Under the pieces are notes generated by a model, which had not been told where the DNA came from, searched no databases, and saw only the letters and a list, made by a program, of their open reading frames with translations. Shown one piece after another: positions 1 through 64,000 of a DNA stretch of 64,000 bases (the stretch's first letter is position 1; the number at the start of each line of letters is the position of its first letter). The stretch comes from Streptomyces rhizosphaerihabitans (GTDB lineage: Bacteria; Actinomycetota; Actinomycetes; Streptomycetales; Streptomycetaceae). Where the stretch lies: positions 124,001 to 188,000 of the forward strand of contig NZ_JAODTZ010000012.1 in NCBI RefSeq assembly GCF_025399795.1, in the 5' to 3' direction. Made by a program: the position numbers and the translations under genes.

Positions 1-32
1 CCCAGGGGAACACCGGTGTTACCTCGCAGGCA

Positions 33-398
33 GTGCTCGCGCAGGCGTGCCCGGTCCGCGAGGTTCTTGACAGGGTCGCCGGAAAATGGAGCGTGCTGAT
101 CATCGTGGCCGCCGCGCACGGCCCGATCCGCTTCACCGAACTGGAGCGCAGCGTCGAGGGGATCAGCCGCCGCATGCTGACCCTGACCCTGCGCAACCTT
201 GAGCGCGACGGCCTCGTCACACGCACCGTGCATCCGACCGTACCGCCGAAGGTCGAGTACGAACTCACCCCGGTGGCCCGTGAGTTGCATGCGACGCTGC
301 TCTCCCTGACCGACTGGGCCGAGCGGCACCGTGTCACGATCGCCGAATCCCGCGCGGCCTACGACGCCGAGCACCGGCCGGAGCCGGTCGACGCGTAG
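33..398 (+). CDS. HxlR-family transcriptional regulator (5' end may lie outside the window)
   Basis: A winged-helix regulator of the HxlR type. The N-terminal cysteine (ACPVREVLDRVAGKWSVLII) and the segment around RFTELERSVEGISRRMLT are typical of this family, whose members often sense electrophiles or redox state through that Cys. The track start is a GTG at 33, but the frame stays open to the left edge, so the true start may be upstream of the window. Length (121 aa) is close to the family's usual 110-130 aa. The target is unknown; the upstream divergent neighbour, if any, is not visible. The gene converges with the thioesterase at 426. Confidence 0.85.
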   Translation: MLAQACPVREVLDRVAGKWSVLIIVAAAHGPIRFTELERSVEGISRRMLTLTLRNLERDGLVTRTVHPTVPPKVEYELTPVARELHATLLSLTDWAERHRVTIAESRAAYDAEHRPEPVDA

Positions 399-425
399 GC
401 CGCCCGGCGGCGTGGTCCGCAGAGG

Positions 426-848
426 TCAGGACTCGAAATAACTGGGGTCGGTGGCCAGGGACTTGAAGACATCCCGGGGGCCCGGCAGGAGCCGGCGTTC
501 CGTGAGGTCCATCAGACCGCAGACCGCCGTGATCTCGGCGGACACCGTGCCGTCGGCCTTCCGGATGGTCTGCTCCATGCGGAAACTCTTGCCCTCACCC
601 CAGATGAAGGCGCACGTCACCTCGACCTCGTCGCCGGCGAGCAGCTCGCGCCGATAGCGGATGGTCGTCTCCAGCACGACCGGGCCCACGCGCCGGTCCG
701 CCAGCTCCGGCTGGCTGATCCCCGCCGCGTGCAGCAACGACCAGCGGGCGTGCTCGGCGTATTGCAGATACACGCTCTGGTTCAGATGCCCCTGCACGTC
801 GGTCTCGTATCCGCGAACGGTCACGGGGACGAAAAACGGCTCTGCCAC
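426..848 (-). CDS. acyl-CoA thioesterase, hotdog fold (YbgC/4HBT type)
   Basis: A 140-aa single-hotdog thioesterase. The motif TDVQGHLNQSVYLQY near residue 16 carries the family's DxxGHxN-like catalytic helix start, and the rest (ETTIRYRRELLAGDEVEV, then the MEQTIRKADG strand) follows the 4HBT fold. It should hydrolyse an acyl-CoA or aryl-CoA thioester in the cytoplasm; the substrate cannot be read from sequence. I place the start at the GTG at 848 because a GAAGGG Shine-Dalgarno lies just upstream. Longer versions of this frame run into the repeat-filled gap at 849-1042 and look spurious. Confidence 0.85.
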   Translation of the reverse strand: MAEPFFVPVTVRGYETDVQGHLNQSVYLQYAEHARWSLLHAAGISQPELADRRVGPVVLETTIRYRRELLAGDEVEVTCAFIWGEGKSFRMEQTIRKADGTVSAEITAVCGLMDLTERRLLPGPRDVFKSLATDPSYFES

Positions 849-857
849 GACTTTCCC

Positions 858-975
858 TTCGACGACTGCGACTGCTTCCACGACTGCGACTGCCGGTCCG
901 ACTTGCAACTGCCTACCCGACGCCGACGGCGGCAAGACTGCAACTGCCTGCGTGCCTGCGTGCCTGCGTGCCTGC
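858..975. repeat. short tandem repeats upstream of the thioesterase
   Basis: The 194-bp gap before the thioesterase holds two kinds of short repeat. An 18-bp unit (TTCGACGACTGCGACTGC) stands at 858-875 and again, with one change, at 876-893. An 8-bp TGCCTGCG-type unit repeats about four times near 946-975. The block lies immediately upstream of the thioesterase ribosome-binding site, so it would be in or near its leader. No gene is evident here. Confidence 0.7.
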
Positions 976-1042
976 CCGAATGCGACGGCGACAAGACCGC
1001 AACTGCCCCGCTCTCTTGGGGGTTCTGCCGGCGCACCGCCCC

Positions 1043-1678
1043 TCACGTCCGCCGGGGCGAGGCCAGTGCGTAGCGGGCGCCCGTGCGCGGTTCCGTGTGC
1101 TCGCCGACCTGCCAGCCCGCCTTCTCCAGGGTGGCCGCGCAGGCGCGCAGTGCCTCGGGGTCCGGCTCGCGCACGGCGACGGCCTCCGGCTGCGGTGTCG
1201 CCCGTATCCGGTAGCCGCCGCCCTCCGCTCCGGCGGGCCGGTGTCCCGCCGCCTCCAGCGCGAGCGCGGCGGCCTGCACCAGATGCGTACGCTCCCAGGC
1301 GCACGGAAGGTCGGTGGCACCGTCCGGACGGGTCATCCGGCGCAGCTCAAGGAGCCCCTGCCATGCGCTGTGCACCTCTCTCAGCCGGGAGGGGCCCGCC
1401 GCGGGCCCCTCCTCGCCGCCGATGCGCGCGGCGAACACGCCGGACGCCGCCGGAGCGGACTCCTCGGCGGCGACGGCCGGCTCGGGAGTCCCGGGGGCCT
1501 CGCGCAGTCGATGCCCGGCCGGTGTGAGGAAGTGGTCGCGCGGGGGACGCGGATGGCGGAAGGCGAGCCCTCGCTTCACCAGGGCGGCGAGCTGGGCATC
1601 GGTGCCCTTCAGCCGCCCGGTCACGGGGTCGGCGCTGTCGATGAGGCGCCGCTGCGCGGCGCTCGGCGGTCGTGTCAC
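1043..1678 (-). CDS. conserved hypothetical protein
   Basis: A 211-aa soluble protein with no family I can name. The first half has a short helical segment (TDAQLAALVKRGLAFRHPRPP, winged-helix-like) and a middle linker rich in Ala, Glu and Pro; the second half is compact and charged. I choose the GTG at 1678 because GGAGGGAG lies 8 bp upstream; a GTG at 1729, only 3 bp after the phosphatase stop, is the alternative. It sits directly downstream of the histidine phosphatase on the same strand and is probably co-transcribed with it. Confidence 0.65.
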   Translation of the reverse strand: MTRPPSAAQRRLIDSADPVTGRLKGTDAQLAALVKRGLAFRHPRPPRDHFLTPAGHRLREAPGTPEPAVAAEESAPAASGVFAARIGGEEGPAAGPSRLREVHSAWQGLLELRRMTRPDGATDLPCAWERTHLVQAAALALEAAGHRPAGAEGGGYRIRATPQPEAVAVREPDPEALRACAATLEKAGWQVGEHTEPRTGARYALASPRRT

Positions 1679-1732
1679 GGCGCGCTCCCTCCACCACCGG
1701 GTGGTGCCGCGGCGCTCCTGCCCGGCCACGGC

Positions 1733-2383
1733 TCAGTGTTCCTCCGACCCCTCTCCCGCCGGGGCGAGCGGTCCATGGGAACAGTACGCGTCGGGTCTGA
1801 CATTCCAGCCGGCCACCACATGCCGCCGGTGCTCCGTGCTCAGCCGGCTCATCGTCCCGGTGCCGAGCTGGAAGAGGGCACCGGACTGGGCGGTCAGCCC
1901 GAGCCGCCGCGCGGTCAGCACCCGCAGGAAGTGGCCGTGCGAGACGACGACCACGCTGCCCTCCGACTCGGCCAGCGCCGCGTCGATCCTGGCCAGGGCC
2001 CGCTCGGCGCGCGCCCCCACCTCGTCCGGGCTCTCCCCGGGGTGCTCGGGCGGCCCGGCCGCGACGCCGTCCGTGAACAGGAACCAGTCGGGCCGCTCCC
2101 GGTGGATCTCGAGGGTCGTGACCCCTTCGTACCCGCCGTAGTCCCACTCGCGGAGGTCGGCGTCGACGCGTGCGCCGACGACCCCGGCCAGCTCGGCCGT
2201 CTCCCGCGCCCGGCGCATCGGGCTGACGAACGCCGCCGCGATGTGGTGCCGCGCGATCAGCGGACCGAGCCGCCGCGCCTGCTCGCGGCCGTTGTCGGTC
2301 AGCGGGACATCGGTCGACCCCGTGTGCCGCCCGGACATCGACCATTCGGTCTCACCGTGCCGTACGAGGAGGAGGTCACCCAT
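1733..2383 (-). CDS. histidine phosphatase family protein (phosphoglycerate mutase-like)
   Basis: A 216-aa member of the histidine phosphatase superfamily. The phosphohistidine motif LVRHGETEW is at residues 5-13, the second conserved His is in VVVVSHGHFLRVL, and an acidic pocket segment (REWDYGGYEG) is present. These enzymes form a phosphohistidine intermediate and hydrolyse or transfer phosphate from sugars or small metabolites; whether this one is a mutase or a broad phosphatase is not decided by sequence. The ATG at 2383 begins right at the first beta strand (MGDLLLVRHG), which supports it over upstream alternatives. Confidence 0.9.
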   Translation of the reverse strand: MGDLLLVRHGETEWSMSGRHTGSTDVPLTDNGREQARRLGPLIARHHIAAAFVSPMRRARETAELAGVVGARVDADLREWDYGGYEGVTTLEIHRERPDWFLFTDGVAAGPPEHPGESPDEVGARAERALARIDAALAESEGSVVVVSHGHFLRVLTARRLGLTAQSGALFQLGTGTMSRLSTEHRRHVVAGWNVRPDAYCSHGPLAPAGEGSEEH

Positions 2384-2504
2384 CGCCGCGCCCTTTCCGT
2401 CCCTGCGCCAGCTGCTGTCCCTCGTACGGTGACACCGGCCGGGCCGGGGCGCAGCACCGGCTCCTCCGACCGGCCGCACCCCGTCCGCTCCCGCCCCCGG
2501 TTCG

Positions 2505-3713
2505 CTACTGCCGGTACCCGCTAAGGAACCGCCCGATCCGGCTGATCGCCGCGTCCAGGTCGTCGGCGTGCGGGAGGGTGAGAATGCGGAAGTGGTCGGG
2601 GCGCGGCCAGTTGAAGCCGGTGCCCTGGACGACCTGGATCTTCTCGCGCAGCAGCAGGTCCAGGACGAACTTCTCGTCGTCGTGGATGGGGTGCACCGCG
2701 GGGTCGATGCGCGGGAACGCGTACAGCGCGCCCTTGGGTTTCACGCACGAGACGCCGGGGATCTCGTTCAGCTTCTCCCAGGCGCGGTCGCGCTGCTCGC
2801 GGAGCCGGCCGCCGGGCCCGGTCAGCTCGTGGATCGACTGGCGGCCGCCGAGCGCGGCCTGGATGGCGTACTGCGCCGGAGCGTTGGCGCACAGCCGCAT
2901 GGAGGCCAGCATCGTCAGTCCCTCCAGATAGCTGCGGGCATGCTGCTTGGGGCCGGTGACGACCAGCCAGCCGGAACGGAAGCCGGCGACGCGGTAGGTC
3001 TTCGACAGGCCGCAGAAGGTGAGGACGACCAGGTCGGGGGCGAGGGCGGCGGCCGAGTGGTGCACCTCGTCGTCGTACAGGATCTGGTCGTAGATCTCGT
3101 CCGCGAACACCATCAGGCCGTGCCGGCGGGCGAGGTCGAGGATGCCCTCGACGATCTCCCTCGGATAGACCGCGCCCGTCGGGTTGTTGGGGTTGATGAT
3201 GACGACCGCGCGGGTCCGGTCGGTGATCTTCGCCGCCATGTCGTCCAGGTCCGGGTACCACTCGGACTGTTCGTCGCAGAGGTAGTGAACGGCCTTGCCC
3301 CCGGCGAGCGTCGTGACGGCTGTCCAGAGCGGGAAGTCCGGTGCCGGGATGAGGACTTCGTCGCCGTCCTCGATCAGGGCCTGTACGGCCATGGATACGA
3401 GCTCGGACACGCCGTTGCCGAGGAAGACGTCGTCCACGCCGACCTCCAGGCCCCGGTCCTGGTAGCGCTGGGCGACGGCCCGGCGGGCGGACAGGACGCC
3501 GCGCGAGTCGGTGTAGCCGTGCGCCCTGGGCAGCATCCGGATCATGTCCTGGAGGATCTCCTCCGGGGCCTCGAACCCGAAGAGGGCGGGGTTGCCGGTG
3601 TTGAGGCGCAGCACGCTGTGGCCCGCCGCCTCCAGTGCGTCGGCGTGCTCGATCACCGGGCCGCGGATCTCGTAACAGACCTCGCTGAGCTTGCTCGACT
3701 GCCGGAACTCCAT
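2505..3713 (-). CDS. PLP-dependent aminotransferase, AlaA/YfbQ-like
   Basis: A 402-aa fold-type I class I/II aminotransferase, close in length and motifs to E. coli AlaA (glutamate-pyruvate aminotransferase). NPNNPTG is at about 174-180, the DEIYD aspartate pair at 205-209 and the Schiff-base lysine in FCGLSKTYRVAGFRSGW at about residue 238. The conserved C-terminal substrate-arginine region (FRILTLP) is present. It likely makes alanine from pyruvate and glutamate, although related enzymes take other amino acids. It diverges from the HxlR regulator at 3798; both share a 84-bp gap carrying paired palindromes. Confidence 0.92.
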   Translation of the reverse strand: MEFRQSSKLSEVCYEIRGPVIEHADALEAAGHSVLRLNTGNPALFGFEAPEEILQDMIRMLPRAHGYTDSRGVLSARRAVAQRYQDRGLEVGVDDVFLGNGVSELVSMAVQALIEDGDEVLIPAPDFPLWTAVTTLAGGKAVHYLCDEQSEWYPDLDDMAAKITDRTRAVVIINPNNPTGAVYPREIVEGILDLARRHGLMVFADEIYDQILYDDEVHHSAAALAPDLVVLTFCGLSKTYRVAGFRSGWLVVTGPKQHARSYLEGLTMLASMRLCANAPAQYAIQAALGGRQSIHELTGPGGRLREQRDRAWEKLNEIPGVSCVKPKGALYAFPRIDPAVHPIHDDEKFVLDLLLREKIQVVQGTGFNWPRPDHFRILTLPHADDLDAAISRIGRFLSGYRQ

Positions 3714-3740
3714 GCGCTGCGCCCTCCGGTTGTGGTGTTG

Positions 3741-3776
3741 CTTGGTTTTACCAAGTGGGAGCTTGGAAAGTCCAAC
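3741..3776. promoter_or_regulatory. paired inverted repeats, likely HxlR operator
   Basis: Two near-identical palindromes lie between the divergent aminotransferase and HxlR regulator. The first is CTTGG-TTTTA-CCAAG (3741-3755), the second CTTGG-AAAGT-CCAAC (3762-3776). Their centres are 21 bp apart, two turns of the helix, so a regulator would bind both on one face. The likely binder is the HxlR protein encoded at 3798. Confidence 0.75.
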
Positions 3777-3797
3777 AAGATAGCTAGACTGCGTCGC

Positions 3798-4436
3798 ATG
3801 TCACCGCGCCGAAGCTACGACCAGTACTGTTCCGCCGCCCGTGCCCTCGACGCAGTCGGGGACCGGTGGACCCTCCTGATCGTCCGCGAACTGCTCGGCG
3901 GACCGCGCCGCTACACCGATCTGCACGCCGATCTGCCGGGCGTCAGCACCGACGTCCTCGCCTCCCGGCTCAAGGACATGGAACGCGACGGTCTGACCAC
4001 CCGGCGCCGCCTGCCGCCTCCGGGGGCGGCCTACGTCTACGAACTCACGGCACGCGGGCAGGAGTTGCTGCCCGTGCTCCAGGCGCTCGGGGAGTGGGGC
4101 GCGCCGGCGCTGGGCGAGCGGCGGCCCACCGACGCCGTACGGGCGCACTGGTTCGCGCTGCCGCTGCTGCGGGGGCTGGAAGCCGCCGGGGCGGGCGAGG
4201 GGCTGGTCGAAGTGCACCTGGACGAGGGCCGGTTCCATGTGCGGCTGGGTGCCGCGGAAGGGCCGCTCTACGGGGACGGGCCCGCTCCGGGTGAACCGGA
4301 CGCCCGGCTGACGCTGGACACGCGGACGTGCGAGGCCCTGAACCGGGGGACCTCCACCCTGCTCGACGCGCTGCGCGAACGGAGCGTCGACGTGACGGGC
4401 GACGGAACCCTGGCCAAGGCCCTCCGTGAGGCGTGA
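3798..4436 (+). CDS. HxlR regulator with C-terminal SCP2-like domain
   Basis: A 212-aa protein: an N-terminal HxlR winged helix (about 1-100, with Cys11 and the motif DAVGDRWTLLIVREL) followed by a hydrophobic-pocket domain of about 100 residues that resembles SCP2-type sterol-carrier folds. This two-domain form is about twice the length of plain HxlR regulators, and the extra domain probably binds a lipophilic ligand. Start at the ATG at 3798. It diverges from the aminotransferase and very likely binds the two palindromes at 3741-3776, repressing itself and perhaps the aminotransferase. Confidence 0.85.
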   Translation: MSPRRSYDQYCSAARALDAVGDRWTLLIVRELLGGPRRYTDLHADLPGVSTDVLASRLKDMERDGLTTRRRLPPPGAAYVYELTARGQELLPVLQALGEWGAPALGERRPTDAVRAHWFALPLLRGLEAAGAGEGLVEVHLDEGRFHVRLGAAEGPLYGDGPAPGEPDARLTLDTRTCEALNRGTSTLLDALRERSVDVTGDGTLAKALREA

Positions 4437-4529
4437 CGACGCGGGGCGGGTGCCGTGTCACCCGCCGCCCGCCGGAGGGGCCTGGCGGGCCGCTGGAGGC
4501 ACCTGAGCGGCCGCTGGGACCGCAGGACA

Positions 4530-4570
4530 GAGGCCCGCCACGCTCCCCGGCGGGGAGCGCGGCGGGCCTC
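4530..4570. terminator. strong hairpin between convergent genes
   Basis: GAGGCCCGCC (4530-4539) and CGCTCCCC (4541-4548) pair with GGGGAGCG (4552-4559) and GGCGGGCCTC (4561-4570). The result is an 18-bp GC-rich stem with one A/C mismatch and a 3-nt loop. It lies between the convergent HxlR gene and the vWA operon and can act as a bidirectional terminator. Confidence 0.85.
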
Positions 4571-4587
4571 GGCCTGCGGCCTACGGG

Positions 4588-5439
4588 TCAGGCGCCCGGC
4601 GGAATCCGGGACGGGCGTCCCCTGCCCCGCGTCAGCGCGTACCCGCCGATGCCCGCGAGGGCCGCGAGGATGCCGCCGATCGCGGTCCACACCCAGCGGT
4701 CGGACCACCAGCCGGAGCCGTCGGGCCGGAGAGAGGACAGCACCGCCGTCTTGGATCCGGAGGTGTCGCCGGAACCGTCCTCCTCGGGATTCTCGGACGC
4801 CGTGGTGGCGATGCCCGGGACCAACGGCTTGGCGAGCGAGCCGTCGACCGCCGCCGAACCGCCGATGTCCTTGGAGTCCACCTGGAGTTCCGTGCTCATC
4901 GGCAGACCCAGATCGGCCGCCCCGAGACCGGTGGCGGTGAGCCGGATGTAGTACGTGCCCGGCAGCGGGTCGTTGGCCCAGGTCTCCGACCAGGCACGGA
5001 CGGTGCGCAGGGTGCAGGACAGCTCCACGGAGGACACGTCCGCCGTCGCCGTCCGGGTCTGCGCCCCGTACTGGCAGGCCTGACGGCGCCGCAGACCGTC
5101 GTACACGTCGATCTGCCAGGTCTCGGAGGAGGCGCGCTTGGACGCCTCGGGCAGCTTCACCGTCGCCTTCACGGTGGGCCGCTGCCCGGCGTCCGCGGGG
5201 AACTGCCAGTACAGGTAGTCGCCCGTGGAGGCGCCGGCGGTGGCCTGCGCGCCCTGCTCGATCTCGGTCGCCGTACGGAACGACGTACCGGCCTCGGTGG
5301 GCGCGGCGGCGTCACCCGAGGGACTCGCGGAAGGCGAGGCGTCGGCGAAGGCCGGGGAAGCGGCCGCACCGAGCAGCGCGGGCGCCGCGGCGACCCCCGC
5401 GAGAAGGACGGCGGTGCTCAGCACACGTCGGATACGCAT
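4588..5439 (-). CDS. secreted, membrane-anchored protein, partner of the vWA protein
   Basis: A 283-aa exported protein. It has a signal peptide (MRIRRVLSTAVLLAGV up to about ASPAFA), a beta-rich extracellular domain with a pair of cysteines (RRRQACQYG and VELSCTLR), a Ser/Gly/Asp linker and one C-terminal membrane helix (WVWTAIGGILAALAGIGGYAL) followed by a basic tail. Its start overlaps the stop of the upstream vWA gene (TGATG at 5437-5441), so the two are translationally coupled and probably work together at the cell surface. The function is not known. Confidence 0.8.
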   Translation of the reverse strand: MRIRRVLSTAVLLAGVAAAPALLGAAASPAFADASPSASPSGDAAAPTEAGTSFRTATEIEQGAQATAGASTGDYLYWQFPADAGQRPTVKATVKLPEASKRASSETWQIDVYDGLRRRQACQYGAQTRTATADVSSVELSCTLRTVRAWSETWANDPLPGTYYIRLTATGLGAADLGLPMSTELQVDSKDIGGSAAVDGSLAKPLVPGIATTASENPEEDGSGDTSGSKTAVLSSLRPDGSGWWSDRWVWTAIGGILAALAGIGGYALTRGRGRPSRIPPGA

Positions 5440-6701
5440 CAGTTGGTCCTCCAGACCGAGAACCGCCAGCGAGAGATCCAGCCCCACAGCACACCCGCGA
5501 GGAAGCCGACGAGCACCAGGGTGCCGAGCAGCCACCAGCCGCGCCCGAGGCCGAACGAGGCCACGTCACCCGCCTGGTCGGGGCCGTCGACGACGTCGAC
5601 GGTCAGTTCGAGCGGCAGTCCGGGCGTGACCTTCACGCCGGACGCGGCCGAGAAGGAGTTGGACACCTGCAGACACACGACCTCGGCGGGCGCGTTGTCG
5701 TCGTCGCTCTCGGCCTTCGGATAGCGCAGACCGGTCGAGACGACGTCGGTGCGGCCGTTCCCGGCCGCCTCGCCGCGCACGATCTCCCGGCCGTGCACGG
5801 TGACGGCCCGCAGCAACACCCCGTAGTCGGGGTTGACCTGGCGGTCGGCCGCGATGCTCACCGAGGCGCGCAGCTCCTTGCCCGGCGCGACCTCCACGCG
5901 GTACCAGCGGTGCTGCGCGAACTCCTCGCGGTCGGTGTAGAGACCCGACTTGACGGCGGGCGCCCCGGTGCACGAGTCGGTACCCTCCACGGCCACCGGC
6001 TTCACCACCGGATCGGCGGCGCGGTCCACCAACTGGTTGACGCGGTCGCTGAGCTGCTCCTTGTGCTCCACCGAGGTGTACGAGCCCCCGGTGGCCTCGG
6101 CGATGCAGCTCAGCTGCTTGCTCACCTTGACGTCGGGGACCAGCCCCAGGGTGTCGATGGTCAGGCCGATGCCCTTGGCCGCGATCTCGCGGGCCACCTG
6201 GCACGGGTCGAGCGGCTGACAGGTGTCCTCGCCGTCGCTGATGAGCACGATGCGACGGGTGCCCTCACCGCCTTTGAGGTCGTCGGCCGCCTTGAGCAGG
6301 GCGGGACCTATCGGGGTCCAGCCGGTCGGGTTGAGGGTCGCGACGGCCGTCTTGGCCTCGGTGCGGTCCAGGGTCCCCACCGGGTACAGCTGGGCCGTGT
6401 CCTTGCAACCCGTCTTACGGTCGTTCCCCGGATAGTTGGCGCCGAGGGTGCGGATGCCGAGCTGCACCTCCTGCGGTGTCGCGTCGAGCACTTCGTTGAA
6501 CGCCTGCTTGGCCGCGGACATCCGCGACTCGCCGTCGATGTCCCGGGCACGCATCGAACCGCTGACGTCCAGCAGGAGTTCGACCTTGGGAGCGGTGGCC
6601 GTGGTTTCGTCGGCGACCGCTCCGGCCGGGAAGGCGATCCCGGCGGCCAGGGCGGCGAGCAGGGCGCAGACGCCCGCCGCCAGCCGTTGTCTTGTGATCA
6701 T
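5439..6701 (-). CDS. secreted vWA-domain protein
   Basis: A 420-aa protein with signal peptide (cleavage near AVADE), a von Willebrand factor A domain at about 35-215, a second beta-rich domain and a C-terminal membrane helix (GWWLLGTLVLVGFLAGVLWGW) with a short basic cytoplasmic tail. The MIDAS metal site is intact: DVSGS near residue 45 and SDGEDTC later. Such domains bind protein ligands through a divalent metal. It is the first gene of a two-gene operon with the protein at 4588. The role is probably cell-surface adhesion or assembly, but no substrate is visible. Confidence 0.88.
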   Translation of the reverse strand: MITRQRLAAGVCALLAALAAGIAFPAGAVADETTATAPKVELLLDVSGSMRARDIDGESRMSAAKQAFNEVLDATPQEVQLGIRTLGANYPGNDRKTGCKDTAQLYPVGTLDRTEAKTAVATLNPTGWTPIGPALLKAADDLKGGEGTRRIVLISDGEDTCQPLDPCQVAREIAAKGIGLTIDTLGLVPDVKVSKQLSCIAEATGGSYTSVEHKEQLSDRVNQLVDRAADPVVKPVAVEGTDSCTGAPAVKSGLYTDREEFAQHRWYRVEVAPGKELRASVSIAADRQVNPDYGVLLRAVTVHGREIVRGEAAGNGRTDVVSTGLRYPKAESDDDNAPAEVVCLQVSNSFSAASGVKVTPGLPLELTVDVVDGPDQAGDVASFGLGRGWWLLGTLVLVGFLAGVLWGWISRWRFSVWRTN

Positions 6702-6755
6702 CGGCGGATCCTATTGATCAAAGGTGCCGCGCGTAAAAACGAGAGGTGTCCCGCG

Positions 6756-8267
6756 TCACGACGAGCCGGGTCCGACGAGCGGCTGAGGGAGCCGTGTCCA
6801 CAGGTCGCCGGGGGTGTCGGGGGACAGCCGCATCAAGGTCAGCGCCTTGGTGGGGAGCTTCTCGCCGAGGAGCGCCGGGAGGTCCGCGGTGTGCGGAAGA
6901 TCCGGCGCGACCTTCTCGAGGGCCGCACGGAGAGCGGCCGTCGAGCCCGCCGTCGCGCCCAGCGCGCCGCCGACGAGGGAACCGAAGAGCTTGCGGCGCA
7001 GCGCGGTCTCGTCGTCGGTCACGATACGTCCGGACAGCCGTGGGACCGGGATGCCGTGGCGGGCGAGGCGGGCCGGGCTCACCCGGATGTCGGCCAGGTC
7101 GCGGTAGACGAGCCGGACGGGGGAGCCCGCAGGGTCGAGGATCACGAGCAGGTTCTGGCCGTGCGCCTCCAGGGCCACCCCGAACTCCAGCAGCCGCAGC
7201 CCCACGGTGAGGACGAGGCGGGTGAACTCGGCCAGCCAAGAGGGCTTTTCGGGCAGTCGGGTCAGCGGAAGGGCGGCCACCGGGACACACCGCTCGCCCG
7301 CACCCGCGTACCCGTCCGGCGACTCCCGCACCACCGCGGCGAGATCGGGAAAACCGGCGGTGGCCGCCCCGAGGGTGCGGGTGATGTGGAGCGGCGCGTC
7401 CAAGCGTGCCGCCATCTCCTCCATGAACGCCGAGACTCTGTCCGCCGTCTCCACCGAGTACACCGAGATGTCCCGCACCGAGGAGGTCAGCCGGGCGCTC
7501 AACGCGGTCTTCACATGGGGCCCGTCCGGCACCGCGAGGGTGCGCAGCGACATCAACGGGCGGGCGGCGAAGCCTTCCTGTACCGGTGCGTCCAGTACAT
7601 GGTCGCCCTGCCACGGATGCACCGGGATCAGCACACGCTCCCCGTCCCGCAGCCACTTGGGCCACTCGCCCGTGACGAGAGCGTCGTCCACCGCCACCAG
7701 ACCCAGCTCCACCGACGGCCGGTGCTCCGGCCCGTACGCGAGCTGCTCGGCCACCGAGAACCCCGGCCGCGCACGGCAGTTGGGGTGATACGGATGCCCG
7801 TCGACGATCCGCTGCTCCCACCGCCAGCTCGCCTCGGACGTTCCAGGAGCGCCGTCGGACGCCTGGTCCGCCCGCGACAGCGCCAACGAGGCCACGCTGT
7901 CGGCGAGTTCGGCGGCGAAGGCGGGACCGTGCGGCACGCCGAGGGCGCCGACGAGCAGCTCCGGACGGTCATACGTCCGCCCGCCGAGCCGCACTTCGGT
8001 GACATACGCGGACGTGGCGTACGGGTCGGGGTGCGGTCCGCGCAGCCGGCGGCCGTCGGCGAGGCGGACCGTCAGGCCGTCGCGGTCCGTGTCGCGGCGG
8101 GCGATCCACGGCAGCGGCTCGTACGCCAGCGCGCGCCACAGCCGGGTCAGCACGGCGGCCCGAGCGCCGGGCAGCGCCTCCGCGTACCGCGCCGACAGAT
8201 CGGGGCGTACGGCGCTCAACTCCCCGGCGAACGCGGCCTCGGTGTCGGGCGTGGAGGGACGTCGCAC
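6756..8267 (-). CDS. IucA/IucC-family NIS siderophore synthetase
   Basis: A 503-aa NRPS-independent siderophore synthetase. Family landmarks are in order: GHPYHPNCRARPGF, LIPVHPWQGDHVL, KTALSARLTSSVRDIS, GVALEAHGQNLLV and LVYRDLADIRV. These enzymes adenylate a carboxylate (often citrate) and condense it with an amine or alcohol. In the first motif this copy has Arg where many relatives keep a Lys. I place the start at the GTG at 8267, with AAGGAG 8 bp upstream; the longer ATG at 8330 would leave only 2 bp to the divergent gene. It diverges from a second NIS synthetase, and the pair probably acts on one siderophore. Confidence 0.9.
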   Translation of the reverse strand: MRRPSTPDTEAAFAGELSAVRPDLSARYAEALPGARAAVLTRLWRALAYEPLPWIARRDTDRDGLTVRLADGRRLRGPHPDPYATSAYVTEVRLGGRTYDRPELLVGALGVPHGPAFAAELADSVASLALSRADQASDGAPGTSEASWRWEQRIVDGHPYHPNCRARPGFSVAEQLAYGPEHRPSVELGLVAVDDALVTGEWPKWLRDGERVLIPVHPWQGDHVLDAPVQEGFAARPLMSLRTLAVPDGPHVKTALSARLTSSVRDISVYSVETADRVSAFMEEMAARLDAPLHITRTLGAATAGFPDLAAVVRESPDGYAGAGERCVPVAALPLTRLPEKPSWLAEFTRLVLTVGLRLLEFGVALEAHGQNLLVILDPAGSPVRLVYRDLADIRVSPARLARHGIPVPRLSGRIVTDDETALRRKLFGSLVGGALGATAGSTAALRAALEKVAPDLPHTADLPALLGEKLPTKALTLMRLSPDTPGDLWTRLPQPLVGPGSS

Positions 8268-8332
8268 AGGCGGACTCCTTGAGTACGGGACTGCATCGTG
8301 ATCGTCCGCCGCGGCAGACATACTGATCACCA

Positions 8333-9889
8333 GTGCACCGCATGGATCGAATGAACCGGATGGATCGCGTGGACTTCAAGCCGACCGTGTTCCCCCAGCT
8401 CACCCGGGGCGACATGGACGAGGCCGCCGACGCGTACGCCGCCGCGCCGTTGCTCAATTGTCTCCTTCGCGAACTGGCGGAGCCCACCGGGGAACCGGAC
8501 GTCCACCGGCTGCGCGCGAGCGGCCGGCTGCTGCGTGTGCGGGGGACGCGGCGCCCCTTCCGGCCCGAGGTGCACGCCGACGGGGCCTGGCATCGGCTCA
8601 CCCACCCGGAACTGGTCGCACTCGCCGCCGAGGAACTCCGCCGGTTCACCGGCGTGGTCGACTCCGGGCTGCCCGCGGAGATGACCGACAGCCGGGACGT
8701 CGTGGCGGCCCTCCTGCGGGCCCGCGCCCGCACGACGCCGCCCGAGGACCCGTACCTGCGCTCCGAACAGTCCCTGATCATGGGGCACCCGTACCACCCG
8801 GCGCCCAAGACCCGCGGCGGCGGCCCGGTCACCGACTGGCTGCCGTACGCCCCCGAGGCGCACACCCGCTTCCCGCTGGAGCTGCTCGCGGTGCGCGAGG
8901 ACGCGGTCGTCGAGGAGGGCGACACGACGGCGCTGGACGCGCTGGGCGAGGCCCCGCCCGGTTACCGGCTGCTGCCCGCCCACCCCTGGCAACTCCGCCT
9001 GACCGGCACCCGCCCGGCGATCCGGGACGCCTTCGCGGACGGCCGGCTCGTACGCCTCGGGCCCACCGGCCGCCCGTACTGGCCGACGGCGGCCGTCCGC
9101 ACGCTCTACGACCCCGAGGACGACCTGTTCGTCAAGTTCAGCCTCGATGTCCGCATCACCAACGACATCCGCCGGCTGTGGAAGCACGACCTGCTCAAGA
9201 TGCGCACCACCGACGCGGCGACCTCCGCCGCCTTCGCCGCGCGGCCGGGGCCCGCCGCCTGGCTGAGCGACCGCGGCTACCGCACCGCCGACTTCGCCTT
9301 CGAGGAACTCGCCGTCCTGGTCCGCGACGGACTGCGCGACCACCTCGTCCCCGGCGCGACCCCGCTGCTCGCCGCCGCCCTCGTGGAGGGCTTCGACGGC
9401 AGCCCGCTCGACAGGCTCACCGACCCCGCCGCCTGGTGGGCCGCGTACCTCCGCCAGGCGGTTCCCCCCGTGCTGGAGGCGTTCGCCCGCCACGGAGTCG
9501 TCGTCGAGGCCCATCTGCAGAACACGCTGGTGGCCGTGGACGGGGACGGCATGCCCGTCCAGGCCCTGTACCGGGACGCGGAAGGCGTGAAACTGCTGCC
9601 GGGGGTGACCCGCGCGGCCGGCTGGGAACGGCTCGTGTACTGCCTGGTCGTCAACCACCTCGCCGAGCTGGCCGCCCTCCTCGCCGAACGGTTCCCGGGC
9701 ACGGACCCCTGGCCCGCCGTACGGCAGGAGCTCCACCGCCACGGCTCGGACCACGGCCTCCCCGAGATCGCCGCGCTGCTCTCCTCGCCCACCCTCCCGG
9801 GCAAGACCAATCTGCTGCTCCGCTGGACGGACGCGGACGGCGCCGACGCGCGCTATGTGCCGCTGCCGAACCCGCTGGCCGACACGTGA
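8333..9889 (+). CDS. IucA/IucC-family NIS siderophore synthetase
   Basis: A 518-aa second NIS synthetase with the same landmarks: GHPYHPAPKTRGG, LPAHPWQLRL, KFSLDVRITNDIRRLWKHD, VVVEAHLQNTLV and YRDAEGVKL. The GTG at 8333 opens an odd leader of repeated Met-Asp-Arg codons (MHRMDRMNRMDRVDFK); the GTG at 8369 (VDFKPTVFPQL) is a plausible shorter start and would leave more promoter space. No exporter, decarboxylase, monooxygenase or siderophore receptor lies nearby, so the substrate amine must be supplied from elsewhere or the pathway is partial. I found no obvious IdeR/DmdR-type iron box in the 65-bp gap. Confidence 0.88.
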   Translation: MHRMDRMNRMDRVDFKPTVFPQLTRGDMDEAADAYAAAPLLNCLLRELAEPTGEPDVHRLRASGRLLRVRGTRRPFRPEVHADGAWHRLTHPELVALAAEELRRFTGVVDSGLPAEMTDSRDVVAALLRARARTTPPEDPYLRSEQSLIMGHPYHPAPKTRGGGPVTDWLPYAPEAHTRFPLELLAVREDAVVEEGDTTALDALGEAPPGYRLLPAHPWQLRLTGTRPAIRDAFADGRLVRLGPTGRPYWPTAAVRTLYDPEDDLFVKFSLDVRITNDIRRLWKHDLLKMRTTDAATSAAFAARPGPAAWLSDRGYRTADFAFEELAVLVRDGLRDHLVPGATPLLAAALVEGFDGSPLDRLTDPAAWWAAYLRQAVPPVLEAFARHGVVVEAHLQNTLVAVDGDGMPVQALYRDAEGVKLLPGVTRAAGWERLVYCLVVNHLAELAALLAERFPGTDPWPAVRQELHRHGSDHGLPEIAALLSSPTLPGKTNLLLRWTDADGADARYVPLPNPLADT

Positions 9890-9953
9890 CACCCAGCCCG
9901 GGGGTGACACCCACCGGCCGACGGGTGAGGCCCGGGGGCCGGTCGACCGGCTG

Positions 9954-11168
9954 TCACGCCACCGGGGCGTCGAAGTCGATCGGGTACTGGAACTGCCAGG
10001 CGTTCTTCTCGGGCTTCATCAACTTGAACATCATCGGCAGCAGCGCGTCGCGGATCACCCGCGCGACCGGGCCTGCGGCCTTGCGGGCGTTGGTGCGGGC
10101 GGTCTCCTTGATGATCCGCTCCACCCGGGGCCGGCGCAGCTCCTCGTAGCGGGCCAGCGCCTGGGGCAGGGGCAGGTCGCGCAGGCAGCGGGCGAGTTCG
10201 ACGGAGCTCTCCGCGGCGAGCGAGGCGCCCTGGCCGGAGCTGGAGGAGGGCGCGTGGGCCGCGTCTCCGGTGAGGACCATCCGGCCGCGGCTCCAGCGCA
10301 CCGACCGCGGCATGTTCTCGGTGCTGCCTGCGAAGAGCATCGCCTTCGGGTCGGTGGCCGCGAGCATCCGCTTCGCCGGGGTGGCGTCGCCCTCGCAGAC
10401 CTTCGCGAGGTGCCCCAGCCAGTAGGCGCCACCGCGCTCGCGCTGCTCGTTGACCGGGAGCGGCTGCGCCACCGGCAGGTTGATGAACCAGATGCCCGTG
10501 CCGTCGGCGAAGACCTGCCAGGCAAAGAAGCACCGCTTGCCGAAGGTCATGTGCATCATGCCGTCAGTGGGCGCGACACCGGCGTCGGCGACCATCGCGC
10601 CGAACCCGGCCGTGCCCGCGAACTGCGGCGCGGGGGCGGTCGGGTCGATCAGGCGGCGGACCGTGGAGCGCAGCCCGTCCGCGCCGATCAGCACGTCGGC
10701 GGTCGCCGTGCCGCCGTCCTCGAAGCGCGCGGTGACACCGTCGGCGTCCTCGCTCGCGTCGACGATGCGCTTGCCGTGGACGGTGGTCACGCCCCGCTCC
10801 TCGGCCGCCTCACGCAAGGTGCGAAACAGCTCAGCGCGGATCACGAAGCGCGTCGGGTCGATATCGGGCAGCGTGCCGAACTCGGCCAGCTTCTTGCCGT
10901 TCCAGCTCTGCAGCACGATGCCGTTCATCTCGGTGCTGACCGCGCGGATCGCGTCGCCCACGCCGATCGCGTCGAACGCCTGGAATCCGTTCGGCGCCAG
11001 GCCCATGCCGCCGCCGACCTCGTCGGCCGGGCCGTCGTACGCCTCGAAGATCGTCGCCTCGACGCCCGCCCGCTGCAGTGCCATCGCGGTCACGGTACCG
11101 GCGATACCGCCACCGATGACCAGTGCGGAGCGAACCTTGCCGTTCGTCGTGCCAGTCGAGTTCGTCAT
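9954..11168 (-). CDS. FAD-dependent monooxygenase (PHBH-fold)
   Basis: A 404-aa group A flavin monooxygenase. The Rossmann GxGxxG is at about 19-24 (IGGGIAGTVTA), the NADPH/FAD DG motif is in LIGADGLRSTVRRL and the second FAD motif in LTGDAAHAPSSSSGQGASLAAES. Enzymes of this type hydroxylate aromatic or polycyclic substrates, or inactivate drugs such as tetracyclines and rifamycins; the substrate is not readable. It diverges from a PadR regulator across a 64-bp gap with a strong palindrome, so it is probably induced by its own substrate through that regulator. Confidence 0.9.
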   Translation of the reverse strand: MTNSTGTTNGKVRSALVIGGGIAGTVTAMALQRAGVEATIFEAYDGPADEVGGGMGLAPNGFQAFDAIGVGDAIRAVSTEMNGIVLQSWNGKKLAEFGTLPDIDPTRFVIRAELFRTLREAAEERGVTTVHGKRIVDASEDADGVTARFEDGGTATADVLIGADGLRSTVRRLIDPTAPAPQFAGTAGFGAMVADAGVAPTDGMMHMTFGKRCFFAWQVFADGTGIWFINLPVAQPLPVNEQRERGGAYWLGHLAKVCEGDATPAKRMLAATDPKAMLFAGSTENMPRSVRWSRGRMVLTGDAAHAPSSSSGQGASLAAESSVELARCLRDLPLPQALARYEELRRPRVERIIKETARTNARKAAGPVARVIRDALLPMMFKLMKPEKNAWQFQYPIDFDAPVA

Positions 11169-11175
11169 GAATGGA

Positions 11176-11210
11176 TAGTTGCACTGTGACTAGTCTCTAG
11201 TCAACTAGTT
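11176..11210. promoter_or_regulatory. nested palindromes, likely PadR operator
   Basis: A perfect 7-bp inverted repeat, TGACTAG-TCT-CTAGTCA (11187-11203), sits inside a wider pair, TAGTTG (11176-11181) and CAACTA (11202-11207), and overlaps the small palindrome AACTAGTT (11203-11210). It fills the gap between the divergent monooxygenase and PadR genes, 8 bp from the monooxygenase start, and is the obvious site for the PadR protein. Confidence 0.8.
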
Positions 11211-11232
11211 CGGCCGTGGGTAGCATCGAGCC

Positions 11233-11838
11233 ATGAGCACTGCGCCCCGGAGTTCCCCCCTCGCCCTGACCGTCCTGGCCCTGCTGCACTACAAGCCACT
11301 GCATCCCTACGGCGTCCAACGTCTGCTGAAGGAATGGGGCAAGGACCAGGTCGTCAACGTCGGCCAGCGGGCCGGCCTGTACCGGACCATGGACCGCCTG
11401 CTCGCCGCCGGGCTGATCGCCGTCCGCGAGACGGGCCGGGACGCGCAGTACCCGGAGCGCACGGTCTACGAGGTCACCGACGCGGGCAGCGAGACGGCGC
11501 ACCGCTGGCTCGACGAGATGCTCTCCACACCGAAGCAGGAGTTCCCGGAGTTTCCCGCCGCGCTGTCGCTGCTCATGATGCTGACGCCGGAGGCGCTGCG
11601 GGACGCGCTCGGCCGCCGCGCCGAGGCCTTGGAGGCGGCGCTCGCCCGACACGAGGCGGACCTCGCCCGGGAGGCGGAGAGCGGGCTGCCGCGGATCGCG
11701 ACGCTGGAGTTGGGGTACATGCGCACGATGACGGCGGCGGAACTGGCGTGGGTCCGGGGCGTGCTGGCCGACTTCGCGGACGGACGCCTGGCCTGGTCAC
11801 CCGAGGAACTGCTCGCACACGCGGGCGATGACGGGTGA
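11233..11838 (+). CDS. PadR-family transcriptional regulator
   Basis: A 201-aa PadR regulator: winged helix at about 10-95 (LTVLALLHYKPLHPYGVQRLLKEW, then GLYRTMDRLLAAGLI) and a C-terminal coiled helical domain (Vir_Act_alpha_C-like) for dimerisation. PadR proteins usually repress a neighbouring detoxification gene until a phenolic or drug ligand binds. The divergent FAD monooxygenase is the natural target, through the palindrome at 11176-11210. The ATG at 11233 directly follows the gap. Confidence 0.88.
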   Translation: MSTAPRSSPLALTVLALLHYKPLHPYGVQRLLKEWGKDQVVNVGQRAGLYRTMDRLLAAGLIAVRETGRDAQYPERTVYEVTDAGSETAHRWLDEMLSTPKQEFPEFPAALSLLMMLTPEALRDALGRRAEALEAALARHEADLAREAESGLPRIATLELGYMRTMTAAELAWVRGVLADFADGRLAWSPEELLAHAGDDG

Positions 11839-12053
11839 TCACCCGGACGGCTGGGCAGCGCCGGGCTGTAGCAGTGCGCAGCCGGTGCCGGTGCCGGTGC
11901 CGGTGCCGTGCAGTCCTGCGCCCACCGCCCCTGTCCGCGCCGCACGGCCCAGGCGCCGTAGATGATTCACCGTCATCAGCGTCCATGGACGTGTGGCGAA
12001 GCTCGGGGTCCACGGCCCGGGCGGGGCCTGTGCAGCGTGCCGTGGACGTGGTG

Positions 12054-12263
12054 TCAGTCGGCGGTGAGGTCGCCGGGCGCGATCAGGCCTGTCTCGTAGG
12101 CGAGAACGACGGCCTGGGCGCGGTCGCGGAAGGCGAGATTGGCGAAGATCCGGGCGACGCGGGTCTTCACGGTGGACTCGGTGAGGGTGAGAGCCGTGGC
12201 GAGCTCGGTGTTCGACAGGTCCCGGCCCATCAGGGCCGGCACCTCGAGTTCACGGGGGTCAGC
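12054..12263 (-). pseudogene. tail of a LuxR-type (NarL) response regulator, frameshifted
   Basis: The last 65 or so residues read as a LuxR helix-turn-helix: [20 protein letters not shown], then LTESTVKTRVARIFANL and RDRAQAVVLAYETGLI. Just upstream, in the next frame, the usual linker HRDLAPLTP appears; the two join if one C is added to the C-run near 12256-12260. So a single-base deletion split this gene, and the whole receiver domain is missing. The upstream sequence belongs to an unrelated gene fragment. Confidence 0.75.
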
Positions 12264-12611
12264 GGAGCCAGGTCGCGGTGGATCGCGGGTGTGCGGGCCG
12301 CGGCCGCCGCAGCACCGGGGTTGTGTGCCGTGTCGGTCCGGCCGGCGCTGTGGGTCGTCGCGTAGCCGATGTCGGCCGTGCACCAGTACACGTCGGTCTC
12401 GGGCTTGAGGTCGAAGACGGCGTTGTGCGTGTACGAGGCCTGTGTGAGGTAGCCGCCCGAGGTGTGCAGGATGCCCTTCGGCTTCCCGGTGGTCCCGGAC
12501 GTGTAGAGGATGAACAGCGGGTGCTCGGCGTCGAAGGCCTCCGGTGTGTGCTCGGCCGACTGCCGTCCGACGATGTCGTGCCACCACACGTCGCGGCCCT
12601 CGGTCCACATG
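12260..12611 (-). pseudogene. acs: internal fragment of acetyl-CoA synthetase
   Basis: About 95 residues match the middle of acetyl-CoA synthetase: [12 protein letters not shown], the AMP-binding P-loop [15 protein letters not shown] and [25 protein letters not shown]. The N-terminal third and everything after TADIG are gone. It is joined at 12605-12611 to a recombinase fragment on the opposite strand and at its other end to the LuxR tail, so it cannot make an enzyme. Confidence 0.85.
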
Positions 12612-12857
12612 CTGCGGCATACCTACGCCTCGATCATGCTGGAGGCGGGAGAGTCCGTGGTGACCGTGGCACGGTGGCTCGGGCACTCTTCGCCCGCGAT
12701 CACCCTCGGTTACTATGCTCACTTCATGCCGGAGACCGGCAGCAAGGACCGGACGGCCATTGCTTCCGGCCTGTTGGGGAGGCAGGGGGATCTGCATGCC
12801 GGTCGAAACTCCCCAGATTCTCCCCAGGGCTGGCGACGGGAAAATCCTGCTGTTTGA
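12606..12857 (+). pseudogene. C-terminal fragment of a tyrosine recombinase (phage/ICE integrase)
   Basis: The frame reads [18 protein letters not shown], then VARWLGHSSPAITLGYYAHF. This is the catalytic end of a tyrosine integrase with the HxxR box, the LGHSS histidine box and the nucleophile tyrosine in GYYAHF. The Arg box I and all N-terminal domains are missing, so the protein is dead. It marks a former integrative element; no tRNA or att repeat is recognisable beside it. Confidence 0.85.
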
Positions 12858-12906
12858 CACCTCCGGAGTCGACCATGGATTGCAAGGTTGAAGGGGTTGG
12901 TGGCCT

Positions 12907-13827
12907 GTGAAAATGCTGAAAGAGGTCGCCGCAATCCGCTATGTCGCACCCCTGCACTCCGGCGGCTCAGTGCCCGGGGTCGTCGAGGCCGACGACCTGG
13001 GGACCTACGTCGTGAAGTTCACCGGTGCCGCCCAGGGCCACAAGGCGCTGGTCGCCGAGATCGTCGTCGGTGAGCTGGCCCGCGCCCTCGGGCTGCGGTT
13101 CCCCGAACTGGTCCTCGTCCACTTCGACCCGGCCGTCGGCGGGCACGAGCCCCACCAGGAGGTCCAGGACCTGCTGCGGGCCAGCGCCGGGCTCAACCTC
13201 GGCATGGACTATCTGCCGGGCGCGAAGGATTTCACCCCGGAGATCGCGAGGACCTTCCCCGTCGACCCGCTGGAGGCGGGCCGGGTGATCTGGCTGGACG
13301 CCCTCACGGTCAACGTGGACCGCACGGTGCACAGCTCGAACCTGATGGTCTGGCCCACCCTCGGCATTGCGCCGCCCCGGCTCTGGCTGATCGACCACGG
13401 CGCCGCCCTCGTCTTCCACCACCGCTGGGACGCCTCGTCGCCGGAGAAGGCGTACGACTTCCGGCGCCACGCGCTCGGCGGCCACCACCCGGACACCCGC
13501 GCGGCCGACGCCGAACTCGCGCCCCGGGTGACCGAGGATCTGCTGCGCGCGGTGCTGGCCGAGGTGCCCGACGCCTGGCTCACGGACGAGCCCGGCTTCG
13601 CGAGCCCCGACGCGGTCCGTGAGGCGTACGTCGGCTATCTCCTCGCCCGGGTCCGGGCCTCCGCCGCCTGGCTCCCCACGGACTTCCCGACCCGGGAGCA
13701 GCTCGCCGCCGAGGACGCCGACCGCGCGGAGCGCACTCAGCGCGGGCGGCCGGACTGGCTCAAACGGGTGCCTGACCTGCACGGCAAACCGGCGGCTGAA
13801 CAGGATTGGTCGGTGCATCTCGGATGA
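12907..13827 (+). CDS. HipA-like kinase family protein
   Basis: A 306-aa protein of the actinobacterial HipA-like (HipA_2) kinase group. Visible pieces are the N-terminal glycine-rich strand (GGSVPGVVEADDLGTYVVKF, with the likely ATP-binding lysine), GLNLGMDYLPG, the catalytic-loop-like NVDRTVHSSNLMVW and the metal-binding-like WLIDHGAALVFHH. It may phosphorylate a protein or small molecule; unlike HipA of toxin-antitoxin systems it has no HipB-type antitoxin beside it. The GTG at 12907 follows GAAGGGG; an ATG at 12913 is the alternative. Its stop overlaps the start of the SelW-like gene. Confidence 0.8.
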   Translation: MKMLKEVAAIRYVAPLHSGGSVPGVVEADDLGTYVVKFTGAAQGHKALVAEIVVGELARALGLRFPELVLVHFDPAVGGHEPHQEVQDLLRASAGLNLGMDYLPGAKDFTPEIARTFPVDPLEAGRVIWLDALTVNVDRTVHSSNLMVWPTLGIAPPRLWLIDHGAALVFHHRWDASSPEKAYDFRRHALGGHHPDTRAADAELAPRVTEDLLRAVLAEVPDAWLTDEPGFASPDAVREAYVGYLLARVRASAAWLPTDFPTREQLAAEDADRAERTQRGRPDWLKRVPDLHGKPAAEQDWSVHLG

Positions 13828-14108
13828 CGGACGTCCAGCGGGTCCAGATCGAGTACTGCACCCAGTGCCGCTGGCTGCCCCGCGCGGCCTGGCTGGCCCA
13901 GGAACTGCTCACCACCTTCGAGACGGAGCTCGACGAGCTGTCCCTGAAGCCCGGTACCGGTGGCGTCTTCGTCGTCCGGGTCAACGACGAGGTGATCTGG
14001 GACCGCCGTGAGCAGGGCTTTCCCGAGCCCACGGCGGTCAAGCGCCTGGTACGCGACCGAGTGGCCCCGGAGAGATCCCTGGGCCACTCGGACGGACCGG
14101 CGGACTGA
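13824..14108 (+). CDS. SelT/SelW/SelH (Rdx) family protein
   Basis: A 94-aa thioredoxin-like Rdx protein. The redox motif CTQC is at residues 12-15 (IEYCTQCRWLPRAAW), with cysteine in place of the selenocysteine of animal SelW, and the GTGGVFVVRVNDEVIWDR segment is the family's second landmark. It probably exchanges electrons with protein thiols. The ATG at 13824 overlaps the kinase stop (ATGA), so the two are translationally coupled. The last 15 residues are extra and may be unstructured. Confidence 0.88.
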   Translation: MTDVQRVQIEYCTQCRWLPRAAWLAQELLTTFETELDELSLKPGTGGVFVVRVNDEVIWDRREQGFPEPTAVKRLVRDRVAPERSLGHSDGPAD

Positions 14109-14207
14109 CACCTGACGGACTGGCGGACCGGTGCCGAAAGCGCCGACGGACCGAGGCTGGATGCACCGGCCGGGCGGGACGGGGCCGTCGGGTCGGCCGT
14201 TGCCGGG

Positions 14208-15842
14208 TCAGCCGGTCAGCTGCTCGTACGCGGGCAGCGTCAGGAAGTCCGCGTAGTCCTCGTCCAGCGCGACCTTCAGGAGCAGGTCGTGCGCCTGCTG
14301 CCAGCGGCCGGCCGCGAAGGCCTCCTCACCGATCTCGGCGCGGATGTCCGCGAGTTCCCGCGCGGCGATCTCACGGGTCAGCTCCGGGGTGGCCGCCACG
14401 GTCCGGCCGTCGTGCTCGAAGACGACACCGGCGTTGATCCACTGCCAGATCTGCGAGCGCGAGATCTCGGCGGTGGCGGCGTCCTCCATGAGGTTGAAGA
14501 TCGCGACCGCGCCCAGGCCGCGCAGCCAGGCCTCGATGTAACGGATGCCGACCTGCACGGCGTTGACCAGACCGTCGTACGTCGGCCGGGCGTCGAGCGA
14601 GTCGACGGCGATGAGGTCGCCGGGCGCGACCGACACGTCCTCGCGCAGCCGTTCCTTCTGGTTCGGCCGGTCGCCGAGGACGGCGTCGAAGGAGGCCATC
14701 GCGATCGGGACGAGGTCGGGGTGGGCCACCCACGAGCCGTCGAAGCCGTCGCCCGCCTCACGGTCCTTGTCGGCCTTGACCTTCTCGAAGGCGACCTTGT
14801 TGACCTCCTCGTCGCGCCGCGAGGGGATGAACGCGGCCATGCCGCCGATCGCGTGCGCGCCGCGCTTGTGGCAGGTGCGGACGAGGAGTTCGGTGTACGC
14901 CCGCATGAACGGGGCCGTCATCGTCACCGCGTTGCGGTCCGGCAGGACGAACTTGGTGCCGCCGTCACGGAAGTTCTTGACGATGGAGAACAGATAGTCC
15001 CAGCGTCCGGCGTTCAACCCGGCCGCGTGGTCACGGAGTTCGTAGAGGATCTCGTCCATTTCGTACGCGGCCGTGATCGTCTCGATCAGGACGGTCGCGC
15101 GGACCGTGCCCTGCGGGATGCCGACGTGGTCCTGCGCGAAGACGAACACGTCGTTCCACAGGCGGGCTTCGAGGTGGGACTCCGTCTTCGGCAGGTAGAA
15201 GTACGGGCCCTTGCCGAGGTCGAGCAGACGCTGGGCGTTGTGGAAGAAGTACAGGCCGAAGTCGACCAGCGCGCCGGGCACGGGCGTGCCGTCGGCGGCG
15301 ACGAGGTGACGCTCGTTCAGATGCCAGCCGCGCGGGCGCATCACGACGGTCGCGAGCTCCTCGTCCGGCTTGAGGGCGTACGACTTGCCGGACGCCGGGT
15401 CGGTGAAGTCGATGCGGCGGGCGTACGCGTCGGTCAGGTTCAGCTGACCCGTGACCACGTTCTCCCAGGTGGGCGCCGAGGCGTCCTCGAAGTCCGCGAG
15501 CCAGACCCTGGCGCCCGAGTTGAGGGCGTTGATGGTCATCTTGCGGTCGGTGGGTCCGGTGATCTCGACCCGGCGGTCGTTCAGCGCGGCCGGAGCGGGG
15601 GCCACCCTCCAGGAGTCGTCCGCGCGGATCGCGGCGGTCTCCGGGAGGAAGTCGAGCGTGGAGGTGCGGGCGATCTCGGCGCGGCGCTCCGCGCGGCGGG
15701 CGAGGAGCTCGTCACGCCGGGGCGTGAACCGCCGGTGCAGCTCGGCCACGAAGGCGAGGGCCGCGTCGGTGAGGACCTCCTCCTGCCGGGGCAGGGGCTC
15801 GGCGTCGACGATGGCCAGCGAGGACGGCGCTGGTGCGGACAT
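14208..15842 (-). CDS. aceB: malate synthase A
   Basis: A 544-aa malate synthase that condenses glyoxylate with acetyl-CoA to malate. Visible landmarks are [32 protein letters not shown], the catalytic region [34 protein letters not shown] and the conserved [37 protein letters not shown] stretch (14450-14560). Length matches the A isoform. Its location next to the allantoin genes, and a shared operator upstream (16053-16085), show that it serves to assimilate glyoxylate from ureides; the glyoxylate shunt may use it too. Confidence 0.95.
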
Positions 15843-15861
15843 GAGCTGTCACTTCCTTCAG

Positions 15862-15936
15862 CGAGCTACGTGCGGGCGAGCTACGTACGGACGAACCGCG
15901 TGCCGACGAACCGCGTGCGGGCGATCCGCACACGGG
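15862..15936. repeat. five 15-bp tandem repeats in the malate synthase leader
   Basis: Five degenerate 15-bp units run head to tail (first unit CGAGCTACGTGCGGG, last CGATCCGCACACGGG). They lie 20 bp upstream of the malate synthase start, between it and the operator at 16053-16085, so they would be transcribed in the 5' leader. A copy-number change would alter leader length without touching the coding sequence. Confidence 0.8.
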
Positions 15937-16052
15937 TCATGCGAGCGAACCATGGGCGGCGTCACCGCGCCTGGCACCCGGTGCCGTGGCGCGCGGGGAC
16001 GGCGCCGGGCGCCCTCGACACGACGGGGCGCTTCTGAGCAGTGGATACTAAT

Positions 16053-16085
16053 TTCCTCATGGTGGAAGTTCAATGGTTTGTTGAT
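16053..16085 (-). promoter_or_regulatory. bipartite palindromic operator upstream of malate synthase (AllR-type)
   Basis: Read in the gene's direction, it is ATCAA-N7-TTGAA, one base, then TTCC-N7-GGAA (plus-strand positions 16069-16085 and 16053-16067). The same two-part arrangement is found upstream of the allantoinase gene at 22913-22944. The shared site and the pathway logic suggest binding of the IclR-type regulator encoded at 21837. It lies about 210 bp upstream of the start codon. Confidence 0.75.
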
Positions 16086-16133
16086 GTCGAGATTCTCCGG
16101 GCCGACAGAAGGTGGCGCTCGGTGCCACCCCGC

Positions 16134-16733
16134 TCACTCAAGGTGGACCAGGTCGGCCTCCGTGTCGATGTCGTACGCCCGCGCCACGTCCCCGCACTCG
16201 ACGAGGGTGACCGTGTCCTCGTGGGCCTTCAGATAGGCGCGCGCCCCCCGGTCGCCCGTGGCGGTCGCCGCGATCCCGGCCCAGTGGCCGGCCCCGAAGA
16301 GCACCGGATGTCCGCGTTCCCCGTCGTAGGCCGCCGCGGCGAGCGTCAGCGGCGAGGCGTACGCGGCGAGCACCCGGGCCACCGCTTCCCGGCCGATCCC
16401 CGGCTGGTCGACCAGTGACACCAGCGCGGCCCGCGCCCCCGAGTCCGCCAGCGAGTCGAGCCCCGCCCGCAGCGAGGACCCCATGCCCTCCTCCCACCGC
16501 GGGTTGTCCACGAGCACGCACCCGGACAGCGACGCCTGCTCGTGTACGGCGTCGGCCCCCGCACCGAGGACGACATGGACGCGGGCGCAGCCGCCGGCGC
16601 GCAGCACCCCGACCGCGTGTTCGACGAGGGGCCGTCCCCGGTGGGGCAGGAGCGCCTTGGGCCGTCCCCCGAGGCGCCGGCCGCCACCGGCCGCCAGCAA
16701 CAGCCCGGCCACCTCGTCCTTGTTCTCCGTCAT
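16134..16733 (-). CDS. MobA-like nucleotidyltransferase (MocA/molybdenum cofactor type)
   Basis: A 199-aa NTP-transferase of the MobA/MocA kind. The NTP-binding loop GLLLAAGGGRRLGGRPKALL is near residue 9, followed by the Asp-containing LVSLVDQPGI and the GHPVLFG segment. Such enzymes attach CMP or GMP to molybdopterin, for example for xanthine dehydrogenase. That role fits the neighbourhood, because xanthine dehydrogenase produces the urate that leads to allantoin. Related sugar or alcohol nucleotidyltransferases cannot be excluded. The start at 16733 has AGGGG immediately upstream. Confidence 0.85.
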   Translation of the reverse strand: MTENKDEVAGLLLAAGGGRRLGGRPKALLPHRGRPLVEHAVGVLRAGGCARVHVVLGAGADAVHEQASLSGCVLVDNPRWEEGMGSSLRAGLDSLADSGARAALVSLVDQPGIGREAVARVLAAYASPLTLAAAAYDGERGHPVLFGAGHWAGIAATATGDRGARAYLKAHEDTVTLVECGDVARAYDIDTEADLVHLE

Positions 16734-16954
16734 GTCCCCTGCATACCCGACCGGGCCGGAGCGCGCCCCGCAACCCGGGCCGTCACCTCGGTTTCCTGGG
16801 GCTGAATTTCGGTCCGGGCAGTGGCGCCCGGCGCACCGGGTGGCGTTTACTGGCCCGCGTCCCCCGGCGCCCGACCACCGCCACGGGGAGTTCGGGCCGA
16901 CTTGAGGCCGCCATGAGAGGGACCGACGCAGAACGGCGCGCGAGGGGGAGAGCT

Positions 16955-17278
16955 GTGTTGCGGAGCTTGGGGCAGAGGCCAGTGACCGGCAGCGACGAGG
17001 ATCCGAGGGTGGCGGAGTTACGCACGGCCGTCTCCCGGCTGCGCCGTGAACTCGCCGCGCATCCGGCCGAGTTCCCCGACCGCGGCATCGCCGAGGACGA
17101 GCTCGCGGCCCTCGCCGCGATGGCCGCCGGAGGTATCCCGGAGATCCCCCGGCTGCGCCGCTCGCTCCTCCTGGTCGCGGGTGCGATCGGCTCGGTGAGC
17201 GCCCTGGCGACCCGCCTCGCGGACGTCCGCGACGCGGTCGAACTCTTCGGAGGACCCCCGCACCGAACCCTGCGATGA
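16955..17278 (+). CDS. DUF5955-like small protein
   Basis: A 107-aa mostly helical protein of a family I recall from Streptomyces as DUF5955: an N-terminal helix (RVAELRTAVSRLRRELAAHP), a glycine hinge and a second amphipathic region (IPRLRRSLLLVAGAIGSVSALATRL). I choose the GTG at 16955 because GGGGGAG stands 5 bp upstream; an ATG at 16913 would add 14 residues. The function is unknown. It may be peripheral to the membrane. Confidence 0.7.
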   Translation: MLRSLGQRPVTGSDEDPRVAELRTAVSRLRRELAAHPAEFPDRGIAEDELAALAAMAAGGIPEIPRLRRSLLLVAGAIGSVSALATRLADVRDAVELFGGPPHRTLR

Positions 17279-17280
17279 CC

Positions 17281-17301
17281 GCGGGCCGGTGCAGGGCCCG
17301 C
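17281..17301. terminator. short GC hairpin between convergent genes
   Basis: GCGGGCC (17281-17287) pairs with GGCCCGC (17295-17301) across a 7-nt loop. It begins 3 bp after the stop of the DUF5955-like gene and lies between it and the convergent response regulator. Confidence 0.6.
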
Positions 17302-17379
17302 CCTGCCGGGCTGATTCTGCCGGGCCGGGCCTGACACGAACCCGCGCCGTCGGCCGGGCCCCCGGTGCGGCCCGGGAGC

Positions 17380-18012
17380 CTAGCCCCGTCTGCGGATGAC
17401 ACCCCGCTCGGTGGCCGCCGCCACCGCCGAGGTGCGGGAGTCCACGCCCAACTTCGCGTAGATGTGCACCAGATGGGACTTCACGGTCGCCTGGCTCAGG
17501 AACAGCTTCTTGCTGATCTGCTGGTTCGAGAGACCGTCCTTGACCAGTTCGAGGACTTCCAGTTCGCGACGGCTGAGGGCGGCTGCGGGGGTGCGCATGC
17601 GGTCCATGAGGCGGTCGGCGACCTTCGGGGCGAGCGCCGAGTGACCCGACGCGGCGGTGCGCACGGCGGCGGAGAGCTCTTCGGGCGGGGCGTCCTTGAG
17701 GAGGTAGCCGGAGGCGCCCGCCTCGACCGCGGCGAGGATGTCCGCGTCGGTGTCGTAGGTGGTGAGGACGAGGACCCGGGGCGCGCCGGGGCGTGCCGTG
17801 ATGGCCGCCGTGGCCTCCGCTCCGTGCATCCCGGCACCGAACTGGAGGTCCATGAGGACGACGTCCACGCCGCCCGCCCCGGCACGTTCCACCGCGGCCT
17901 CCGCCGTCGGCACCTCCGCGACGATCTCGAAGTCCGGCTCGGCGGACAGCACGGCGCGCAGCCCGGCGCGGACCACGGGATGGTCGTCCGCGAGCAGCAG
18001 ACGGACGGTCAT
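17380..18012 (-). CDS. NarL/LuxR-family response regulator
   Basis: A 210-aa response regulator: receiver domain with the acidic pair at LLLADDHP, phospho-acceptor Asp55 (VVLMDLQ) and Lys in GYLLKDAPPEEL, then a LuxR helix-turn-helix (LSRRELEVLELVKDGLSNQQISKKLFLSQATVKSHLVHIYAKL, split here at 17440-17570). Its ATG at 18012 overlaps the stop of the sensor kinase (ATGA). The neighbouring FtsX-type ABC transporter is the likely output, as in other actinobacterial NarL systems paired with transporters. Confidence 0.93.
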   Translation of the reverse strand: MTVRLLLADDHPVVRAGLRAVLSAEPDFEIVAEVPTAEAAVERAGAGGVDVVLMDLQFGAGMHGAEATAAITARPGAPRVLVLTTYDTDADILAAVEAGASGYLLKDAPPEELSAAVRTAASGHSALAPKVADRLMDRMRTPAAALSRRELEVLELVKDGLSNQQISKKLFLSQATVKSHLVHIYAKLGVDSRTSAVAAATERGVIRRRG

Positions 18013-19334
18013 GTCCGGCTCCCCGCGGCGCTCGGCAGCGGAAGGCGATCGGCGTCCAGGGACACCGTCTCCGGTGGCTCCCCCGTGACAGGCAGCGGCA
18101 GCGTGACCGCCACGGCCGTGCCCTGTCCGGGCGCCGACTCGACGGTGAACGTCCCGCCCAGCGACTCGGCCCGCGAGCGCATCGCGGGGAGACCGAAGCC
18201 CCCGTCCGTCTGGCCCCCTTCCGTACGGTCCCCTTCCGTCTGGCCCCCTTCCGTACGGTCCCCTTCCGTCTGGTCCGCTTCCGTACGGTCCCCGGCCGGC
18301 CGTACGCCGCCGGGGGTGAAGCCGACGCCGTCGTCGACCACGTCCAGGGCGACCGCGGTGTCCATGAAGCTGAGCGTGATCTCCGCGCGGTCGGCGCGCG
18401 CGTGGCGCAGCGTGTTGCCGAGGGCCGACTGGGCGATCCGCAGCAGGGCCACCTCGTACGGGGTCGGCAGCTCGACCGGCGGGCCGCTCACCGAGAAGCG
18501 GACCTTCGGCGTGTCCACGGCGGCCGAACGGCACAGCCGCTCCAGCGCGGCGGCCAGCGAGCCGTGTTCCAGATCGGGAGGGGTGAGCGCGCGCACGAAG
18601 CGGCGGGCCTCGGCGAGGTTGTCCTGTGCGGTCGAGCGGGCCTGCTCCAGGTGCGGGGCGGCCGGGGAGTCAGCGGGCAGCAGGCGCTGGGCGGCGCGCA
18701 GCAGGAGCTGGATGCTGGACAGGCCCTGCGCGAGCGTGTCGTGGATCTCGCGGGCGAGCCGCTCCCGCTCGGCGAGCGTGCCCGCGGCGCGCTCGGCCTC
18801 GGCGAGTTCGGCGCGGGCGGCGATGAGTTCCTCGATGAGCTCGCGACGGCGCTCGCTCTCCCGGTACAGCGCCTCGTATCCGAGGACCGTGGCGACCGCG
18901 ACCGCCGCCCCGAGCGGCGGGCCGATGAACGCGCCGGGGGTGAGGGGTGCGCCGTGCGCCACGAAGCTCGCGATGGCCGCTCCGGCGGTCAGGGCGACCG
19001 CGGGCAGGCTCCAGCGCACCGGCAGCAGGTGCAGCTGCAGGAAGTAGAGCGGGAAAGCCACCCACAGACCGTCCGGTGAGAACGCGACCAGCACCAGCCA
19101 GCTCGCGCTCAGGGCGGCCACCCACACCGCGGCCGTGCGCCGTGAGCGGTGCACCGCCGGGCCGACCGCGCCCGCCGCGAGCACCGCGCCGGTCACGAGA
19201 ACCGACACGACGACCGCCGTCGGGTGCCCGTTGTCCCCGGAACGGAGGGCGGCCAGCAGCAGAAGCCCCGCGAGCAGGGCGTACAGGCACAGACGCAGGG
19301 TGGCGACGACGGGGGAGCGGCGGCGGACATTCAT
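18009..19334 (-). CDS. sensor histidine kinase (NarL type, HisKA_3)
   Basis: A 441-aa kinase: four to six membrane helices in residues 15-155, a coiled linker (YRESERRRELIEELIAARAE), the HisKA_3 phospho-acceptor His198 (LAREIHDTLAQGL) and an ATPase domain with the DDGVGF box at about 334-339. Between that box and GLPAMRSRAESLGG, the ATP lid carries a 30-residue insert made of repeated TEGDR/TEGGQ units (residues 349-378; DNA at 18201-18290). Otherwise it is a normal partner of the regulator at 17380, with which it overlaps by 4 bp. Confidence 0.92.
   Translation of the reverse strand: MNVRRRSPVVATLRLCLYALLAGLLLLAALRSGDNGHPTAVVVSVLVTGAVLAAGAVGPAVHRSRRTAAVWVAALSASWLVLVAFSPDGLWVAFPLYFLQLHLLPVRWSLPAVALTAGAAIASFVAHGAPLTPGAFIGPPLGAAVAVATVLGYEALYRESERRRELIEELIAARAELAEAERAAGTLAERERLAREIHDTLAQGLSSIQLLLRAAQRLLPADSPAAPHLEQARSTAQDNLAEARRFVRALTPPDLEHGSLAAALERLCRSAAVDTPKVRFSVSGPPVELPTPYEVALLRIAQSALGNTLRHARADRAEITLSFMDTAVALDVVDDGVGFTPGGVRPAGDRTEADQTEGDRTEGGQTEGDRTEGGQTDGGFGLPAMRSRAESLGGTFTVESAPGQGTAVAVTLPLPVTGEPPETVSLDADRLPLPSAAGSRT
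18201..18290 (-). repeat. in-frame minisatellite in the histidine kinase ATP lid
   Basis: Two perfect 30-bp copies (18211-18240 and 18241-18270) are followed by a diverged third (18271 onward). Each encodes ten residues of the kind TEGDRTEGGQ. Because 30 bp is a multiple of three, gain or loss of a copy keeps the kinase in frame but changes the lid length. Confidence 0.9.
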
Positions 19335-19557
19335 GGTCGTTCCAGGGTAGGCGGGTCGGGGCCGGCCCCGGTCAACCGAAAGATTGAAAGCGCGCTGCCG
19401 CCTTTGTCCGCACGGCTTCCCTCCCTTGTCCGTGTGCCCTCGTTCCTCCGGTTCCGGCCGGTCCTTCTCCCGGTGACGCGCACACCCCTCTTTCGGCGCG
19501 GGTGAACCATGCCGTGGCGCGATGCCCCGGACCCGGTCCGGGCAGCAGGGTGGAGGC

Positions 19558-20595
19558 ATGTTCGTCGCATGGAGAGATCTACGGTTCGCCAAGGGGCGGT
19601 TCACCCTCATGGGGGCCGTGGTCGTACTGATCACCCTGCTCGTGGGGCTGCTGTCCGGGCTGACCGCCGGGCTCGCCGAGGAGAACACCTCGGCGGTCAC
19701 CGGGCTGCCCGCCGACCACCTCGCCTTCGCCGCGCCACCCGCGGGGCAGTCGGTGTCCTTCACCGGTTCGGAGCTGCCCTCTCGCGCCCGGGGGAGCTGG
19801 GCCGACCGGCCCGGCGTCACCTCGGCGGAGCCGATCGGCATCCGCACCCTGAACGCGGCCGCCGGGGACCGTACGGCCGCGGTGTCCTCCTTCGCGGTGC
19901 GGCCGGGCTCCGGGATCGCCCCGGCGGCGGTCGCCCCCGGCCGTGTCGTGCTGTCCGAGAAGGCCGCCGCCGCGCTCGACGTCAGGCCCGGGGGCCGGGT
20001 GCGGCTGGGCGGCGCCGACCTGACCGTCGCGGCCGTGGCGGGCCATGCCTCGTACAGCCACACACCCGTCGTGTGGACCGACCTCTCCGGGCCGGCCACC
20101 GTGCTCGCCCTGCGGACCGACGGCGCCGACCTGCCGACGGCCGACCGTGAGGCCGGGACGAAGACCCTCACCAGGGACGACGCCCTCACCGCCATCGGCT
20201 CCTACCGGGCCGAGAACGGCTCGCTCCAGCTCATGCGCGGATTCCTCTTCGTCATCTCGGCGCTCGTCATAGGGGCGTTCTTCACGGTCTGGACGATCCA
20301 GCGGTCGTCCGACATCGCCGTCCTGAAGGCGCTGGGCGCCTCCACGCCGTATCTGCTGCGGGACGCGCTCGGCCAGGCGGTTCTCATGCTGGCCGCCGGG
20401 ACACTGCTCGGTACGGGGCTCGCCGCCGGAGCCGGCGCACTCGTGCGGGGCGGCGACGTGCCGTTCGTGCTGGACGGGCCGACCGTACTCGGACCCGCCG
20501 CCGTGATGGTCGCCCTCGGGGCGCTCGGCGCGGGCCTGTCCGTCCGGCGGATCACCTCCGTCGACCCGCTGACCGCACTGGGAAGTGCCCGATGA
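19558..20595 (+). CDS. FtsX-like ABC transporter permease
   Basis: A 345-aa permease of the MacB/FtsX type. There is one N-terminal membrane helix (MGAVVVLITLLVGLLSGLTA), a large extracytoplasmic domain (about 50-225) and three helices near the C-terminus (GFLFVISALVIGAFFTVWTI, then two more from 285 on). The start at 19558 has GGAGG 3-6 bp upstream. Its ATPase partner is the gene at 20924. Such transporters export peptides, antibiotics or signals, or work mechanically on envelope proteins; the divergent two-component system suggests a response to envelope stress or an antibiotic. Confidence 0.9.
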   Translation: MFVAWRDLRFAKGRFTLMGAVVVLITLLVGLLSGLTAGLAEENTSAVTGLPADHLAFAAPPAGQSVSFTGSELPSRARGSWADRPGVTSAEPIGIRTLNAAAGDRTAAVSSFAVRPGSGIAPAAVAPGRVVLSEKAAAALDVRPGGRVRLGGADLTVAAVAGHASYSHTPVVWTDLSGPATVLALRTDGADLPTADREAGTKTLTRDDALTAIGSYRAENGSLQLMRGFLFVISALVIGAFFTVWTIQRSSDIAVLKALGASTPYLLRDALGQAVLMLAAGTLLGTGLAAGAGALVRGGDVPFVLDGPTVLGPAAVMVALGALGAGLSVRRITSVDPLTALGSAR

Positions 20596-20783
20596 GGTGC
20601 CCGGGAGTGCTTGATGAGGTTACCGAGGAGCGCCCGAAGAAGGCGCCGGGAGTGCCTGATGGTGTCGTGCGGGAGTGCCCTATGACGCCGCGCGGGAATG
20701 CCTGGTGAGGGCGCCGGGGATGCCTGATGGCGGTGCGCGGGAGTGTCCGACGGTGGCGCCGGGAGTGCCTGATGACGGTGTGT
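20581..20783 (+). repeat. nine 22-23 bp tandem repeats resembling translation starts
   Basis: Nine units of 22 or 23 bp follow one another, with a consensus near GGGAGTGCCTGATGACGGTG. The first unit overlaps the last codons and stop of the permease gene (GGAAGTGCCCGATGA). Each unit holds a GGGAG core and, in most, an ATG or GTG at about 5-8 bp, the same layout as the real start of the ATPase gene (GAGAGTGCCCCATGAGCC at 20911-20928). The array fills most of the 328-bp gap between permease and ATPase. No stable gene is seen in the gap. Confidence 0.85.
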
Positions 20784-20789
20784 GGAAGC

Positions 20790-20877
20790 GCCCGCTCACG
20801 CGCGCGGGTGTGACTGGTCCGTCCCCGCGTCCTCCCAGACACCCGAGTCCGCCCGCTCACGCGCGCGGGTGTGACTG
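20790..20877 (+). repeat. 27-bp direct repeat pair
   Basis: A 27-bp sequence starting GCCCGCTCACGCGCG and ending GGTGTGACTG occurs at 20790-20816 and again, unchanged, at 20851-20877, between the tandem array and the ATPase gene. The 34 bp between the copies look unrelated. This is a recent duplication next to the larger array. Confidence 0.85.
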
Positions 20878-20923
20878 ATGACGGTGCGTGGAAGCGCCGG
20901 ACCGACCCACGAGAGAGTGCCCC

Positions 20924-21610
20924 ATGAGCCTGACGCTTGACGACATCACCCTCACCTACCCGGACGGCGAGGGCCGCCTGACAGCCCTGGACGGTGTCGG
21001 TCTCCAGGTGCCTGCCGGAACAATGACGGCCGTCGTCGGTCCTTCCGGATCCGGCAAGTCCAGTCTCCTCGCGGTCGCGGCCACCCTGGTCACCCCGGAC
21101 CGCGGGCGCGTTCTCGTCGGCGGTACGGAGACGGGGGCGCTGACCTCCGCCGAGCGGGCCGTCCTGCGACGGCGCGAGATCGGGATCGTGTTCCAGCAGC
21201 CGAACCTGCTGCCCTCGCTGACCGCGCTGGAGCAGCTCCAGGTGATGGGCCACCTGGACGGACGCCGCCAAGTGGCGGACCGCGCGAGGGAGTTGCTCGC
21301 CGCGGTCGGACTCGGAGAGCTGGCGCACCGGCGTCCCCACCAGCTCTCCGGCGGTCAGCGGCAGCGGGTGAACATCGCCCGCGCGCTGGTCAACGACCCA
21401 TCGGTGCTCCTGGTCGACGAGCCGACCAGTGCCCTCGACCACGAACGCGGCACGGCGGTGCTCGACCTGTTGGTCCGGCTCACCCGTGAACGCGCCACGG
21501 CGACCGTCCTCGTGACACACGACCGCGCCCACCTCGGCGAGGCGGACGCGGTGCGGGAAATGACGGACGGGCGCCTGGAGGCACCCGTCGGAGCCCCGGG
21601 ACTCAACTGA
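20924..21610 (+). CDS. ABC transporter ATP-binding protein (MacB/LolD type)
   Basis: A 228-aa ATPase with Walker A VGPSGSGKSS (about 38-47), Q-loop FQQPNLLP, signature LSGGQRQRVNIARAL, Walker B VLLVDEPTSALD and the H-loop in VLVTHDRAHL. The LolD/MacB-like length and sequence fit the FtsX-type permease upstream. I take the ATG at 20924, with GAGAGAG upstream; this start closely resembles the repeated units in the preceding gap. It powers the transporter from the cytoplasmic face. Confidence 0.93.
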   Translation: MSLTLDDITLTYPDGEGRLTALDGVGLQVPAGTMTAVVGPSGSGKSSLLAVAATLVTPDRGRVLVGGTETGALTSAERAVLRRREIGIVFQQPNLLPSLTALEQLQVMGHLDGRRQVADRARELLAAVGLGELAHRRPHQLSGGQRQRVNIARALVNDPSVLLVDEPTSALDHERGTAVLDLLVRLTRERATATVLVTHDRAHLGEADAVREMTDGRLEAPVGAPGLN

Positions 21611-21613
21611 GAC

Positions 21614-21640
21614 GGGGCGGGGTGGGGTGGGTGGGGTGGG
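21614..21640 (+). other. G-quadruplex-forming run after the ABC operon
   Basis: Six runs of three or four G separated by single bases (GGGGCGGGGTGGGGTGGG and onward) begin 3 bp after the ATPase stop codon. The pattern satisfies the usual quadruplex rule with one-base loops. The rest of the gap to 21836 is G-rich low-complexity DNA with repeats of the GACCTGGACCGG type and holds no gene. Confidence 0.8.
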
Positions 21641-21836
21641 CGCGGACGGAGGGGCGGGGCTCAGGTATGTCGGTCAGTCGGTCAGCCGGTGCCCGGAGCG
21701 GAGCCGGCCGTGGCTGGACTGTTCCGGGGCAAGCCCTGGACTGCTCCGGGGCAAGCAGGACTGACCTGGGCTGCGCCGGGGCTGACCTGGACCGGGGCGG
21801 GACCGACCTGGACCGGCCCGGGCTGAGTCGGTTCGG

Positions 21837-22643
21837 TCAGTTGGTGCCCGGACCGGAGCTGGCCAGGGCCTCCGACAGCTCGGCCGCGACCTGCTGGAGC
21901 ACCGGCACGATCTTCTCGGTGGCGGCCTCGGTGACCCGGCCGGCCGGACCGGAGATCGAGATCGCGGCGGCGGTCGGGGAGTCGGGCACGGAGACGGCCA
22001 GGCAGCGGACGCCGATCTCCTGCTCGTTGTCGTCGACCGCGTAGCCCGTCCTGCGCACCTCGTCGAGCGCGGCGAGGAAGCCGTCCGGCGTGGTGATCGT
22101 CTTCTCCGTCGCGGCGGGCATCCCGGTACGGGCGAGCAGCGCGCGCACCTCGTCGTCCGGGGTGTGGGCCAGCAGCGCCTTGCCGACGCCCGTGGAGTGC
22201 GGCAGCACCCGGCGGCCCACCTCGGTGAACATGCGCATGGAGTGCTTGGACGGCACCTGGGCGACGTAGACGATCTCGTCCCCGTCGAGCAGCGCCATGT
22301 TCGCGGTCTCGCCGGTCTCCTCGACCAGGCGCGCCAGATAGGGGCGGGCCCAGGTACCGAGCAGCCGGGAGGCGGACTCGCCGAGGCGGATCAGACGGGG
22401 ACCGAGGGCGTACCTGCGGTTGGTCTGCTGGCGTACGTATCCGCAGACCACCAGGGTGCGCATCAGCCGGTGAATGGTGGGCAGTGGCAACCCGCTGCTC
22501 GCGGAGAGCTCGCTCAGACCGACCTCGCCCCCGGCGTCCGCCATGCGCTCCAGCAGATCGAAGGCGCGCTCGAGGGACTGGACGCCGCCACTGGGAGCGG
22601 ATGCTTTGGCGGCGTCGGTGGTGCTGGCGCTGGACGGCGGCAC
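21837..22643 (-). CDS. allR: IclR-family regulator of the allantoin genes (AllR-type)
   Basis: A 268-aa IclR regulator: a 20-residue disordered start, a winged helix at about 22-85 (VQSLERAFDLLERMADAGGEVGLSELSASSGLP, then TIHRLMRTLVVCGYV) and the effector-binding domain (SKHSMRMFTEVGRRVLPHSTGVGKALLA, then the VDDNEQEIGVRCLAVSV strand). In Streptomyces coelicolor an IclR protein named AllR controls the allantoin genes and malate synthase, and the position here (divergent from allantoinase, near malate synthase) is the same. It probably represses both through the shared bipartite sites; the GTG start at 22643 is adopted. Confidence 0.85.
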   Translation of the reverse strand: MPPSSASTTDAAKASAPSGGVQSLERAFDLLERMADAGGEVGLSELSASSGLPLPTIHRLMRTLVVCGYVRQQTNRRYALGPRLIRLGESASRLLGTWARPYLARLVEETGETANMALLDGDEIVYVAQVPSKHSMRMFTEVGRRVLPHSTGVGKALLAHTPDDEVRALLARTGMPAATEKTITTPDGFLAALDEVRRTGYAVDDNEQEIGVRCLAVSVPDSPTAAAISISGPAGRVTEAATEKIVPVLQQVAAELSEALASSGPGTN

Positions 22644-22993
22644 GGCGGCGGTCCTTTCGGGGCGCGGAATCGAGAGGGGTGACGCGAAGAGTCTCGAGTG
22701 GAGCGGCGGCGGGTGGCGGGCGGGCAGAGACGCAGCCTACCCGGCAGTCGATCGGCTCCCGGGTTGTGCGTCACCACATTCTGCCTGTCGGAAGTTTTGT
22801 TTCGCCTTGTGGAAACATCCAGAGTTCAGCAGGTCGGCGGTGGAAGCGGGGCGCGGCGAGGCAGGGTGGGGAAACGAGCCCTTGACGGCGGGAGGGCCGG
22901 AGTGAAGACTTCTTCAACAGAAAGTTGAATTCCGTTACGCGGAAGTAAACCGGCGACAGCGGGAGTCAACGGCTGCGGAGAGAGGGGTCCGGC
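22644..22993. promoter_or_regulatory. intergenic region between allR and allantoinase
   Basis: A 350-bp divergent promoter region without a gene. It holds the bipartite allantoinase operator at 22913-22944 and, nearer allR, a weaker half of the same type at 22800-22814 (TTTC-N7-GGAA), which could serve autoregulation. The sequence near 22780-22830 is unusually AT-rich for this window, as expected for a promoter. Confidence 0.6.
22913..22944 (+). promoter_or_regulatory. bipartite palindromic operator upstream of allantoinase (AllR-type)
   Basis: TTCAA-N7-TTGAA (22913-22929) is followed directly by TTCC-N7-GGAA (22930-22944). Both inverted repeats are perfect, and the second is extended (TTCCG, TTACG, CGGAA). 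The same order and spacing, with one extra base between the halves, occurs upstream of malate synthase. It lies 50 bp before the allantoinase GTG, where a repressor would block the promoter. Confidence 0.8.
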
Positions 22994-24334
22994 GTGTCCG
23001 ATGCCGAACTGGTGCTGCGCTCGACGCGCGTCATCACTCCCGAGGGGACGCGCGCCGCTTCGGTCGCGGTCGCCGCGGGGAAGATCACGGCCGTACTGCC
23101 GCACGATGCCGAGGTACCACCCGGCGCCCGGTTCGAGGACTTCGGCGACGATGTCCTGCTGCCCGGCCTCGTCGACACCCACGTCCATGTGAACGACCCC
23201 GGCCGCACCGAGTGGGAGGGCTTCTGGACCGCGACGCGCGCCGCGGCCGCCGGCGGTATCACCACCCTGATCGACATGCCGCTCAACTCCCTCCCCCCGA
23301 CGACGACGGTCGACAACCTCCGTACGAAGAAGGAGGTCGCCCGCTCCAAGGCGCACATCGACGTCGGCTTCTGGGGCGGCGCGCTGCCCGGCAACGTCAA
23401 GGACCTGCGCCCCCTGTACGACGCCGGTGTCTTCGGGTTCAAGGCGTTCCTGTCACCCTCCGGGGTGGACGAGTTCCCCGAACTGGACCAGGAGCAGCTC
23501 ACCCGGTCCCTCGCCGAGATCGCCGGCTTCGGCGGCCTGCTGATCGTGCACGCCGAGGACCCGCACCACCTGGCCGCCGCCCCGCAGAAGAGCGGCCGGA
23601 AGTACGCCGACTTCCTCGCCTCGCGCCCCCGCGACGCCGAGGACACCGCCATCGCGAGCCTCGTCGCACAGGCCGAGCGCCTCGACGCACGGGTACACGT
23701 GCTGCACCTGTCGTCGAGCGACGCGCTCCCGCTGATCGCCGCCGCGAAGGCCGACGGCGTCCGGCTCACCGTGGAGACCTGCCCGCACTACCTCACCCTG
23801 ACCGCCGAGGAAGTCCCGGACGGCGCCAGCGAGTTCAAGTGCTGCCCGCCCATCCGCGAGGCCGCCAACCAGGACCTGCTGTGGCAGGCGCTGGCCGACG
23901 GCACGATCGACTGCGTGGTCACCGACCACTCGCCGTCGACCGCCGACCTCAAGACGGACGACTTCGCGACCGCGTGGGGCGGCATCTCCGGCCTCCAACT
24001 GAGCCTGCCCGCCGTCTGGACCGAGGCCCGGAGGCGCGGCCACGGCCTGGAGGACGTGGTCCGCTGGATGTCCTCCCGTACGGCCGAACTGGTCGGCCTC
24101 GGAGACCGGAAGGGTGCCATCGAGGCGGGCCGCGACGCCGACTTCGCGGTGCTCGCGCCCGACGAGACCTTCACCGTCGACCCCACCGCGCTCCAGCACC
24201 GCAACCGGGTGACGGCCTACGCGGGCAAGACCCTCAGCGGTGTCGTGAAGTCGACCTGGCTCCGCGGCGAACGCATCGTCGCCGAGGGCGAGTTCACCGA
24301 GCCCACCGGACGCCTCCTCACCCGCCACCCGTAA
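22994..24334 (+). CDS. allB: allantoinase
   Basis: A 446-aa cyclic amidohydrolase that opens allantoin to allantoate. The binuclear metal site is visible: DTHVHVND near residue 60, the carbamylated lysine in [11 protein letters not shown] near 150, [18 protein letters not shown] and the Asp in VVTDHSPST. The [15 protein letters not shown] and FKCCPPIRE segments separate it from dihydroorotases. The GTG at 22994 follows GGAGAGAGGGG. It forms an operon with allantoicase and is controlled from the operator at 22913. Confidence 0.94.
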
Positions 24335-24554
24335 GTCCACCGGATCTCTCCTCACCCGCCCCACCCGTAAGCCCACCGCCGTTTCCCGCCGCCGATCCGC
24401 ACAACTCTGATACGTGTCACCGATTCCCGCGACCCATCCGCGACCCATCCACGTCACCGGTCCGTTCACCGACCGCCGCACCGCACTCCGGCACACGCTC
24501 CGCATCCGCATCCGCACCCGCAACGGCCAACCCCCGAAAGGCAGATCGATCATC

Positions 24555-25703
24555 GTGACGGCGCAGCGCCCCATCGTTCCGGCCACCTTCACCGGAGACG
24601 CGAACCCCTACGGAGGCGGCGACCCGTACGCGGACTACCGCACCGCTGACTTCCCGTTCACCCAGTACGTCAACCTCGCCGACCGGCAGCTCGGCGCCGG
24701 GGTCGTCGCCGCCAACGACGAGTTCTTCGCCCAGCGTGAGAACCTCCTCGTGGCCGAGGCCGCCGCGTTCGACCCCGAGCACTTCGGCCACAAGGGCAAG
24801 ATCATGGACGGCTGGGAGACCCGACGGCGCCGTGGCGCCTCGGCCGGGCACCCGTGGCCGACCGCCGAGGACCACGACTGGGCCCTGGTACGCCTCGGAG
24901 CCCCCGGCGTGATCCGGGGGATCGTCGTCGACACGGCCCACTTCCGCGGCAACTATCCCCAGGCGGTGTCGGTCGAGGGCGCGTCGGTGCCCGGTTCGCC
25001 CTCTCCCGAGGAACTTCTGGCGGACGACGTGAAGTGGACGGCCCTCGTACCGCGCACGCCGGTCGGCGGTCACGCGGCCAACGGATTCGCCGTCTCCGTC
25101 GAACAGCGCTTCACCCACGTGCGCGTCAACCAGCATCCCGACGGGGGCATCGCGCGGCTGCGCGTGTACGGCGAGGTCGTGCCCGACCCGCGCTGGCTGT
25201 CCGTCCTCGGCACCTTCGATGTGGTCGCCCTGGAGAACGGCGGACAGGTCGAGGACGCCTCCAACCTCTTCTACTCACCCGCCACCAACACGATCCAGCC
25301 GGGCCGCTCCCGCAAGATGGACGACGGGTGGGAGACCCGCCGGCGCCGCGACAACGGCAACGACTGGATCCGCTACCGGCTCGTCGCCCAGTCCGAGATC
25401 CGCGCCATCGAGATCGACACGGCGTACCTGAAGGGCAACAGCGCCGGATGGGCCTCGGTTTCGGTGAGGAACGGCGGCGAAGACGGCGAAGGCGACGCGG
25501 GGGAGTGGGCCGAGATCCTGCCCCGCACCCGCCTTCAGCCCGACACCAACCACCGCTTCACCCTCACCGCACCCGTCGTCGGCACCCACGCGCGCGTGGA
25601 CATCTTCCCGGACGGCGGCATCTCCCGCCTGCGCCTCTTCGGCTCCCTGACGGAGGAGGGCACCTCACGCCTGACGGCACGCCACCAGGAACTGGGCGGT
25701 TGA
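24555..25703 (+). CDS. alc: allantoicase
   Basis: A 382-aa allantoicase that splits allantoate into ureidoglycolate and urea. The protein is a tandem duplication of one jelly-roll unit: the motif KIMDGWETRRRR in the first half returns as KMDDGWETRRRR in the second, and each half has a conserved DTAHFRGNYP / DTAYLKGNSAG and HPDGGIARLRVYG / FPDGGISRLRLFG pair. The GTG at 24555 is the best start in a frame that opens at 24414. It lies 220 bp after allantoinase, a gap without a gene, and is probably expressed from the same operator. Confidence 0.94.
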   Translation: MTAQRPIVPATFTGDANPYGGGDPYADYRTADFPFTQYVNLADRQLGAGVVAANDEFFAQRENLLVAEAAAFDPEHFGHKGKIMDGWETRRRRGASAGHPWPTAEDHDWALVRLGAPGVIRGIVVDTAHFRGNYPQAVSVEGASVPGSPSPEELLADDVKWTALVPRTPVGGHAANGFAVSVEQRFTHVRVNQHPDGGIARLRVYGEVVPDPRWLSVLGTFDVVALENGGQVEDASNLFYSPATNTIQPGRSRKMDDGWETRRRRDNGNDWIRYRLVAQSEIRAIEIDTAYLKGNSAGWASVSVRNGGEDGEGDAGEWAEILPRTRLQPDTNHRFTLTAPVVGTHARVDIFPDGGISRLRLFGSLTEEGTSRLTARHQELGG

Positions 25704-25974
25704 GCCTTCCGGATCCGTCGTCCGGAGCCGTGGGGCCTGCGGCGCTCCCCCTGGTCCCGGTCCTGGTCCCGGTCCTCTGGTCTAGCGGTCTGGTGGTCGA
25801 GCGGGTCGAGCGGGTCGTGGGGGTCGTGGGGGTCGTGGGGGCGCGCCGATGCCGGTGCGCCCCCACGGGCCGTGGTCCGCCTTGGGCCGGGTACCACGCG
25901 TGTCCTGGTAGTTCTGCTGGCCCTTGCTGGCCCTTGCTGGTCCGGGTATCGGGTGCGGGGTGTGTCGTGCCGCG
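25704..25974. other. low-complexity gap after allantoicase
   Basis: No gene is visible. The DNA is built of short repeats, for example GGTCGAGCGGGTCGAGC followed by three GGTCGTGGG units at about 25795-25850, and TGGCCCTTGC twice near 25918-25940. It separates the ureide block from the arsenic island. Confidence 0.6.
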
Positions 25975-26462
25975 TTACGCCGCGTGGCCTCCGTCCACCG
26001 CGAACTCCGCCCCCGTCACATACCCCGCCTCGCTTCCCGCCAGATACGCGACCATCGAGGCGACCTCGTCGGGGGCGCCGAAGCGGCCGAGGGCGGTCAT
26101 CGCGCTCTGGCCCGGTGCGTACGGGCCGTCCGCCGGATTCATGTCCGTGTCGATGGGGCCGGGATGGACGATGTTGGCGGTGATCCCCCGGGTGCCCAGT
26201 TCCCGGGCCAGCGCCTTGGTGAGGCCGATCAGCGCGGACTTGCTCGTGGCGTAGAGCGTCCCCCCGGGGCCGGGGACCCGCTGTGTCATGCAACTGCCGA
26301 TCGTGATGATCCGCCCTCCCGCCCCGAGGTGCGGCGCGGCCACCGGGAGGCCAGAAACACCCCCCGGACGTTGACGGCGAGCACCTGCTCGACCTCCGCC
26401 GGGGACAGTGAGTCCAACGGTCCGAGCACTCCCACCCCAACGTTGTTGACGAGTACGTCGAG
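25975..26462 (-). pseudogene. short-chain dehydrogenase (SDR), truncated and frameshifted
   Basis: Two frames together give a classical SDR without its N-terminus. The upstream part reads LDVLVNNVGVGVLGPL and VNVRGVFLASR; the downstream part reads APHLGAGGRIITIGS, the catalytic LYATSKSALIGLTKAL (YxxxK), IVHPGPIDTDM and AGYVTGAEFAVDGG. They join if one base is restored near 26344 (SRVAAPHLG). The GxxxGIG cofactor loop is missing because the gene is fused at about 26462 to an MFS fragment. Confidence 0.85.
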
Positions 26463-26755
26463 CCGCCAGGACAGGCGGTCATCACGGTTCGCGGGTCGTG
26501 GCGGTCGATGATGCGGCCGACGCGGATCCCGGTAAGGGCGGAGACGAGCAGGGCGGCAGAGAACGCTGCGGTGGTCGCTCCGGCCGGCCACCGGGCGGCA
26601 GCAGTGATCCGGGGGTTCAGGACCGGGAAGGCGTAGTAGACGATGCCCCAGCTGGTGATCTGGGTGACGCACAGGGCGGGCAGGGCGGCGCGGGGCCGCG
26701 ACCGGTCCCCGGTTCCGGTCGCGGCCCCGCTGGTCTGAAGGTCGGTCGTCGACGG
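26463..26755 (-). pseudogene. N-terminal fragment of an MFS transporter
   Basis: The frame reads ALPALCVTQITSWGIVYYAF, then AAFSAALLVSALTGIRVGRIIDRHDPR, which is the first two membrane helices and the loop-2-3 motif of a major-facilitator pump. It stops being MFS-like at about 26465, where the SDR fragment begins. No good start codon is visible directly after the arsI stop. MFS pumps of this sort are common in ars clusters, so it may have been an organoarsenical exporter. Confidence 0.75.
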
Positions 26756-27217
26756 TCAGCAGCAGCCTGCCGCTGAGGTCGTCGACTCGTCCGGCGTCTC
26801 CTCGCTCTGGTCGGCGCAGCAGGCGCTGCCCTGTTGTTTTGCGAGGGTGCCCGCGTCGGCCTTGACGACGTAGACCTCCCAGGGTTCCTGTCCCGGGCCG
26901 TGGACCCAGACCTTGTCCTGGAGGGCATAGCAGCAGGTGGTGTCGTTCTCCTCGACGGTGGCCATCCCGGCTTCGGCGAGCCGGAGGGTGGCTGCGTGCA
27001 CCGCCTCTGTCGTGTCGACCTCGACGCCGAGGTGGTCCATACGGGTTTCCTCTCCCGCGGTGCCTTCGACGAGGACGAGCTTGAGCGGGGGCTCGGCGAT
27101 GGTGAAGTTGGCGTATCCGTCGCGGAGTTTGGCGGGCCCGGTGCCGAACAGCTTGGTGTAGAAGGCGATGGACGCGGCGAGATCGGGGACGCGGAGAGCG
27201 AGCTGGACGCGGGACAT
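26756..27217 (-). CDS. arsI: ArsI-type C-As lyase (glyoxalase/VOC family)
   Basis: A 153-aa VOC-family dioxygenase. The vicinal cysteine pair that binds trivalent organoarsenicals is at 95-96 (NDTTCCYALQDKVWV), and the predicted metal ligands Gln5, His62 (RMDHLGVEVD) and Glu114 (EPWEVYVV) are in register with ArsI. It cleaves the C-As bond of methylarsenite or trivalent aromatic arsenicals. The C-terminal tail adds two more Cys pairs (SACCADQ and AAGCC), perhaps for metal capture. The start at 27217 has AGGAGG 6 bp upstream. It is the second gene after the FAD oxidoreductase on the same strand. CadI-type proteins are close relatives. Confidence 0.9.
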   Translation of the reverse strand: MSRVQLALRVPDLAASIAFYTKLFGTGPAKLRDGYANFTIAEPPLKLVLVEGTAGEETRMDHLGVEVDTTEAVHAATLRLAEAGMATVEENDTTCCYALQDKVWVHGPGQEPWEVYVVKADAGTLAKQQGSACCADQSEETPDESTTSAAGCC

Positions 27218-27252
27218 GGCGAGCCTCCTGCTGGTGATGGGTGGGGTGGTGG

Positions 27253-28626
27253 TCAGCAGCCGCCGGAGGGGGCCGGAGTGCCGATGCCGATCTGGAGAGT
27301 GGTCGGGGCCGCGCAGCATCCTCCGCTGGCGCTGTCCTGCGTGGCGTCCGAGTCGTCGAACAGGCCGGCGCCGCCGCAGACTCCGGTCTCCGGCAGGGTC
27401 AACTCGACCCGCTCGGCGGCCTCCTGGTCGCCCGCGAGCGCGGCGGCGATGGAGCGGACCTGCTCGTAGCCGGTCATCGCGAGGAACGTGGGGGCGCGGC
27501 CGTAGGACTTCATGCCGACCAGGTAGACGTCCTTCTCCGGGTGGGACAGTTCGTTGACTCCGTGCGGGTAGACGGTGCCGCAGGAGTGCTGGTTGGGGTC
27601 GATGAGCGGGGCCAGCTCGGTGGGTGCCTGGAGGCGCTCGTCGAGGCCGAGGCGGAGCTCGGACAGGAAGGACAGGTCGGGGCGGAAGCCGGTGAGGACG
27701 ATGACCTCGTCGACCGGGTCGAGGCGGCGGCCGTCCTCGCCGACGAGGACCAGGCGGCCGTCGGTGTCGCGTTCGACGGCGTCGGTGCGGAAGCCGGTGA
27801 CCGCGTCGGCGTGGCCCTCGTCGACGGCGGCCTTGGCGGCGAGGCCCAGGGCTCCGCGGGCGGGAAGCTGGTCGGAGGTACCGCCGCCGAAGGTGGAGCC
27901 GGAGATGCCCCGGCGCAGGATCCACACGCCCTTGGTGCCGGTGCCGTCGTCGGACTTGGCGAGGTCGGCGAGGTAGGCGAGCGCGGTGAACGCGGAGGCG
28001 CCGGAACCGATGACCGCAGTGCGCTTGCCCGCGTACCGGGCGCGGACGGCCGGATCCTTGAGGTCGGGCACGCGGTAGGTGATCCGGTCGGACGCGGCCT
28101 TCTCGCCGAGGGCCGGAAGGCCGCTGCCGCCGGCCGGGCCCGGGGTGGTCCAGGTGCCGGAGGCGTCGATCACCGCGCGGGCGAACAGCCGCTCCTCACC
28201 GCCGTCCGCGTGGGTGACGTGGACGACGAACGGCTGAGCCTCCCGGTCGGCGTCCACGATCCGGTCCCGGCCCGCACGGGACACGCCGGTGACGGTGGCG
28301 CCGAAGCGCACCTTCTCGCTGAGGACGTCGGCGAGCGGCTGGAGGTACTGCTCGGCCCAGTCCCCGCCCGAGGGGTAGGTGGCGGCATCCGGCTTCACCC
28401 ACCCCGTGGGGGCGAGCAGCTTCTCTGCGGCCGGGTCGGTGACCTCGCCCCAGGTGGAGAACAGTCGCACGTGTGCCCACTCGCGCACCGCCGCGCCGGC
28501 GACCGGCCCGGCTTCCAGGACCAGCGGCGTGAGACCGCGGTCGACCAGGTGGGCGGCGGCAGCGAGTCCGGCGGGGCCGGCTCCGATCACGACGACGGGC
28601 AGATCGGTGGTGACAGGCGCGTTCAC
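27253..28626 (-). CDS. FAD/NAD(P)-dependent oxidoreductase of the ars cluster
   Basis: A 457-aa two-dinucleotide-domain flavoprotein. The FAD loop is VVVIGAGPAGLAAAAHL near the start, the NAD(P) loop is TAVIGSGASAFTALAYL near 200, and the C-terminal FAD motif is KDVYLVGMKSYGRAPTFLAMTGYEQ. The tail is cysteine-rich (SGGCCAAPT, ending PSGGC), which hints at arsenic or metal contact. Such proteins accompany arsI and arsR in actinobacteria; the reaction is not established. The GTG at 28626 has GAGGAG 7 bp upstream, which is preferred over the ATG at 28704 inside the operator region. Confidence 0.85.
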   Translation of the reverse strand: MNAPVTTDLPVVVIGAGPAGLAAAAHLVDRGLTPLVLEAGPVAGAAVREWAHVRLFSTWGEVTDPAAEKLLAPTGWVKPDAATYPSGGDWAEQYLQPLADVLSEKVRFGATVTGVSRAGRDRIVDADREAQPFVVHVTHADGGEERLFARAVIDASGTWTTPGPAGGSGLPALGEKAASDRITYRVPDLKDPAVRARYAGKRTAVIGSGASAFTALAYLADLAKSDDGTGTKGVWILRRGISGSTFGGGTSDQLPARGALGLAAKAAVDEGHADAVTGFRTDAVERDTDGRLVLVGEDGRRLDPVDEVIVLTGFRPDLSFLSELRLGLDERLQAPTELAPLIDPNQHSCGTVYPHGVNELSHPEKDVYLVGMKSYGRAPTFLAMTGYEQVRSIAAALAGDQEAAERVELTLPETGVCGGAGLFDDSDATQDSASGGCCAAPTTLQIGIGTPAPSGGC

Positions 28627-28696
28627 GGTCGACTCCTCGGTATTTCGACATCCGTCGATGGCTTGCCTGGTCAGCATGGCACCTGATTCGATAAGC

Positions 28697-28792
28697 GTCA
28701 ACATAGATAATCATCTAATCTTGGCTGGGCGAGGAGTGTTTCGGTGGCCGGTCCGGTCCTCGCGGGCTGGTTAGATGTGTGTCAACATAGAT
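28697..28792. promoter_or_regulatory. duplicated ArsR operator in the divergent arsR/oxidoreductase gap
   Basis: The 12-bp sequence GTCAACATAGAT occurs at 28697-28708 and again at 28781-28792, in direct orientation, 84 bp apart. The first copy overlaps the inverted repeat TAGAT-AATC-ATCTA (28704-28717). One copy serves the FAD oxidoreductase/arsI operon and the other lies 3 bp before the arsR start, so ArsR binding at both would silence both directions. Confidence 0.8.
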
Positions 28793-28794
28793 GC

Positions 28795-29169
28795 ATGTCG
28801 AATATGGAGCTGTTGCCGCTGCTGGAGCCCACCGACCAGGCTGTGGAACCGTGCTGTCCACCGCTCACCGAGCGCCCGTTCACCGCCGGGGAGGCCGAGA
28901 CGGCCGCACGGATGTTCAAGGCCCTGGGTGACCCGGTGCGGCTGCGGCTGTTCTCGGCAGTGGCCTCGCACGAGGGCGGCGAGGCCTGCGTGTGCGACAT
29001 CTCCGACGTCGGTGTCTCCCAGCCGACGGTCTCCCACCACCTGAAGAAGCTCAAGGAGGCAGGCCTGCTCACCTCGGAGCGTCGCGGCACCTGGGTCTAC
29101 TACCGGGTCGAGCCGTCCGTGCTGGCCGCGATGGGCAAGCTGCTGAGCACTGCCCCGGCCGCGGTCTGA
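28795..29169 (+). CDS. arsR: ArsR/SmtB-family arsenic-responsive repressor
   Basis: A 124-aa winged-helix repressor. The alpha-3 metal-binding motif is ACVCDISD (two Cys spaced by one, as in As(III)-sensing ArsR), followed by the recognition helix VSQPTVSHHLKKLKEAGLL and the wing GTWVYYRVEP. An additional N-terminal Cys pair (EPCCPPL) could supply a third ligand. The ATG at 28795 comes 2 bp after an operator copy and no Shine-Dalgarno is seen, so the mRNA may be nearly leaderless. It represses itself and the divergent oxidoreductase/arsI operon. Confidence 0.92.
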   Translation: MSNMELLPLLEPTDQAVEPCCPPLTERPFTAGEAETAARMFKALGDPVRLRLFSAVASHEGGEACVCDISDVGVSQPTVSHHLKKLKEAGLLTSERRGTWVYYRVEPSVLAAMGKLLSTAPAAV

Positions 29170-29352
29170 CTGTGGCCGGGAAGCCAAGGAAGCCTCACCA
29201 TGGCCAGCCCGACCACCGACGGAGGGCGAGTGCTGTGCCCTGCCCCACCGGGTGCGCAGATCAGGTCTCGGAGATCTGCCGGGCAGGCATCGATGAACGC
29301 AATGACCTTTGAGACCTGCGAGCCGACATGGTCGGGCCTCGGCGTGGCCGAG

Positions 29353-29688
29353 TCAGTGACTGCGGGGCGCGTACATGATCACGGACATGCCCGCAAGGCA
29401 CACCAGGGCTCCGATGACGTCGTAGCGGTCCGGGCGGTATCCGTCGGCGACCATGCCCCAGGCGATCGACCCGGCCACGAAGATCCCGCCGTACGCGGCG
29501 AGGATGCGCCCGAAGTTGTCATCGGACTGGAAGGTCGCCACTACTCCGTAGAGGCCAAGGGCGATGACGCCGGCACCGACCCAGGCCCAGCCCTTGTGCT
29601 CGCGGATGCCCTGCCACACCAACCAGGCGCCGCCGATCTCGAAGAAGGCGGCGACGACGAACAGGGCAACGGAACGAGCAACGGTCAT
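29353..29688 (-). CDS. YnfA-family membrane protein (UPF0060)
   Basis: A 111-aa protein with four membrane helices, the YnfA family, related in shape to small multidrug resistance (SMR) pumps. The landmarks are [12 protein letters not shown] (with the membrane Glu), [19 protein letters not shown] and [18 protein letters not shown] drug-export role has been proposed for the family; here it stands within the arsenic genes. The 183-bp gap downstream (29170-29352), between it and the convergent arsR, holds nothing I can name. Confidence 0.9.
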
Positions 29689-29699
29689 ACCGGCTGACC

Positions 29700-30024
<325 letters not shown>

Positions 30025-30028
<4 letters not shown>

Positions 30029-30780
30029 CCGGCGGGCTGCTCGGCCTCGCGTCGGCCGGGCATGAAGATGAGCGCCACCAGCGCCAACCCCACCACTGCG
30101 CCGACGAGCTGCATGGCGATGAACCCGGGCACCGAGCCGGGAGCGATGCCGGCGAACGTGTCGGTGAACGCGCGGCCGATCGTGACCGCCGGGTTGGCGA
30201 AGGACGTCGACGAGGTGAACCAGTAGGCGGCGCCGATGTAGGAGGCGACCGCGACGGGCGCGAAGCGCAGCCGGTCGGTGCGGGCCAGGCCGAAGATCAG
30301 CAGGATCAGCCCGGCGGTCGCGACGACCTCGCCCAGCAGCAGGTACCCCGCCGAACGGTTGTGCGTGGACCATTTCACCATCGGCGCACCGAACATCGCG
30401 TCGGCCAGGAAGGCGCCGGCGATCGCGCCGACGATCTGGGCGGGGACGTAGAAGACGGTCTCGCGCAGGGTGACTCCGGCGCCGCCGCGGCGGGCGGTCC
30501 ACCACTCGGCAAGGGTGACGGCCGGGTTGAAGTGCGCGCCGGAGACCGGGCCGAGCAGAAGGATCAGGACTCCGAGGCCGAAGACGGTGGCGGTGGAGTT
30601 GGCGAGCAGTTGCAGGCCCACATCCTTGGTCAGCTCGGTGGCCTGGATGCCGGAGCCGACCACGATGGCCACCAGGGCCGCGGTGCCCACCAGTTCGGCT
30701 GCCACCTTGGCGATCAGCGGGGGTGCCTGAGGCGGAGCGGCACCGGGGGCGGGCTGGGGTGCGACAGTGGCGGGAGTCAT
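30025..30780 (-). CDS. aquaporin-family channel (arsenical AqpS-like)
   Basis: A 251-aa MIP-family channel with both pore motifs, HFNPAVTLAEWW (NPA 1) and SFANPAVTIGRAF (NPA 2), and six hydrophobic helices. In ars operons such channels (AqpS) let arsenite leave the cell after ArsC reduces arsenate, driven by the gradient. It follows an ArsR gene on the same strand. The start at 30780 has GAGGG upstream; longer frames reach back into the repressor gene and are not credible. The first 20 residues are a Pro/Ala-rich tail. Confidence 0.9.
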
Positions 30781-30866
30781 GGCGGTTCCCTCGGTGCTGT
30801 CGTGCTCGGTGGCCTCGGTGGCGGTCAACAGGACTCCTCGGTGCAGGTCTCCGCAGGGTGCGGAGA

Positions 30867-31181
30867 TCAGGGACAGGACCGCTTGATGTTGTTCTCGGCG
30901 GTGGTGCGCGCGGTCTCCGCCAGGTCGGCGAACTGGCCCGCGAGGGAGGCGATGACGTCGGGCCTGAGCCGGTAGTAGGTGAACCGGCCGCACGGCTCGG
31001 TGTCCACGATCCCGGCCTCGCGCAGCACCTTCAGATGGTTGGAGAGGTTGGTCTGCTTGGCTCCCGTCTCCTCGATCAGGTGCGTGCTGCACAGCGTCTC
31101 CCTGGCGAGCAGGGTGACGATCCGGAGCCGCAACGGGTCGGCGAGAACCCGCATCAGATCAGTGTCGACTGACGTCATCAT
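30867..31181 (-). CDS. arsR: second ArsR-family repressor
   Basis: A 104-aa ArsR repressor. Its helix-turn-helix is TLCSTHLIEETGAKQTNLSNHLKVLREAGIV and its wing CGRFTYYRL. In place of the classical CxC on alpha-3 it has Cys in ETLCSTHL, another in TEPCGRF and a third at the end (KRSCP), so its As(III) site is arranged differently, as in the CgArsR-type repressors. It leads the aquaporin operon and diverges from the arsC genes across a strong palindrome. Confidence 0.9.
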   Translation of the reverse strand: MMTSVDTDLMRVLADPLRLRIVTLLARETLCSTHLIEETGAKQTNLSNHLKVLREAGIVDTEPCGRFTYYRLRPDVIASLAGQFADLAETARTTAENNIKRSCP

Positions 31182-31197
31182 GGACTGATACTTTCAC

Positions 31198-31229
31198 ATC
31201 ACTCCAGGCTGATACCAGCATGGAGTGAT
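31198..31229. promoter_or_regulatory. perfect 9-bp inverted repeat, ArsR operator
   Basis: ATCACTCCA (31198-31206) and TGGAGTGAT (31221-31229) form a perfect inverted repeat with a 14-bp spacer, in the gap between the second arsR and the divergent arsC genes. The sequence CTGATAC repeats at 31184-31190 and 31209-31215 on the same side. Confidence 0.8.
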
Positions 31230-31285
31230 TCTTGGGACCCGCATCCCCACGCAGGTGGGGACCCATGCTCCGAAAGGGGTTTGCC

Positions 31286-31956
31286 ATGACCGCACCCCCG
31301 CCCCCTGTCCTGCCGGACGAACGTCTCGCGGCCGGCATTTCCGCTCTCGCCCTCCGCTACCGCGGGCGCTTCTCGCCCGAGACCGTCCAGCGCCTGGTCA
31401 TCGACTCCTACGACCGCCTCGCCGAGCACGCGCGCGTCCGTACCCACCTGGTCGTGCCGGCCGAGCACCTCGCCGCCGAGAGGCTCGACGCACTCGCCCG
31501 CGTGCAGGGGGCGCCTGGTGTCGGTCTGCCCCGTGTGCTGTTCGTGTGCAGCCTCCCCCACGTTCGAACAACCTCGCGCGGGGGACCCCCACCGCGGGCC
31601 GCTCGCAGATGGCCGCCGCCCTTCTCGCGCACCGCGCCGGCGGCCATGTCGTCGTCTCCTCAGCCGGTACGCACCCTGCCACCGAGGTCGGGACCGTCGT
31701 CGCGCAGGTTCTGGCCGAGGCCGGAGCGGACGTCACGGACGCCTGTCCCGAGCCGCTGACCGACGAGGTCGTGCGGGCCGCCGACATCGTCATCACGATG
31801 GGGTGCGGGGACGCGTGCCCGGTCGTGCCCGGCCGCCGCTACCTGGACTGGCCCGTGACGGACCCCGAGGGCGCACCGATCGCCGTCGTCCGCGGAATCC
31901 GCGACGAGATCGACACCCGTATCACCGAACTGCTCGACTCCATGCGGATCACCTGA
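31286..31956 (+). pseudogene. arsC: arsenate reductase with N-terminal three-helix domain, split by a palindromic insert
   Basis: The first frame encodes a three-helix domain (LAAGISALALRYRGRFSPET, then SYDRLAEHARVRTHLVVP) and enters the LMW-phosphatase fold at GLPRVLFVCS. The second frame resumes at AGRSQMAAALLAHRAGGHVV and continues to the end, including MGCGDACPVVPGRRYLDWPV. Between them, exactly in the CX5R catalytic loop, lies about 35 bp of extra GC-palindromic DNA (31553-31590) that also shifts the frame. The gene is therefore inactive. An intact short copy follows at 32068. Confidence 0.88.
31553..31590. repeat. palindromic mini-repeat inserted in arsC
   Basis: CTCCCCCACG begins the insert and GCGGGGGACCCCC ends it, so TCCCCC pairs with GGGGGA, with a further GGGGGACCCCC palindrome at the end. 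Related GC palindromes are at 48680-48716 and 60604-60619. Compared with the intact arsC at 32068 the net gain is about 35 bp. Confidence 0.75.
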
Positions 31957-31969
31957 ACTTCCCATCCCG

Positions 31970-32045
31970 CACCATCCGCTCAACCCGCTCAACCCGCTCA
32001 ACCCGCTCAACCCGCACCATCCGCTCAACCCGCACCATCCGCTCG
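31970..32045 (+). repeat. 10-bp tandem repeats between the arsC genes
   Basis: Units of the form CCGCTCAACC and CCGCACCATC alternate seven to eight times in the 111-bp gap upstream of the intact arsC. They lie directly before its Shine-Dalgarno (AAAGGAAG, 32055-32062), so they would form the intercistronic leader. Confidence 0.85.
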
Positions 32046-32067
32046 ATCACTCGCAAAGGAAGCACCG

Positions 32068-32487
32068 ATGTCCTCCAGCCCGCTCGCCTCCGTCCTGTTC
32101 GTCTGTGTCCACAACGCCGGGCGCTCGCAGATGGCCGCCGGATTCCTGAACCACCTCGCGGGCGACCGGATCGAGGTCCGCTCCGCCGGCTCGATCCCGG
32201 GCGACCAGGTCAACCCCGCCGCCGTCGAGGCCATGAAGGAAGTCGGCGTCGACATCGCCGACGCCAAGCCGAAGATCCTCACCACCGAGGCCGTCCAGGC
32301 CTCCGACTACGTCATCACCATGGGCTGCGGCGACGCCTGCCCCGTCTTCCCCGGCAAGAAGTACCTCGACTGGGCGCTCGAAGACCCGGCCGGCAAGGGC
32401 GTCGAGTCGGTGCGCCCGATCCGGGACGAGATCAAGACCCGCATCGAGGCGCTGATCGCCGAGATCGACGCGAAGCGGGAGGCGTGA
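32068..32487 (+). CDS. arsC: arsenate reductase, LMW-phosphatase fold
   Basis: A 139-aa arsenate reductase. The nucleophilic loop CVHNAGR is at 13-19 (CX5R) and two further cysteines in MGCGDACPVFPGKKYLDW (86 and 90) can form the redox relay to thioredoxin or mycoredoxin. It lacks the N-terminal three-helix domain that the broken upstream copy carries. It reduces As(V) to As(III). An AAAGGAAG site precedes the ATG at 32068, and its stop overlaps the thioredoxin reductase remnant (GTGA). Confidence 0.93.
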   Translation: MSSSPLASVLFVCVHNAGRSQMAAGFLNHLAGDRIEVRSAGSIPGDQVNPAAVEAMKEVGVDIADAKPKILTTEAVQASDYVITMGCGDACPVFPGKKYLDWALEDPAGKGVESVRPIRDEIKTRIEALIAEIDAKREA

Positions 32488-32777
32488 CGTCCGTGACGGG
32501 CACCGGCATGCGCGAGGTCATCGCCATCGGCCACGACCCGCGCGCCGAACTGTTCAACGGCCGGCTCGACTTGGACGACGACGGCTGTCTCAAGGTCCAG
32601 TCCCCTTCCACCCGTACTGACGTCCCCGGGGTCTACGGTGCCGGCGACGTCGTCGACCGCACCTACCGCCAGGCCATCACCGCCGCAGCCGGCGGATGCG
32701 CAGCCGCCCTCGACGCCGAGCGTTACCTTGCTGCCCGAGCAGCGGGCGAACCGGAGCTGGTCGCCGTCAGCGCATAG
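32484..32777 (+). pseudogene. C-terminal remnant of thioredoxin reductase
   Basis: A 97-residue frame begins at a GTG overlapping the arsC stop and reads VIAIGHDPRAELF, GRLDLDDDGCLKVQ, TRTDVPGVYGAGDVVDRTYRQAITAAAGGCAAALDAERYL. This is the last FAD-binding segment of TrxB. The NADPH domain and CxxC are absent. In other ars operons a full thioredoxin reductase (arsT) follows arsC, so this is what remains of it. The short frame could still be translated by coupling. Confidence 0.88.
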
Positions 32778-32818
32778 GACAGGACGCCACCCCGCAGCCT
32801 GCTGATCGTGCAGTGAGG

Positions 32819-32848
32819 AGGCTCTGCCCCAGTACCTGGGCAGAGCCT
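32819..32848 (+). terminator. 11-bp perfect stem terminator after the arsC operon
   Basis: AGGCTCTGCCC (32819-32829) pairs exactly with GGGCAGAGCCT (32838-32848) across an 8-nt loop, 42 bp after the end of the thioredoxin reductase remnant. A short TTC tail follows. Confidence 0.85.
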
Positions 32849-32993
32849 TCAGACGATGAGCTCGACCAAGACGCGAGCCCGAAGGCGGGCGTGCCAACCG
32901 CATTCGATCTCGGCCCGGTGGGATCGCGGTTCACCGCACGCACGGGTGCCGTGGGCGGCTGCCGGTCGTCACCGCTGTCTGTGGTCGTTGATG

Positions 32994-33245
32994 TCAGCGG
33001 AACAGCTCCGGCACGGGCAGACCTGGAGCGGCTCGTCCCGGCCGGTCGGCCCAACCCCGCCGGACATGCCGTCCGGCACACTTCCACAGTGACCGGCAGG
33101 TCCGCCGGCCTTCGCCCTCCCGCTCGGAGAGAACGAAGGAGCCGGACGTCATGGGCTGCCGACCGCACTTAGGACAGACCGGGCCGTCACTGATTGTGCG
33201 GGGCTCATGACACCCATCACGCCCATCACACCCAGAACGAGGCAA
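32994..33245 (-). CDS. small zinc-ribbon protein
   Basis: The frame encodes a short CPKCG ribbon start (GPVCPKCGRQPMTSGSFVLSE, split at the Cys pair) with a second Cys pair at RTCRSLWKCAGRHVRRGW and ends PGLPVPELFR. The two pairs would bind one zinc. No family name comes to mind, but the compact layout looks genuine. The start is uncertain: the frame opens with TTG at 33245 over a short repeat (GATGGGCGTGATGGGTG), and the ribbon itself begins near 33185. It may have lost its original start codon. Confidence 0.45.
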   Translation of the reverse strand: MPRSGCDGRDGCHEPRTISDGPVCPKCGRQPMTSGSFVLSEREGEGRRTCRSLWKCAGRHVRRGWADRPGRAAPGLPVPELFR

Positions 33246-33263
33246 GCGTTGCCTGCGGCGGCA

Positions 33264-34154
33264 TCAGTTCTTGCCGCTGTCCACGATGACCGGCGTGCCG
33301 TTCGAGTCCGTACCGCACGGCACCGCGTACACCGGGTGGGCCTTCGCAGCCTCCTTGTACGCCTCAAGGCACTGGTTGTACAGCACCTTGTCGCTCAGAG
33401 ACCGCCCGATGATCTTGTTGGCACGGGCGATGCCCTCCGCCTCGATCCGCTTGCGCTCCGCCTCCGCTTTGGCCGTACGCGCCGCCTCGGTGGCCCGCTC
33501 GGTGGCCTGCTCCTGCTGGATCTTCTTGTCGATCTGGTCCTGCAGCTTCTCCGACGGCCTCACATTGCGCAGGTTGACGGAAGTGACGTCGATGCCGCGC
33601 GGCGCCAGTCGCTCCTTGACGAGGCCGGCGATCTCCGAGCTGATCTGCTCGCGGGCGGATGCGTAACCCTCCTCGCTGGTGTGCTTCGCGAAGACATTGC
33701 GGATGATCTCGCGGCTGTCCGGCAACACCAGCCGCTCCTGGACGGCTTCCTCGCTGCCCGCCAGCCGGTACAGCGCGACCGCCTTGGCCGGCGCAACAGC
33801 CCACTTGATGGTGACGTCCGCATAGAGCACACCGCCCTGCGAGGAGCGGACCTCGACTACGTCCTTGCCGTTGAGGTCGAGGTCCACCGGGCGGGTGGAG
33901 AAGGACGTGACGTCGGTGAACGGTGACTTGAAGTGGATGCCCGGGACCAGCGGCGTGCCGATCCTGCCAAAGGTCACCGGCACGCCGACCTCGTAGGCAC
34001 TCACGACATGGGTACAGGCGAAGGTGCCTGCCAGTACGCCCGCCACGGCGCTGAGCGCCGCCCCGAGCTTCCAGTGGCCTGCGGCAGTGCGGCCGCGGCT
34101 GACGAGAACGAGCACTACCGCAGCTATGAGCAGCAGGATGGACAGCGCGAACAC
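33264..34154 (-). CDS. SPFH/band-7 (prohibitin-like) membrane protein
   Basis: A 296-aa protein with two N-terminal hydrophobic stretches (MFALSILLLIAAVVLVLVS and LGAALSAVAGVLAGTFACTHVV), an SPFH domain at about 55-215 (VSAYEVGVPVTFGRIGTPLVP, IKWAVAPAKAVALYRLAGS) and a charged coiled coil (KKIQQEQATERATEAARTAKAEAERKRIEAEG). Such proteins form ring-like membrane scaffolds. The GTG at 34154 has GGAGGGGG upstream, and that site adjoins the palindrome at 34168-34181. Confidence 0.9.
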   Translation of the reverse strand: MFALSILLLIAAVVLVLVSRGRTAAGHWKLGAALSAVAGVLAGTFACTHVVSAYEVGVPVTFGRIGTPLVPGIHFKSPFTDVTSFSTRPVDLDLNGKDVVEVRSSQGGVLYADVTIKWAVAPAKAVALYRLAGSEEAVQERLVLPDSREIIRNVFAKHTSEEGYASAREQISSEIAGLVKERLAPRGIDVTSVNLRNVRPSEKLQDQIDKKIQQEQATERATEAARTAKAEAERKRIEAEGIARANKIIGRSLSDKVLYNQCLEAYKEAAKAHPVYAVPCGTDSNGTPVIVDSGKN

Positions 34155-34167
34155 AGGTATCCCCCTC

Positions 34168-34181
34168 CGGAAACGTTTCCG
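34168..34181. promoter_or_regulatory. LacI-like palindrome overlapping the SPFH leader
   Basis: A perfect 14-bp palindrome, CGGAAACGTTTCCG, ends 3 bp before the GGAGGGGG ribosome-binding site of the SPFH gene. The core GAAACGTTTC is the form favoured by LacI-family repressors. No LacI gene is in the window, so a distant regulator would be needed. Confidence 0.55.
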
Positions 34182-34379
34182 CGCCTCCTGGGGCGCGGCC
34201 CCGGCGCATCGTAGCGATCTCCGGTGCAGGGCCGCACACAGGCCGAACCGGAGGGCGTCTGAAAGCCTGTCAGCGGTCCGATCTCGTGGGGCCGGGCCGG
34301 CCGACCGGCAACGCTGTCCGGAAGGCGATTGCCCGAGCGGTCCGGGAAGCCCTGGAAGACCGTCCCAGGACGGCCGCCG

Positions 34380-36182
34380 CTACTTCCGCACCCACTCTGC
34401 GGGTTCGGCGTCCACGGCCATGCTGAACTGCAGCAGATGACCGTTGCGGTCGACGATGAAGAAGATCGAGTCGGGCTGACGGCAGTCCTTGCCCGCGTCC
34501 GCGGCGTACATCGCCGGGCTCAGCGCCAGCACGGGGGACACGGCGCCGACGACGAAGGCGTTGTCGCAGTTCTCCGAGCCGTCCTCCGCGGCACCCGTGG
34601 CCCAGATCTGCACCAGGCGGCCGCCGACCGGGCCCTGAGAGATCCGGAGCATCCCCTTCTCCCGGTAAGCCTTGATCGCCGGCACCCAGACGCCGGCGTA
34701 CTCGTCCGGCACCGCTTTCCGCCCCCCGGCCGACCGGTAGAGCTCGGCCGTCAAGCCGCCGGACTTCCACACCAGCACGTCCCGCGACCGCACCGTGAGG
34801 GTCTGCTGCGGCAGCGGCTTGCAACGCCCCTGCGGTACCTCCGCGGTCACCTGGCCCTTGCCCACGACCAGTGAGTCGGCGTCGGCGGAGACCAGCTTGC
34901 CGCGCCCGGTGCACTGCGCATAGCCGTCGGTGTCGATGTACGCGGCGACCTTGTCGCCCGGCCGGCCCGTCGAGATGTCCAGGCGCAGCACCCGCCTCGG
35001 ATAATCGACATCGCCCTTGAGTACACCCTCCCAGGCGCCGAGGAAGTCCTTCGGGACGCTCGGCCCGGTACTCCGCGACCCCGCCGCTTCGGAGGCCGAG
35101 GAATCCGAGGCGCCCGAGCGGGGCGCGGAGGGTTTCCCGTCCGCCCCGGGATCCGTGTCGCCGTCGTAATGCAGCGTCAGCGTCAGCGCCGTGCCCGTGG
35201 CCACCGCGGCGAGTGCCAGCACACCTGCGAGCCACGGTTTCCACCGCTGCCCGGGCCGTGCCGGCACCGGTGAGCCTTGCGGCGGAGTCTCCGCGGTGAG
35301 CAGCCTGGCGGCGAGCCTGCCGAGATCGGCCAGCAGTTCCGCGGGCAGCCACGGGTCGGCCGCGTCGGTGCGGGTGTGGGCGGCGATCTGCTCGGCGGTG
35401 GGCCGCTGCTGCGGGTCCTTGGCCAGACAGGCGGCAACCAGACCGGTCAGCGTGTGCGGCATCCCGGTGAGGTCCGGTTCCTCCTCGGCGATACGGAACA
35501 TCAGTGCGTGCAGGCCCACTTCGGCGGAGCCGAACGGCAGCCGCCCCGTCGCCGCGTACACCAGCACCGACCCGAGACTGAACACGTCCGAGGCAGGCGT
35601 CACCCGCTGCCCGCGCACCTGCTCCGGCGACATGAAAGCGGGGGAGCCGATCACCAGCCCGGTGGAGGTGCGCAGACTGCCCGCCACGGTGTCGAGCGCC
35701 CGCGCGATGCCGAAGTCGATGACGCGCGGGCCGTCGACGGTCAGCAGGATGTTCGACGGCTTGAGGTCACGGTGCACCAGTCCGGCGCCGTGGATGGCGC
35801 GCAACGCCCGGGCGAGGCGCCCGGCCAGGGAATTCAGCGTGGCCTCGGGCAGCGGCCCGTAGTCCGAGTCGACGACCTGCTGCAGAGAGGGACCGGGCAC
35901 GTACTCCGTGGCCACCCAGGGTGCGGCGGCCTCGGTGTCGGCGCCGAGCACCGGCGCCGTCCATTCGCCGCCCACCCGGTGCAGCGCGGCGACTTCCTGG
36001 CGGAACCGGGCCCGGAACTCGGGCTCTTCGGCCAGCTCCGCCTTGACCACCTTCACCGCCGCGGCCCGCCCGCCCGCGGAACGTCCAAGGAAGACCTGGC
36101 CCATACCGCCGGCGCCCAGCCTGCCGATCAGCGTGAAGTCCCCGATCTGCCGCGGATCCCCCGGCTCCAGGACGTGCATCAC
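34380..36182 (-). CDS. PASTA-less Ser/Thr protein kinase with extracellular domain
   Basis: A 600-aa Hanks-type kinase. Kinase domain at about 14-275: glycine loop IGRLGAGGMGQVFLG, lysine in AAVKVVKAEL, catalytic HRDLKPSN near 137, DFGIARA and SPEQVRG. After a linker comes one membrane helix (PWLAGVLALAAVATGTALTL, near 320-340) and a 250-residue extracellular part with four cysteines (YAQCTGR, GRCKPL, ENCDN, KDCRQ) and no PASTA repeat. It probably senses an external ligand and phosphorylates cytoplasmic proteins. The ATG at 36182 is adjacent to an ATG at 36179, and either could be used. Confidence 0.93.
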   Translation of the reverse strand: MMHVLEPGDPRQIGDFTLIGRLGAGGMGQVFLGRSAGGRAAAVKVVKAELAEEPEFRARFRQEVAALHRVGGEWTAPVLGADTEAAAPWVATEYVPGPSLQQVVDSDYGPLPEATLNSLAGRLARALRAIHGAGLVHRDLKPSNILLTVDGPRVIDFGIARALDTVAGSLRTSTGLVIGSPAFMSPEQVRGQRVTPASDVFSLGSVLVYAATGRLPFGSAEVGLHALMFRIAEEEPDLTGMPHTLTGLVAACLAKDPQQRPTAEQIAAHTRTDAADPWLPAELLADLGRLAARLLTAETPPQGSPVPARPGQRWKPWLAGVLALAAVATGTALTLTLHYDGDTDPGADGKPSAPRSGASDSSASEAAGSRSTGPSVPKDFLGAWEGVLKGDVDYPRRVLRLDISTGRPGDKVAAYIDTDGYAQCTGRGKLVSADADSLVVGKGQVTAEVPQGRCKPLPQQTLTVRSRDVLVWKSGGLTAELYRSAGGRKAVPDEYAGVWVPAIKAYREKGMLRISQGPVGGRLVQIWATGAAEDGSENCDNAFVVGAVSPVLALSPAMYAADAGKDCRQPDSIFFIVDRNGHLLQFSMAVDAEPAEWVRK

Positions 36183-36359
36183 TGCCCCGCTCTCCCTCTG
36201 TGTTGGTTTGCTCTGCGCGGCGGCGACACTACTGGTTCGAACGTCGCTGTGCGGGTGTGCTGGAGGCCGGTGCCCCCGTGCCGCGTACGAGTCCGGACCT
36301 GGGGCCAGTCAGCCGCGGGAGGAAACCGAACGCCCGCGCCTCGCTCGTACGATGCCGGC

Positions 36360-36635
36360 ATGGCGCGCTTTGAAGATCTCTGGCGCTCCCTGTGGGACAA
36401 CGGTGGCGAGGCTGTCGTCCAGCCGGCGCTGACGGACCAGGCGATCGCGGAGGCCGAGCGGCTCTCCGTCCTCGACAGCCCGTACCTGGTCGAGGAATGG
36501 GCTTCCCGCCGACGTGATCCTCGTGTCCGCCGGCGCGCCGTGCTTCATCGGGCTCGACCACCGGGCCTGCGGCCGGCACGGCGAACCCGCGGTCGCTCGG
36601 CTCGACTTCGTGTCCCACGGTAATGCCCGGCTGAC
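36360..36635 (+). pseudogene. SMI1/KNR4-family protein with internal deletion and frameshift
   Basis: The frame from 36360 reads ALTDQAIAEAERLSVLDSPYLVEEW; the first half is the usual start of the SMI1/KNR4 domain and the second is normally about 70 residues further on, so the middle is deleted. After EEW the next frame continues with GLPADVILVSAGAPCFIGLDHRACG and GEPAVARLDF; restoring two bases in the G-run near 36498 would join them. Family members are often immunity proteins for contact-dependent or polymorphic toxins. No toxin gene is nearby. Confidence 0.8.
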
Positions 36636-36693
36636 CGTTAACGGCAGGCGCCTGCTGGTCGACTGTGTCCGCTCGGGCCGTCCCGTTGCGCAT

Positions 36694-36729
36694 GCAGCCG
36701 CCGGGACGGGCATCTGCGTTGGCGGCTGC
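36694..36729. terminator. hairpin between the SMI1 relic and the NTF2-like gene
   Basis: GCAGCCGCC (36694-36702) pairs perfectly with GGCGGCTGC (36721-36729), with an 18-nt loop, between convergent reading directions. Confidence 0.55.
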
Positions 36730-36811
36730 CGTGCCCGGGTTGCACCTTCACGTGGGGCGTGGGCATCGGCCTTTCAGGCTCGTTGGTGAGTGGAGGCGCG
36801 ACGCCAGGACC

Positions 36812-37255
36812 TCAGGAGACTTCCTTCCGCAACGACGCGATGAGGCGGTCGAGATCTCCGCGTGCCGTGTACGTGCGGATCGGGTCGATGTAGTCGCGTG
36901 ACTCGATGATCCGACCGTCCCGGACACGCATGACGAAGACGCAGGGCACCTTGGCCATGGAGTCGTCCGGCAACGTGAACTCATAGGCGAACTCGGCGAC
37001 GATCACTTCAGGATCGGCGGTCTCGTGAACGACGACATCGACGACCCGTCTCTTCGGCAAGGACTCCCGGACTTCCGGCGGCACCGTGAAGTGTTCCTGC
37101 AGTGCAAGCCGACTCGTCAACGGCTCGGACTCCGGCGTCGCCATCGGATGCCGGACATCGGTGACCTCGCCGTACAGGTCAGGCAACTCGTTCAAGTTCC
37201 CGTCGGCGACCCCATGAACAAGCCGGAGAAACACCTCGCGCGGACTCGGACTCAC
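36812..37255 (-). CDS. NTF2-like (SnoaL-type) protein
   Basis: A 147-aa cone-fold protein: PREVFLRLVHGVADGNLNELPDLYGEVTDVRHP (36812 end is distal; this is the N-terminal helix region at 37155-37250), then VVVHETADPEVIVAEFAYEF and FVMRVRDGRIIESRDYIDP, the typical closing strands. Such proteins act as cyclases, isomerases or ligand-binders; this one has no diagnostic catalytic residue that I can point to. The GTG at 37255 has GGGGAGG 6 bp upstream. The longer frame to 37579 is not coding. Confidence 0.85.
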   Translation of the reverse strand: MSPSPREVFLRLVHGVADGNLNELPDLYGEVTDVRHPMATPESEPLTSRLALQEHFTVPPEVRESLPKRRVVDVVVHETADPEVIVAEFAYEFTLPDDSMAKVPCVFVMRVRDGRIIESRDYIDPIRTYTARGDLDRLIASLRKEVS

Positions 37256-37512
37256 AAGACCTCCCCATGTGATACGCACAGGCGGCCAGCGATCATTATC
37301 GCCTGTGCTGATTCGCTCCGGGCCTGCCACGGCGCGGCCAACTCCTCTGTCAAACCGGCGAGATGCCCACGTGAGACACCTGTGAAGGCAGGATGGGACA
37401 AGGCCGCACAGGCCCACTTCCTGGTCACACTCGAAGAACCCGTTCAAGGGTGACTTCACCGAGCGGAGCCGCGAGGGCGCGAAGACGGCCGTGGTGAACC
37501 TGGACGTCCGCC
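37256..37512. other. gene-free gap
   Basis: No supported gene on either strand. The part nearest 37255 is relatively AT-rich (GATCATTATCGCC) and presumably holds the promoter of the NTF2-like gene. The remainder up to the hairpin at 37513 shows nothing recognisable. Confidence 0.5.
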
Positions 37513-37568
37513 GGCCGTGGGGTCCCCGCCGGAGCCCGGCCGAGGGCTGCGGCGGGGACCCCACGGCC
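37513..37568. terminator. very long perfect hairpin downstream of the lipoprotein gene
   Basis: GGCCGTGGGGTCCCCGCCG (37513-37531) pairs base for base with its reverse complement at 37550-37568. The 18-nt loop itself has a 5-bp inner stem (AGCCC with GGGCT). It lies about 110 bp beyond the stop of the lipoprotein gene and can end its transcript, though a perfect 19-bp stem is unusually long for a terminator. Confidence 0.7.
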
Positions 37569-37679
37569 GCGGGCGGCACGATGCGGGCCTGCAGCGGGCG
37601 GCGCGAGGGCCACCGCGGGGGTCCGGCGGAAGGGCGGGTCGTCCGGTCGACGGCGCCCGCACTCCCACCGGGCTCCGGG

Positions 37680-38507
37680 TCAGCCGAGCTTGGCGGTCTG
37701 GGCCTCGATGAGCGCGGCCGGCACGCTGTAGGCGGCCGCCTTGCCGTCGCCGGCCAGGGCCGCGAGGTTGAGCGAGTAGTACGTCGCGACGGTGCTGCCG
37801 TGACGCGCGACCTCGGCGTGCACGGTCAGCGGGGATCCCTCCGCGTCACCGGTCGCCGCGAACGCCACCGATTCGTCACCGTTCCCGGAGGCCTTCTCCC
37901 CCACGACCTTCGAGAACTTCTGCGGCTCGTCCTCGGCCGTGACGGTGAATCCGCCGCCACAGGCCTCGATGGCCGCGGAGACCGACGACATGGTCTCCTT
38001 CGCGCCGTCCCCCTCGTACGAGGAGAGCGAGACGATGGTCGTCGTCGAACCGAGAGCGTCCGTGATGGGACTCAGTGCCTTCTCGAGCTCCTCCGGCGAC
38101 ATGTCCTTCATGTCCTTGGTGGGTGACGCGCTTGCCTTGGCTGTCGGGTCCTCATGGGCCATGCGGCTCACGTAGGAGGCCGAGTCGCCCGGCGCGAGGC
38201 CGGTGAGGACGTACGCGAGAGGCGCGCACTTCTCGTCGACGACCTTGACGTCCTTCTTGGAGGCTGCGAACGCGTCGGCCTTGCCGGGCGTGCTGACCTT
38301 GAAGCCCTTGGCGTCGGCCGTCGTGATGATCAGTTTGCCCAGCTCGCTGTCGCCGAGGGGCTTCGTGGCGGAGGCCGAGCCCTTGCCGCTGTCCTTGTCG
38401 TCAGAACCCGACCCGGAGCCGCTGTCGGAGCAGCCGGTGACCAGGGCGAGGGAGAGAACGGACACAACCGCTGCGGCGCCGGTACGGGGCCGCGCGAATC
38501 TCTTCAT
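37680..38507 (-). CDS. secreted lipoprotein (sensor-domain type)
   Basis: A 275-aa lipoprotein. Signal peptide MKRFARPRTGAAAVVSVLSL is followed by the lipobox LVTGC (Cys about 27) and a Ser/Gly/Asp-rich tether. The mature domain has two conserved cysteines (DEKCAPLAYVL and IEACGGGFTV) and looks like the extracellular PknH-type sensor domains of actinobacteria. It would be fixed to the outer face of the membrane. The ATG at 38507 has GAAGGAAC 13 bp upstream; the frame continues upstream but without a signal-like start. Confidence 0.85.
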   Translation of the reverse strand: MKRFARPRTGAAAVVSVLSLALVTGCSDSGSGSGSDDKDSGKGSASATKPLGDSELGKLIITTADAKGFKVSTPGKADAFAASKKDVKVVDEKCAPLAYVLTGLAPGDSASYVSRMAHEDPTAKASASPTKDMKDMSPEELEKALSPITDALGSTTTIVSLSSYEGDGAKETMSSVSAAIEACGGGFTVTAEDEPQKFSKVVGEKASGNGDESVAFAATGDAEGSPLTVHAEVARHGSTVATYYSLNLAALAGDGKAAAYSVPAALIEAQTAKLG

Positions 38508-38814
38508 TATTTCGAAAGTTCCTTCGATGGTGGGGAGTTGCAGGGGAGTCTGGGGCAAAGGTCAAAGGATCGTCAAGTCGGTTTGTCGGGAGCGGCGGAC
38601 TGCTTGTCCGACGCGGTGACACTCGACCTTCGACTGCGAGCACCCATGAGGCCCCAGCGGAGAAGCGCGCCTCGCGGGCCAACCGCAAGCCCCAAGTGAC
38701 GCCAGAACAAGCCGACATCGCGGACTCGGTCGGATGGTGACGCCCACAGTCACATCGAAATGGCTTCCGCAGGGACGCGCATGACCATTCGTCATGCGCC
38801 CGTACCGCCGCCAC
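38508..38814. other. gap with a 23-bp palindrome
   Basis: No gene. At 38777-38799 the sequence GCGCATGAC-CATTC-GTCATGCGC is a perfect 9-bp inverted repeat. It lies 15 bp beyond the 3' end of the lysA-like relic and may be an old operator or terminator. Confidence 0.6.
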
Positions 38815-39385
38815 CTACGGCTTGGTGGTGGCAACCTGCGAGCCGATGTGGCAGTGCGGGCCGACGAGTTCGAGGTGCGCCTGGTCGAGAATCCGGGTGA
38901 CGGCGTGCCGCGCGGAGCCGTCCGTGAGCGACCGGCCGAACTTCTGGTCGTCGGCGCCCGTGCGACCTCGATGTGCCCGCCGGGCGTGATGCCGGGCACC
39001 ACGCGGACCATGACCGGCTGGCGGCTGGCGGCTGGCGGCTCTCGGCTCTCGGTGGGGATGATCGCTGCCGACCGGGCGATCTCCGAGATGCTGTCCACGA
39101 CTATGCGTCCGACGTCGAGCCGGAGGGCTGTACGGGGGTCCTCGGGTTCTTGGCGTTGCCGTGCAGCACGATCTTCTCCGGCAGGAAGCCGGTGGCGACG
39201 GCGAGTGCGAGTTCCCCGGCGCAACAGACGTCCAGACCGAGTCCCTCTGCCTGGACCCGCTGAGCCCTGGTCCGGCACAGGAACGCCTGGACCGCGCAGA
39301 CAATGCCGGCGTCGGGGAACTCCGGCATCACCTCCGTCGCACCGCCAAGATCCTCAAGGGGCACCGCCCTCGCCCGGAGCCGCAC
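38815..39385 (-). pseudogene. diaminopimelate decarboxylase-like (lysA) relic
   Basis: Three frames together trace a PLP-dependent decarboxylase: AFLCRTRAQRVQAEGLGLDV, AGELALAVATGF and KIVLHGNAKN; then RTALRLDVGRIVVDSISEIA and MVRVVPGITPGGHIEV; then DDQKFGRSLTDGSARHA and LDQAHLELVGPHCHIGSQV. At least two frameshifts separate them, and a GGCTGGC tandem stretch near 39018-39050 interrupts the middle. The C-terminal half, with the PLP partner domain, is missing; it ends at TAG 38815. It may come from a secondary-metabolite lysA paralogue, since the core lysA is usually elsewhere. Confidence 0.85.
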
Positions 39386-39447
39386 CGGGATCCACCTGTC
39401 ACCCGCCGGGCCGGAACTCTTCGCTCCGTCTCCCTCGTTCTTTCGGT

Positions 39448-40263
39448 GTGACTCTTCAGCAAGAAATCGTCGGCAACGCCATGCAGATGGTGGTCGTCAA
39501 CCTGCGCCTCGGCCAGACCGTGTACTGCGAAGCGGGAAAGTTCCTGTTCAAGACGACCAACGTGACCATGGAGACGCGGCTGTCCGGGCCGCCGGGCGGC
39601 GCCGGCGCCGCCCGGCAGGGCGGTGGCGCCGGCATGGGCGGCATGCTGCGCCAGGCCGTGGGTACCGCCATGCAGGCCGGCCAGCGCGCCCTCGCGGGCG
39701 AGTCGCTGGCGTTCCAGTACTTCACGTCGACGGGCGGCGAGGGCACCGTCGGTTTCGCGGGTGTGCTGCCCGGTGAGATGCGCGCTCTGGAGCTCGACGG
39801 CACACGCGCGTGGTTCGCCGAGAAGGACGCCTTTGTCGCGGCGGAATCGACCGTGCAGTTCGGCATCGCCTTCCAGGGCGGCCGGACCGGGCGCAGCGGC
39901 GGCGAGGGATTCGTCCTGGAGAAGTTCACCGGGCACGGCACGGTGATCATCGCGGGCGCGGGCAACTTCATCGATCTGAACCCGGCCGACTTCGGCGGTC
40001 GCATCGAGGTCGACACGGGCTGTGTCGTCGCCTTCGAGGAGGGCATTCATTACGGCGTCCAGCGCATCGGAGGCCTCAACCGGCAGGGGCTGATGAACGC
40101 GGTCTTCGGTGGCGAGGGCCTGTCGCTGGCCACCCTGGAGGGCAACGGACGGGTGATCCTTCAGTCCCTCACCATCGAGAGCCTCGCCAACGCCCTGAGA
40201 AAGGCCCAGGGAGGCGACAAGCAGGGCCCGACGGGCGGACTCTTCTCGACCAACGAGGGGTGA
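39448..40263 (+). CDS. AIM24-family protein
   Basis: A 271-aa AIM24/TerD-like beta-barrel protein. Landmarks are MQMVVVNLRLGQTVYCEAGKF, LAFQYFTSTGGEGTVGFAG, GEGFVLEKFTGHGTVIIAGAG, CVVAFEEGIHYGVQRIGGL and FGGEGLSLATLEGNGRVILQ. A Gly-rich loop (GGAGAARQGGGAGMGGMLRQA) interrupts the first sheet. The function is unknown; in bacteria the family is widespread and linked to membrane or phage-like tail regions. The GTG at 39448 fits the family's N-terminus although no Shine-Dalgarno stands before it. Confidence 0.88.
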   Translation: MTLQQEIVGNAMQMVVVNLRLGQTVYCEAGKFLFKTTNVTMETRLSGPPGGAGAARQGGGAGMGGMLRQAVGTAMQAGQRALAGESLAFQYFTSTGGEGTVGFAGVLPGEMRALELDGTRAWFAEKDAFVAAESTVQFGIAFQGGRTGRSGGEGFVLEKFTGHGTVIIAGAGNFIDLNPADFGGRIEVDTGCVVAFEEGIHYGVQRIGGLNRQGLMNAVFGGEGLSLATLEGNGRVILQSLTIESLANALRKAQGGDKQGPTGGLFSTNEG

Positions 40264-40455
40264 ACCGTCGGTCGGCCGAAGCGGGGCGACTCGTGGGCCG
40301 ACGCGGTGGCGAACTCTCGACCGGCGCGGGGTGAGCCGGTCGCGTGACTGCTGAACGGACGCCGGGCGGCTCTGCCGCGGGACCGATGAGTTGCGGGCGC
40401 CGGTGGGGTCTGCCCTGATGACAGCAGACCCCACCTCAAGGAAGCAGGCACCGTC

Positions 40456-41064
40456 ATGGGCAAGCTCACCCTCACCGCTTTCGTCACTCTCGACGGAGTC
40501 CACCAGGCGCCGGGCGGTCCGGAGGAGGACAAGAGCGGCGGCTTCGATCACGGCGGCTGGAGCGTTCCCTACGGCGACGAGGACTTCGGGCGCTTCGTCA
40601 CCGACGGCTTCTCCCGCGTGGACGCCTTCCTGCTCGGCAGGCGCACGTACGAGATCTTCGCGGGCTACTGGCCGAAGATCACCGACCCGGACAACCTGAT
40701 CGCCTCCAAGCTGAACGCGCTGCCCAAGTACGTCCCCTCCTCCACGCTCACGGAGCCCGCCTGGCAGGGTACGACCGTGATCACCGGCGACCTCGGCAAG
40801 GAGGTCACCGCCCTCAAGGAGCGCACCGAGGGTGAGGTGCAGATCCACGGCAGTGCCGCGCTGGCCCAGTCCCTGTTCGCGCTCGACCTGATCGACACCC
40901 TGCACCTGATGACCTTCCCGGTCGTGCTCGGCGCGGGTCGCCGCCTCTTCGCCGAGGGTGCCGTGCCCACCGCGTTCCGGCACGCCGGCGGCACGACCAC
41001 CGGCGCGGGCGTCGCCATCCACACGTACGAGCGCGAAGGCCGCCCCACGTACGGCAGCTACTAG
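40456..41064 (+). CDS. dihydrofolate reductase family protein (RibD C-terminal type)
   Basis: A 202-aa NADPH-dependent reductase of the RibD_C fold. Visible pieces are LTAFVTLDGVHQAPGGPEED, RVDAFLLGRRTYEIFAGYWP, TTVITGDLGKEVTALK, IHGSAALAQSLFALDLIDTLHL and FPVVLGAGRRLFAEG. These proteins are common in actinobacteria as small reductases, often of unknown substrate; folate reduction is unlikely. AAGGAAG stands 10 bp upstream of the ATG. Confidence 0.92.
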   Translation: MGKLTLTAFVTLDGVHQAPGGPEEDKSGGFDHGGWSVPYGDEDFGRFVTDGFSRVDAFLLGRRTYEIFAGYWPKITDPDNLIASKLNALPKYVPSSTLTEPAWQGTTVITGDLGKEVTALKERTEGEVQIHGSAALAQSLFALDLIDTLHLMTFPVVLGAGRRLFAEGAVPTAFRHAGGTTTGAGVAIHTYEREGRPTYGSY

Positions 41065-41066
41065 GC

Positions 41067-41114
41067 GTATCGCCCGCCCGCTGCCCGCTGCCCGCTGCCC
41101 GCCGCCCGCCGCCC
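41067..41114. repeat. 7-8 bp tandem repeats after the reductase
   Basis: The unit GCCCGCT / GCCCGCC repeats about seven times directly after the reductase stop. The remaining gap to 41328 contains no gene, only the promoter area of the RNase. Confidence 0.7.
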
Positions 41115-41292
41115 GGCAGTGAGCCGCCGTGGGTCGTTCCGGCAGGGATCGCACCCGGCGGTGAACGTCTCGGGCGACGGGCCAGGTGGGCGGTGTCGCG
41201 GTGCTTGTGGGGGCCGTGTGCGGGCGCCGCGCGACAAGTTAACTCCCGGAAAATTCATCGGACTCGGCGGGAGAAATCAACGTCCTTGACAT

Positions 41293-41302
41293 TGACATGT
41301 CA
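41293..41302. promoter_or_regulatory. TGACATGTCA palindrome in the RNase promoter area
   Basis: A perfect 10-bp palindrome within an AT-rich patch (TTGACATTGACATGTCATAG) 27 bp before the RNase start codon. Two TTGACA hexamers overlap it. I cannot place a matching -10 box with confidence. Confidence 0.5.
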
Positions 41303-41328
41303 TAGTCTACGCGCGTCATTCTAAGTCC

Positions 41329-41721
41329 ATGAGATTCCCCCCACGAACCACCCGCATCGGCGCCCTCGTGGCCCTCATGTCCGCCCTGCTCGTCGGCGGC
41401 ACCGCCGTGGCTCCGGCCAACGCGGCGGCGACCGCCGTCGGCAGCATCTGTTACAGCGCGCTGCCGTCCCAGGCGTACGACACGCTGGACCTGATCGACT
41501 CGGGAGGTCCCTTCCCGTACTCGCAGGACGGGGCGGTCTTCCAGAACCGGGAGGGTGTCCTGCCCTCCCAGTCCACCGGGTACTACCACGAGTACACGGT
41601 CATCACGCCCGGATCCTCGACGCGTGGTGCCCGTCGCATCGTGACCGGCAAGAAGACCCTGGAGGACTACTACACCTCGGACCACTACGTCACGTTCAAG
41701 CTGGTCAACTTCGGTTGCTGA
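41329..41721 (+). CDS. secreted guanyl-specific ribonuclease, RNase Sa family
   Basis: A 130-aa precursor: signal peptide to about residue 34 (cleaved near ANAAA) and a mature enzyme matching RNase Sa from Streptomyces aureofaciens almost in register. Catalytic Glu88 (YYHEYTV), Arg99, Arg103 (RGARRIVTG) and His119 (SDHYVTF) correspond to E54, R65, R69 and H85, and Cys41-Cys130 to the disulfide C7-C96. It cuts RNA after guanosine outside the cell. No barstar-like inhibitor gene is adjacent, although some Streptomyces carry one elsewhere. No Shine-Dalgarno precedes the ATG. Confidence 0.95.
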   Translation: MRFPPRTTRIGALVALMSALLVGGTAVAPANAAATAVGSICYSALPSQAYDTLDLIDSGGPFPYSQDGAVFQNREGVLPSQSTGYYHEYTVITPGSSTRGARRIVTGKKTLEDYYTSDHYVTFKLVNFGC

Positions 41722-41850
41722 ACCGCGAGTGATCAACGGCTTCGCTGCGATCCGCCGTGATGTGCTGCGATCCGTTGTGACCGAAGTGAATCCGCTGTGG
41801 GTTCGTCGCGATCGGTCGTGATCGGTCGTGATCGGACGGTGGCCGGGGCA
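41722..41850. repeat. direct repeats between convergent genes
   Basis: The 149-bp gap after the RNase is made of short direct repeats: GCTGCGATCCG appears twice near 41744 and 41763, and ATCGGTCGTG three times at about 41811-41834. No gene. Confidence 0.6.
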
Positions 41851-41887
41851 GCCGGAGGGCCGGTCCGGGTTCACCCGGGCCTCCGGC
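41851..41887. terminator. bidirectional hairpin
   Basis: GCCGGAGG (41851-41858) pairs with CCTCCGGC (41880-41887), and the inner CCGGG-TTCA-CCCGG continues the stem. It overlaps the last codons of the small membrane protein at 41871 and lies between it and the convergent RNase gene. Confidence 0.75.
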
Positions 41888-42077
41888 TCGCCGCGGCCGC
41901 GAAGAGCGCGACCGCCAGTACGAGCAGCGTGGCGCTCGCGTAGATCTCGTGACCGTCGAGGAAACCGAGCCGCTGCCCGAGTCCCCACCCGTGCGGTTCG
42001 CCGGTGATCTCCTGGACCAGACCGAGGACGCCCTGAACGAGGGCGACGAAACCGAGCACCTCCAGCAACTGCTTCAT
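41871..42077 (-). CDS. small membrane protein
   Basis: A 68-aa protein with two membrane helices (LLEVLGFVALVQGVLGLV and IYASATLLVLAVALFAAAA) joined by a polar loop (EITGEPHGWGLGQRLGFLDGHE). No family is recognised. The ATG at 42077 has GAGGG 8 bp upstream, and the codon use and compact helices suggest a genuine gene. It diverges from the sensor kinase at 42255. Confidence 0.7.
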   Translation of the reverse strand: MKQLLEVLGFVALVQGVLGLVQEITGEPHGWGLGQRLGFLDGHEIYASATLLVLAVALFAAAASRRPG

Positions 42078-42254
42078 GCGACGACCCTCGCCCCGCGGAC
42101 CCCCCGAGTACATCGGCCGCGGGGCGAGGCATGTCCGACCGAAGTCGCGGGCGTCGCGCCCTCGGCCGACGAAAGTCCGAGGCGGCCCGACTTTGGTCGG
42201 TGATGGGGCTCGCGGGGAGGTGGCGGCGGGTTCGGCTGCGTAGATTTGTCGACC

Positions 42255-43529
42255 GTGAGTGGTGACAATCCGGCGTCTGCGCCGCGTGACGTTCCGGCGC
42301 CGCCCCTGCCCGGCAGGCGCTGGCTGCTGCCGTCGGCCGTGGCCGCGGAACTCGACCCCGACGCCGAACGCGCGGGGCCCTCCGGCCGGCCGCGGCGCAC
42401 CGTGCGCGACTGGGTCGTCGACTTCGGCTGCTTCCTGCTGGCCGTCGCCATCGGAGTCGCGGCCGCGAACACCGTGACCGACGACCCGAACATCCCGCAC
42501 GGCCTCGCCGTCGCCGACCAACTGCTCGGCGCACTCGCCTGCGCGGCGGTCTGGCTGCGCCGACGGTGGCCGCTGGGCCTCGCCGTCGCCATGATCCCGG
42601 TCGGACTGGTCTCGAACACGGCGGGCGGTGCGGGTCTGGTCGCCCTCTTCACCCTCGCCGTGCACCGGCCCTTCCGGTACGTGGCCTGCGTCGCCGGTAT
42701 CCAGCTCGCGCTGCTCCCGGCGTTCTTCTGGCTGCGGCCCGACCCCGACCTGCCGTACCTCGCCGCCCTCGCCGTCACCGCGCTGCTCACCTCCGCGGTG
42801 GTCGGCTGGGGCATGTTCGTACGGTCCAAGCGCCAGCTCATGCTGAGTCTGCGGGACCGCGCGCGGCGGGCCGAGACAGAAGCGGCGCTGCGGGCCGAGC
42901 AGGCGCAGCGGCTCGCCCGTGAGGCGATCGCGCGCGAGATGCACGACGTGCTCGCCCACCGGCTCACGCTGCTGAGCGTGCACGCGGGAGCACTGGAGTT
43001 CCGGCCCGACGCTCCCCGGGAGGAGGTCGCCAGGGCCGCGGGGGTCATCCGGGAGAGTGCGCACGAGGCCTTGCAGGATCTGCGCGAGATCATCGGGGTG
43101 CTGCGGGCCGGGGAATCCGACGACGCGGGGCGGCCGCAACCGACGCTCGCGGCGCTCGACGGGCTGGTCGCCGAGTCACGCTCGGCGGGCGCGAAGGTCG
43201 TTCTCGACAACCGTGTCACCGACCCGGCCGCCGTGCCCGCGTCCGTCGGCCGCACCGCGTACCGCATCGCCCAGGAGGGGTTGACGAACGCCCGCAAGCA
43301 CGCGCCGGGAGCGGAGGTCACGGTGACGCTCCGGGGGGCCGCCGGAGACGGCCTGACCGTGACCGTCGCCCATCCGGCGCCGCCCGGTCCGGTGCCGAAG
43401 GTGCCGGGGTCCGGACAGGGGCTGATCGGGCTGACGGAACGGGCGACGCTGGCGGGCGGGCGGCTTGAGCACGGGGCGGTGGCGGGTGGGGGGTTTCGGA
43501 TTCGGGCGTGGTTGCCGTGGGGTGCGTGA
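42255..43529 (+). CDS. sensor histidine kinase (NarL type, HisKA_3)
   Basis: A 424-aa kinase: a disordered start, several membrane helices in about 55-190, a coiled linker (LSLRDRARRAETEAALRAEQ), the phospho-acceptor motif AIAREMHDVLAHRLTLLSVHAG and an ATPase domain (TAYRIAQEGLTNARKHAPGA as N-box, GSGQGLIGLTERATLAGGRL as G-box). The usual DxGxG segment between them is weak (VTVAHPAPPGP), as in many kinases of this group. I take the GTG at 42255; a TTG at 42246 is in frame. It pairs with the regulator at 43748. Confidence 0.9.
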   Translation: MSGDNPASAPRDVPAPPLPGRRWLLPSAVAAELDPDAERAGPSGRPRRTVRDWVVDFGCFLLAVAIGVAAANTVTDDPNIPHGLAVADQLLGALACAAVWLRRRWPLGLAVAMIPVGLVSNTAGGAGLVALFTLAVHRPFRYVACVAGIQLALLPAFFWLRPDPDLPYLAALAVTALLTSAVVGWGMFVRSKRQLMLSLRDRARRAETEAALRAEQAQRLAREAIAREMHDVLAHRLTLLSVHAGALEFRPDAPREEVARAAGVIRESAHEALQDLREIIGVLRAGESDDAGRPQPTLAALDGLVAESRSAGAKVVLDNRVTDPAAVPASVGRTAYRIAQEGLTNARKHAPGAEVTVTLRGAAGDGLTVTVAHPAPPGPVPKVPGSGQGLIGLTERATLAGGRLEHGAVAGGGFRIRAWLPWGA

Positions 43530-43572
43530 GGGTTCGCGTGCGGCCGTGGGGTGCGTGAGAGTTCGCGTGCGG
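43515..43572 (+). repeat. 29-bp duplication across the kinase stop codon
   Basis: A 29-bp unit (CCGTGGGGTGCGTGAG and onward) stands at 43515-43543 and 43544-43572 with one difference. The stop codon TGA (43527-43529) is in the first copy. The remaining gap to the regulator (218 bp in all) has no gene with its own start. Confidence 0.8.
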
Positions 43573-43747
43573 CCTTCGGGTGCGGGTTCGTCGCGGCCCC
43601 CGGGTGCGCGGGCGGCCGCGGGCCCCGCTCGGACCCTCCGGAGTTCGACGAGCGGGTCCGAGGCGGGTTCGAGGCGGAGCCGCAGGGTGGGCCGGGCAGG
43701 GGCGCCGGGGGCGACGAACTGCTGAGGGAGCTGGTTGGGTGGGGTTC

Positions 43748-44419
43748 ATGACTGCGATTCGGCTGCTGCTCGTCGACGACGATCCCTTGGTGAGAGCCGG
43801 GCTGGCGCTCATGTTGGGCGGCGCCGCGGATGTCGAGATCGTCGGTGAGGCCGCCGACGGCAGTGAGGTGGAGGAACTCGTCGACCGCACCCGGCCCGAC
43901 GTCGTCCTGATGGACATCAGGATGCCGGGCGTCGACGGGCTGACCGCCACCGAGCGGCTGCGCCGACGCGAGGAGGCGCCCCAGGTCGTGGTCCTGACGA
44001 CCTTTCACGCCGACGAGCAGGTGCTGCGCGCGCTGCGTGCGGGCGCGGCCGGATTCGTCCTCAAGGACACACCGCCCGCGGAGATCCTGGCGGCGGTACG
44101 CCGGGTCGCGGCCGGAGACCCGGTGCTGTCGCCCACCGTCACCCGCCAGTTGATGGAGCACGCCGCGGGTTCCGCCCTCGACACCCGCAGATCCGGCGCC
44201 CGTTCACGGACGGCCGTCCTGAACGAGCGTGAGCGCGAGGTCGCCGTCGCGGTCGGCCGGGGCGGTTCGAACGCGGAGATCGCCGCCGAACTGTTCATGA
44301 GCGTCGCCACGGTCAAGACCCATGTCTCCCGCATCCTCGCCAAGCTCGGCCTCAACAACCGTGTGCAGATCGCGTTGCTGACGTACGACGCCGGAATGCT
44401 GGAGGGGGACGGGCACTGA
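43748..44419 (+). CDS. NarL/LuxR-family response regulator
   Basis: A 223-aa regulator: receiver with LLLVDDDPLVRAGL, Asp56 (VVLMDIRMPGVDG), Lys in GFVLKDTPPAEI, and a LuxR helix-turn-helix (LNEREREVAVAVGRGGSNAE, then FMSVATVKTHVSRILAKLGL). The ATG at 43748 lies 218 bp downstream of the kinase, further than usual for such pairs. It is probably the partner of the kinase at 42255. Confidence 0.93.
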   Translation: MTAIRLLLVDDDPLVRAGLALMLGGAADVEIVGEAADGSEVEELVDRTRPDVVLMDIRMPGVDGLTATERLRRREEAPQVVVLTTFHADEQVLRALRAGAAGFVLKDTPPAEILAAVRRVAAGDPVLSPTVTRQLMEHAAGSALDTRRSGARSRTAVLNEREREVAVAVGRGGSNAEIAAELFMSVATVKTHVSRILAKLGLNNRVQIALLTYDAGMLEGDGH

Positions 44420-44461
44420 TCGGGACCCTCGCGCGTTCGATCGGTAACGGGAGGGGAAGTC

Positions 44462-45637
44462 GTGATCGATCTGGGGAAGTACGGAGCGCGGTTCAACGAG
44501 AACCCGCATCCGGTCTATGCCGAGTTACGCGCACTCGGTCCCGTGCACCGGGTGCGGTTGCCGCCGCCGGACGCGTCCCACGAGACCTGGCTCGTCGTCG
44601 GTCACGAGGAGGCGCGGGCCGCGCTCGCCGACCCGAGGCTCGCCAAGGACACGGACAAAATAGGGGTCACGTTCTACGACGAACAGTTGATCGGCAAGCA
44701 TCTGCTGGTCGCCGACCCGCCACAGCACACCCGGCTGCGGACGCTCATCGCGGGCGAGTTCACCGGCCGGCGGGTCGCGGCACTGCGCCCGCGGATCCAG
44801 GAGATCACCGATGAGCTGCTCGATGCGATGCTGCCGAGCGGACGCGCCGACCTCGTCGAGGCGTTCGCCTATCCGCTCCCGCTGACCGTCATCTGCGAGC
44901 TGCTCGGGGTGCCCGAGCCCGACCGGGCCGCCTTCCGCGCGCTGTCCACGGAGACGGTCGCGCCCACCAGCGCCGAGAACGAGTACCAGGCCTTCGTTCA
45001 ACTTGCCGCCTATCTGAGCGACTTGATCGAGGACAAGCGGTGCGCGGGTCCCACGGACGACCTGCTCAGCAGTCTCATCCGCACCACGGCGCAGGACGGT
45101 GACCGGCTCTCGTCGCAGGAACTGCGCGGCATGGCGTTCCTGCTCCTCGTCGCCGGGCACGAGACGACGGTCAACCTGATCTCCGGCGCGGTCCGGGCCC
45201 TGCTCGGGCACCCCGACCAACTCGCGTCGGTGCGGGCGGACATGACACTCCTCGACGGCGCCATCGAGGAAACCCTGCGCTACGAGGGGCCGGTGGAGAA
45301 CGCGACCTTCCGCTATGCCCTGGAGCCGCTGGACATCGGTGGCACGGCGATCGCGTCCGGGGAAGAGGTGATGATCGGCCTCACCGCGGCCGACCGTGAC
45401 GGCGTGCGGTATCCGGCGCCCGACCGCTTCGACATCCGGCGCGAGACCCGCGGCCATCTCGCCTTCGGGCACGGCATCCACTACTGTCTGGGCGCGCCGC
45501 TGGCCCGGCTCGAAGCCCAAGTGGCTCTCCGCTCACTGCTGGAGCGGTGCCCGGACCTGGCGCTCGACGGACCGCCGAGCGGCTGGCTGCCCGGCATGCT
45601 GATGCGAGGCGTGCGCCGTATGCCGGTGCGCTGGTGA
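44462..45637 (+). CDS. cytochrome P450
   Basis: A 391-aa bacterial class I P450. The I-helix motif is LLLVAGHETTVNLI, the K-helix ExxR is in EETLRYEGP and the haem-binding loop FGHGIHYCLGAPLARLEA puts the thiolate at Cys342. It needs ferredoxin and ferredoxin reductase, which are not nearby. The sequence is of the CYP105/CYP107 type, typical for hydroxylating macrolides, polyketides or xenobiotics. GGGAGGGG precedes the GTG at 44462. It begins 42 bp after the response regulator and may be in its operon. Confidence 0.94.
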   Translation: MIDLGKYGARFNENPHPVYAELRALGPVHRVRLPPPDASHETWLVVGHEEARAALADPRLAKDTDKIGVTFYDEQLIGKHLLVADPPQHTRLRTLIAGEFTGRRVAALRPRIQEITDELLDAMLPSGRADLVEAFAYPLPLTVICELLGVPEPDRAAFRALSTETVAPTSAENEYQAFVQLAAYLSDLIEDKRCAGPTDDLLSSLIRTTAQDGDRLSSQELRGMAFLLLVAGHETTVNLISGAVRALLGHPDQLASVRADMTLLDGAIEETLRYEGPVENATFRYALEPLDIGGTAIASGEEVMIGLTAADRDGVRYPAPDRFDIRRETRGHLAFGHGIHYCLGAPLARLEAQVALRSLLERCPDLALDGPPSGWLPGMLMRGVRRMPVRW

Positions 45638-45668
45638 GCGGCCCGGTGCCGCGTGAGGAGCGTCGACC

Positions 45669-46160
45669 GTGCTGCGTACGGCGGAGATCACCGCGGAGCT
45701 GACCGGCCTGGAGGACTCCCACCAGCTCTATTGGCGCTCCCGGTTGGAGTTCAGCCTCGACTGCTTCATCTGTGAACGGACCGGTCGGACGACGGTGTTC
45801 GAGCGCGGGGCCGAACAGGCACTGTGCTCCGGCAGCCGCAGTGGATTCAAGCGCCACCACACCGCCGCCAGGATCGCGGGGTTCGACACGACGAGCGGCC
45901 GCGAGCGGCTGGCGGTCCGGGCCCTGGTCGACTTCTGGTGGGCGCCCTTCACCGATACCCGGGACGGCCGGAAGGCCGCCGCGCCCACCAGCCACCCCTG
46001 GGTGCGGTTGTATCTCGCCTATCACTGCCCGGAGGCGAAGGAGTCGGGCACCGACAGCATCCAGACCAACCTGGTGCGGCCGTACCGGCTGACGTGCAAG
46101 CACTGCGACCGGCTGCTCGGCGTCGACACGGAGACCCCGGCCGTACGGCTCCTCGGATGA
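45669..46160 (+). CDS. conserved hypothetical protein with two CxxC-type motifs
   Basis: A 163-aa protein that I cannot name. Two cysteine pairs (LDCFICER near residue 35 and LTCKHCDRLLG near 145) could hold a zinc. The centre has a WWAPF and HPWVRLYLAYHCPE segment with aromatic residues. GAGGAG stands about 9 bp before the GTG at 45669, 31 bp after the P450 stop, so it is likely co-transcribed with the P450. Confidence 0.75.
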   Translation: MLRTAEITAELTGLEDSHQLYWRSRLEFSLDCFICERTGRTTVFERGAEQALCSGSRSGFKRHHTAARIAGFDTTSGRERLAVRALVDFWWAPFTDTRDGRKAAAPTSHPWVRLYLAYHCPEAKESGTDSIQTNLVRPYRLTCKHCDRLLGVDTETPAVRLLG

Positions 46161-46377
46161 GGGACGGCGCGGCCGGGGGTTCGTGACTGACTGGTCCGAG
46201 GTTGCAGCCGGCTGCCGGCCGTGTCGTTCCCGGGCAGCCCGGCCGTATCACCGGGCCGCCCGGCCGCACTCGTGGGTCACCGGGTCGTACGACTCGGCCG
46301 CCCAGTCCTGGTTGTGGGGCACCCGGTCGTGATCCGGGGCCTCGCGGCCGTGTTTCCGACGCCGTGCCCGCCCCGTC

Positions 46378-47391
46378 TCAGTGCCGGCCGCCCGGGATCT
46401 CCGCCGGTGAGACCGGGCGGCGCTCGCGCCGGGACAGCTCGCAGGCCTCGGCGATGCGCAGCGCCTCCAGTGCCTCACGGCCGTCGCAGGGGTTGGCGCG
46501 CTCGCCGCGGACCACCTCGACGAAGGCGGCGAGCTCCGCCTCGTAGGCGGGGCCGAAACGTTCCAGGAAGCCCATCCACGGCTTGTCCGCGGGCGGCGGT
46601 CCCGCCGGTTCGGTCGAGGCGATCGGCGTACGGTCGTCCAGGCCGACGGCGATCTGGTCCAGTTCGCCGGAGAGCTCCATGCGGACGTCGTAGCCCGCGC
46701 CGTTCATCCGGGTGGCGGTCGCCGTCGCGAGCATGCCGTCGTCGAACGTGAGGACGGCCGCGCCGGTGTCGATGTCACCCGCCTCGCGGAACATCGCGGG
46801 CCCGGCGTCGGAGCCGGTCGCGTACACCTGGACGACCTCGCGGCCGCTGACCCAGCGCAGCATGTCGAAGTCGTGGATCAGACAGTCGCGGTAGAGCCCG
46901 CCGGAGAGCGGGAGGTAGCCGGCCGGGGGCGGCGCCTGGTCCGAGGTCATCGCGCGTATGGTGTGCAGCCGGCCGAGCCGGCCCGAGCGCACCGCCTCGC
47001 GGGCCGCCGTGTAGCCCACGTCGAAGCGACGCTGGAAGCCCATCTGCAGAACCGTTCCGGCGGCGTCGACCTCGGTGAGCGCGGACAGCGTCGCCGCCAG
47101 GTCGAGGGCTATGGGCTTCTCGCAGAAGACCGGGAGTCCGGAGCGTGCTGCCCGACCGATCAGTTCGGAGTGCGCCGAAGTGGCGGCGGTGATGACCACC
47201 GCGTCCACACCCCAGGTGAAGATCTCGTTCACGCTGGGCGCCGCCGTCGCGCCCAGCCGGTCCGCCAGTCGCTGGGCCCGTGCGGGGTCCGCGTCCGTGA
47301 CGATGAGAGAGCCGCCGACCTCACGGTGACGGCTGAGAGTGGTCGCATGAAATGTGCCGATACGACCCGCTCCGATAAGTCCGATGCGCAT
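46378..47391 (-). CDS. Gfo/Idh/MocA oxidoreductase (inositol 2-dehydrogenase-like)
   Basis: A 337-aa NAD(P)-dependent dehydrogenase. The Rossmann loop is IGLIGAGRIGTFHA at the start, the catalytic lysine is in VFCEKPIALD, and the substrate-binding His/Asp are in RDCLIHDFDMLRWV. The sequence is closest to inositol 2-dehydrogenases (IolG). It would oxidise inositol or a related cyclitol or sugar. It diverges from a GntR regulator; the palindrome between them likely controls it. Confidence 0.9.
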   Translation of the reverse strand: MRIGLIGAGRIGTFHATTLSRHREVGGSLIVTDADPARAQRLADRLGATAAPSVNEIFTWGVDAVVITAATSAHSELIGRAARSGLPVFCEKPIALDLAATLSALTEVDAAGTVLQMGFQRRFDVGYTAAREAVRSGRLGRLHTIRAMTSDQAPPPAGYLPLSGGLYRDCLIHDFDMLRWVSGREVVQVYATGSDAGPAMFREAGDIDTGAAVLTFDDGMLATATATRMNGAGYDVRMELSGELDQIAVGLDDRTPIASTEPAGPPPADKPWMGFLERFGPAYEAELAAFVEVVRGERANPCDGREALEALRIAEACELSRRERRPVSPAEIPGGRH

Positions 47392-47431
47392 GGGAACAAA
47401 CTGAAGGCCGACCCATCATGCTGTCAATGGT

Positions 47432-47443
47432 TTGTCCGGACAA
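47432..47443. promoter_or_regulatory. TTGTCCGGACAA palindrome, likely GntR operator
   Basis: A perfect 12-bp palindrome, typical of GntR/HutC operators, lies 40 bp upstream of the Gfo/Idh start and 49 bp before the GntR start. Confidence 0.75.
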
Positions 47444-47492
47444 TCGAACTTCACAACTTCCCGTCAACATCTCCCGGAGCTACGCTCGAGCC

Positions 47493-48257
47493 GTGGCCAA
47501 ACCAGATGTGGATCCGACCGTGTCGCTCCAGCTCAGCGTCGACCGCAGCAGCCCGGTCCCGCTCTACTTCCAGCTGTCGCAGCAACTCGAGGCGGCCATC
47601 GAGCACGGAGCACTGACCCCGGGCAGCCTCCTCGGCAACGAGATCGAGCTCGCCGCGCGGCTCGGCCTGTCCCGCCCCACGGTCCGCCAGGCCATCCAGT
47701 CCCTCGTCGACAAGGGCCTGCTCGTACGGCGCCGAGGCGTCGGCACCCAGGTCGTGCACAGCCAGGTCAAGCGCCCCCTGGAACTCAGCAGCCTCTACGA
47801 CGACCTGGAATCGGCGGGCCAGCGCCCCGCGACCCAGGTGGTCCTCAACACCGTCGAGCCGGCGTCCACCGAGGTCGCGGCCGCCCTCGGGGTGGCCGAG
47901 GGCAGCGAGGTCCACCGTGTCGAGCGGCTGCGTCTCGCGCACGGTGAGCCGATGGCGTACCTCTGCAACTTCCTGCCCCCCAAGCTGCTGGAGCTCGACA
48001 GCGACCGTATGGAGGCCACCGGCCTGTACCGGCTGATGCGCGGCGCCGGCATCACCCTCCACAGCGCCCGCCAGTCCGTCGGTGCCCGCGCGGCCAGCGC
48101 GGACGAGGGCGAGCGGCTCGGTGAGCCGGCCGGGGCTCCCGTGCTCACCATGCAGCGCACCACCTTCGACGACACCGGCCGCGCCGTCGAGTTCGGCTCC
48201 CACATCTACCGCGCCTCGCGCTACTCCTTCGAGTTCCAGCTCCTCGTACGACCCTGA
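47493..48257 (+). CDS. GntR-family regulator, HutC subfamily (UTRA domain)
   Basis: A 254-aa regulator: GntR winged helix at about 20-85 (LYFQLSQQLEAAIEHGALTPGSLL, then ARLGLSRPTVRQAIQSLVDKGLLVRRRGVGTQV) and a UTRA effector domain (LELSSLYDDLESAGQRPATQVV onwards). The GTG at 47493 is preferred; the frame reaches back to 47418 across the palindrome. It likely represses itself and the divergent dehydrogenase, with an inositol or sugar-related ligand as inducer. Confidence 0.9.
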   Translation: MAKPDVDPTVSLQLSVDRSSPVPLYFQLSQQLEAAIEHGALTPGSLLGNEIELAARLGLSRPTVRQAIQSLVDKGLLVRRRGVGTQVVHSQVKRPLELSSLYDDLESAGQRPATQVVLNTVEPASTEVAAALGVAEGSEVHRVERLRLAHGEPMAYLCNFLPPKLLELDSDRMEATGLYRLMRGAGITLHSARQSVGARAASADEGERLGEPAGAPVLTMQRTTFDDTGRAVEFGSHIYRASRYSFEFQLLVRP

Positions 48258-48304
48258 TCTCCCTGCGACCCTGTCGCGGCCCCTTCGACGGCCGACCGCG
48301 GTAT

Positions 48305-48637
48305 GTGGCCGCCGCACGGGCAGCCGGACTGGGTGTTGTGTTCATCACCCACAATCCGCATCACGTCTGCCGGGTCGGAGATCGTTTCGTCCTGCTGAAG
48401 CGCGGCACCATGTCGGGCAGCGACCCTCTGGACGGGATCACGCCGGACGAGCTCACCCGCCGGATGGCGGGCGGAAGCGAGCTGGACGACCTGCGGTACG
48501 AGTTCGAGAACCGTGCCGTGCGAGGGGCGCGGGGTCGTGACCCGTACGGCTCCGCAGGCCGGCCGGGACCGGCCACAGGCGGCGCACGGGTCACATACGT
48601 CCCGGCGCTTCCACGGTGCGGCCCCGGTGCGGCGTAG
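48305..48637 (+). pseudogene. C-terminal stub of a sugar ABC-transporter ATPase
   Basis: The frame reads ARAAGLGVVFITHNPHHVCRVGDRFVLLKRGTM, then ITPDELTRRMAGGSELDDL. This matches the last 60-odd residues of a ribose/xylose-type ATPase, with the H-loop histidine, and nothing before it. The Walker A, Q-loop, signature and Walker B motifs, and the permease and binding protein, are absent. The position between the GntR gene and the ROK kinase is where a sugar ABC transporter would stand, so a deletion removed it. Confidence 0.85.
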
Positions 48638-48652
48638 GGCAGAATCGGCGCG

Positions 48653-49837
48653 ATGAGCACCTACCGCGACGCGCTGCCCCGAGCTCTCGGCTCCGCTCGA
48701 GCAGGGGGTACCCCCATCGGCTCCGCGCGGGCCACCGTCCTGCGGACCGTGGGGACACGCGAGCGCCGTTCCCATCTCACGGCACCCCGAGTGCCCACCG
48801 TCGGCATCGACATCGGTGGCACGAAGGTGATGGCGGGCGTCGTGGACGCCGACGGCAACATCCTGGAGAAGGTCCGCGCCGAGACGCCGGACAAGTCCAA
48901 GAGCCCCAGGGTCGTCGAGGACACCATCGTCGAACTGGTGCTGGACCTCTCCGACCGGCACGACGTGCACGCCGTCGGCATCGGCGCGGCCGGCTGGGTC
49001 GACGCCGAGCGCAGCCGCATCCTGTTCGCCCCCCACCTGTCCTGGCGCAACGAACCGCTGCGCGACCGCCTCGCCGGGCGGCTCGCGGTGCCCGTCCTGG
49101 TCGACAACGACGCCAACGCCGCCGCCTGGGCCGAGTGGCGCTTCGGCGCCGGGCGCGGCGAGGACCACCTCGTGATGATCACGCTCGGGACCGGTATCGG
49201 GGGCGCGATCCTGGAGGACGGCCAGGTCAAGCGCGGCAAGTTCGGTGTCGCCGGCGAGTTCGGCCATATGCAGGTCGTGCCCGGCGGACACCGCTGCCCG
49301 TGCGGCAACCGCGGCTGCTGGGAGCAGTACAGCTCCGGAAACGCGCTGGTCCGCGAGGCCCGCGAACTCGCCGCGGCCGACTCCCCGGTGGCGTACGGGA
49401 TCATCGAGCACGTCAAGGGCAACATCGGGGAGATCACCGGCCCGATGATCACCGAGCTGGCCCGCGAGGGCGACGCCATGTGCGTCGAACTCCTCCAGGA
49501 CATCGGTCAGTGGCTCGGCGTCGGCATCGCCAACCTGGCCGCCGCCCTGGACCCCTCCTGCTTCGTCATCGGCGGCGGCGTCAGCGCGGCCGACGACCTG
49601 CTGATCGGCCCCGCCCGAGAGGCCTTCCGCCGGCACCTCACGGGCCGCGGCTACCGCCCCGAGGCGCGGATCGCGCGCGCCCAGCTCGGACCCGAGGCGG
49701 GCATGGTCGGCGCCGCCGACCTCGCGCGTCTCGTCGCCCGCCGTTTCCGGCGTGCCAAGCGGCGCCGCGTGGAGCGCTACGAGCGGTACGAGCGCTACGC
49801 CGAGTCCCGTCGCACGACGCAGCAGGAGTCGCGGTGA
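48653..49837 (+). CDS. ROK-family sugar kinase (glucokinase-like)
   Basis: A 394-aa ROK kinase. The ATP-binding motif VGIDIGGTKVMAGVVD, the catalytic-Asp loop VLVDNDANAAAWAEWRFGAG, and the ROK zinc motif HRCPCGNRGCWEQYSSG are intact; the second glycine motif is CFVIGGGVSAADDLL. About 50 residues precede the first motif; they are encoded partly by a GC-palindromic mini-repeat (48680-48716) and are absent from normal ROK kinases. The C-terminus has a repeated basic tail (RRRVERYERYERYAESRR). The stop overlaps the next gene. Confidence 0.92.
   Translation: MSTYRDALPRALGSARAGGTPIGSARATVLRTVGTRERRSHLTAPRVPTVGIDIGGTKVMAGVVDADGNILEKVRAETPDKSKSPRVVEDTIVELVLDLSDRHDVHAVGIGAAGWVDAERSRILFAPHLSWRNEPLRDRLAGRLAVPVLVDNDANAAAWAEWRFGAGRGEDHLVMITLGTGIGGAILEDGQVKRGKFGVAGEFGHMQVVPGGHRCPCGNRGCWEQYSSGNALVREARELAAADSPVAYGIIEHVKGNIGEITGPMITELAREGDAMCVELLQDIGQWLGVGIANLAAALDPSCFVIGGGVSAADDLLIGPAREAFRRHLTGRGYRPEARIARAQLGPEAGMVGAADLARLVARRFRRAKRRRVERYERYERYAESRRTTQQESR
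48680..48716. repeat. palindromic mini-repeat inside the ROK kinase gene
   Basis: CGAGCTCTCGGCTCCGCTCG leads to AGCAGGGGGTACCCCCA; GGGGGTACCCCC is a perfect palindrome and GAGC/GCTC pairs enclose the first half. It is translated in frame as a 12-residue linker in the kinase N-terminus. The sequence type is the same as in the arsC insert. Confidence 0.7.
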
Positions 49838-50418
49838 CGGCCTCGCTCCCGCGTCAGGCGTCGTCGTCTCCGGACGAGCCGCGGCGTCCGCCGGAGGACC
49901 CGCGCCACAAGTTCCGCCGCCGCGCTCTGACCCTGCTGATCATCGTGCTGCTCATCGGCGTACCGGCCGGCTACCTGGTGATCTCCGCCGACCAGAGCCG
50001 CAACAGCGGCAAGGACAAGGAGGCGAAGTACTCGGCGACCGGCCTCACCTCGGGCTGGCCCTCGCGCGTCCAGCGCCGTCTCTACCAGGTGCCCATCCCC
50101 GGCAACGCCACCGACGTCGCGTACTACGAGACGAACAACTGGAAGACCAGCCGGCTGTACGTCCAGTTCAGCACCACCCAGGCAGGTCTCGACCAGTTCT
50201 TCAAGGGCGTCGGCACCACCCGCGCCGCCCTGAAGAGGGACCACATCACCATCAGCGAGCGCAATCAGAAGGTCGTCGGCTGGGAAATCACCGGCCCCGG
50301 TCCCTGGTGGGGACTCGGCCACGACCAGAAGGACCCCGCGCCCACCCAGGACATCGTCGTGAACGGTTCCGTGCCCGGCCACCCCATGGTGTACGTCGTC
50401 TCGCGCACGATCCCGTAG
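49834..50418 (+). CDS. membrane-anchored hypothetical protein
   Basis: A 194-aa protein: a Pro/Arg-rich cytoplasmic head, one membrane helix (ALTLLIIVLLIGVPAGYLVI, about 31-50) and an external domain of about 130 residues rich in aromatic residues (VAYYETNNWKTSRLYVQFSTT, WEITGPGPWWGLGHDQ). No family is recognised. The GTG at 49834 overlaps the ROK kinase stop (GTGA), which supports joint expression. Confidence 0.8.
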   Translation: MTASLPRQASSSPDEPRRPPEDPRHKFRRRALTLLIIVLLIGVPAGYLVISADQSRNSGKDKEAKYSATGLTSGWPSRVQRRLYQVPIPGNATDVAYYETNNWKTSRLYVQFSTTQAGLDQFFKGVGTTRAALKRDHITISERNQKVVGWEITGPGPWWGLGHDQKDPAPTQDIVVNGSVPGHPMVYVVSRTIP

Positions 50419-50531
50419 CCCGGCCCACCGGGTCCGCGTCCGCCCGGCGCGGTCGTGGGAGCCGATTGTCAGACCCCGCCCGTAGAGTCGAAGACAACTG
50501 ATTCGACCGAGGGCGGGAGGTGACCGGGCGT

Positions 50532-53500
50532 ATGCGGGACGGGGCGGACGTGGTGACCGCGCGGGTGCCTTCCGCGGGGGCGCCCTCGGCATGGGTGCGC
50601 CCCGCGTCCGCGGCGGATCCCCGGGCGCGCGAGCTCTCCGCGCAGCCGCTTCCCGATCAGCTGCCCTCCGTGCGGCTCGCCGCCGTCTTCCTGCCCGCGC
50701 CGCTGCCCCGCGAGGGACGGATCGCGTTCTGGGACCCGGACGGCGAACCCCTGCCCGCCGAAGACCATGCCGAAGACCACGGGGAGGGCGCGCCGACGGG
50801 GGAGCACCCCGAGGGCGCGTCGTCGGCCGCACCCCGCGCGGCAGCGTCCGCGCGCGAGCACACCGAACTGACGGTCGTACGGCCGCACGGCTCGGGAGTC
50901 CGCAGAGGCGGCGTCCCCGCACTGACCCTCTCCGTCGCCGAAGCCCTGCCGTTGCTGGCCGGGGCCCGGCGGAACCCCGCGGCGCATCCCGCCACCGCCT
51001 GCTGGGGCGCCGCCGCGCTGCACGCGCTGCGCCTCGTGGCCCGCGGGCGGCTGCTGCCGGGGCTCACCCCCGACGGCTTCGACTCCTGGCGCGCGGGCCC
51101 GCTGGACCAGGACGACATCGCCCACCTGAGGTCGATCGCGGGGGCCCTTCCGTTCGAAGGACACGCCGTACCGCTGCCGGGCAAGGGACCGATCCGGCTC
51201 CCCGAGCCGGAAGCGCTGATGCGGTCCTTCCTGGACGCGGTCGCCGACACCCTGCCACGCACCCCGGCCGCGCCCCACACCTCCGGCAAACCCTTCGCGG
51301 CGCGCGAGCCGCAGCGGCTGGCAGGCGCCCACGACTGGGCCGCCGAGGTCGCCGCGGGCATGGACGCGGGCGTACGGATCTCGCTGCGCCTGGACCTGTC
51401 CGCCCACCAGCTCTTCGACGACGGCGAGGGGGCGCGGCGCGCGGGCGCCGCCGTCGTCCAGGTGCACAGCCTCGCCGACCCCACCCTCGTCGTCGACGCG
51501 GCCGCCCTGTGGGCGGGGGACGCCGACACGGTGTTCGGACCCCGCGCCCGCGTCGACGCCGCCCTCGCAGTCCGTCGCGCCGCCCGGGTCTGGCCACCTC
51601 TCGACCGCCTGTCCGAACAGGACGTGCCCGATGTGCTCGCCCTCTCGGAGGACGAGCTGTCGGATCTGCTCGGTGTCGTGGCGACCCGGCTCGGCGCGGC
51701 CGGTGTCGCCGTGCACTGGCCCCGGGATCTGGCGCACGACCTCAGCGCCGCCGCGGTGGTGCGCCCCGCGCCCGGATCGGCGACCGACGGGACCGGATTC
51801 TTCGAGAGCGAGGAACTCCTCCAGTTCCGCTGGCAGTTGGCCCTCGGCGGAGATCCGCTCAGCGAGGCCGAGATGGACGCCCTGGCCGAGGCCCACCGGC
51901 CGGTCGTCCGGCTGCGCGACCAGTGGGTCCTGGTCGACCCCGCCCTCGTCCGCAAGGCCCGCAAGCGCGAACTGGGCCTGCTCGACCCCGTCGACGCCCT
52001 GTCCGTCGCGCTCACGGGAACCGCCGAGGTCGACGGCGAGACCGTCGAGGCGGTGCCGGTCGGCGCCCTCGCCACACTGCGCGACCGCCTCACGGCGGGC
52101 GTGAGGCCCGTCGAGCCGCCGCCCGGTCTGGACGCCCGCCTGCGGGACTACCAACTCCGCGGCCTCGCCTGGCTGGACCTCATGACCTCCCTGGGCCTCG
52201 GCGGCTGCCTCGCCGACGACATGGGACTCGGCAAGACCGTCACGCTCATCGCGCTCCACCTGCGACGGGCCCGCAGCGAACCGACCCTGGTGATCTGCCC
52301 CGCGTCGCTCCTCGGCAACTGGCAGCGGGAGATCACCCGCTTCGCGCCCGGCGTCCCCGTGCGCCGGTTCCACGGCCCCGACCGCACCCTCGACGGTCTC
52401 GACGGCGGCTTCGTCCTCACCACCTACGGCACGATGCGGTCGGCCGCCGCCCACCTCGCCGACCAGCGCTGGGGCATGGTCGTCGCCGACGAGGCGCAGC
52501 ACGTCAAGAACCCGTACTCCGCGACGGCGAAGGCCCTGCGGACGATCCCGTCCCCCGCGCGCGTCGCGCTCACCGGCACACCCGTGGAGAACAACCTCTC
52601 CGAACTGTGGGCCCTGCTGGACTGGACGACCCCCGGACTGCTCGGCCCCCTCAAGTCCTTCCGCGCCCGGCACGCGCGCGCCGTGGAGAACGGCGAGGAC
52701 GAGGAGGCCGTGGCCCGACTGGCCCGGCTGATCCGCCCGTTCCTGCTCCGCCGCAAGAAGTCCGACCCCGGAATCGTCCCCGAGCTGCCGCCCAAGACGG
52801 AGACGGACCACCCCGTCCCGCTCACCCGCGAACAGGCCTCCCTCTACGAGGCGGTGGTCCGCGAATCCATGCTGGCGATCGAGACCACCGACGGCATCGC
52901 CCGCCGGGGACTGGTCCTCAAGCTCCTGACCTCCCTCAAGCAGATCTGCAACCACCCGGCCCTGTTCCTGAAGGAGGACGCGCAGGCCGTCGCGCAGGGT
53001 ACCTCCGCCCGCTCGGGCAAACTGGCCCTGCTCGACGAGCTGCTGGACACCCTGCTCGCCGAGGACGGCTCCGCGCTGGTCTTCACGCAGTACGTGGGCA
53101 TGGCCCGTCTCATCACGGCACACCTGACCGCCCGCGCCGTCCCGGTGGAGCTCCTGCACGGCGGCACCCCCGTCGCCGACCGCGAACACATGGTGGACCG
53201 CTTCCAGAGCGGAGCGACCCCGGTCCTGGTGCTGTCCCTCAAGGCCGCCGGCACCGGTCTGAACCTCACACGCGCGGGCCATGTCGTCCACTTCGACCGC
53301 TGGTGGAACCCCGCGGTCGAGGAGCAGGCCACCGACCGCGCCTACCGTATCGGCCAGACCCAGCCCGTCCAGGTCCATCGCCTCATCACCGAGGGCACGG
53401 TGGAGGACCGCATCGCGGAGATGCTCGAAGCGAAGCGAGCCCTCGCCGACGCGATCCTCGGCTCCGGCGAGGCGTCCCTGACGGAGCTGACCGACCGCGA

Positions 53501-53537
53501 GCTGTCGGACCTCGTGTCGCTCCGGAGGCCGACATGA
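50532..53537 (+). CDS. SNF2-family DEAD/DEAH-box helicase
   Basis: A 1001-aa SNF2/HepA-type ATPase with a long N-terminal extension (about 1-540). The helicase motifs follow: GGCLADDMGLGKTVTLIAL (motif I, near 570), VVADEAQHVKN (II), ALTGTPVENNLSELWALLD (III), and the C-terminal half VFTQYVGMARLITAHL, LKAAGTGLNLTRAGHVVHFDRWWNPAVEEQATDRAYRIGQT (split at 53250-53360). It moves along DNA, and it is paired with the SWIM gene downstream, as in many actinobacteria. I use the ATG at 50532; a GTG at 50520 overlaps the Shine-Dalgarno. Confidence 0.93.
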   Translation: MRDGADVVTARVPSAGAPSAWVRPASAADPRARELSAQPLPDQLPSVRLAAVFLPAPLPREGRIAFWDPDGEPLPAEDHAEDHGEGAPTGEHPEGASSAAPRAAASAREHTELTVVRPHGSGVRRGGVPALTLSVAEALPLLAGARRNPAAHPATACWGAAALHALRLVARGRLLPGLTPDGFDSWRAGPLDQDDIAHLRSIAGALPFEGHAVPLPGKGPIRLPEPEALMRSFLDAVADTLPRTPAAPHTSGKPFAAREPQRLAGAHDWAAEVAAGMDAGVRISLRLDLSAHQLFDDGEGARRAGAAVVQVHSLADPTLVVDAAALWAGDADTVFGPRARVDAALAVRRAARVWPPLDRLSEQDVPDVLALSEDELSDLLGVVATRLGAAGVAVHWPRDLAHDLSAAAVVRPAPGSATDGTGFFESEELLQFRWQLALGGDPLSEAEMDALAEAHRPVVRLRDQWVLVDPALVRKARKRELGLLDPVDALSVALTGTAEVDGETVEAVPVGALATLRDRLTAGVRPVEPPPGLDARLRDYQLRGLAWLDLMTSLGLGGCLADDMGLGKTVTLIALHLRRARSEPTLVICPASLLGNWQREITRFAPGVPVRRFHGPDRTLDGLDGGFVLTTYGTMRSAAAHLADQRWGMVVADEAQHVKNPYSATAKALRTIPSPARVALTGTPVENNLSELWALLDWTTPGLLGPLKSFRARHARAVENGEDEEAVARLARLIRPFLLRRKKSDPGIVPELPPKTETDHPVPLTREQASLYEAVVRESMLAIETTDGIARRGLVLKLLTSLKQICNHPALFLKEDAQAVAQGTSARSGKLALLDELLDTLLAEDGSALVFTQYVGMARLITAHLTARAVPVELLHGGTPVADREHMVDRFQSGATPVLVLSLKAAGTGLNLTRAGHVVHFDRWWNPAVEEQATDRAYRIGQTQPVQVHRLITEGTVEDRIAEMLEAKRALADAILGSGEASLTELTDRELSDLVSLRRPT

Positions 53538-56095
53538 GCGGGACCGAGAAGGAGCCCCGTGCGGCGGAGGCCGGAGGCGGCGAACCGGCCGACGGCGCCG
53601 ATCGGCCTCGTCCCGTGACCGGAGACCGCCCCGCTGATGAGGCCCGTCGGGCGTTGCGCGCCGCGCGCGAGGCCGCGGCGGCCGACGAGCACTCGGGTGC
53701 GGGTGCGGATGCTGTTGCCGTTGCGGGTGCTGAGGGGGAGGCTGCGACGGGTTCGACGCCCGCGCCGTCCGCACCGTCCCCTTCGCCCAGGGTGCCCGAG
53801 GAGCCGCCAAGGGCGTCCGCTCCGGGATCGAGGCCGAGTGACGCGGCCCGCGAGGCCCTGCGCCGGGCGACCGCAGCGGCGAAGGTCGCTGGTGCTGGTG
53901 CTGGTGCTGGTGCTGGTGCCGGGGCCGGTGTCGGTGTCGGTGACCGCGAGGGTGTCGGTGCGAGCGCCAGTGCACAGCCGATTGCGAACGTGCCTCCGGA
54001 TGCGGATGCGGGTTCGGACACCCACGCCGGTGCTCGTGTGCGTGATGTGAGCGGTGTGCGTGGTGTGCCTGACGCGCGTGATGCGGCTCTTCCGGCATCC
54101 GAGGGTGCGGCGGAGCCCGGCTCGGGGCAGCGCCCCGCGGGGATCTCGGAGGGGCGTCCGGAGGCGAAGGAGCCCGCCACGACCGGCCGTTCCGGTGAGG
54201 AGACCACAGCAGGCGCACGCCCCGGTGACATCGCCCGCGAGGCGTTGCGCGCCGCGCGGGACGAGGCGAAGCGGCTTCGGTCCGACGGGACGGACAGCAG
54301 CGGGAACCGGACAACAGAGGCTGAGGGCAAGGGAATCGGCCCGAGGAGCCGGTCCGCAAGGACGTCACCCGCCGGCTCCCGCGGGAGCCGGAGTCCCGTG
54401 CACCCTGTGAACACGGATCGGGCATCCCAGGAGCGGGACCTGCGCGACCTGCTCGCGGGCGCTTTCCAGTTGCCTCCCGACGTGGCCGCCCTCACCGGCC
54501 ACCCGACGCATCCGGCGGACGACACCGGCGAGGCCGTGCACGACCGGGACCACGGCCGACCCGCGGACCCGGTGAACCCCGCGCACCGCGTGTCCGAGAG
54601 GGAGGCACCGGCGGACACCGGGCCTTTCGCCCCCACCTCGCCCGACCCCGTGCCCTTCACCGCCGAACCCTTCACCGAGTCCTTTGAGACCGTTGAGTCC
54701 TTCACCCCCGGGACTCTCCACCCGGAGTCCCGCGCCCTCCACTCGCCGACCAATGCCCTCAACCCGACCGGCACCACCGGCACCACCAGGGAACCGGTCT
54801 CCCCGGTCCTTGCCGGGCGGCTCCCTCGTTCCATGGCATCCCCGGGCCGGGACGGCGAGTTGCGCCGTACCTTCCCCGCCTTCCCCGCGCGGGTCCGGAA
54901 GACCGGTGGGTTCGCTGAGACGTGGTGGGGCAACGCGTGGGTCACCGCGCTGGAGGAAGGCGCGCTGGACGCGGCGCGGCTGGCGCGCGGCCGGACATAT
55001 GCCGGGCAGGGGTACGTCGACGCCATCACCGTGACCCCGGGCCTGGTACTCGCGTATGTGCACGGGAGCCGACCGCGGCCGTACCGCGTCCAGGTCAGGG
55101 TGTGGACCCTGTCCGACGACGACTGGGACCGCTTTCTCGACGCCGCCGCGGAGCGGCCCGGACACATCGCCGCGCTGCTCGACAAGGAGATGCCCAAGTC
55201 GCTCGCGGACTGCGGTGTCGAACTGCTCCCCGGCCCCGGCGAACTCGAACCGCACTGCAGCTGCCCCGACTTCGGGCACCCCTGCAAGCACGCGGCCGCG
55301 CTCTGCTATCAGATGGCGCGGCTGCTGGACCAGGACCCGTTCGTCCTGTTCCTCTTGCGCGGCCGTGGCGAGCGCGAGCTGCTCGACGCGCTGTCCCGGC
55401 GCAACGCCGCCCGCGCGGCCCGCGCGGCCCAGGAGCGGGAACCGGCTCCGCTGCCCGGCGTACGCGCCCGCGACGCCCTCGCGCGACGCGTGCTGCCACC
55501 CCTCCCGGCTCCGCTGCCGCCGCCCGCGCATCCCGAGCAGCCGCCGACCTACCCGGGCGCGCCGGGCGGCCCTGACCCGTTCGCGCTGGACCAGTTGGCC
55601 ACGGACGCGGCCGCCCGCGCGCACGCACTGCTCACCTCGGGCCGTGATCCCGTAGCGGAACTGACGCTCTGGCAGGACGCGGTGCGCATCGCCGCGGCCC
55701 GCCCCGGATCGGGTCTCACGGCCACCACCCGTTCCCTCTACTCCTCGCTCGCCTCCGCGACCGGCCGTACCCCGGCCGATCTGGCACGGGCGGTCGCGGC
55801 CTGGCGGCAGGGCGGGTTCGAGGCGCTCAGCGTGCTCGAAGAACCCTGGGACCCCCCGGCGGGCCGGTTCGACCGGGCCCGGCCGCTGCTGATGGCCGCA
55901 GACTTCCCGGCCTTCCGGCCCTGGCGCAACCACCTCACGCACCCGCGCGGCCACGCCCAGCTCCGCCTCGGCCGCAACGGCTTGTGGTACGCCTACGAGT
56001 CCGAGCCGGGCCACGAAGACTGGTGGCCCCGCGGCACCCCGGACCTCGACCCGGTCGGCGCCCTGACGGGCCTCGGCGCACCGGGCGAGTTCTGA
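53534..56095 (+). CDS. SWIM zinc-finger protein with very long disordered N-terminus
   Basis: An 853-aa protein. The last 420 residues hold the conserved part: FAETWWGNAWVTALEEGALDAARLARGRTYA, the SWIM zinc motif CSCPDFGHPCKHAAALCY near 575-590, and a helical C-terminus (ALTSGRDPVAELTLWQDA). The first 430 residues are low-complexity: Ala/Gly dipeptide repeats (GAGAGAGAGAGAG near 53886-53935), and runs of Pro, Ser and Glu. Related proteins usually have a far shorter start. The ATG at 53534 overlaps the helicase stop (ATGA), and the two proteins probably act on DNA together. Confidence 0.93.
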   Translation: MSGTEKEPRAAEAGGGEPADGADRPRPVTGDRPADEARRALRAAREAAAADEHSGAGADAVAVAGAEGEAATGSTPAPSAPSPSPRVPEEPPRASAPGSRPSDAAREALRRATAAAKVAGAGAGAGAGAGAGVGVGDREGVGASASAQPIANVPPDADAGSDTHAGARVRDVSGVRGVPDARDAALPASEGAAEPGSGQRPAGISEGRPEAKEPATTGRSGEETTAGARPGDIAREALRAARDEAKRLRSDGTDSSGNRTTEAEGKGIGPRSRSARTSPAGSRGSRSPVHPVNTDRASQERDLRDLLAGAFQLPPDVAALTGHPTHPADDTGEAVHDRDHGRPADPVNPAHRVSEREAPADTGPFAPTSPDPVPFTAEPFTESFETVESFTPGTLHPESRALHSPTNALNPTGTTGTTREPVSPVLAGRLPRSMASPGRDGELRRTFPAFPARVRKTGGFAETWWGNAWVTALEEGALDAARLARGRTYAGQGYVDAITVTPGLVLAYVHGSRPRPYRVQVRVWTLSDDDWDRFLDAAAERPGHIAALLDKEMPKSLADCGVELLPGPGELEPHCSCPDFGHPCKHAAALCYQMARLLDQDPFVLFLLRGRGERELLDALSRRNAARAARAAQEREPAPLPGVRARDALARRVLPPLPAPLPPPAHPEQPPTYPGAPGGPDPFALDQLATDAAARAHALLTSGRDPVAELTLWQDAVRIAAARPGSGLTATTRSLYSSLASATGRTPADLARAVAAWRQGGFEALSVLEEPWDPPAGRFDRARPLLMAADFPAFRPWRNHLTHPRGHAQLRLGRNGLWYAYESEPGHEDWWPRGTPDLDPVGALTGLGAPGEF

Positions 56096-56282
56096 AGCGG
56101 ACCGGATTGCCGTGTCGGTCCGAGCCGGTCCGAGCCATGCCGAGCCGGGTCCGAGCCCAGACCGGCGGAACCGCCGCGACCGGTTCGACTACGGCGTGGA
56201 CATGTGTGGCGACCCCGTGTGGGCGACGTGGACGAATGGGCCCCATTTCCGCCCGCACGGGGTCGGAAGCTAGCGTGGGGCG

Positions 56283-57578
56283 GTGAGTGAGACGAAGACC
56301 CCTGCCCTTCAATACCGCATCGACGGCCCGGAAGACGCCCCGGTCCTCATACTCGGACCTTCGCTCGGCACCACATGGCACATGTGGGACAGGCAGGTCC
56401 CGGAGCTCGCGAAGAGCTGGCGGGTCTTCCGTTTCGACCTGCCGGGACACGGCGGAGCCCCCGCCTACCCGGCCGGATCGGTGGCCGAACTCGCCGGGCG
56501 GCTGCTCGCCACGCTCGACCGGCTCGGCATCCAGCGATTCGGGTACGCGGGCTGTGCGTTCGGCGGGGCCCTCGGGATCGAGCTGGCGCTGCGCCGTCCG
56601 GAGCGGGTCGCCTGCCTCGCCCTGATCGCGGCCTCGCCCCGCTTCGGCACGCCCGACGAGTTCCGGCAGCGCGGAGTGATCGTGAGGTCGAACGGCCTCG
56701 ACCCGATCGCCCGTACCTCGCCCGAACGCTGGTTCACAGGCGGCTTCGCCGCGGCCCAGCCCGCGATCACCGAGTGGGCCGTGCAGATGGTGCGCACCAC
56801 CGACCCCGGCTGCTACATCGCGGCCTGCGAGGCGCTCGCCGCCTTCGACGTGCGGGCAGAACTGGGCATGGTGGGTGTGCCCACCCTCGTCCTGGCCGGC
56901 TCCGACGACCAGGTCACCGGGCCCGCGGAGGCGCGCACACTGGTCGCCGGGATACCGGACGCCCGCCTCGCGGTCGTCCCTGGTGCCTCGCACCTGGTTC
57001 CCGTGGAGCAGCCCGCCGCCGTCACGGATCTGCTCGTACGGCACTTCTCCGGCGCCTGGCAGCCCGCCTTCGACTCGTCCACCGGCCAGATGGCGATCCA
57101 GGCCGCGCCGGCCTACCCCGTGCAGGCCGCCCCGCCGCCGGTCGCGCCCTTCGCCGAGATCGGCCCGGCACCGGTACCGCCCGAGACCCTGGAGCGGCCG
57201 GATCCGTACGAGATCGGCATCAAGGTGCGCCGCGAGGTGCTGGGGGACGCGCACGTCGACCGGGCGCTGGCCTCGGCGGACGAGTTCTCCGGGGACTTCC
57301 AGGAGTTCATCACGCGGTACGCGTGGGGCGAGATCTGGGACCGGCCCGGACTCGACCGGCGCTCGCGCAGTTGCGTCACGCTGACCGCCCTCGTCGCGGG
57401 CGGCCACCTCGACGAGCTCGCCGTCCACACCCGTGCCGCCCTGCGCAACGGTCTCACCCCGGTGGAGATCAAGGAGGTACTGCTCCAGGCGGCCGTGTAC
57501 TGCGGTGTTCCGGCCGCCAACAGCGCCTTCAAGGTGGCGCAGCAGGTCATCCGGGAGGAGACCACACCCCAGGAGTGA
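56283..57578 (+). CDS. pcaL: fused 3-oxoadipate enol-lactonase / carboxymuconolactone decarboxylase (PcaL-type)
   Basis: A 431-aa fusion. Residues 1-265 form an alpha/beta hydrolase (enol-lactonase, PcaD); residues 300-431 form a carboxymuconolactone decarboxylase (PcaC: EIWDRPGLDRRSRSCVTLTALVAGGHLDELAVHTRAALRNG, split at 57334-57446). In the hydrolase half the nucleophile elbow reads YAGCAFGGALG, so the serine of GxSxG is Ala; the acid (GSDDQVTGP) and histidine (GASHLVPVEQP) are kept. The other pca genes are not in the window. The GTG at 56283 follows the promoter gap. Confidence 0.9.
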   Translation: MSETKTPALQYRIDGPEDAPVLILGPSLGTTWHMWDRQVPELAKSWRVFRFDLPGHGGAPAYPAGSVAELAGRLLATLDRLGIQRFGYAGCAFGGALGIELALRRPERVACLALIAASPRFGTPDEFRQRGVIVRSNGLDPIARTSPERWFTGGFAAAQPAITEWAVQMVRTTDPGCYIAACEALAAFDVRAELGMVGVPTLVLAGSDDQVTGPAEARTLVAGIPDARLAVVPGASHLVPVEQPAAVTDLLVRHFSGAWQPAFDSSTGQMAIQAAPAYPVQAAPPPVAPFAEIGPAPVPPETLERPDPYEIGIKVRREVLGDAHVDRALASADEFSGDFQEFITRYAWGEIWDRPGLDRRSRSCVTLTALVAGGHLDELAVHTRAALRNGLTPVEIKEVLLQAAVYCGVPAANSAFKVAQQVIREETTPQE

Positions 57579-57649
57579 TCTTGAGCCTGGTAGTGGGAGC
57601 ACCCCTCTCGGCAGCCCTCCCCGGCGCCGAGAAGGGGGAGGATGGACCC

Positions 57650-58285
57650 ATGAAGCTCACGAAGAAGTCGCATGCCTGCATTCGACTCGAGAAGGACGGG
57701 CGTGTGCTCGTCATCGACCCGGGGACCTTCACGGAGGAGGACGCGGCCGTCGGAGCGGACGCGATCCTGGTCACGCACGAGCACCTCGACCACTTCAACG
57801 AGGACCGCCTTCGGGCCGGCATGGAGGCCAACCCGGCGGCGGAGATCTGGACGCTGCGGTCGGTGGCGGAGCAGGTCTCCGCCGCCTTCCCCGGCCGGGT
57901 GCACACCGTCGGCCACGGTGACACGTTCACCGCCGCCGGTTTCGACGTCCAGGCGCACGGCGAGCTGCACGCGGTGATCCATCCGGACATCCCGCGCATC
58001 ACCAACGTCGGCTTTCTCGTCGACGGCGGGCGCGTCTTCCACCCCGGCGACGCCCTCACCGTCCCTGACCAGCCGGTCGAGACGCTGATGCTCCCGGTCA
58101 TGGCCCCGTGGAACAAGATCTCCGAGGTCATCGAGTACGTCCGTGAGGTCAAGCCGCAACGCGCGTACGACATCCACGACGCCCTGCTCACGGACCTCGC
58201 CCGGCCGATCTACGACCGTCAGATCGGCGCTCTCGGCGGCGCCGAGCACCTGCGGCTCACGCCGGGAGCGTCGGCGGAGATCTGA
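57650..58285 (+). CDS. MBL-fold metallo-hydrolase
   Basis: A 211-aa metallo-beta-lactamase fold protein with the metal motif ILVTHEHLDHF near residue 41, a second His in AHGELHAVIHPD and the Asp in GRVFHPGDALT. It is closest to the small UlaG-like/YfiT-type hydrolases; substrate unknown. The ATG at 57650 has GGGGGAGG upstream. It lies 71 bp after pcaL on the same strand, with a short GC palindrome between. Confidence 0.9.
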   Translation: MKLTKKSHACIRLEKDGRVLVIDPGTFTEEDAAVGADAILVTHEHLDHFNEDRLRAGMEANPAAEIWTLRSVAEQVSAAFPGRVHTVGHGDTFTAAGFDVQAHGELHAVIHPDIPRITNVGFLVDGGRVFHPGDALTVPDQPVETLMLPVMAPWNKISEVIEYVREVKPQRAYDIHDALLTDLARPIYDRQIGALGGAEHLRLTPGASAEI

Positions 58286-58427
58286 GCCGCCCGTGCGTGA
58301 ACCCGTGCTGCTCCCGCCGGGTCTCCATGATCGAACGGCTCGCCCCGGCAGGCCGGCCAGGCGGCGAGGGGCGGACCAGGTGTCTTCGGCGGACGCGTTG
58401 TCGTACCCGCCCGGTAGGTTGTGAGAC

Positions 58428-59207
58428 ATGCGCATCGCCACCTGGAACGTGAACTCGATCACCGCCCGTCTCCCGAGGGTGCTGGCCTGGCTGGAGAGCA
58501 GTGGCACGGACGTGCTGTGCCTCCAGGAGGCCAAGGTCGCCGCCGAGCAGTTCCCGACCGAACAGCTGCGCGAGCTGGGCTACGAGGCGGCCGTGCACGC
58601 CACGGGACGGTGGAACGGCGTGGCGGTGATCTCCCGAGTCGGCCTGGAGGACGTGGTCAAGGGCCTGCCCGGCGGCCCCGCGTACGAGGGGGCGGAGGAA
58701 CCCCGGGCCGTCTCCGCGACCTGCGGACCGGTCCGCGTCTGGTCGGTGTACGTGCCGAACGGCCGTGAGGTGGACCACGCCCACTACGCGTACAAGCTCC
58801 AGTGGTTCGAGGCCCTGCGGGCCGCGGTGGCGGGGGACGCGGCGGGCGGCCGGCCGTTCGCGGTGCTGGGGGACTACAACGTGGCGCCGACGGACGACGA
58901 CGTCTACGACGTGGCCGCGTTCGAGGGCCTGACCCATGTCACTCCGGCCGAGCGTGCCGCACTGGCCGCCCTGCGCGAGGAGGGGCTGACGGACGTGGTC
59001 CCGCGCCCCCTCAAGTACGAGCACCCGTTCACGTACTGGGACTACCGCCAGCTCTGCTTCCCGAAGAACCGCGGCATGCGCATCGACCTGGTCTACGGCA
59101 ACGAAGCGTTCTCGACGGCGGTCAAGGACGCGTACGTCGACCGCGAGGAGCGCAAGGGCAAGGGCGCCTCGGACCACGCACCGGTCGTCGTGGACCTGGA
59201 CGTCTAG
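58428..59207 (+). CDS. xth: exodeoxyribonuclease III / AP endonuclease
   Basis: A 259-aa EEP-family nuclease, the ExoIII type. Motifs in order: RIATWNVNSITARLPRVLAW, LCLQEAKVAAEQFP (metal Glu), SVYVPNGREVDH, LGDYNVAPTDDDVYD (Asp/Asn pair), YWDYRQLCFPKNRGMRIDLVYG and SDHAPVVVDL (catalytic Asp-His). It repairs abasic sites and removes 3'-blocking groups from DNA. It is complete and of normal length. Confidence 0.95.
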   Translation: MRIATWNVNSITARLPRVLAWLESSGTDVLCLQEAKVAAEQFPTEQLRELGYEAAVHATGRWNGVAVISRVGLEDVVKGLPGGPAYEGAEEPRAVSATCGPVRVWSVYVPNGREVDHAHYAYKLQWFEALRAAVAGDAAGGRPFAVLGDYNVAPTDDDVYDVAAFEGLTHVTPAERAALAALREEGLTDVVPRPLKYEHPFTYWDYRQLCFPKNRGMRIDLVYGNEAFSTAVKDAYVDREERKGKGASDHAPVVVDLDV

Positions 59208-59427
59208 AAGGGGCCCGGCCTCAAGCCGCCGCTGCCGGCCCCGCAGCCCTCAGCCGTGGGCAAGGGTGCGCCCCGCCCGGTCGGGGAAGGAATGTGGTGA
59301 GGCCCGGGCGGTGATCCGATGGGCATCATGATTCGCCCGATTCCGTGATCAACTGCCGCAAGCTACATTTTGTTCACATGCCGGGAACGCGGAGCTTCGG
59401 CGATCGCACCCCACGGAGAGGCCGGTC

Positions 59428-59868
59428 ATGAACATCCCCTTCTTGGACAAGTGGCTCAAGCGGCATCCGGTGCGGCGGGAACGGGGCCTCGCCGCCGCCT
59501 TCGAGGACGATCCGGCGGGTGTCGCCGAGTTGCTCTCCGAGTGTGAACTGCTCCGCTCCCAGGCCGCGGCCGTCGGCCTCGAACTGGACGACACCCCGGC
59601 CTCGTTGGTGGCGCTCGACCAGCTCCTGCCGCTGTGGCGCGACGACCCCGAGGCGCTGCCCTGGCTCGGCAACGACGCGGGCCTCTACCTCGGCACGGTC
59701 GTGGTGCGCACGGTGCCGGGTGCCGCCTGGCATGTCTGGCCCGGTGGCAGTCCGGCGGTCCGGCTTCCCTCGGGCCGTGAGATCCCGGTCGTCGAGGCAG
59801 GCCTCGACTGGGCCGTACAGGGCGTCCCCGAGCTGTCCCAGATGTATGCCGAGGCCGCGGAGGCCTGA
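59428..59868 (+). CDS. DUF6278-like protein
   Basis: A 146-aa soluble protein of a family I recall from Streptomyces as DUF6278. Features are FLDKWLKRHPVRRERGLAAAF at the start, LLPLWRDDPEALPWLGNDAGLYLGTVVV, and AAWHVWPGGSPAVRLPSGREI before the end. GGAGAGG lies about 7 bp upstream of the ATG. The AT-richer stretch TACATTTTGTTCAC near 59366 suggests the promoter. Function unknown. Confidence 0.8.
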   Translation: MNIPFLDKWLKRHPVRRERGLAAAFEDDPAGVAELLSECELLRSQAAAVGLELDDTPASLVALDQLLPLWRDDPEALPWLGNDAGLYLGTVVVRTVPGAAWHVWPGGSPAVRLPSGREIPVVEAGLDWAVQGVPELSQMYAEAAEA

Positions 59869-60030
59869 AGTGCCTGAAGCGGCATCGGGGGGATCTCCCG
59901 GAGTAGCGTGATCCGCTCGCCGTCCGGCCTCAAATACGGTTAATTGCCCTGTGTGCGTGTCGTCCCTCAAGTGCTGATCTGCGTCGATAGTTTGCGCTGA
60001 CCGACACAGCTGAGAGTGGGCAGGTCCGCA

Positions 60031-60180
60031 ATGGCCGTCGATCCGTTGATCGAGCCGCACGACGTCAACACGTACTTCGGGGAGCCGCATGTTCCGCAGG
60101 GCGTCGACCTCACCGTCGGCAAGCGAGAGGTGGTCGTGATCACGGGACCCTCGGGGTCCAGATTCTCAACTGCCGAGTGA
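60031..60180 (+). pseudogene. N-terminal stub of an amino-acid ABC ATPase (GluA-like)
   Basis: The 49-codon frame reads DPLIEPHDVNTYFGEPHVPQ, then GVDLTVGKREVVVITGPSGS, and is recognisable as the start of a glutamate/polar amino-acid ATPase. Exactly within the Walker A the sequence fails: GPSGS is followed by RFSTAE and a stop, where GKST should be. The remainder of the gene and its partners are missing. The gap 59869-60030 upstream resembles its old promoter. Confidence 0.85.
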
Positions 60181-60323
60181 GGCACGGGAATCGGCGTGCG
60201 GCCCGGCCGTGGGCGTGCGAGCGCGCACGCCTCACCGCCGGTGGCAAGTCGGCTCGACCGTACGACGATCGTGCTCCACGCGGGGACGACGCGCCGCGCC
60301 CGGCCGCCCGGGAGCAGCCACTG

Positions 60324-60635
60324 ATGTCCGTGCCTGCGGTGGTGATTCTCCTGGTACCGGGGACGCGGCAGGGGGCCGTGCCCTTCACGTACGAAGACTT
60401 CCTCGGCGCTGGGAAGCTGATCGCGTCGATCCTGGACTACGATTTGCCGTTCATCCCCGTGGTGACGGTCATCGCGCCGGTCTGTATCGGGATGTGTGTG
60501 CTGCTCTCCTGGTTCGCCCCGCGGGCGAACGGGTGGGAGCGGCGCAGTCCCGAGACCGAGGCCGTGGACGTGGCTCCGGCCGAACCAGGGACGCTGCTGC
60601 CGGGTGGGGTACCCCCCACAGCCCCGAGACTGTAG
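60324..60635 (+). CDS. small membrane protein, unknown
   Basis: A 103-aa frame with two hydrophobic segments (SVPAVVILLVPG and PFIPVVTVIAPVCIGMCVLLSW) separated by a polar loop (EDFLGAGKLIASILDYDL). The C-terminal 15 residues are read from a GC palindrome (60604-60619) and look like an accidental extension. GGGAG is about 9 bp before the ATG at 60324; the frame is open back to 60177. I do not recognise it; it may be the remnant of a larger transporter. Confidence 0.5.
   Translation: MSVPAVVILLVPGTRQGAVPFTYEDFLGAGKLIASILDYDLPFIPVVTVIAPVCIGMCVLLSWFAPRANGWERRSPETEAVDVAPAEPGTLLPGGVPPTAPRL
60604..60619. repeat. GTACCCC-type palindrome
   Basis: GTGGGG-TA-CCCCCCAC is a nearly perfect palindrome of the kind found at 48680-48716, here near the 3' end of the small membrane protein and followed by GGGGGAGCAGCAG. 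It lies between convergent genes and may help termination. Confidence 0.6.
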
Positions 60636-60683
60636 GGGGAGCAGCAGCTCACAGGGCCAGGCCCGGCCGGCGGCAGCCGGAGA

Positions 60684-62264
60684 TCACTGCTCGCGCAGGG
60701 GCACCGACACGAAGGACGGGTCGTGCTCCGGCGAGGAGAAGGTCAGCTGCGCGCCGGACGGGTTGTGCTCGATGTAGAGCGGGTCGACCGTGTCGACGAC
60801 CAGGGCGAGACGATGCCCTGCCGGGACGTCGTAGGCCGTGGAGAACAGGTCCAGGTCCACACCGAACGGCTCGCCGGGCGTCTGCCCGTGGAAGGTGTAC
60901 GGTGCGTTGCTTACCAGCTTGCCGAGGCCGAGCGGGCCCACGTCGTAGAGGTAGGCGACGAGGGTGCCGCTCTCCTTGGTCCCGGTGACCGTGGTGTGCA
61001 GCCTGACGGTGCCGCGTATGTGCTGGGCGCTCTCGTACCGCTCCGACTGCCACACCGCGGCCCAGTAGCGCGGCAGCAGCGGGATCGAGGCCATCGGCGG
61101 AATCCGCGTGAGCTGGTCGAGGATGCTGGACAGGAAGATGACCCCGCCGTCCGCGCCCGAGTCGACGTTCGTGTGGATCCTGGTGGTGCCCCCGAGGGCG
61201 ATCTTCCTCGTGGTCGCGCCGAGCGACTTCCAGTCCGGGTAGCCCTCGTAGCCGCCCGTGGAACGGGACTTGATCTGTACCGGCTGTTCGCCGTCGACGC
61301 CGTTGTCCTTGCCCGCCAGATAGCGGTCGAACCAGCGACCGGTGTCGGTCCACACGTCGTTGGGGAGTCCGAACAGGCCGGTGATCTCCGGGGTGGCGTG
61401 GTCACCCGGGCGGAGCTCCAGCCGCTTGGGCCCGGTCAGTTCCCCGTAGAACTTCGCGTACTGGTTGGGCGAGAAGACCGTGTCGCCCCAGGCGTTGGCC
61501 ATGAAGACGGCGGCGCCGTTCTTGTTGAGCTGGTCGACGTAGGTCTCGGGGGAACGTTTCTTCCCCCAGTCGATCAGATCCTGCTCCTTCGCCAGGTTCG
61601 AGGCGAAGAAGTCCTTGAACACCTGCTGGGTCTCGGCGCTGGGACGGCCGACGATGTTTCCGACGCCGTCCAACAGGGCGGCCGCCTGGACGTGTTCGGT
61701 ACGGCCGGAGTAGATGGACTCGGTCAGGTCCCCCCAGCCGCTCAGCGCGGCGACCGCCTTGATGCGCTTGTCGTGCGCGGCGGCGAGCAGGCTGATTCCG
61801 GCGCCGTACGAGACGCCCGCCACGCCGACCTTCGCCGCGTCGGCAGGGGTGTTGGCGAGCGCCCAGTCGATCACCTTGGACACGTCGGCGGTGTCACGGG
61901 GGCCCGCGACGTCGATCTCCCCGCCCGACTGCCAGAAGCCGCGGACGTTGTAACTGACCACCACATAGCCGGAGTTCGCCAGCTTCTGGGCCTGTGCGAG
62001 GTACTCGACCTGCGGCAGGCCCCAGCTCGTGGGCAGCACGATGAGCGGGTAGGCGCGGGTGCCGTCGGCTCCCGCGGGGGTGACGACGTTGGCTTTGAGG
62101 ACCGTGCCGCCGTCACCGGAGATGTCGACGAAGCGGACACCGTTCGTGCCGGTGGCTGCCTGGGCGGCGGGCGCGAGGCCCAGGCCCGCCGCGGCGATCA
62201 GCGTCGCGGAGACGGCACCGACGGCGGATGTGCGCAGGGCGTTGCGGTTGCGACCGTGTCCCAC
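60684..62264 (-). CDS. secreted CocE/NonD-type hydrolase (S15 family)
   Basis: A 526-aa alpha/beta hydrolase with a signal peptide ending near AAQAATG and a jelly-roll C-terminal domain, the X-Pro dipeptidyl-peptidase/CocE (S15) architecture. The nucleophile elbow is VGVAGVSYGAGISLL (Ser near 155), and MANAWGDTVFSPNQY and RPGDHATPE probably supply Asp and His. It cleaves acyl or aminoacyl bonds of an unknown substrate outside the cell. I take the GTG at 62264 (GAGGAG 8 bp upstream); a GTG at 62279 overlaps that site. Repeated palindrome-like sites precede it. Confidence 0.88.
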   Translation of the reverse strand: MGHGRNRNALRTSAVGAVSATLIAAAGLGLAPAAQAATGTNGVRFVDISGDGGTVLKANVVTPAGADGTRAYPLIVLPTSWGLPQVEYLAQAQKLANSGYVVVSYNVRGFWQSGGEIDVAGPRDTADVSKVIDWALANTPADAAKVGVAGVSYGAGISLLAAAHDKRIKAVAALSGWGDLTESIYSGRTEHVQAAALLDGVGNIVGRPSAETQQVFKDFFASNLAKEQDLIDWGKKRSPETYVDQLNKNGAAVFMANAWGDTVFSPNQYAKFYGELTGPKRLELRPGDHATPEITGLFGLPNDVWTDTGRWFDRYLAGKDNGVDGEQPVQIKSRSTGGYEGYPDWKSLGATTRKIALGGTTRIHTNVDSGADGGVIFLSSILDQLTRIPPMASIPLLPRYWAAVWQSERYESAQHIRGTVRLHTTVTGTKESGTLVAYLYDVGPLGLGKLVSNAPYTFHGQTPGEPFGVDLDLFSTAYDVPAGHRLALVVDTVDPLYIEHNPSGAQLTFSSPEHDPSFVSVPLREQ

Positions 62265-62293
62265 CGGGTCACTCCTCACTCGATCAGTGCAAA

Positions 62294-62358
62294 GTGACCC
62301 GACGGTAACCTCGGCGGCATACTTGAAGTAACCCGTCGGTAAGTTACGTGCGGGTAAC
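62294..62358. promoter_or_regulatory. duplicated TetR-like operator upstream of the S15 gene
   Basis: GTGACCCGACGGTAA (62294-62308) and GTAACCCGTCGGTAA (62328-62342) are 13/15 identical. The second copy forms a larger inverted repeat with CGGGTAAC (62351-62358; partner GTAACCCG at 62328-62335). They lie 30-95 bp before the gene start. The binding regulator is not in the window. Confidence 0.75.
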
Positions 62359-62482
62359 GATTGTTGAAGTGTTCATTTCATTACCAGGAGCCTCGCCGGT
62401 ATCTGCTCGCACGGACGGCCGGAAAGCGTCGGTGCCAGGGTGGCCGGAGGTCGGGCGTGCCGGTCGTCAGGCGCGCCAGGCC

Positions 62483-63295
62483 TCATGTACGCCGACGCGG
62501 CCGGGGCGTGGCCGGCTTCGCCGCCGACTCCTCGTCCGGCTTGGGGTCCGATGCCGGGTCCAGTGCCGGTGGCGTCGGCAGCGGGGTCTGGGCGGCGCGG
62601 GTGACGTCCGCGACGACCTCGACGACGTCGGGGCCGTACGCCTGGGAGTTCACGACCTTCAGGAGCAGGACGAAGCTGCTGCCGCCGTGCTTGCGGGCGA
62701 GACGCGTGTGGTTGCGGGCGAGATAGCGGGTCGCCGCCTGGTTGGTGATCGCGCGCTGGCCGCAGAAGAGGAAGACCGGTCTCACGTCACGGCTCTGGCC
62801 GGCGGTGAGCCGGGCGAGGATCACGTACTCGGCCTTGCCCGACTCCAGGCGGTAGCGCTCGCTGCCGATCTGGAAGGCGCCCCGGTCGGGCCCCGGTTCG
62901 GAGTCGACGTTGACATGTATGCCGGGCAGCAGGGAGTGCAGATGCGCGGCCATGCGCCGGTTCGACGCCGGCCCGCCCACACAGAACTCCGTCCGCTCGC
63001 CGAAACCCTGCTGGGTCGCGTCGTGCGCGATGACCTGGGCGTGCGCGCCGCAGTCCTTGATCAGTGCGGACAGTTCGAGGAGTGCGAACACGTCGTGGCG
63101 CATCACCGTGAGCTCGGGGCCGCCCGCCTCGCGGTTCACCACCAGCAGCGACTCGGAGTTGTCGGGCAGCCCGAAGAACGCCTGCTTGCGGCGGAGCTTG
63201 CGCCTCCACAGATAGGTGCGGGCGAGCCAGCCGAGCGCGGCACTGATGCCGGCCGCCAGGACGCCGAGGACGATGTTGCGCACGTCGTCAGTCAT
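62483..63295 (-). CDS. membrane-anchored hypothetical protein
   Basis: A 270-aa protein with one N-terminal membrane helix (IVLGVLAAGISAALGWLA), a basic stop (RKLRRKQAF), a mixed alpha/beta domain (LLVVNREAGGPELTVMRHDV, then LIKDCGAHAQVIAHDATQQG and RTEFCVGGPASNRRMAAHL) and a Pro-rich basic C-terminus. No family is named with confidence; the GGPxSN pattern resembles domains that sense nucleotide-like ligands. The start at 63295 is the first in the frame with a membrane helix following. Confidence 0.75.
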   Translation of the reverse strand: MTDDVRNIVLGVLAAGISAALGWLARTYLWRRKLRRKQAFFGLPDNSESLLVVNREAGGPELTVMRHDVFALLELSALIKDCGAHAQVIAHDATQQGFGERTEFCVGGPASNRRMAAHLHSLLPGIHVNVDSEPGPDRGAFQIGSERYRLESGKAEYVILARLTAGQSRDVRPVFLFCGQRAITNQAATRYLARNHTRLARKHGGSSFVLLLKVVNSQAYGPDVVEVVADVTRAAQTPLPTPPALDPASDPKPDEESAAKPATPRPRRRT

Positions 63296-63398
63296 GTGCG
63301 CGCATGCTAGCGGGCCCACGGAACGGTGTTCGAGGGGGCCTGACGCGGGCATGGCGGTGCAGTTACGCTGCGCAGACGGCTGTTGACTGGAGGTACGG

Positions 63399-64000
63399 AT
63401 GCGACGCCCTCTTGCGCGGAATCTGACGGTCTTGGCGGTTTCGGCCGCGACGGTGCTGGTCGGTGCGGCGGCGCCACCCGGGGCGCCGGCCGCGGGCACG
63501 CTCGCGAGAACGCCCGTCGCGAAGGTGCCCGTCGCGGTCGGCTACGGAGGCGCCGTCGCGAGCGTCGACGCGGACGCCTCCGCCGCCGGCATCGAGGTGC
63601 TGAGGAAGGGCGGCAACGCCGTCGACGCGGCCGTCGCCACGGCGGCGGCCCTCGGCGTCACCGAGCCCTACTCGTCCGGCATCGGCGGGGGCGGTTACTT
63701 CGTCTACTACGACGCCAAGTCCCGAACGGTGCATACGGTCGACGGACGCGAGACGGCACCCCTGACCGCCGACTCCGGGCTGTTCCTGGAGAACGGCAAG
63801 CCGCTCGCCTTCGCGGACGCCGTCACCAGCGGGCTGAGCGTGGGCACACCGGGCACGCCCGCCACCTGACAGACCGCGCTGGACGCGTGGGGCAGCAGAC
63901 GCCTGGGCGCCGTCCTGAAGCCTGCCGAGCGCATCGCACGCGCCGGATTCACGGTCGACGCGACCTTCCGTTCGCAGACCGAGTTGAACCAGGACCGCTT
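63399..64000 (+). pseudogene. ggt: gamma-glutamyltransferase, interrupted by an in-frame stop (runs off the window)
   Basis: The frame from the ATG at 63399 (GGAGG 6 bp upstream) is a secreted gamma-glutamyltransferase start: signal peptide, then [56 protein letters not shown] (63540-63710). After VGTPGTPAT a TGA stands at 63867-63869, and the family sequence continues in the same frame (QTALDAWGSRRLGAVLKPAE). The normal residue there is Trp (TPATWQ), so one base (TGG to TGA) makes the difference. The catalytic Thr lies beyond the window. Confidence 0.85.

Follow-up and report, generated by a model that had tools for sequence, protein, structure and literature searches.

A GC-rich hairpin in the catalytic loop of a Streptomyces arsC gene is probably one copy of a mobile, REP-like family

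The arsC locus and its insert

The stretch of DNA analysed here (the window, 64,000 nt; G000:C12:124001-188000) belongs to a Streptomyces rhizosphaerihabitans genome (the source genome, G000) of 10.2 Mb in 244 contigs. It carries two adjacent arsC genes, the first of which is broken (Table 1). The first frame of this gene reads MTAPPPPVLP...RVLFVCS and then departs from the family sequence, which resumes as AGRSQMAAALL; the domain matches fall on either side of the insert, with PF21234 on the 5' side and LMWPc (PF01451) on the 3' side. Immediately before the GC hairpin lies TTC GTG TGC AGC (F V C S, 31541-31552), and after it GCG GGC CGC TCG CAG ATG (A G R S Q M, 31594-31611) is found in a different frame. 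The neighbours are an aquaporin-like membrane gene (assigned by eye), an ArsR regulator (PF01022) and the intact arsC, and the best named relatives of arsC are from Streptomyces; over the site segment, three of these (L342, L347 and L343) have exactly the sequence of other loci of the genus (L109, L111 and L108, respectively). A tandem 9-base repeat (about CTCAACCCG) occupies 31963-32044, between both arsC genes. The thioredoxin-reductase-like gene that follows the intact copy retains only its C-terminal part (32508-32777, by eye), and on this ground the ars cluster seems partly eroded.

Table 1. Features of the window referred to in the text. Positions are counted from the first letter of the window.
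Feature	Position	Strand	Remarks
Broken arsC-like gene	31286..31956	+	PF21234 N-terminal domain and LMW-phosphatase/arsenate reductase domain, in two frames
Cys codon (TGC) and next Ser codon of C-x5-R loop	31547..31552 (Cys = 31547-31549)	+	Just upstream of insert
Whole family motif, T-GGGGG-TCCCCC-inner-GGGGG-AG	31553..31591	-	Window pattern match at 31555-31589
Inserted hairpin, 36 nt (GGGGTCCCCC...GTGGGGGA on minus strand)	31554..31589	-	Extent from the single best ungapped split, made against L101; site empty in all 28 relatives covered
Arg codon (CGC) of C-x5-R loop	31600..31602	+	Downstream of insert, other frame
Intact second arsC (VLFVCVHNAGRSQMA)	32068..32487	+	
Family member inside ROK-kinase gene, near its start	48674..48716	-	In frame
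Diverged family member	60605..60641	+	Drifted copy with matching flanks in relative G339

The extent of the insert was taken from the ungapped split that fits best against L101, the nearest relative with an empty site (80% identical). In this split 36 nt stand in place of one ancestral base, a net gain of 35 that falls after the Cys codon and before the Arg codon of the C-x5-R loop and shifts the frame. A sequence-only reading of the window had described about 35 bp of GC palindrome interrupting the active loop of arsC, and this description is borne out with only that refinement. Aligned loci were drawn from searches of 41 and 392 genomes. In the resulting alignment of 30 rows (the source genome and 29 others) the site is filled only in the source genome and is empty in 28 others; L126 does not cover the site, and the G241 match is not in the alignment. 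The possibility raised against the earlier reading, that the insert belongs to the ancestral gene family, is contradicted by every relative covered, and the alignment identifies the arsC copy as a derived insertion. In a separate set of named loci, C-x5-R-S/T is kept in frame in 79 of 80, the exception being L403, which begins inside the gene. Since the insert parts the Cys from the Arg codon of the catalytic loop and also shifts the frame, the broken gene as read would give no working enzyme; slippage on the C5/G5 runs might in principle restore the frame. The insert may alternatively be an assembly error, against which stands its identity as a canonical member of the family described below.

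A dispersed hairpin family

Searching the source genome with the arsC stretch returned no second copy of the arsC element, and a repeat search on the arsC region gave no repeats. Rfam covariance models had no match up to an E value of 1 at 31300-31900, a phage search had no match, and a plasmid search had one (79% identity, E 0.6). In other genomes there were 13 element-only matches to the arsC copy. Nine of these were fetched and all nine, from other species, are family copies with a similar CGCGCGAG...TTCG core.

Members of the family follow the consensus (A)T-GGGGG-NN-CCCCC-variable part-GGGGG-AG and are about 30-45 nt long, with an inner part that is highly variable (for example GCTCGAGCGAAGCCGAGAG, GGACGGAGTCT and TGCTCTTTAAGAGCTT). 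Within the window, the pattern GGGGTNCCCCN{8,34}GGGG has four matches at three sites against 0.52 expected, at least four being reached in one of 100 shuffles. The same type of palindrome had been reported from the window's letters in the ROK kinase gene and near 60604, and the motif is indeed present at both places (Table 1). The search for further copies in the genome likewise revealed a dispersed family, as the strict pattern (GGGGGTNCCCCCN{8,34}GGGGNAG) matches 28 times in the source genome and its reversed control not at all; a looser pattern matches 45 times against 19 for the reversed control. All such counts take in passengers within MITEs and composite repeats, and most of the copies examined come from searches by patterns with set ends, the AG end being required in the majority of them. 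Across the genus, the strict pattern is found at least once in 343 of 392 genomes, with a range of 0-157 matches per genome, and reversed-pattern counts in the same 392 genomes are mostly 0, with a maximum of 6 (G278). A class-wide draw of 246 genomes has the motif in 18 of 22 genus members and in 12 of the 224 genomes outside the genus, where it is matched one to three times each. The open-access literature yielded no description of this hairpin family (subscription journals and preprints lay outside this search), and a literature search with the element's own letters returned only papers unrelated by title.

Copies also occur in more complex arrangements. A tandem pair at L290 (G382:C7) shares one G5 run, which suggests that arrays grow unit by unit. 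Hairpins are further found inside other dispersed repeats of the CAGCCC..TCCGGCGTTTGAGGA type, forming composite repeats, both in the source genome (L199, L209, L210 and L218) and in other genomes (L297, L299, L300 and L303-L305).

In predicted folds the C5 and G5 arms pair, and the inner part helps modestly. Folded as DNA, the minus strand of the arsC element reaches -9.8 kcal/mol (z -1.38, 21 of 200 shuffles as good) and the plus strand has a z of -0.59 (60 of 200 shuffles as good); the corresponding values are z -0.30 (71 of 200) for the ROK copy and z -1.49 (15 of 200) for the copy at 60605. When each of 81 distinct inner sequences was ranked against its own shuffles, 62 came out in the better half and 19 among the best 5 of 100. 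The fold is only modestly better than that of shuffled sequences.

Filled and empty sites, and copies captured in frame

The flanks of 16 source-genome sites were searched in six relatives, and 15 sites were aligned, L035 being left out; L043, L047, L206 and L214 had no usable empty site. L050 and L202 are each empty in five relatives, L057 is empty in four and filled in two, and L220 is empty in G116 and carries a diverged element in G227. L033 is empty in two relatives by alignment, and in more by comparison among sequences. Both states are also seen within the source genome. An IS605 copy (L065) contains a 30-nt member of the family, and its siblings, whose flanks are 87-95% identical, are empty. 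Similarly, a MITE of about 160 nt is present with no hairpin (L144), with one (L038, 196 nt) and with two (L039, 229 nt), the flanks of L144 and L038 being 98-100% identical. The MITE loci are L038-L062 (for example L039, C6:144632-147651) and L144, with ends CTAAGGGCTGTCCCGTAAT...ATTACGGGACAGCCCTTAG, and the hairpins may hitchhike on this element. In 3 of 40 copies fetched from eight other genomes (L292, L293 and L316), the hairpin is nested in an older one, each time at an identical position.

The comparison of empty and filled sites in relatives, which the earlier reading had put forward, finds both states at other copies as well as at arsC, and we infer movement of the hairpins from it: filled and empty sites, some of them within one genome, show repeated insertion. 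Loss of an element, not gain, may account for the difference at L201, at L054 and at the second MITE site.

The hairpin is found in coding DNA in arsC, in the ROK gene and in an IS605 copy. At L033 (G000:C5:84776-87795, element at locus 1478-1521) a hairpin frameshifts a thioredoxin-reductase-like gene similar to those adjoining arsC in relatives; this gene has another small indel upstream (by eye) and looks already decayed.

The window had been read as giving direct evidence that such elements move into coding DNA. For arsC, where all 28 covered relatives are empty, insertion into coding DNA is supported; for the ROK kinase gene the statement needs qualifying, as the copy there is in frame and old. 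The long form of the ROK N-terminus, with about 13 extra codons (ALPRALGSARAGGTPI and variants), is present in 17 of the 30 best-matching loci, the source genome included, and is lacking in the other 13. Because the in-frame long form is shared by this many loci, the ROK copy is an old insertion, captured in frame. Copies also precede RMYRTGD in NRPS adenylation domains of G051, in frame by eye. Several adenylation domains of this one genome carry the hairpin at the same place (L310-L314, G051:C2), and these copies have perhaps spread by gene conversion between modules. Four representative elements contain no stop in any of the six frames, which would allow some copies to survive as in-frame peptides (in the ROK kinase and, by eye, in the NRPS); others, as in arsC, would kill the host gene.

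Taken with the family described above, these observations make it probable that the hairpin in arsC belongs to a non-autonomous, REP-like family of mobile hairpins in Streptomyces. The alternative that carries most weight, a real possibility that we nonetheless rate below an even chance, is that arsC reached the source genome by horizontal transfer with the hairpin already in it, so that nothing moved at this site in the source genome. The gene is patchy, with matches at E <= 1e-50 in 31 of 392 genomes including the source genome, and the genomes closest at the ROK locus (G236, G339, G110 and G223) are not among these 31. This patchiness, the lack of a sister of the arsC element in the source genome and the similar elements in other species together make it possible that the insertion predates the arrival of the gene and took place in a previous host. 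On the other hand, no filled arsC relative was found, leaving the source of such a transfer unseen, and other sites show insertion inside the source genome. Horizontal transfer would in any case put the insertion in another genome but leave it the same kind of event.

Junctions and candidate movers

If the arsC insert is a copy of a mobile family, the junctions may indicate how its members are inserted. We compared 15 valid filled/empty pairs, excluding the NRPS comparison, which involves a paralogous domain of another genome and whose filled segment matches none of the retrieved sequences. No clear target duplication was found in the 15 pairs: direct repeats close to the junctions reach 3-4 nt in 13 of them and 5 nt in L213, where the repeat consists partly of element bases, and the 6-nt direct repeat of the IS605 pair already occurs twice in the empty site. 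Unique best splits have one target T replaced by 36 (arsC), 39 (L050) or 37 nt (L057), and all three empty sites read TG-T-GG around the replaced T. Automatic splits of the 15 pairs leave residuals of 0 to 6, several being ambiguous, with no constant four replaced bases. With boundaries placed by hand, which at several sites are not those of the automatic splits, the terminal A takes the place of a T or C in 13 of 15 pairs, and the replaced base is followed by G in all 15. The second MITE site and the IS605 site, at which G is replaced and not a pyrimidine, break the resulting NNGYG target, and we regard it as a lead, not a result. A target of TGTG only was dropped after GAGC, CGGC and AG sites turned up. 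On the left side, three loci (L212, L221 and L278) carry some 12 additional bases that are unexplained.

Genes linked to the hairpins were sought among ORFs of at least 90 codons lying within about 1.5 kb either side of 61 non-redundant loci (from 83, many of them in the source genome). No transposase family occurs near three or more of the 61 loci; the only ORF families that do are ABC ATPases (5) and a mixed regulator-like group (3), both named by eye. This agrees with a reading that dispenses with a transposase altogether, in which short single-stranded or broken DNA bearing a hairpin is captured at replication forks through microhomology and template switching. The lack of a clear target duplication and the small altered patches at the junctions fit such capture, as do AT being the commonest dinucleotide 5' of the G run (48 of 121 copies) and the few targets that look, by eye, like small inverted repeats. 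However, random capture is not expected to give copies with common ends, even though the collection patterns favour such copies, nor does it sit well with hairpin counts that differ sharply between species, and we consider this reading rather doubtful.

IS200/IS605 elements are single-strand transposons, and the TnpA of resident elements might mobilise the hairpins in trans as single-stranded DNA. The source genome has eight Y1_Tnp matches, and the three proteins tested score as IS200 transposases. At E <= 1e-5, 19 of 24 high-copy genomes have a Y1_Tnp match, compared with 5 of 24 genomes with no hairpins, counts that include no correction for shared ancestry, and this excess may hint at a link to the hairpins. 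Hairpins also lie at IS605 ends, but by eye these differ in sequence, and whereas the two systems are alike in having a hairpin and no clear target duplication, the Streptomyces element is one hairpin and not a left and a right end, and it alters target bases. Moreover, five of the 24 high-copy genomes (G249, G347, G275, G105 and G333, with 39-63 hairpins) lack a Y1_Tnp match at this threshold, and G160 has 11 Y1_Tnp matches and no hairpins. The case for TnpA as a necessary partner is weakened, and mobilisation by it appears unlikely.

Mobile hairpins of the REP type are usually explained by a RAYT partner. REP/REPIN elements with RAYT transposases are treated in PMC3116915, PMC2817692 and PMC3733652, and a word search of PMC3733652 and PMC6006769 finds no mention of Streptomyces or Actinobacteria. 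The size of the Streptomyces hairpins, their GC-rich palindromic shape, their many copies, which are non-autonomous and vary between genomes, and the occasional tandem or nested copy all resemble REPs, and a RAYT-like protein had been suggested as their partner. This suggestion fared poorly. With the curated cut-off of NCBIfam REP_Tyr_transpos (NF047646), no protein scored above threshold in the source genome or in 49 others, comprising 24 with at least 39 hairpin matches and 25 of the 49 with none. Weak matches below the cut-off occur in 15 of the 50 genomes, and those present in both searches coincide with Y1_Tnp places. In a control of 14 genomes, six had a match and one exceeded the cut-off, and the search could therefore overlook a divergent RAYT. 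Of 121 copies collected by pattern, 5 have GTAG no more than 8 nt from an end (28 have CGTC there, a count with no chance level computed), and 2 have an inverted neighbour at a distance of up to 150 nt. Unlike REP/REPIN elements, the family also inserts into coding DNA and has a G5-N2-C5 head. The hairpins are therefore REP-like in shape but fall outside REP/REPIN membership by RAYT, by tag and by inverted pairing, and it is very improbable that they are an ordinary REP/REPIN moved by a RAYT. Growth of a local palindrome by slippage, to which homopolymer and palindrome runs are readily prone, was rejected as next to impossible, as the specific inner sequence of the arsC element recurs in nine dispersed copies in other species.

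Other families of short elements offer partial likenesses. MITEs are similarly non-autonomous and dispersed, and some MITE copies carry the hairpins, but the hairpin has no body bounded by terminal inverted repeats and shows no clear target duplication; the MITE serves as a host, and the hairpins are not MITEs. The GC clusters of yeast mitochondrial DNA are likewise short mobile GC palindromes, differing in compartment and in sequence. The review PMC10969869 describes Rickettsia palindromic elements of about 150 nt which, like some of the hairpins, are captured in frame inside proteins; the Streptomyces hairpins, at about 30-45 nt, also break genes, and the two are set apart here by size and host, not by sequence.

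We return to the preferred reading, a mobile family of which the arsC insert is one copy. In the mechanism that we envisage, the hairpin would move as a single-stranded intermediate and would be joined to its target by an enzyme acting in trans, one that is not a recognisable RAYT. More broadly, and as a tentative proposal, Streptomyces might possess mobile hairpins of a class that needs no RAYT. On insertion, a hairpin of 28-40 nt with a terminal A would replace the pyrimidine of an NNGYG-type site, usually together with preceding bases, and would not duplicate the target; the process would pass through a single-stranded stage and depend on a mover of unrecognised kind. Landings in frame would then have added peptides to conserved enzymes, and those out of frame would have killed other genes. 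With members in 343 of the 392 genus genomes, filled and empty sites and hits in coding DNA, the family offers a tractable case for how such hairpins move, and it would show short mobile DNA editing the genes of antibiotic-producing bacteria.
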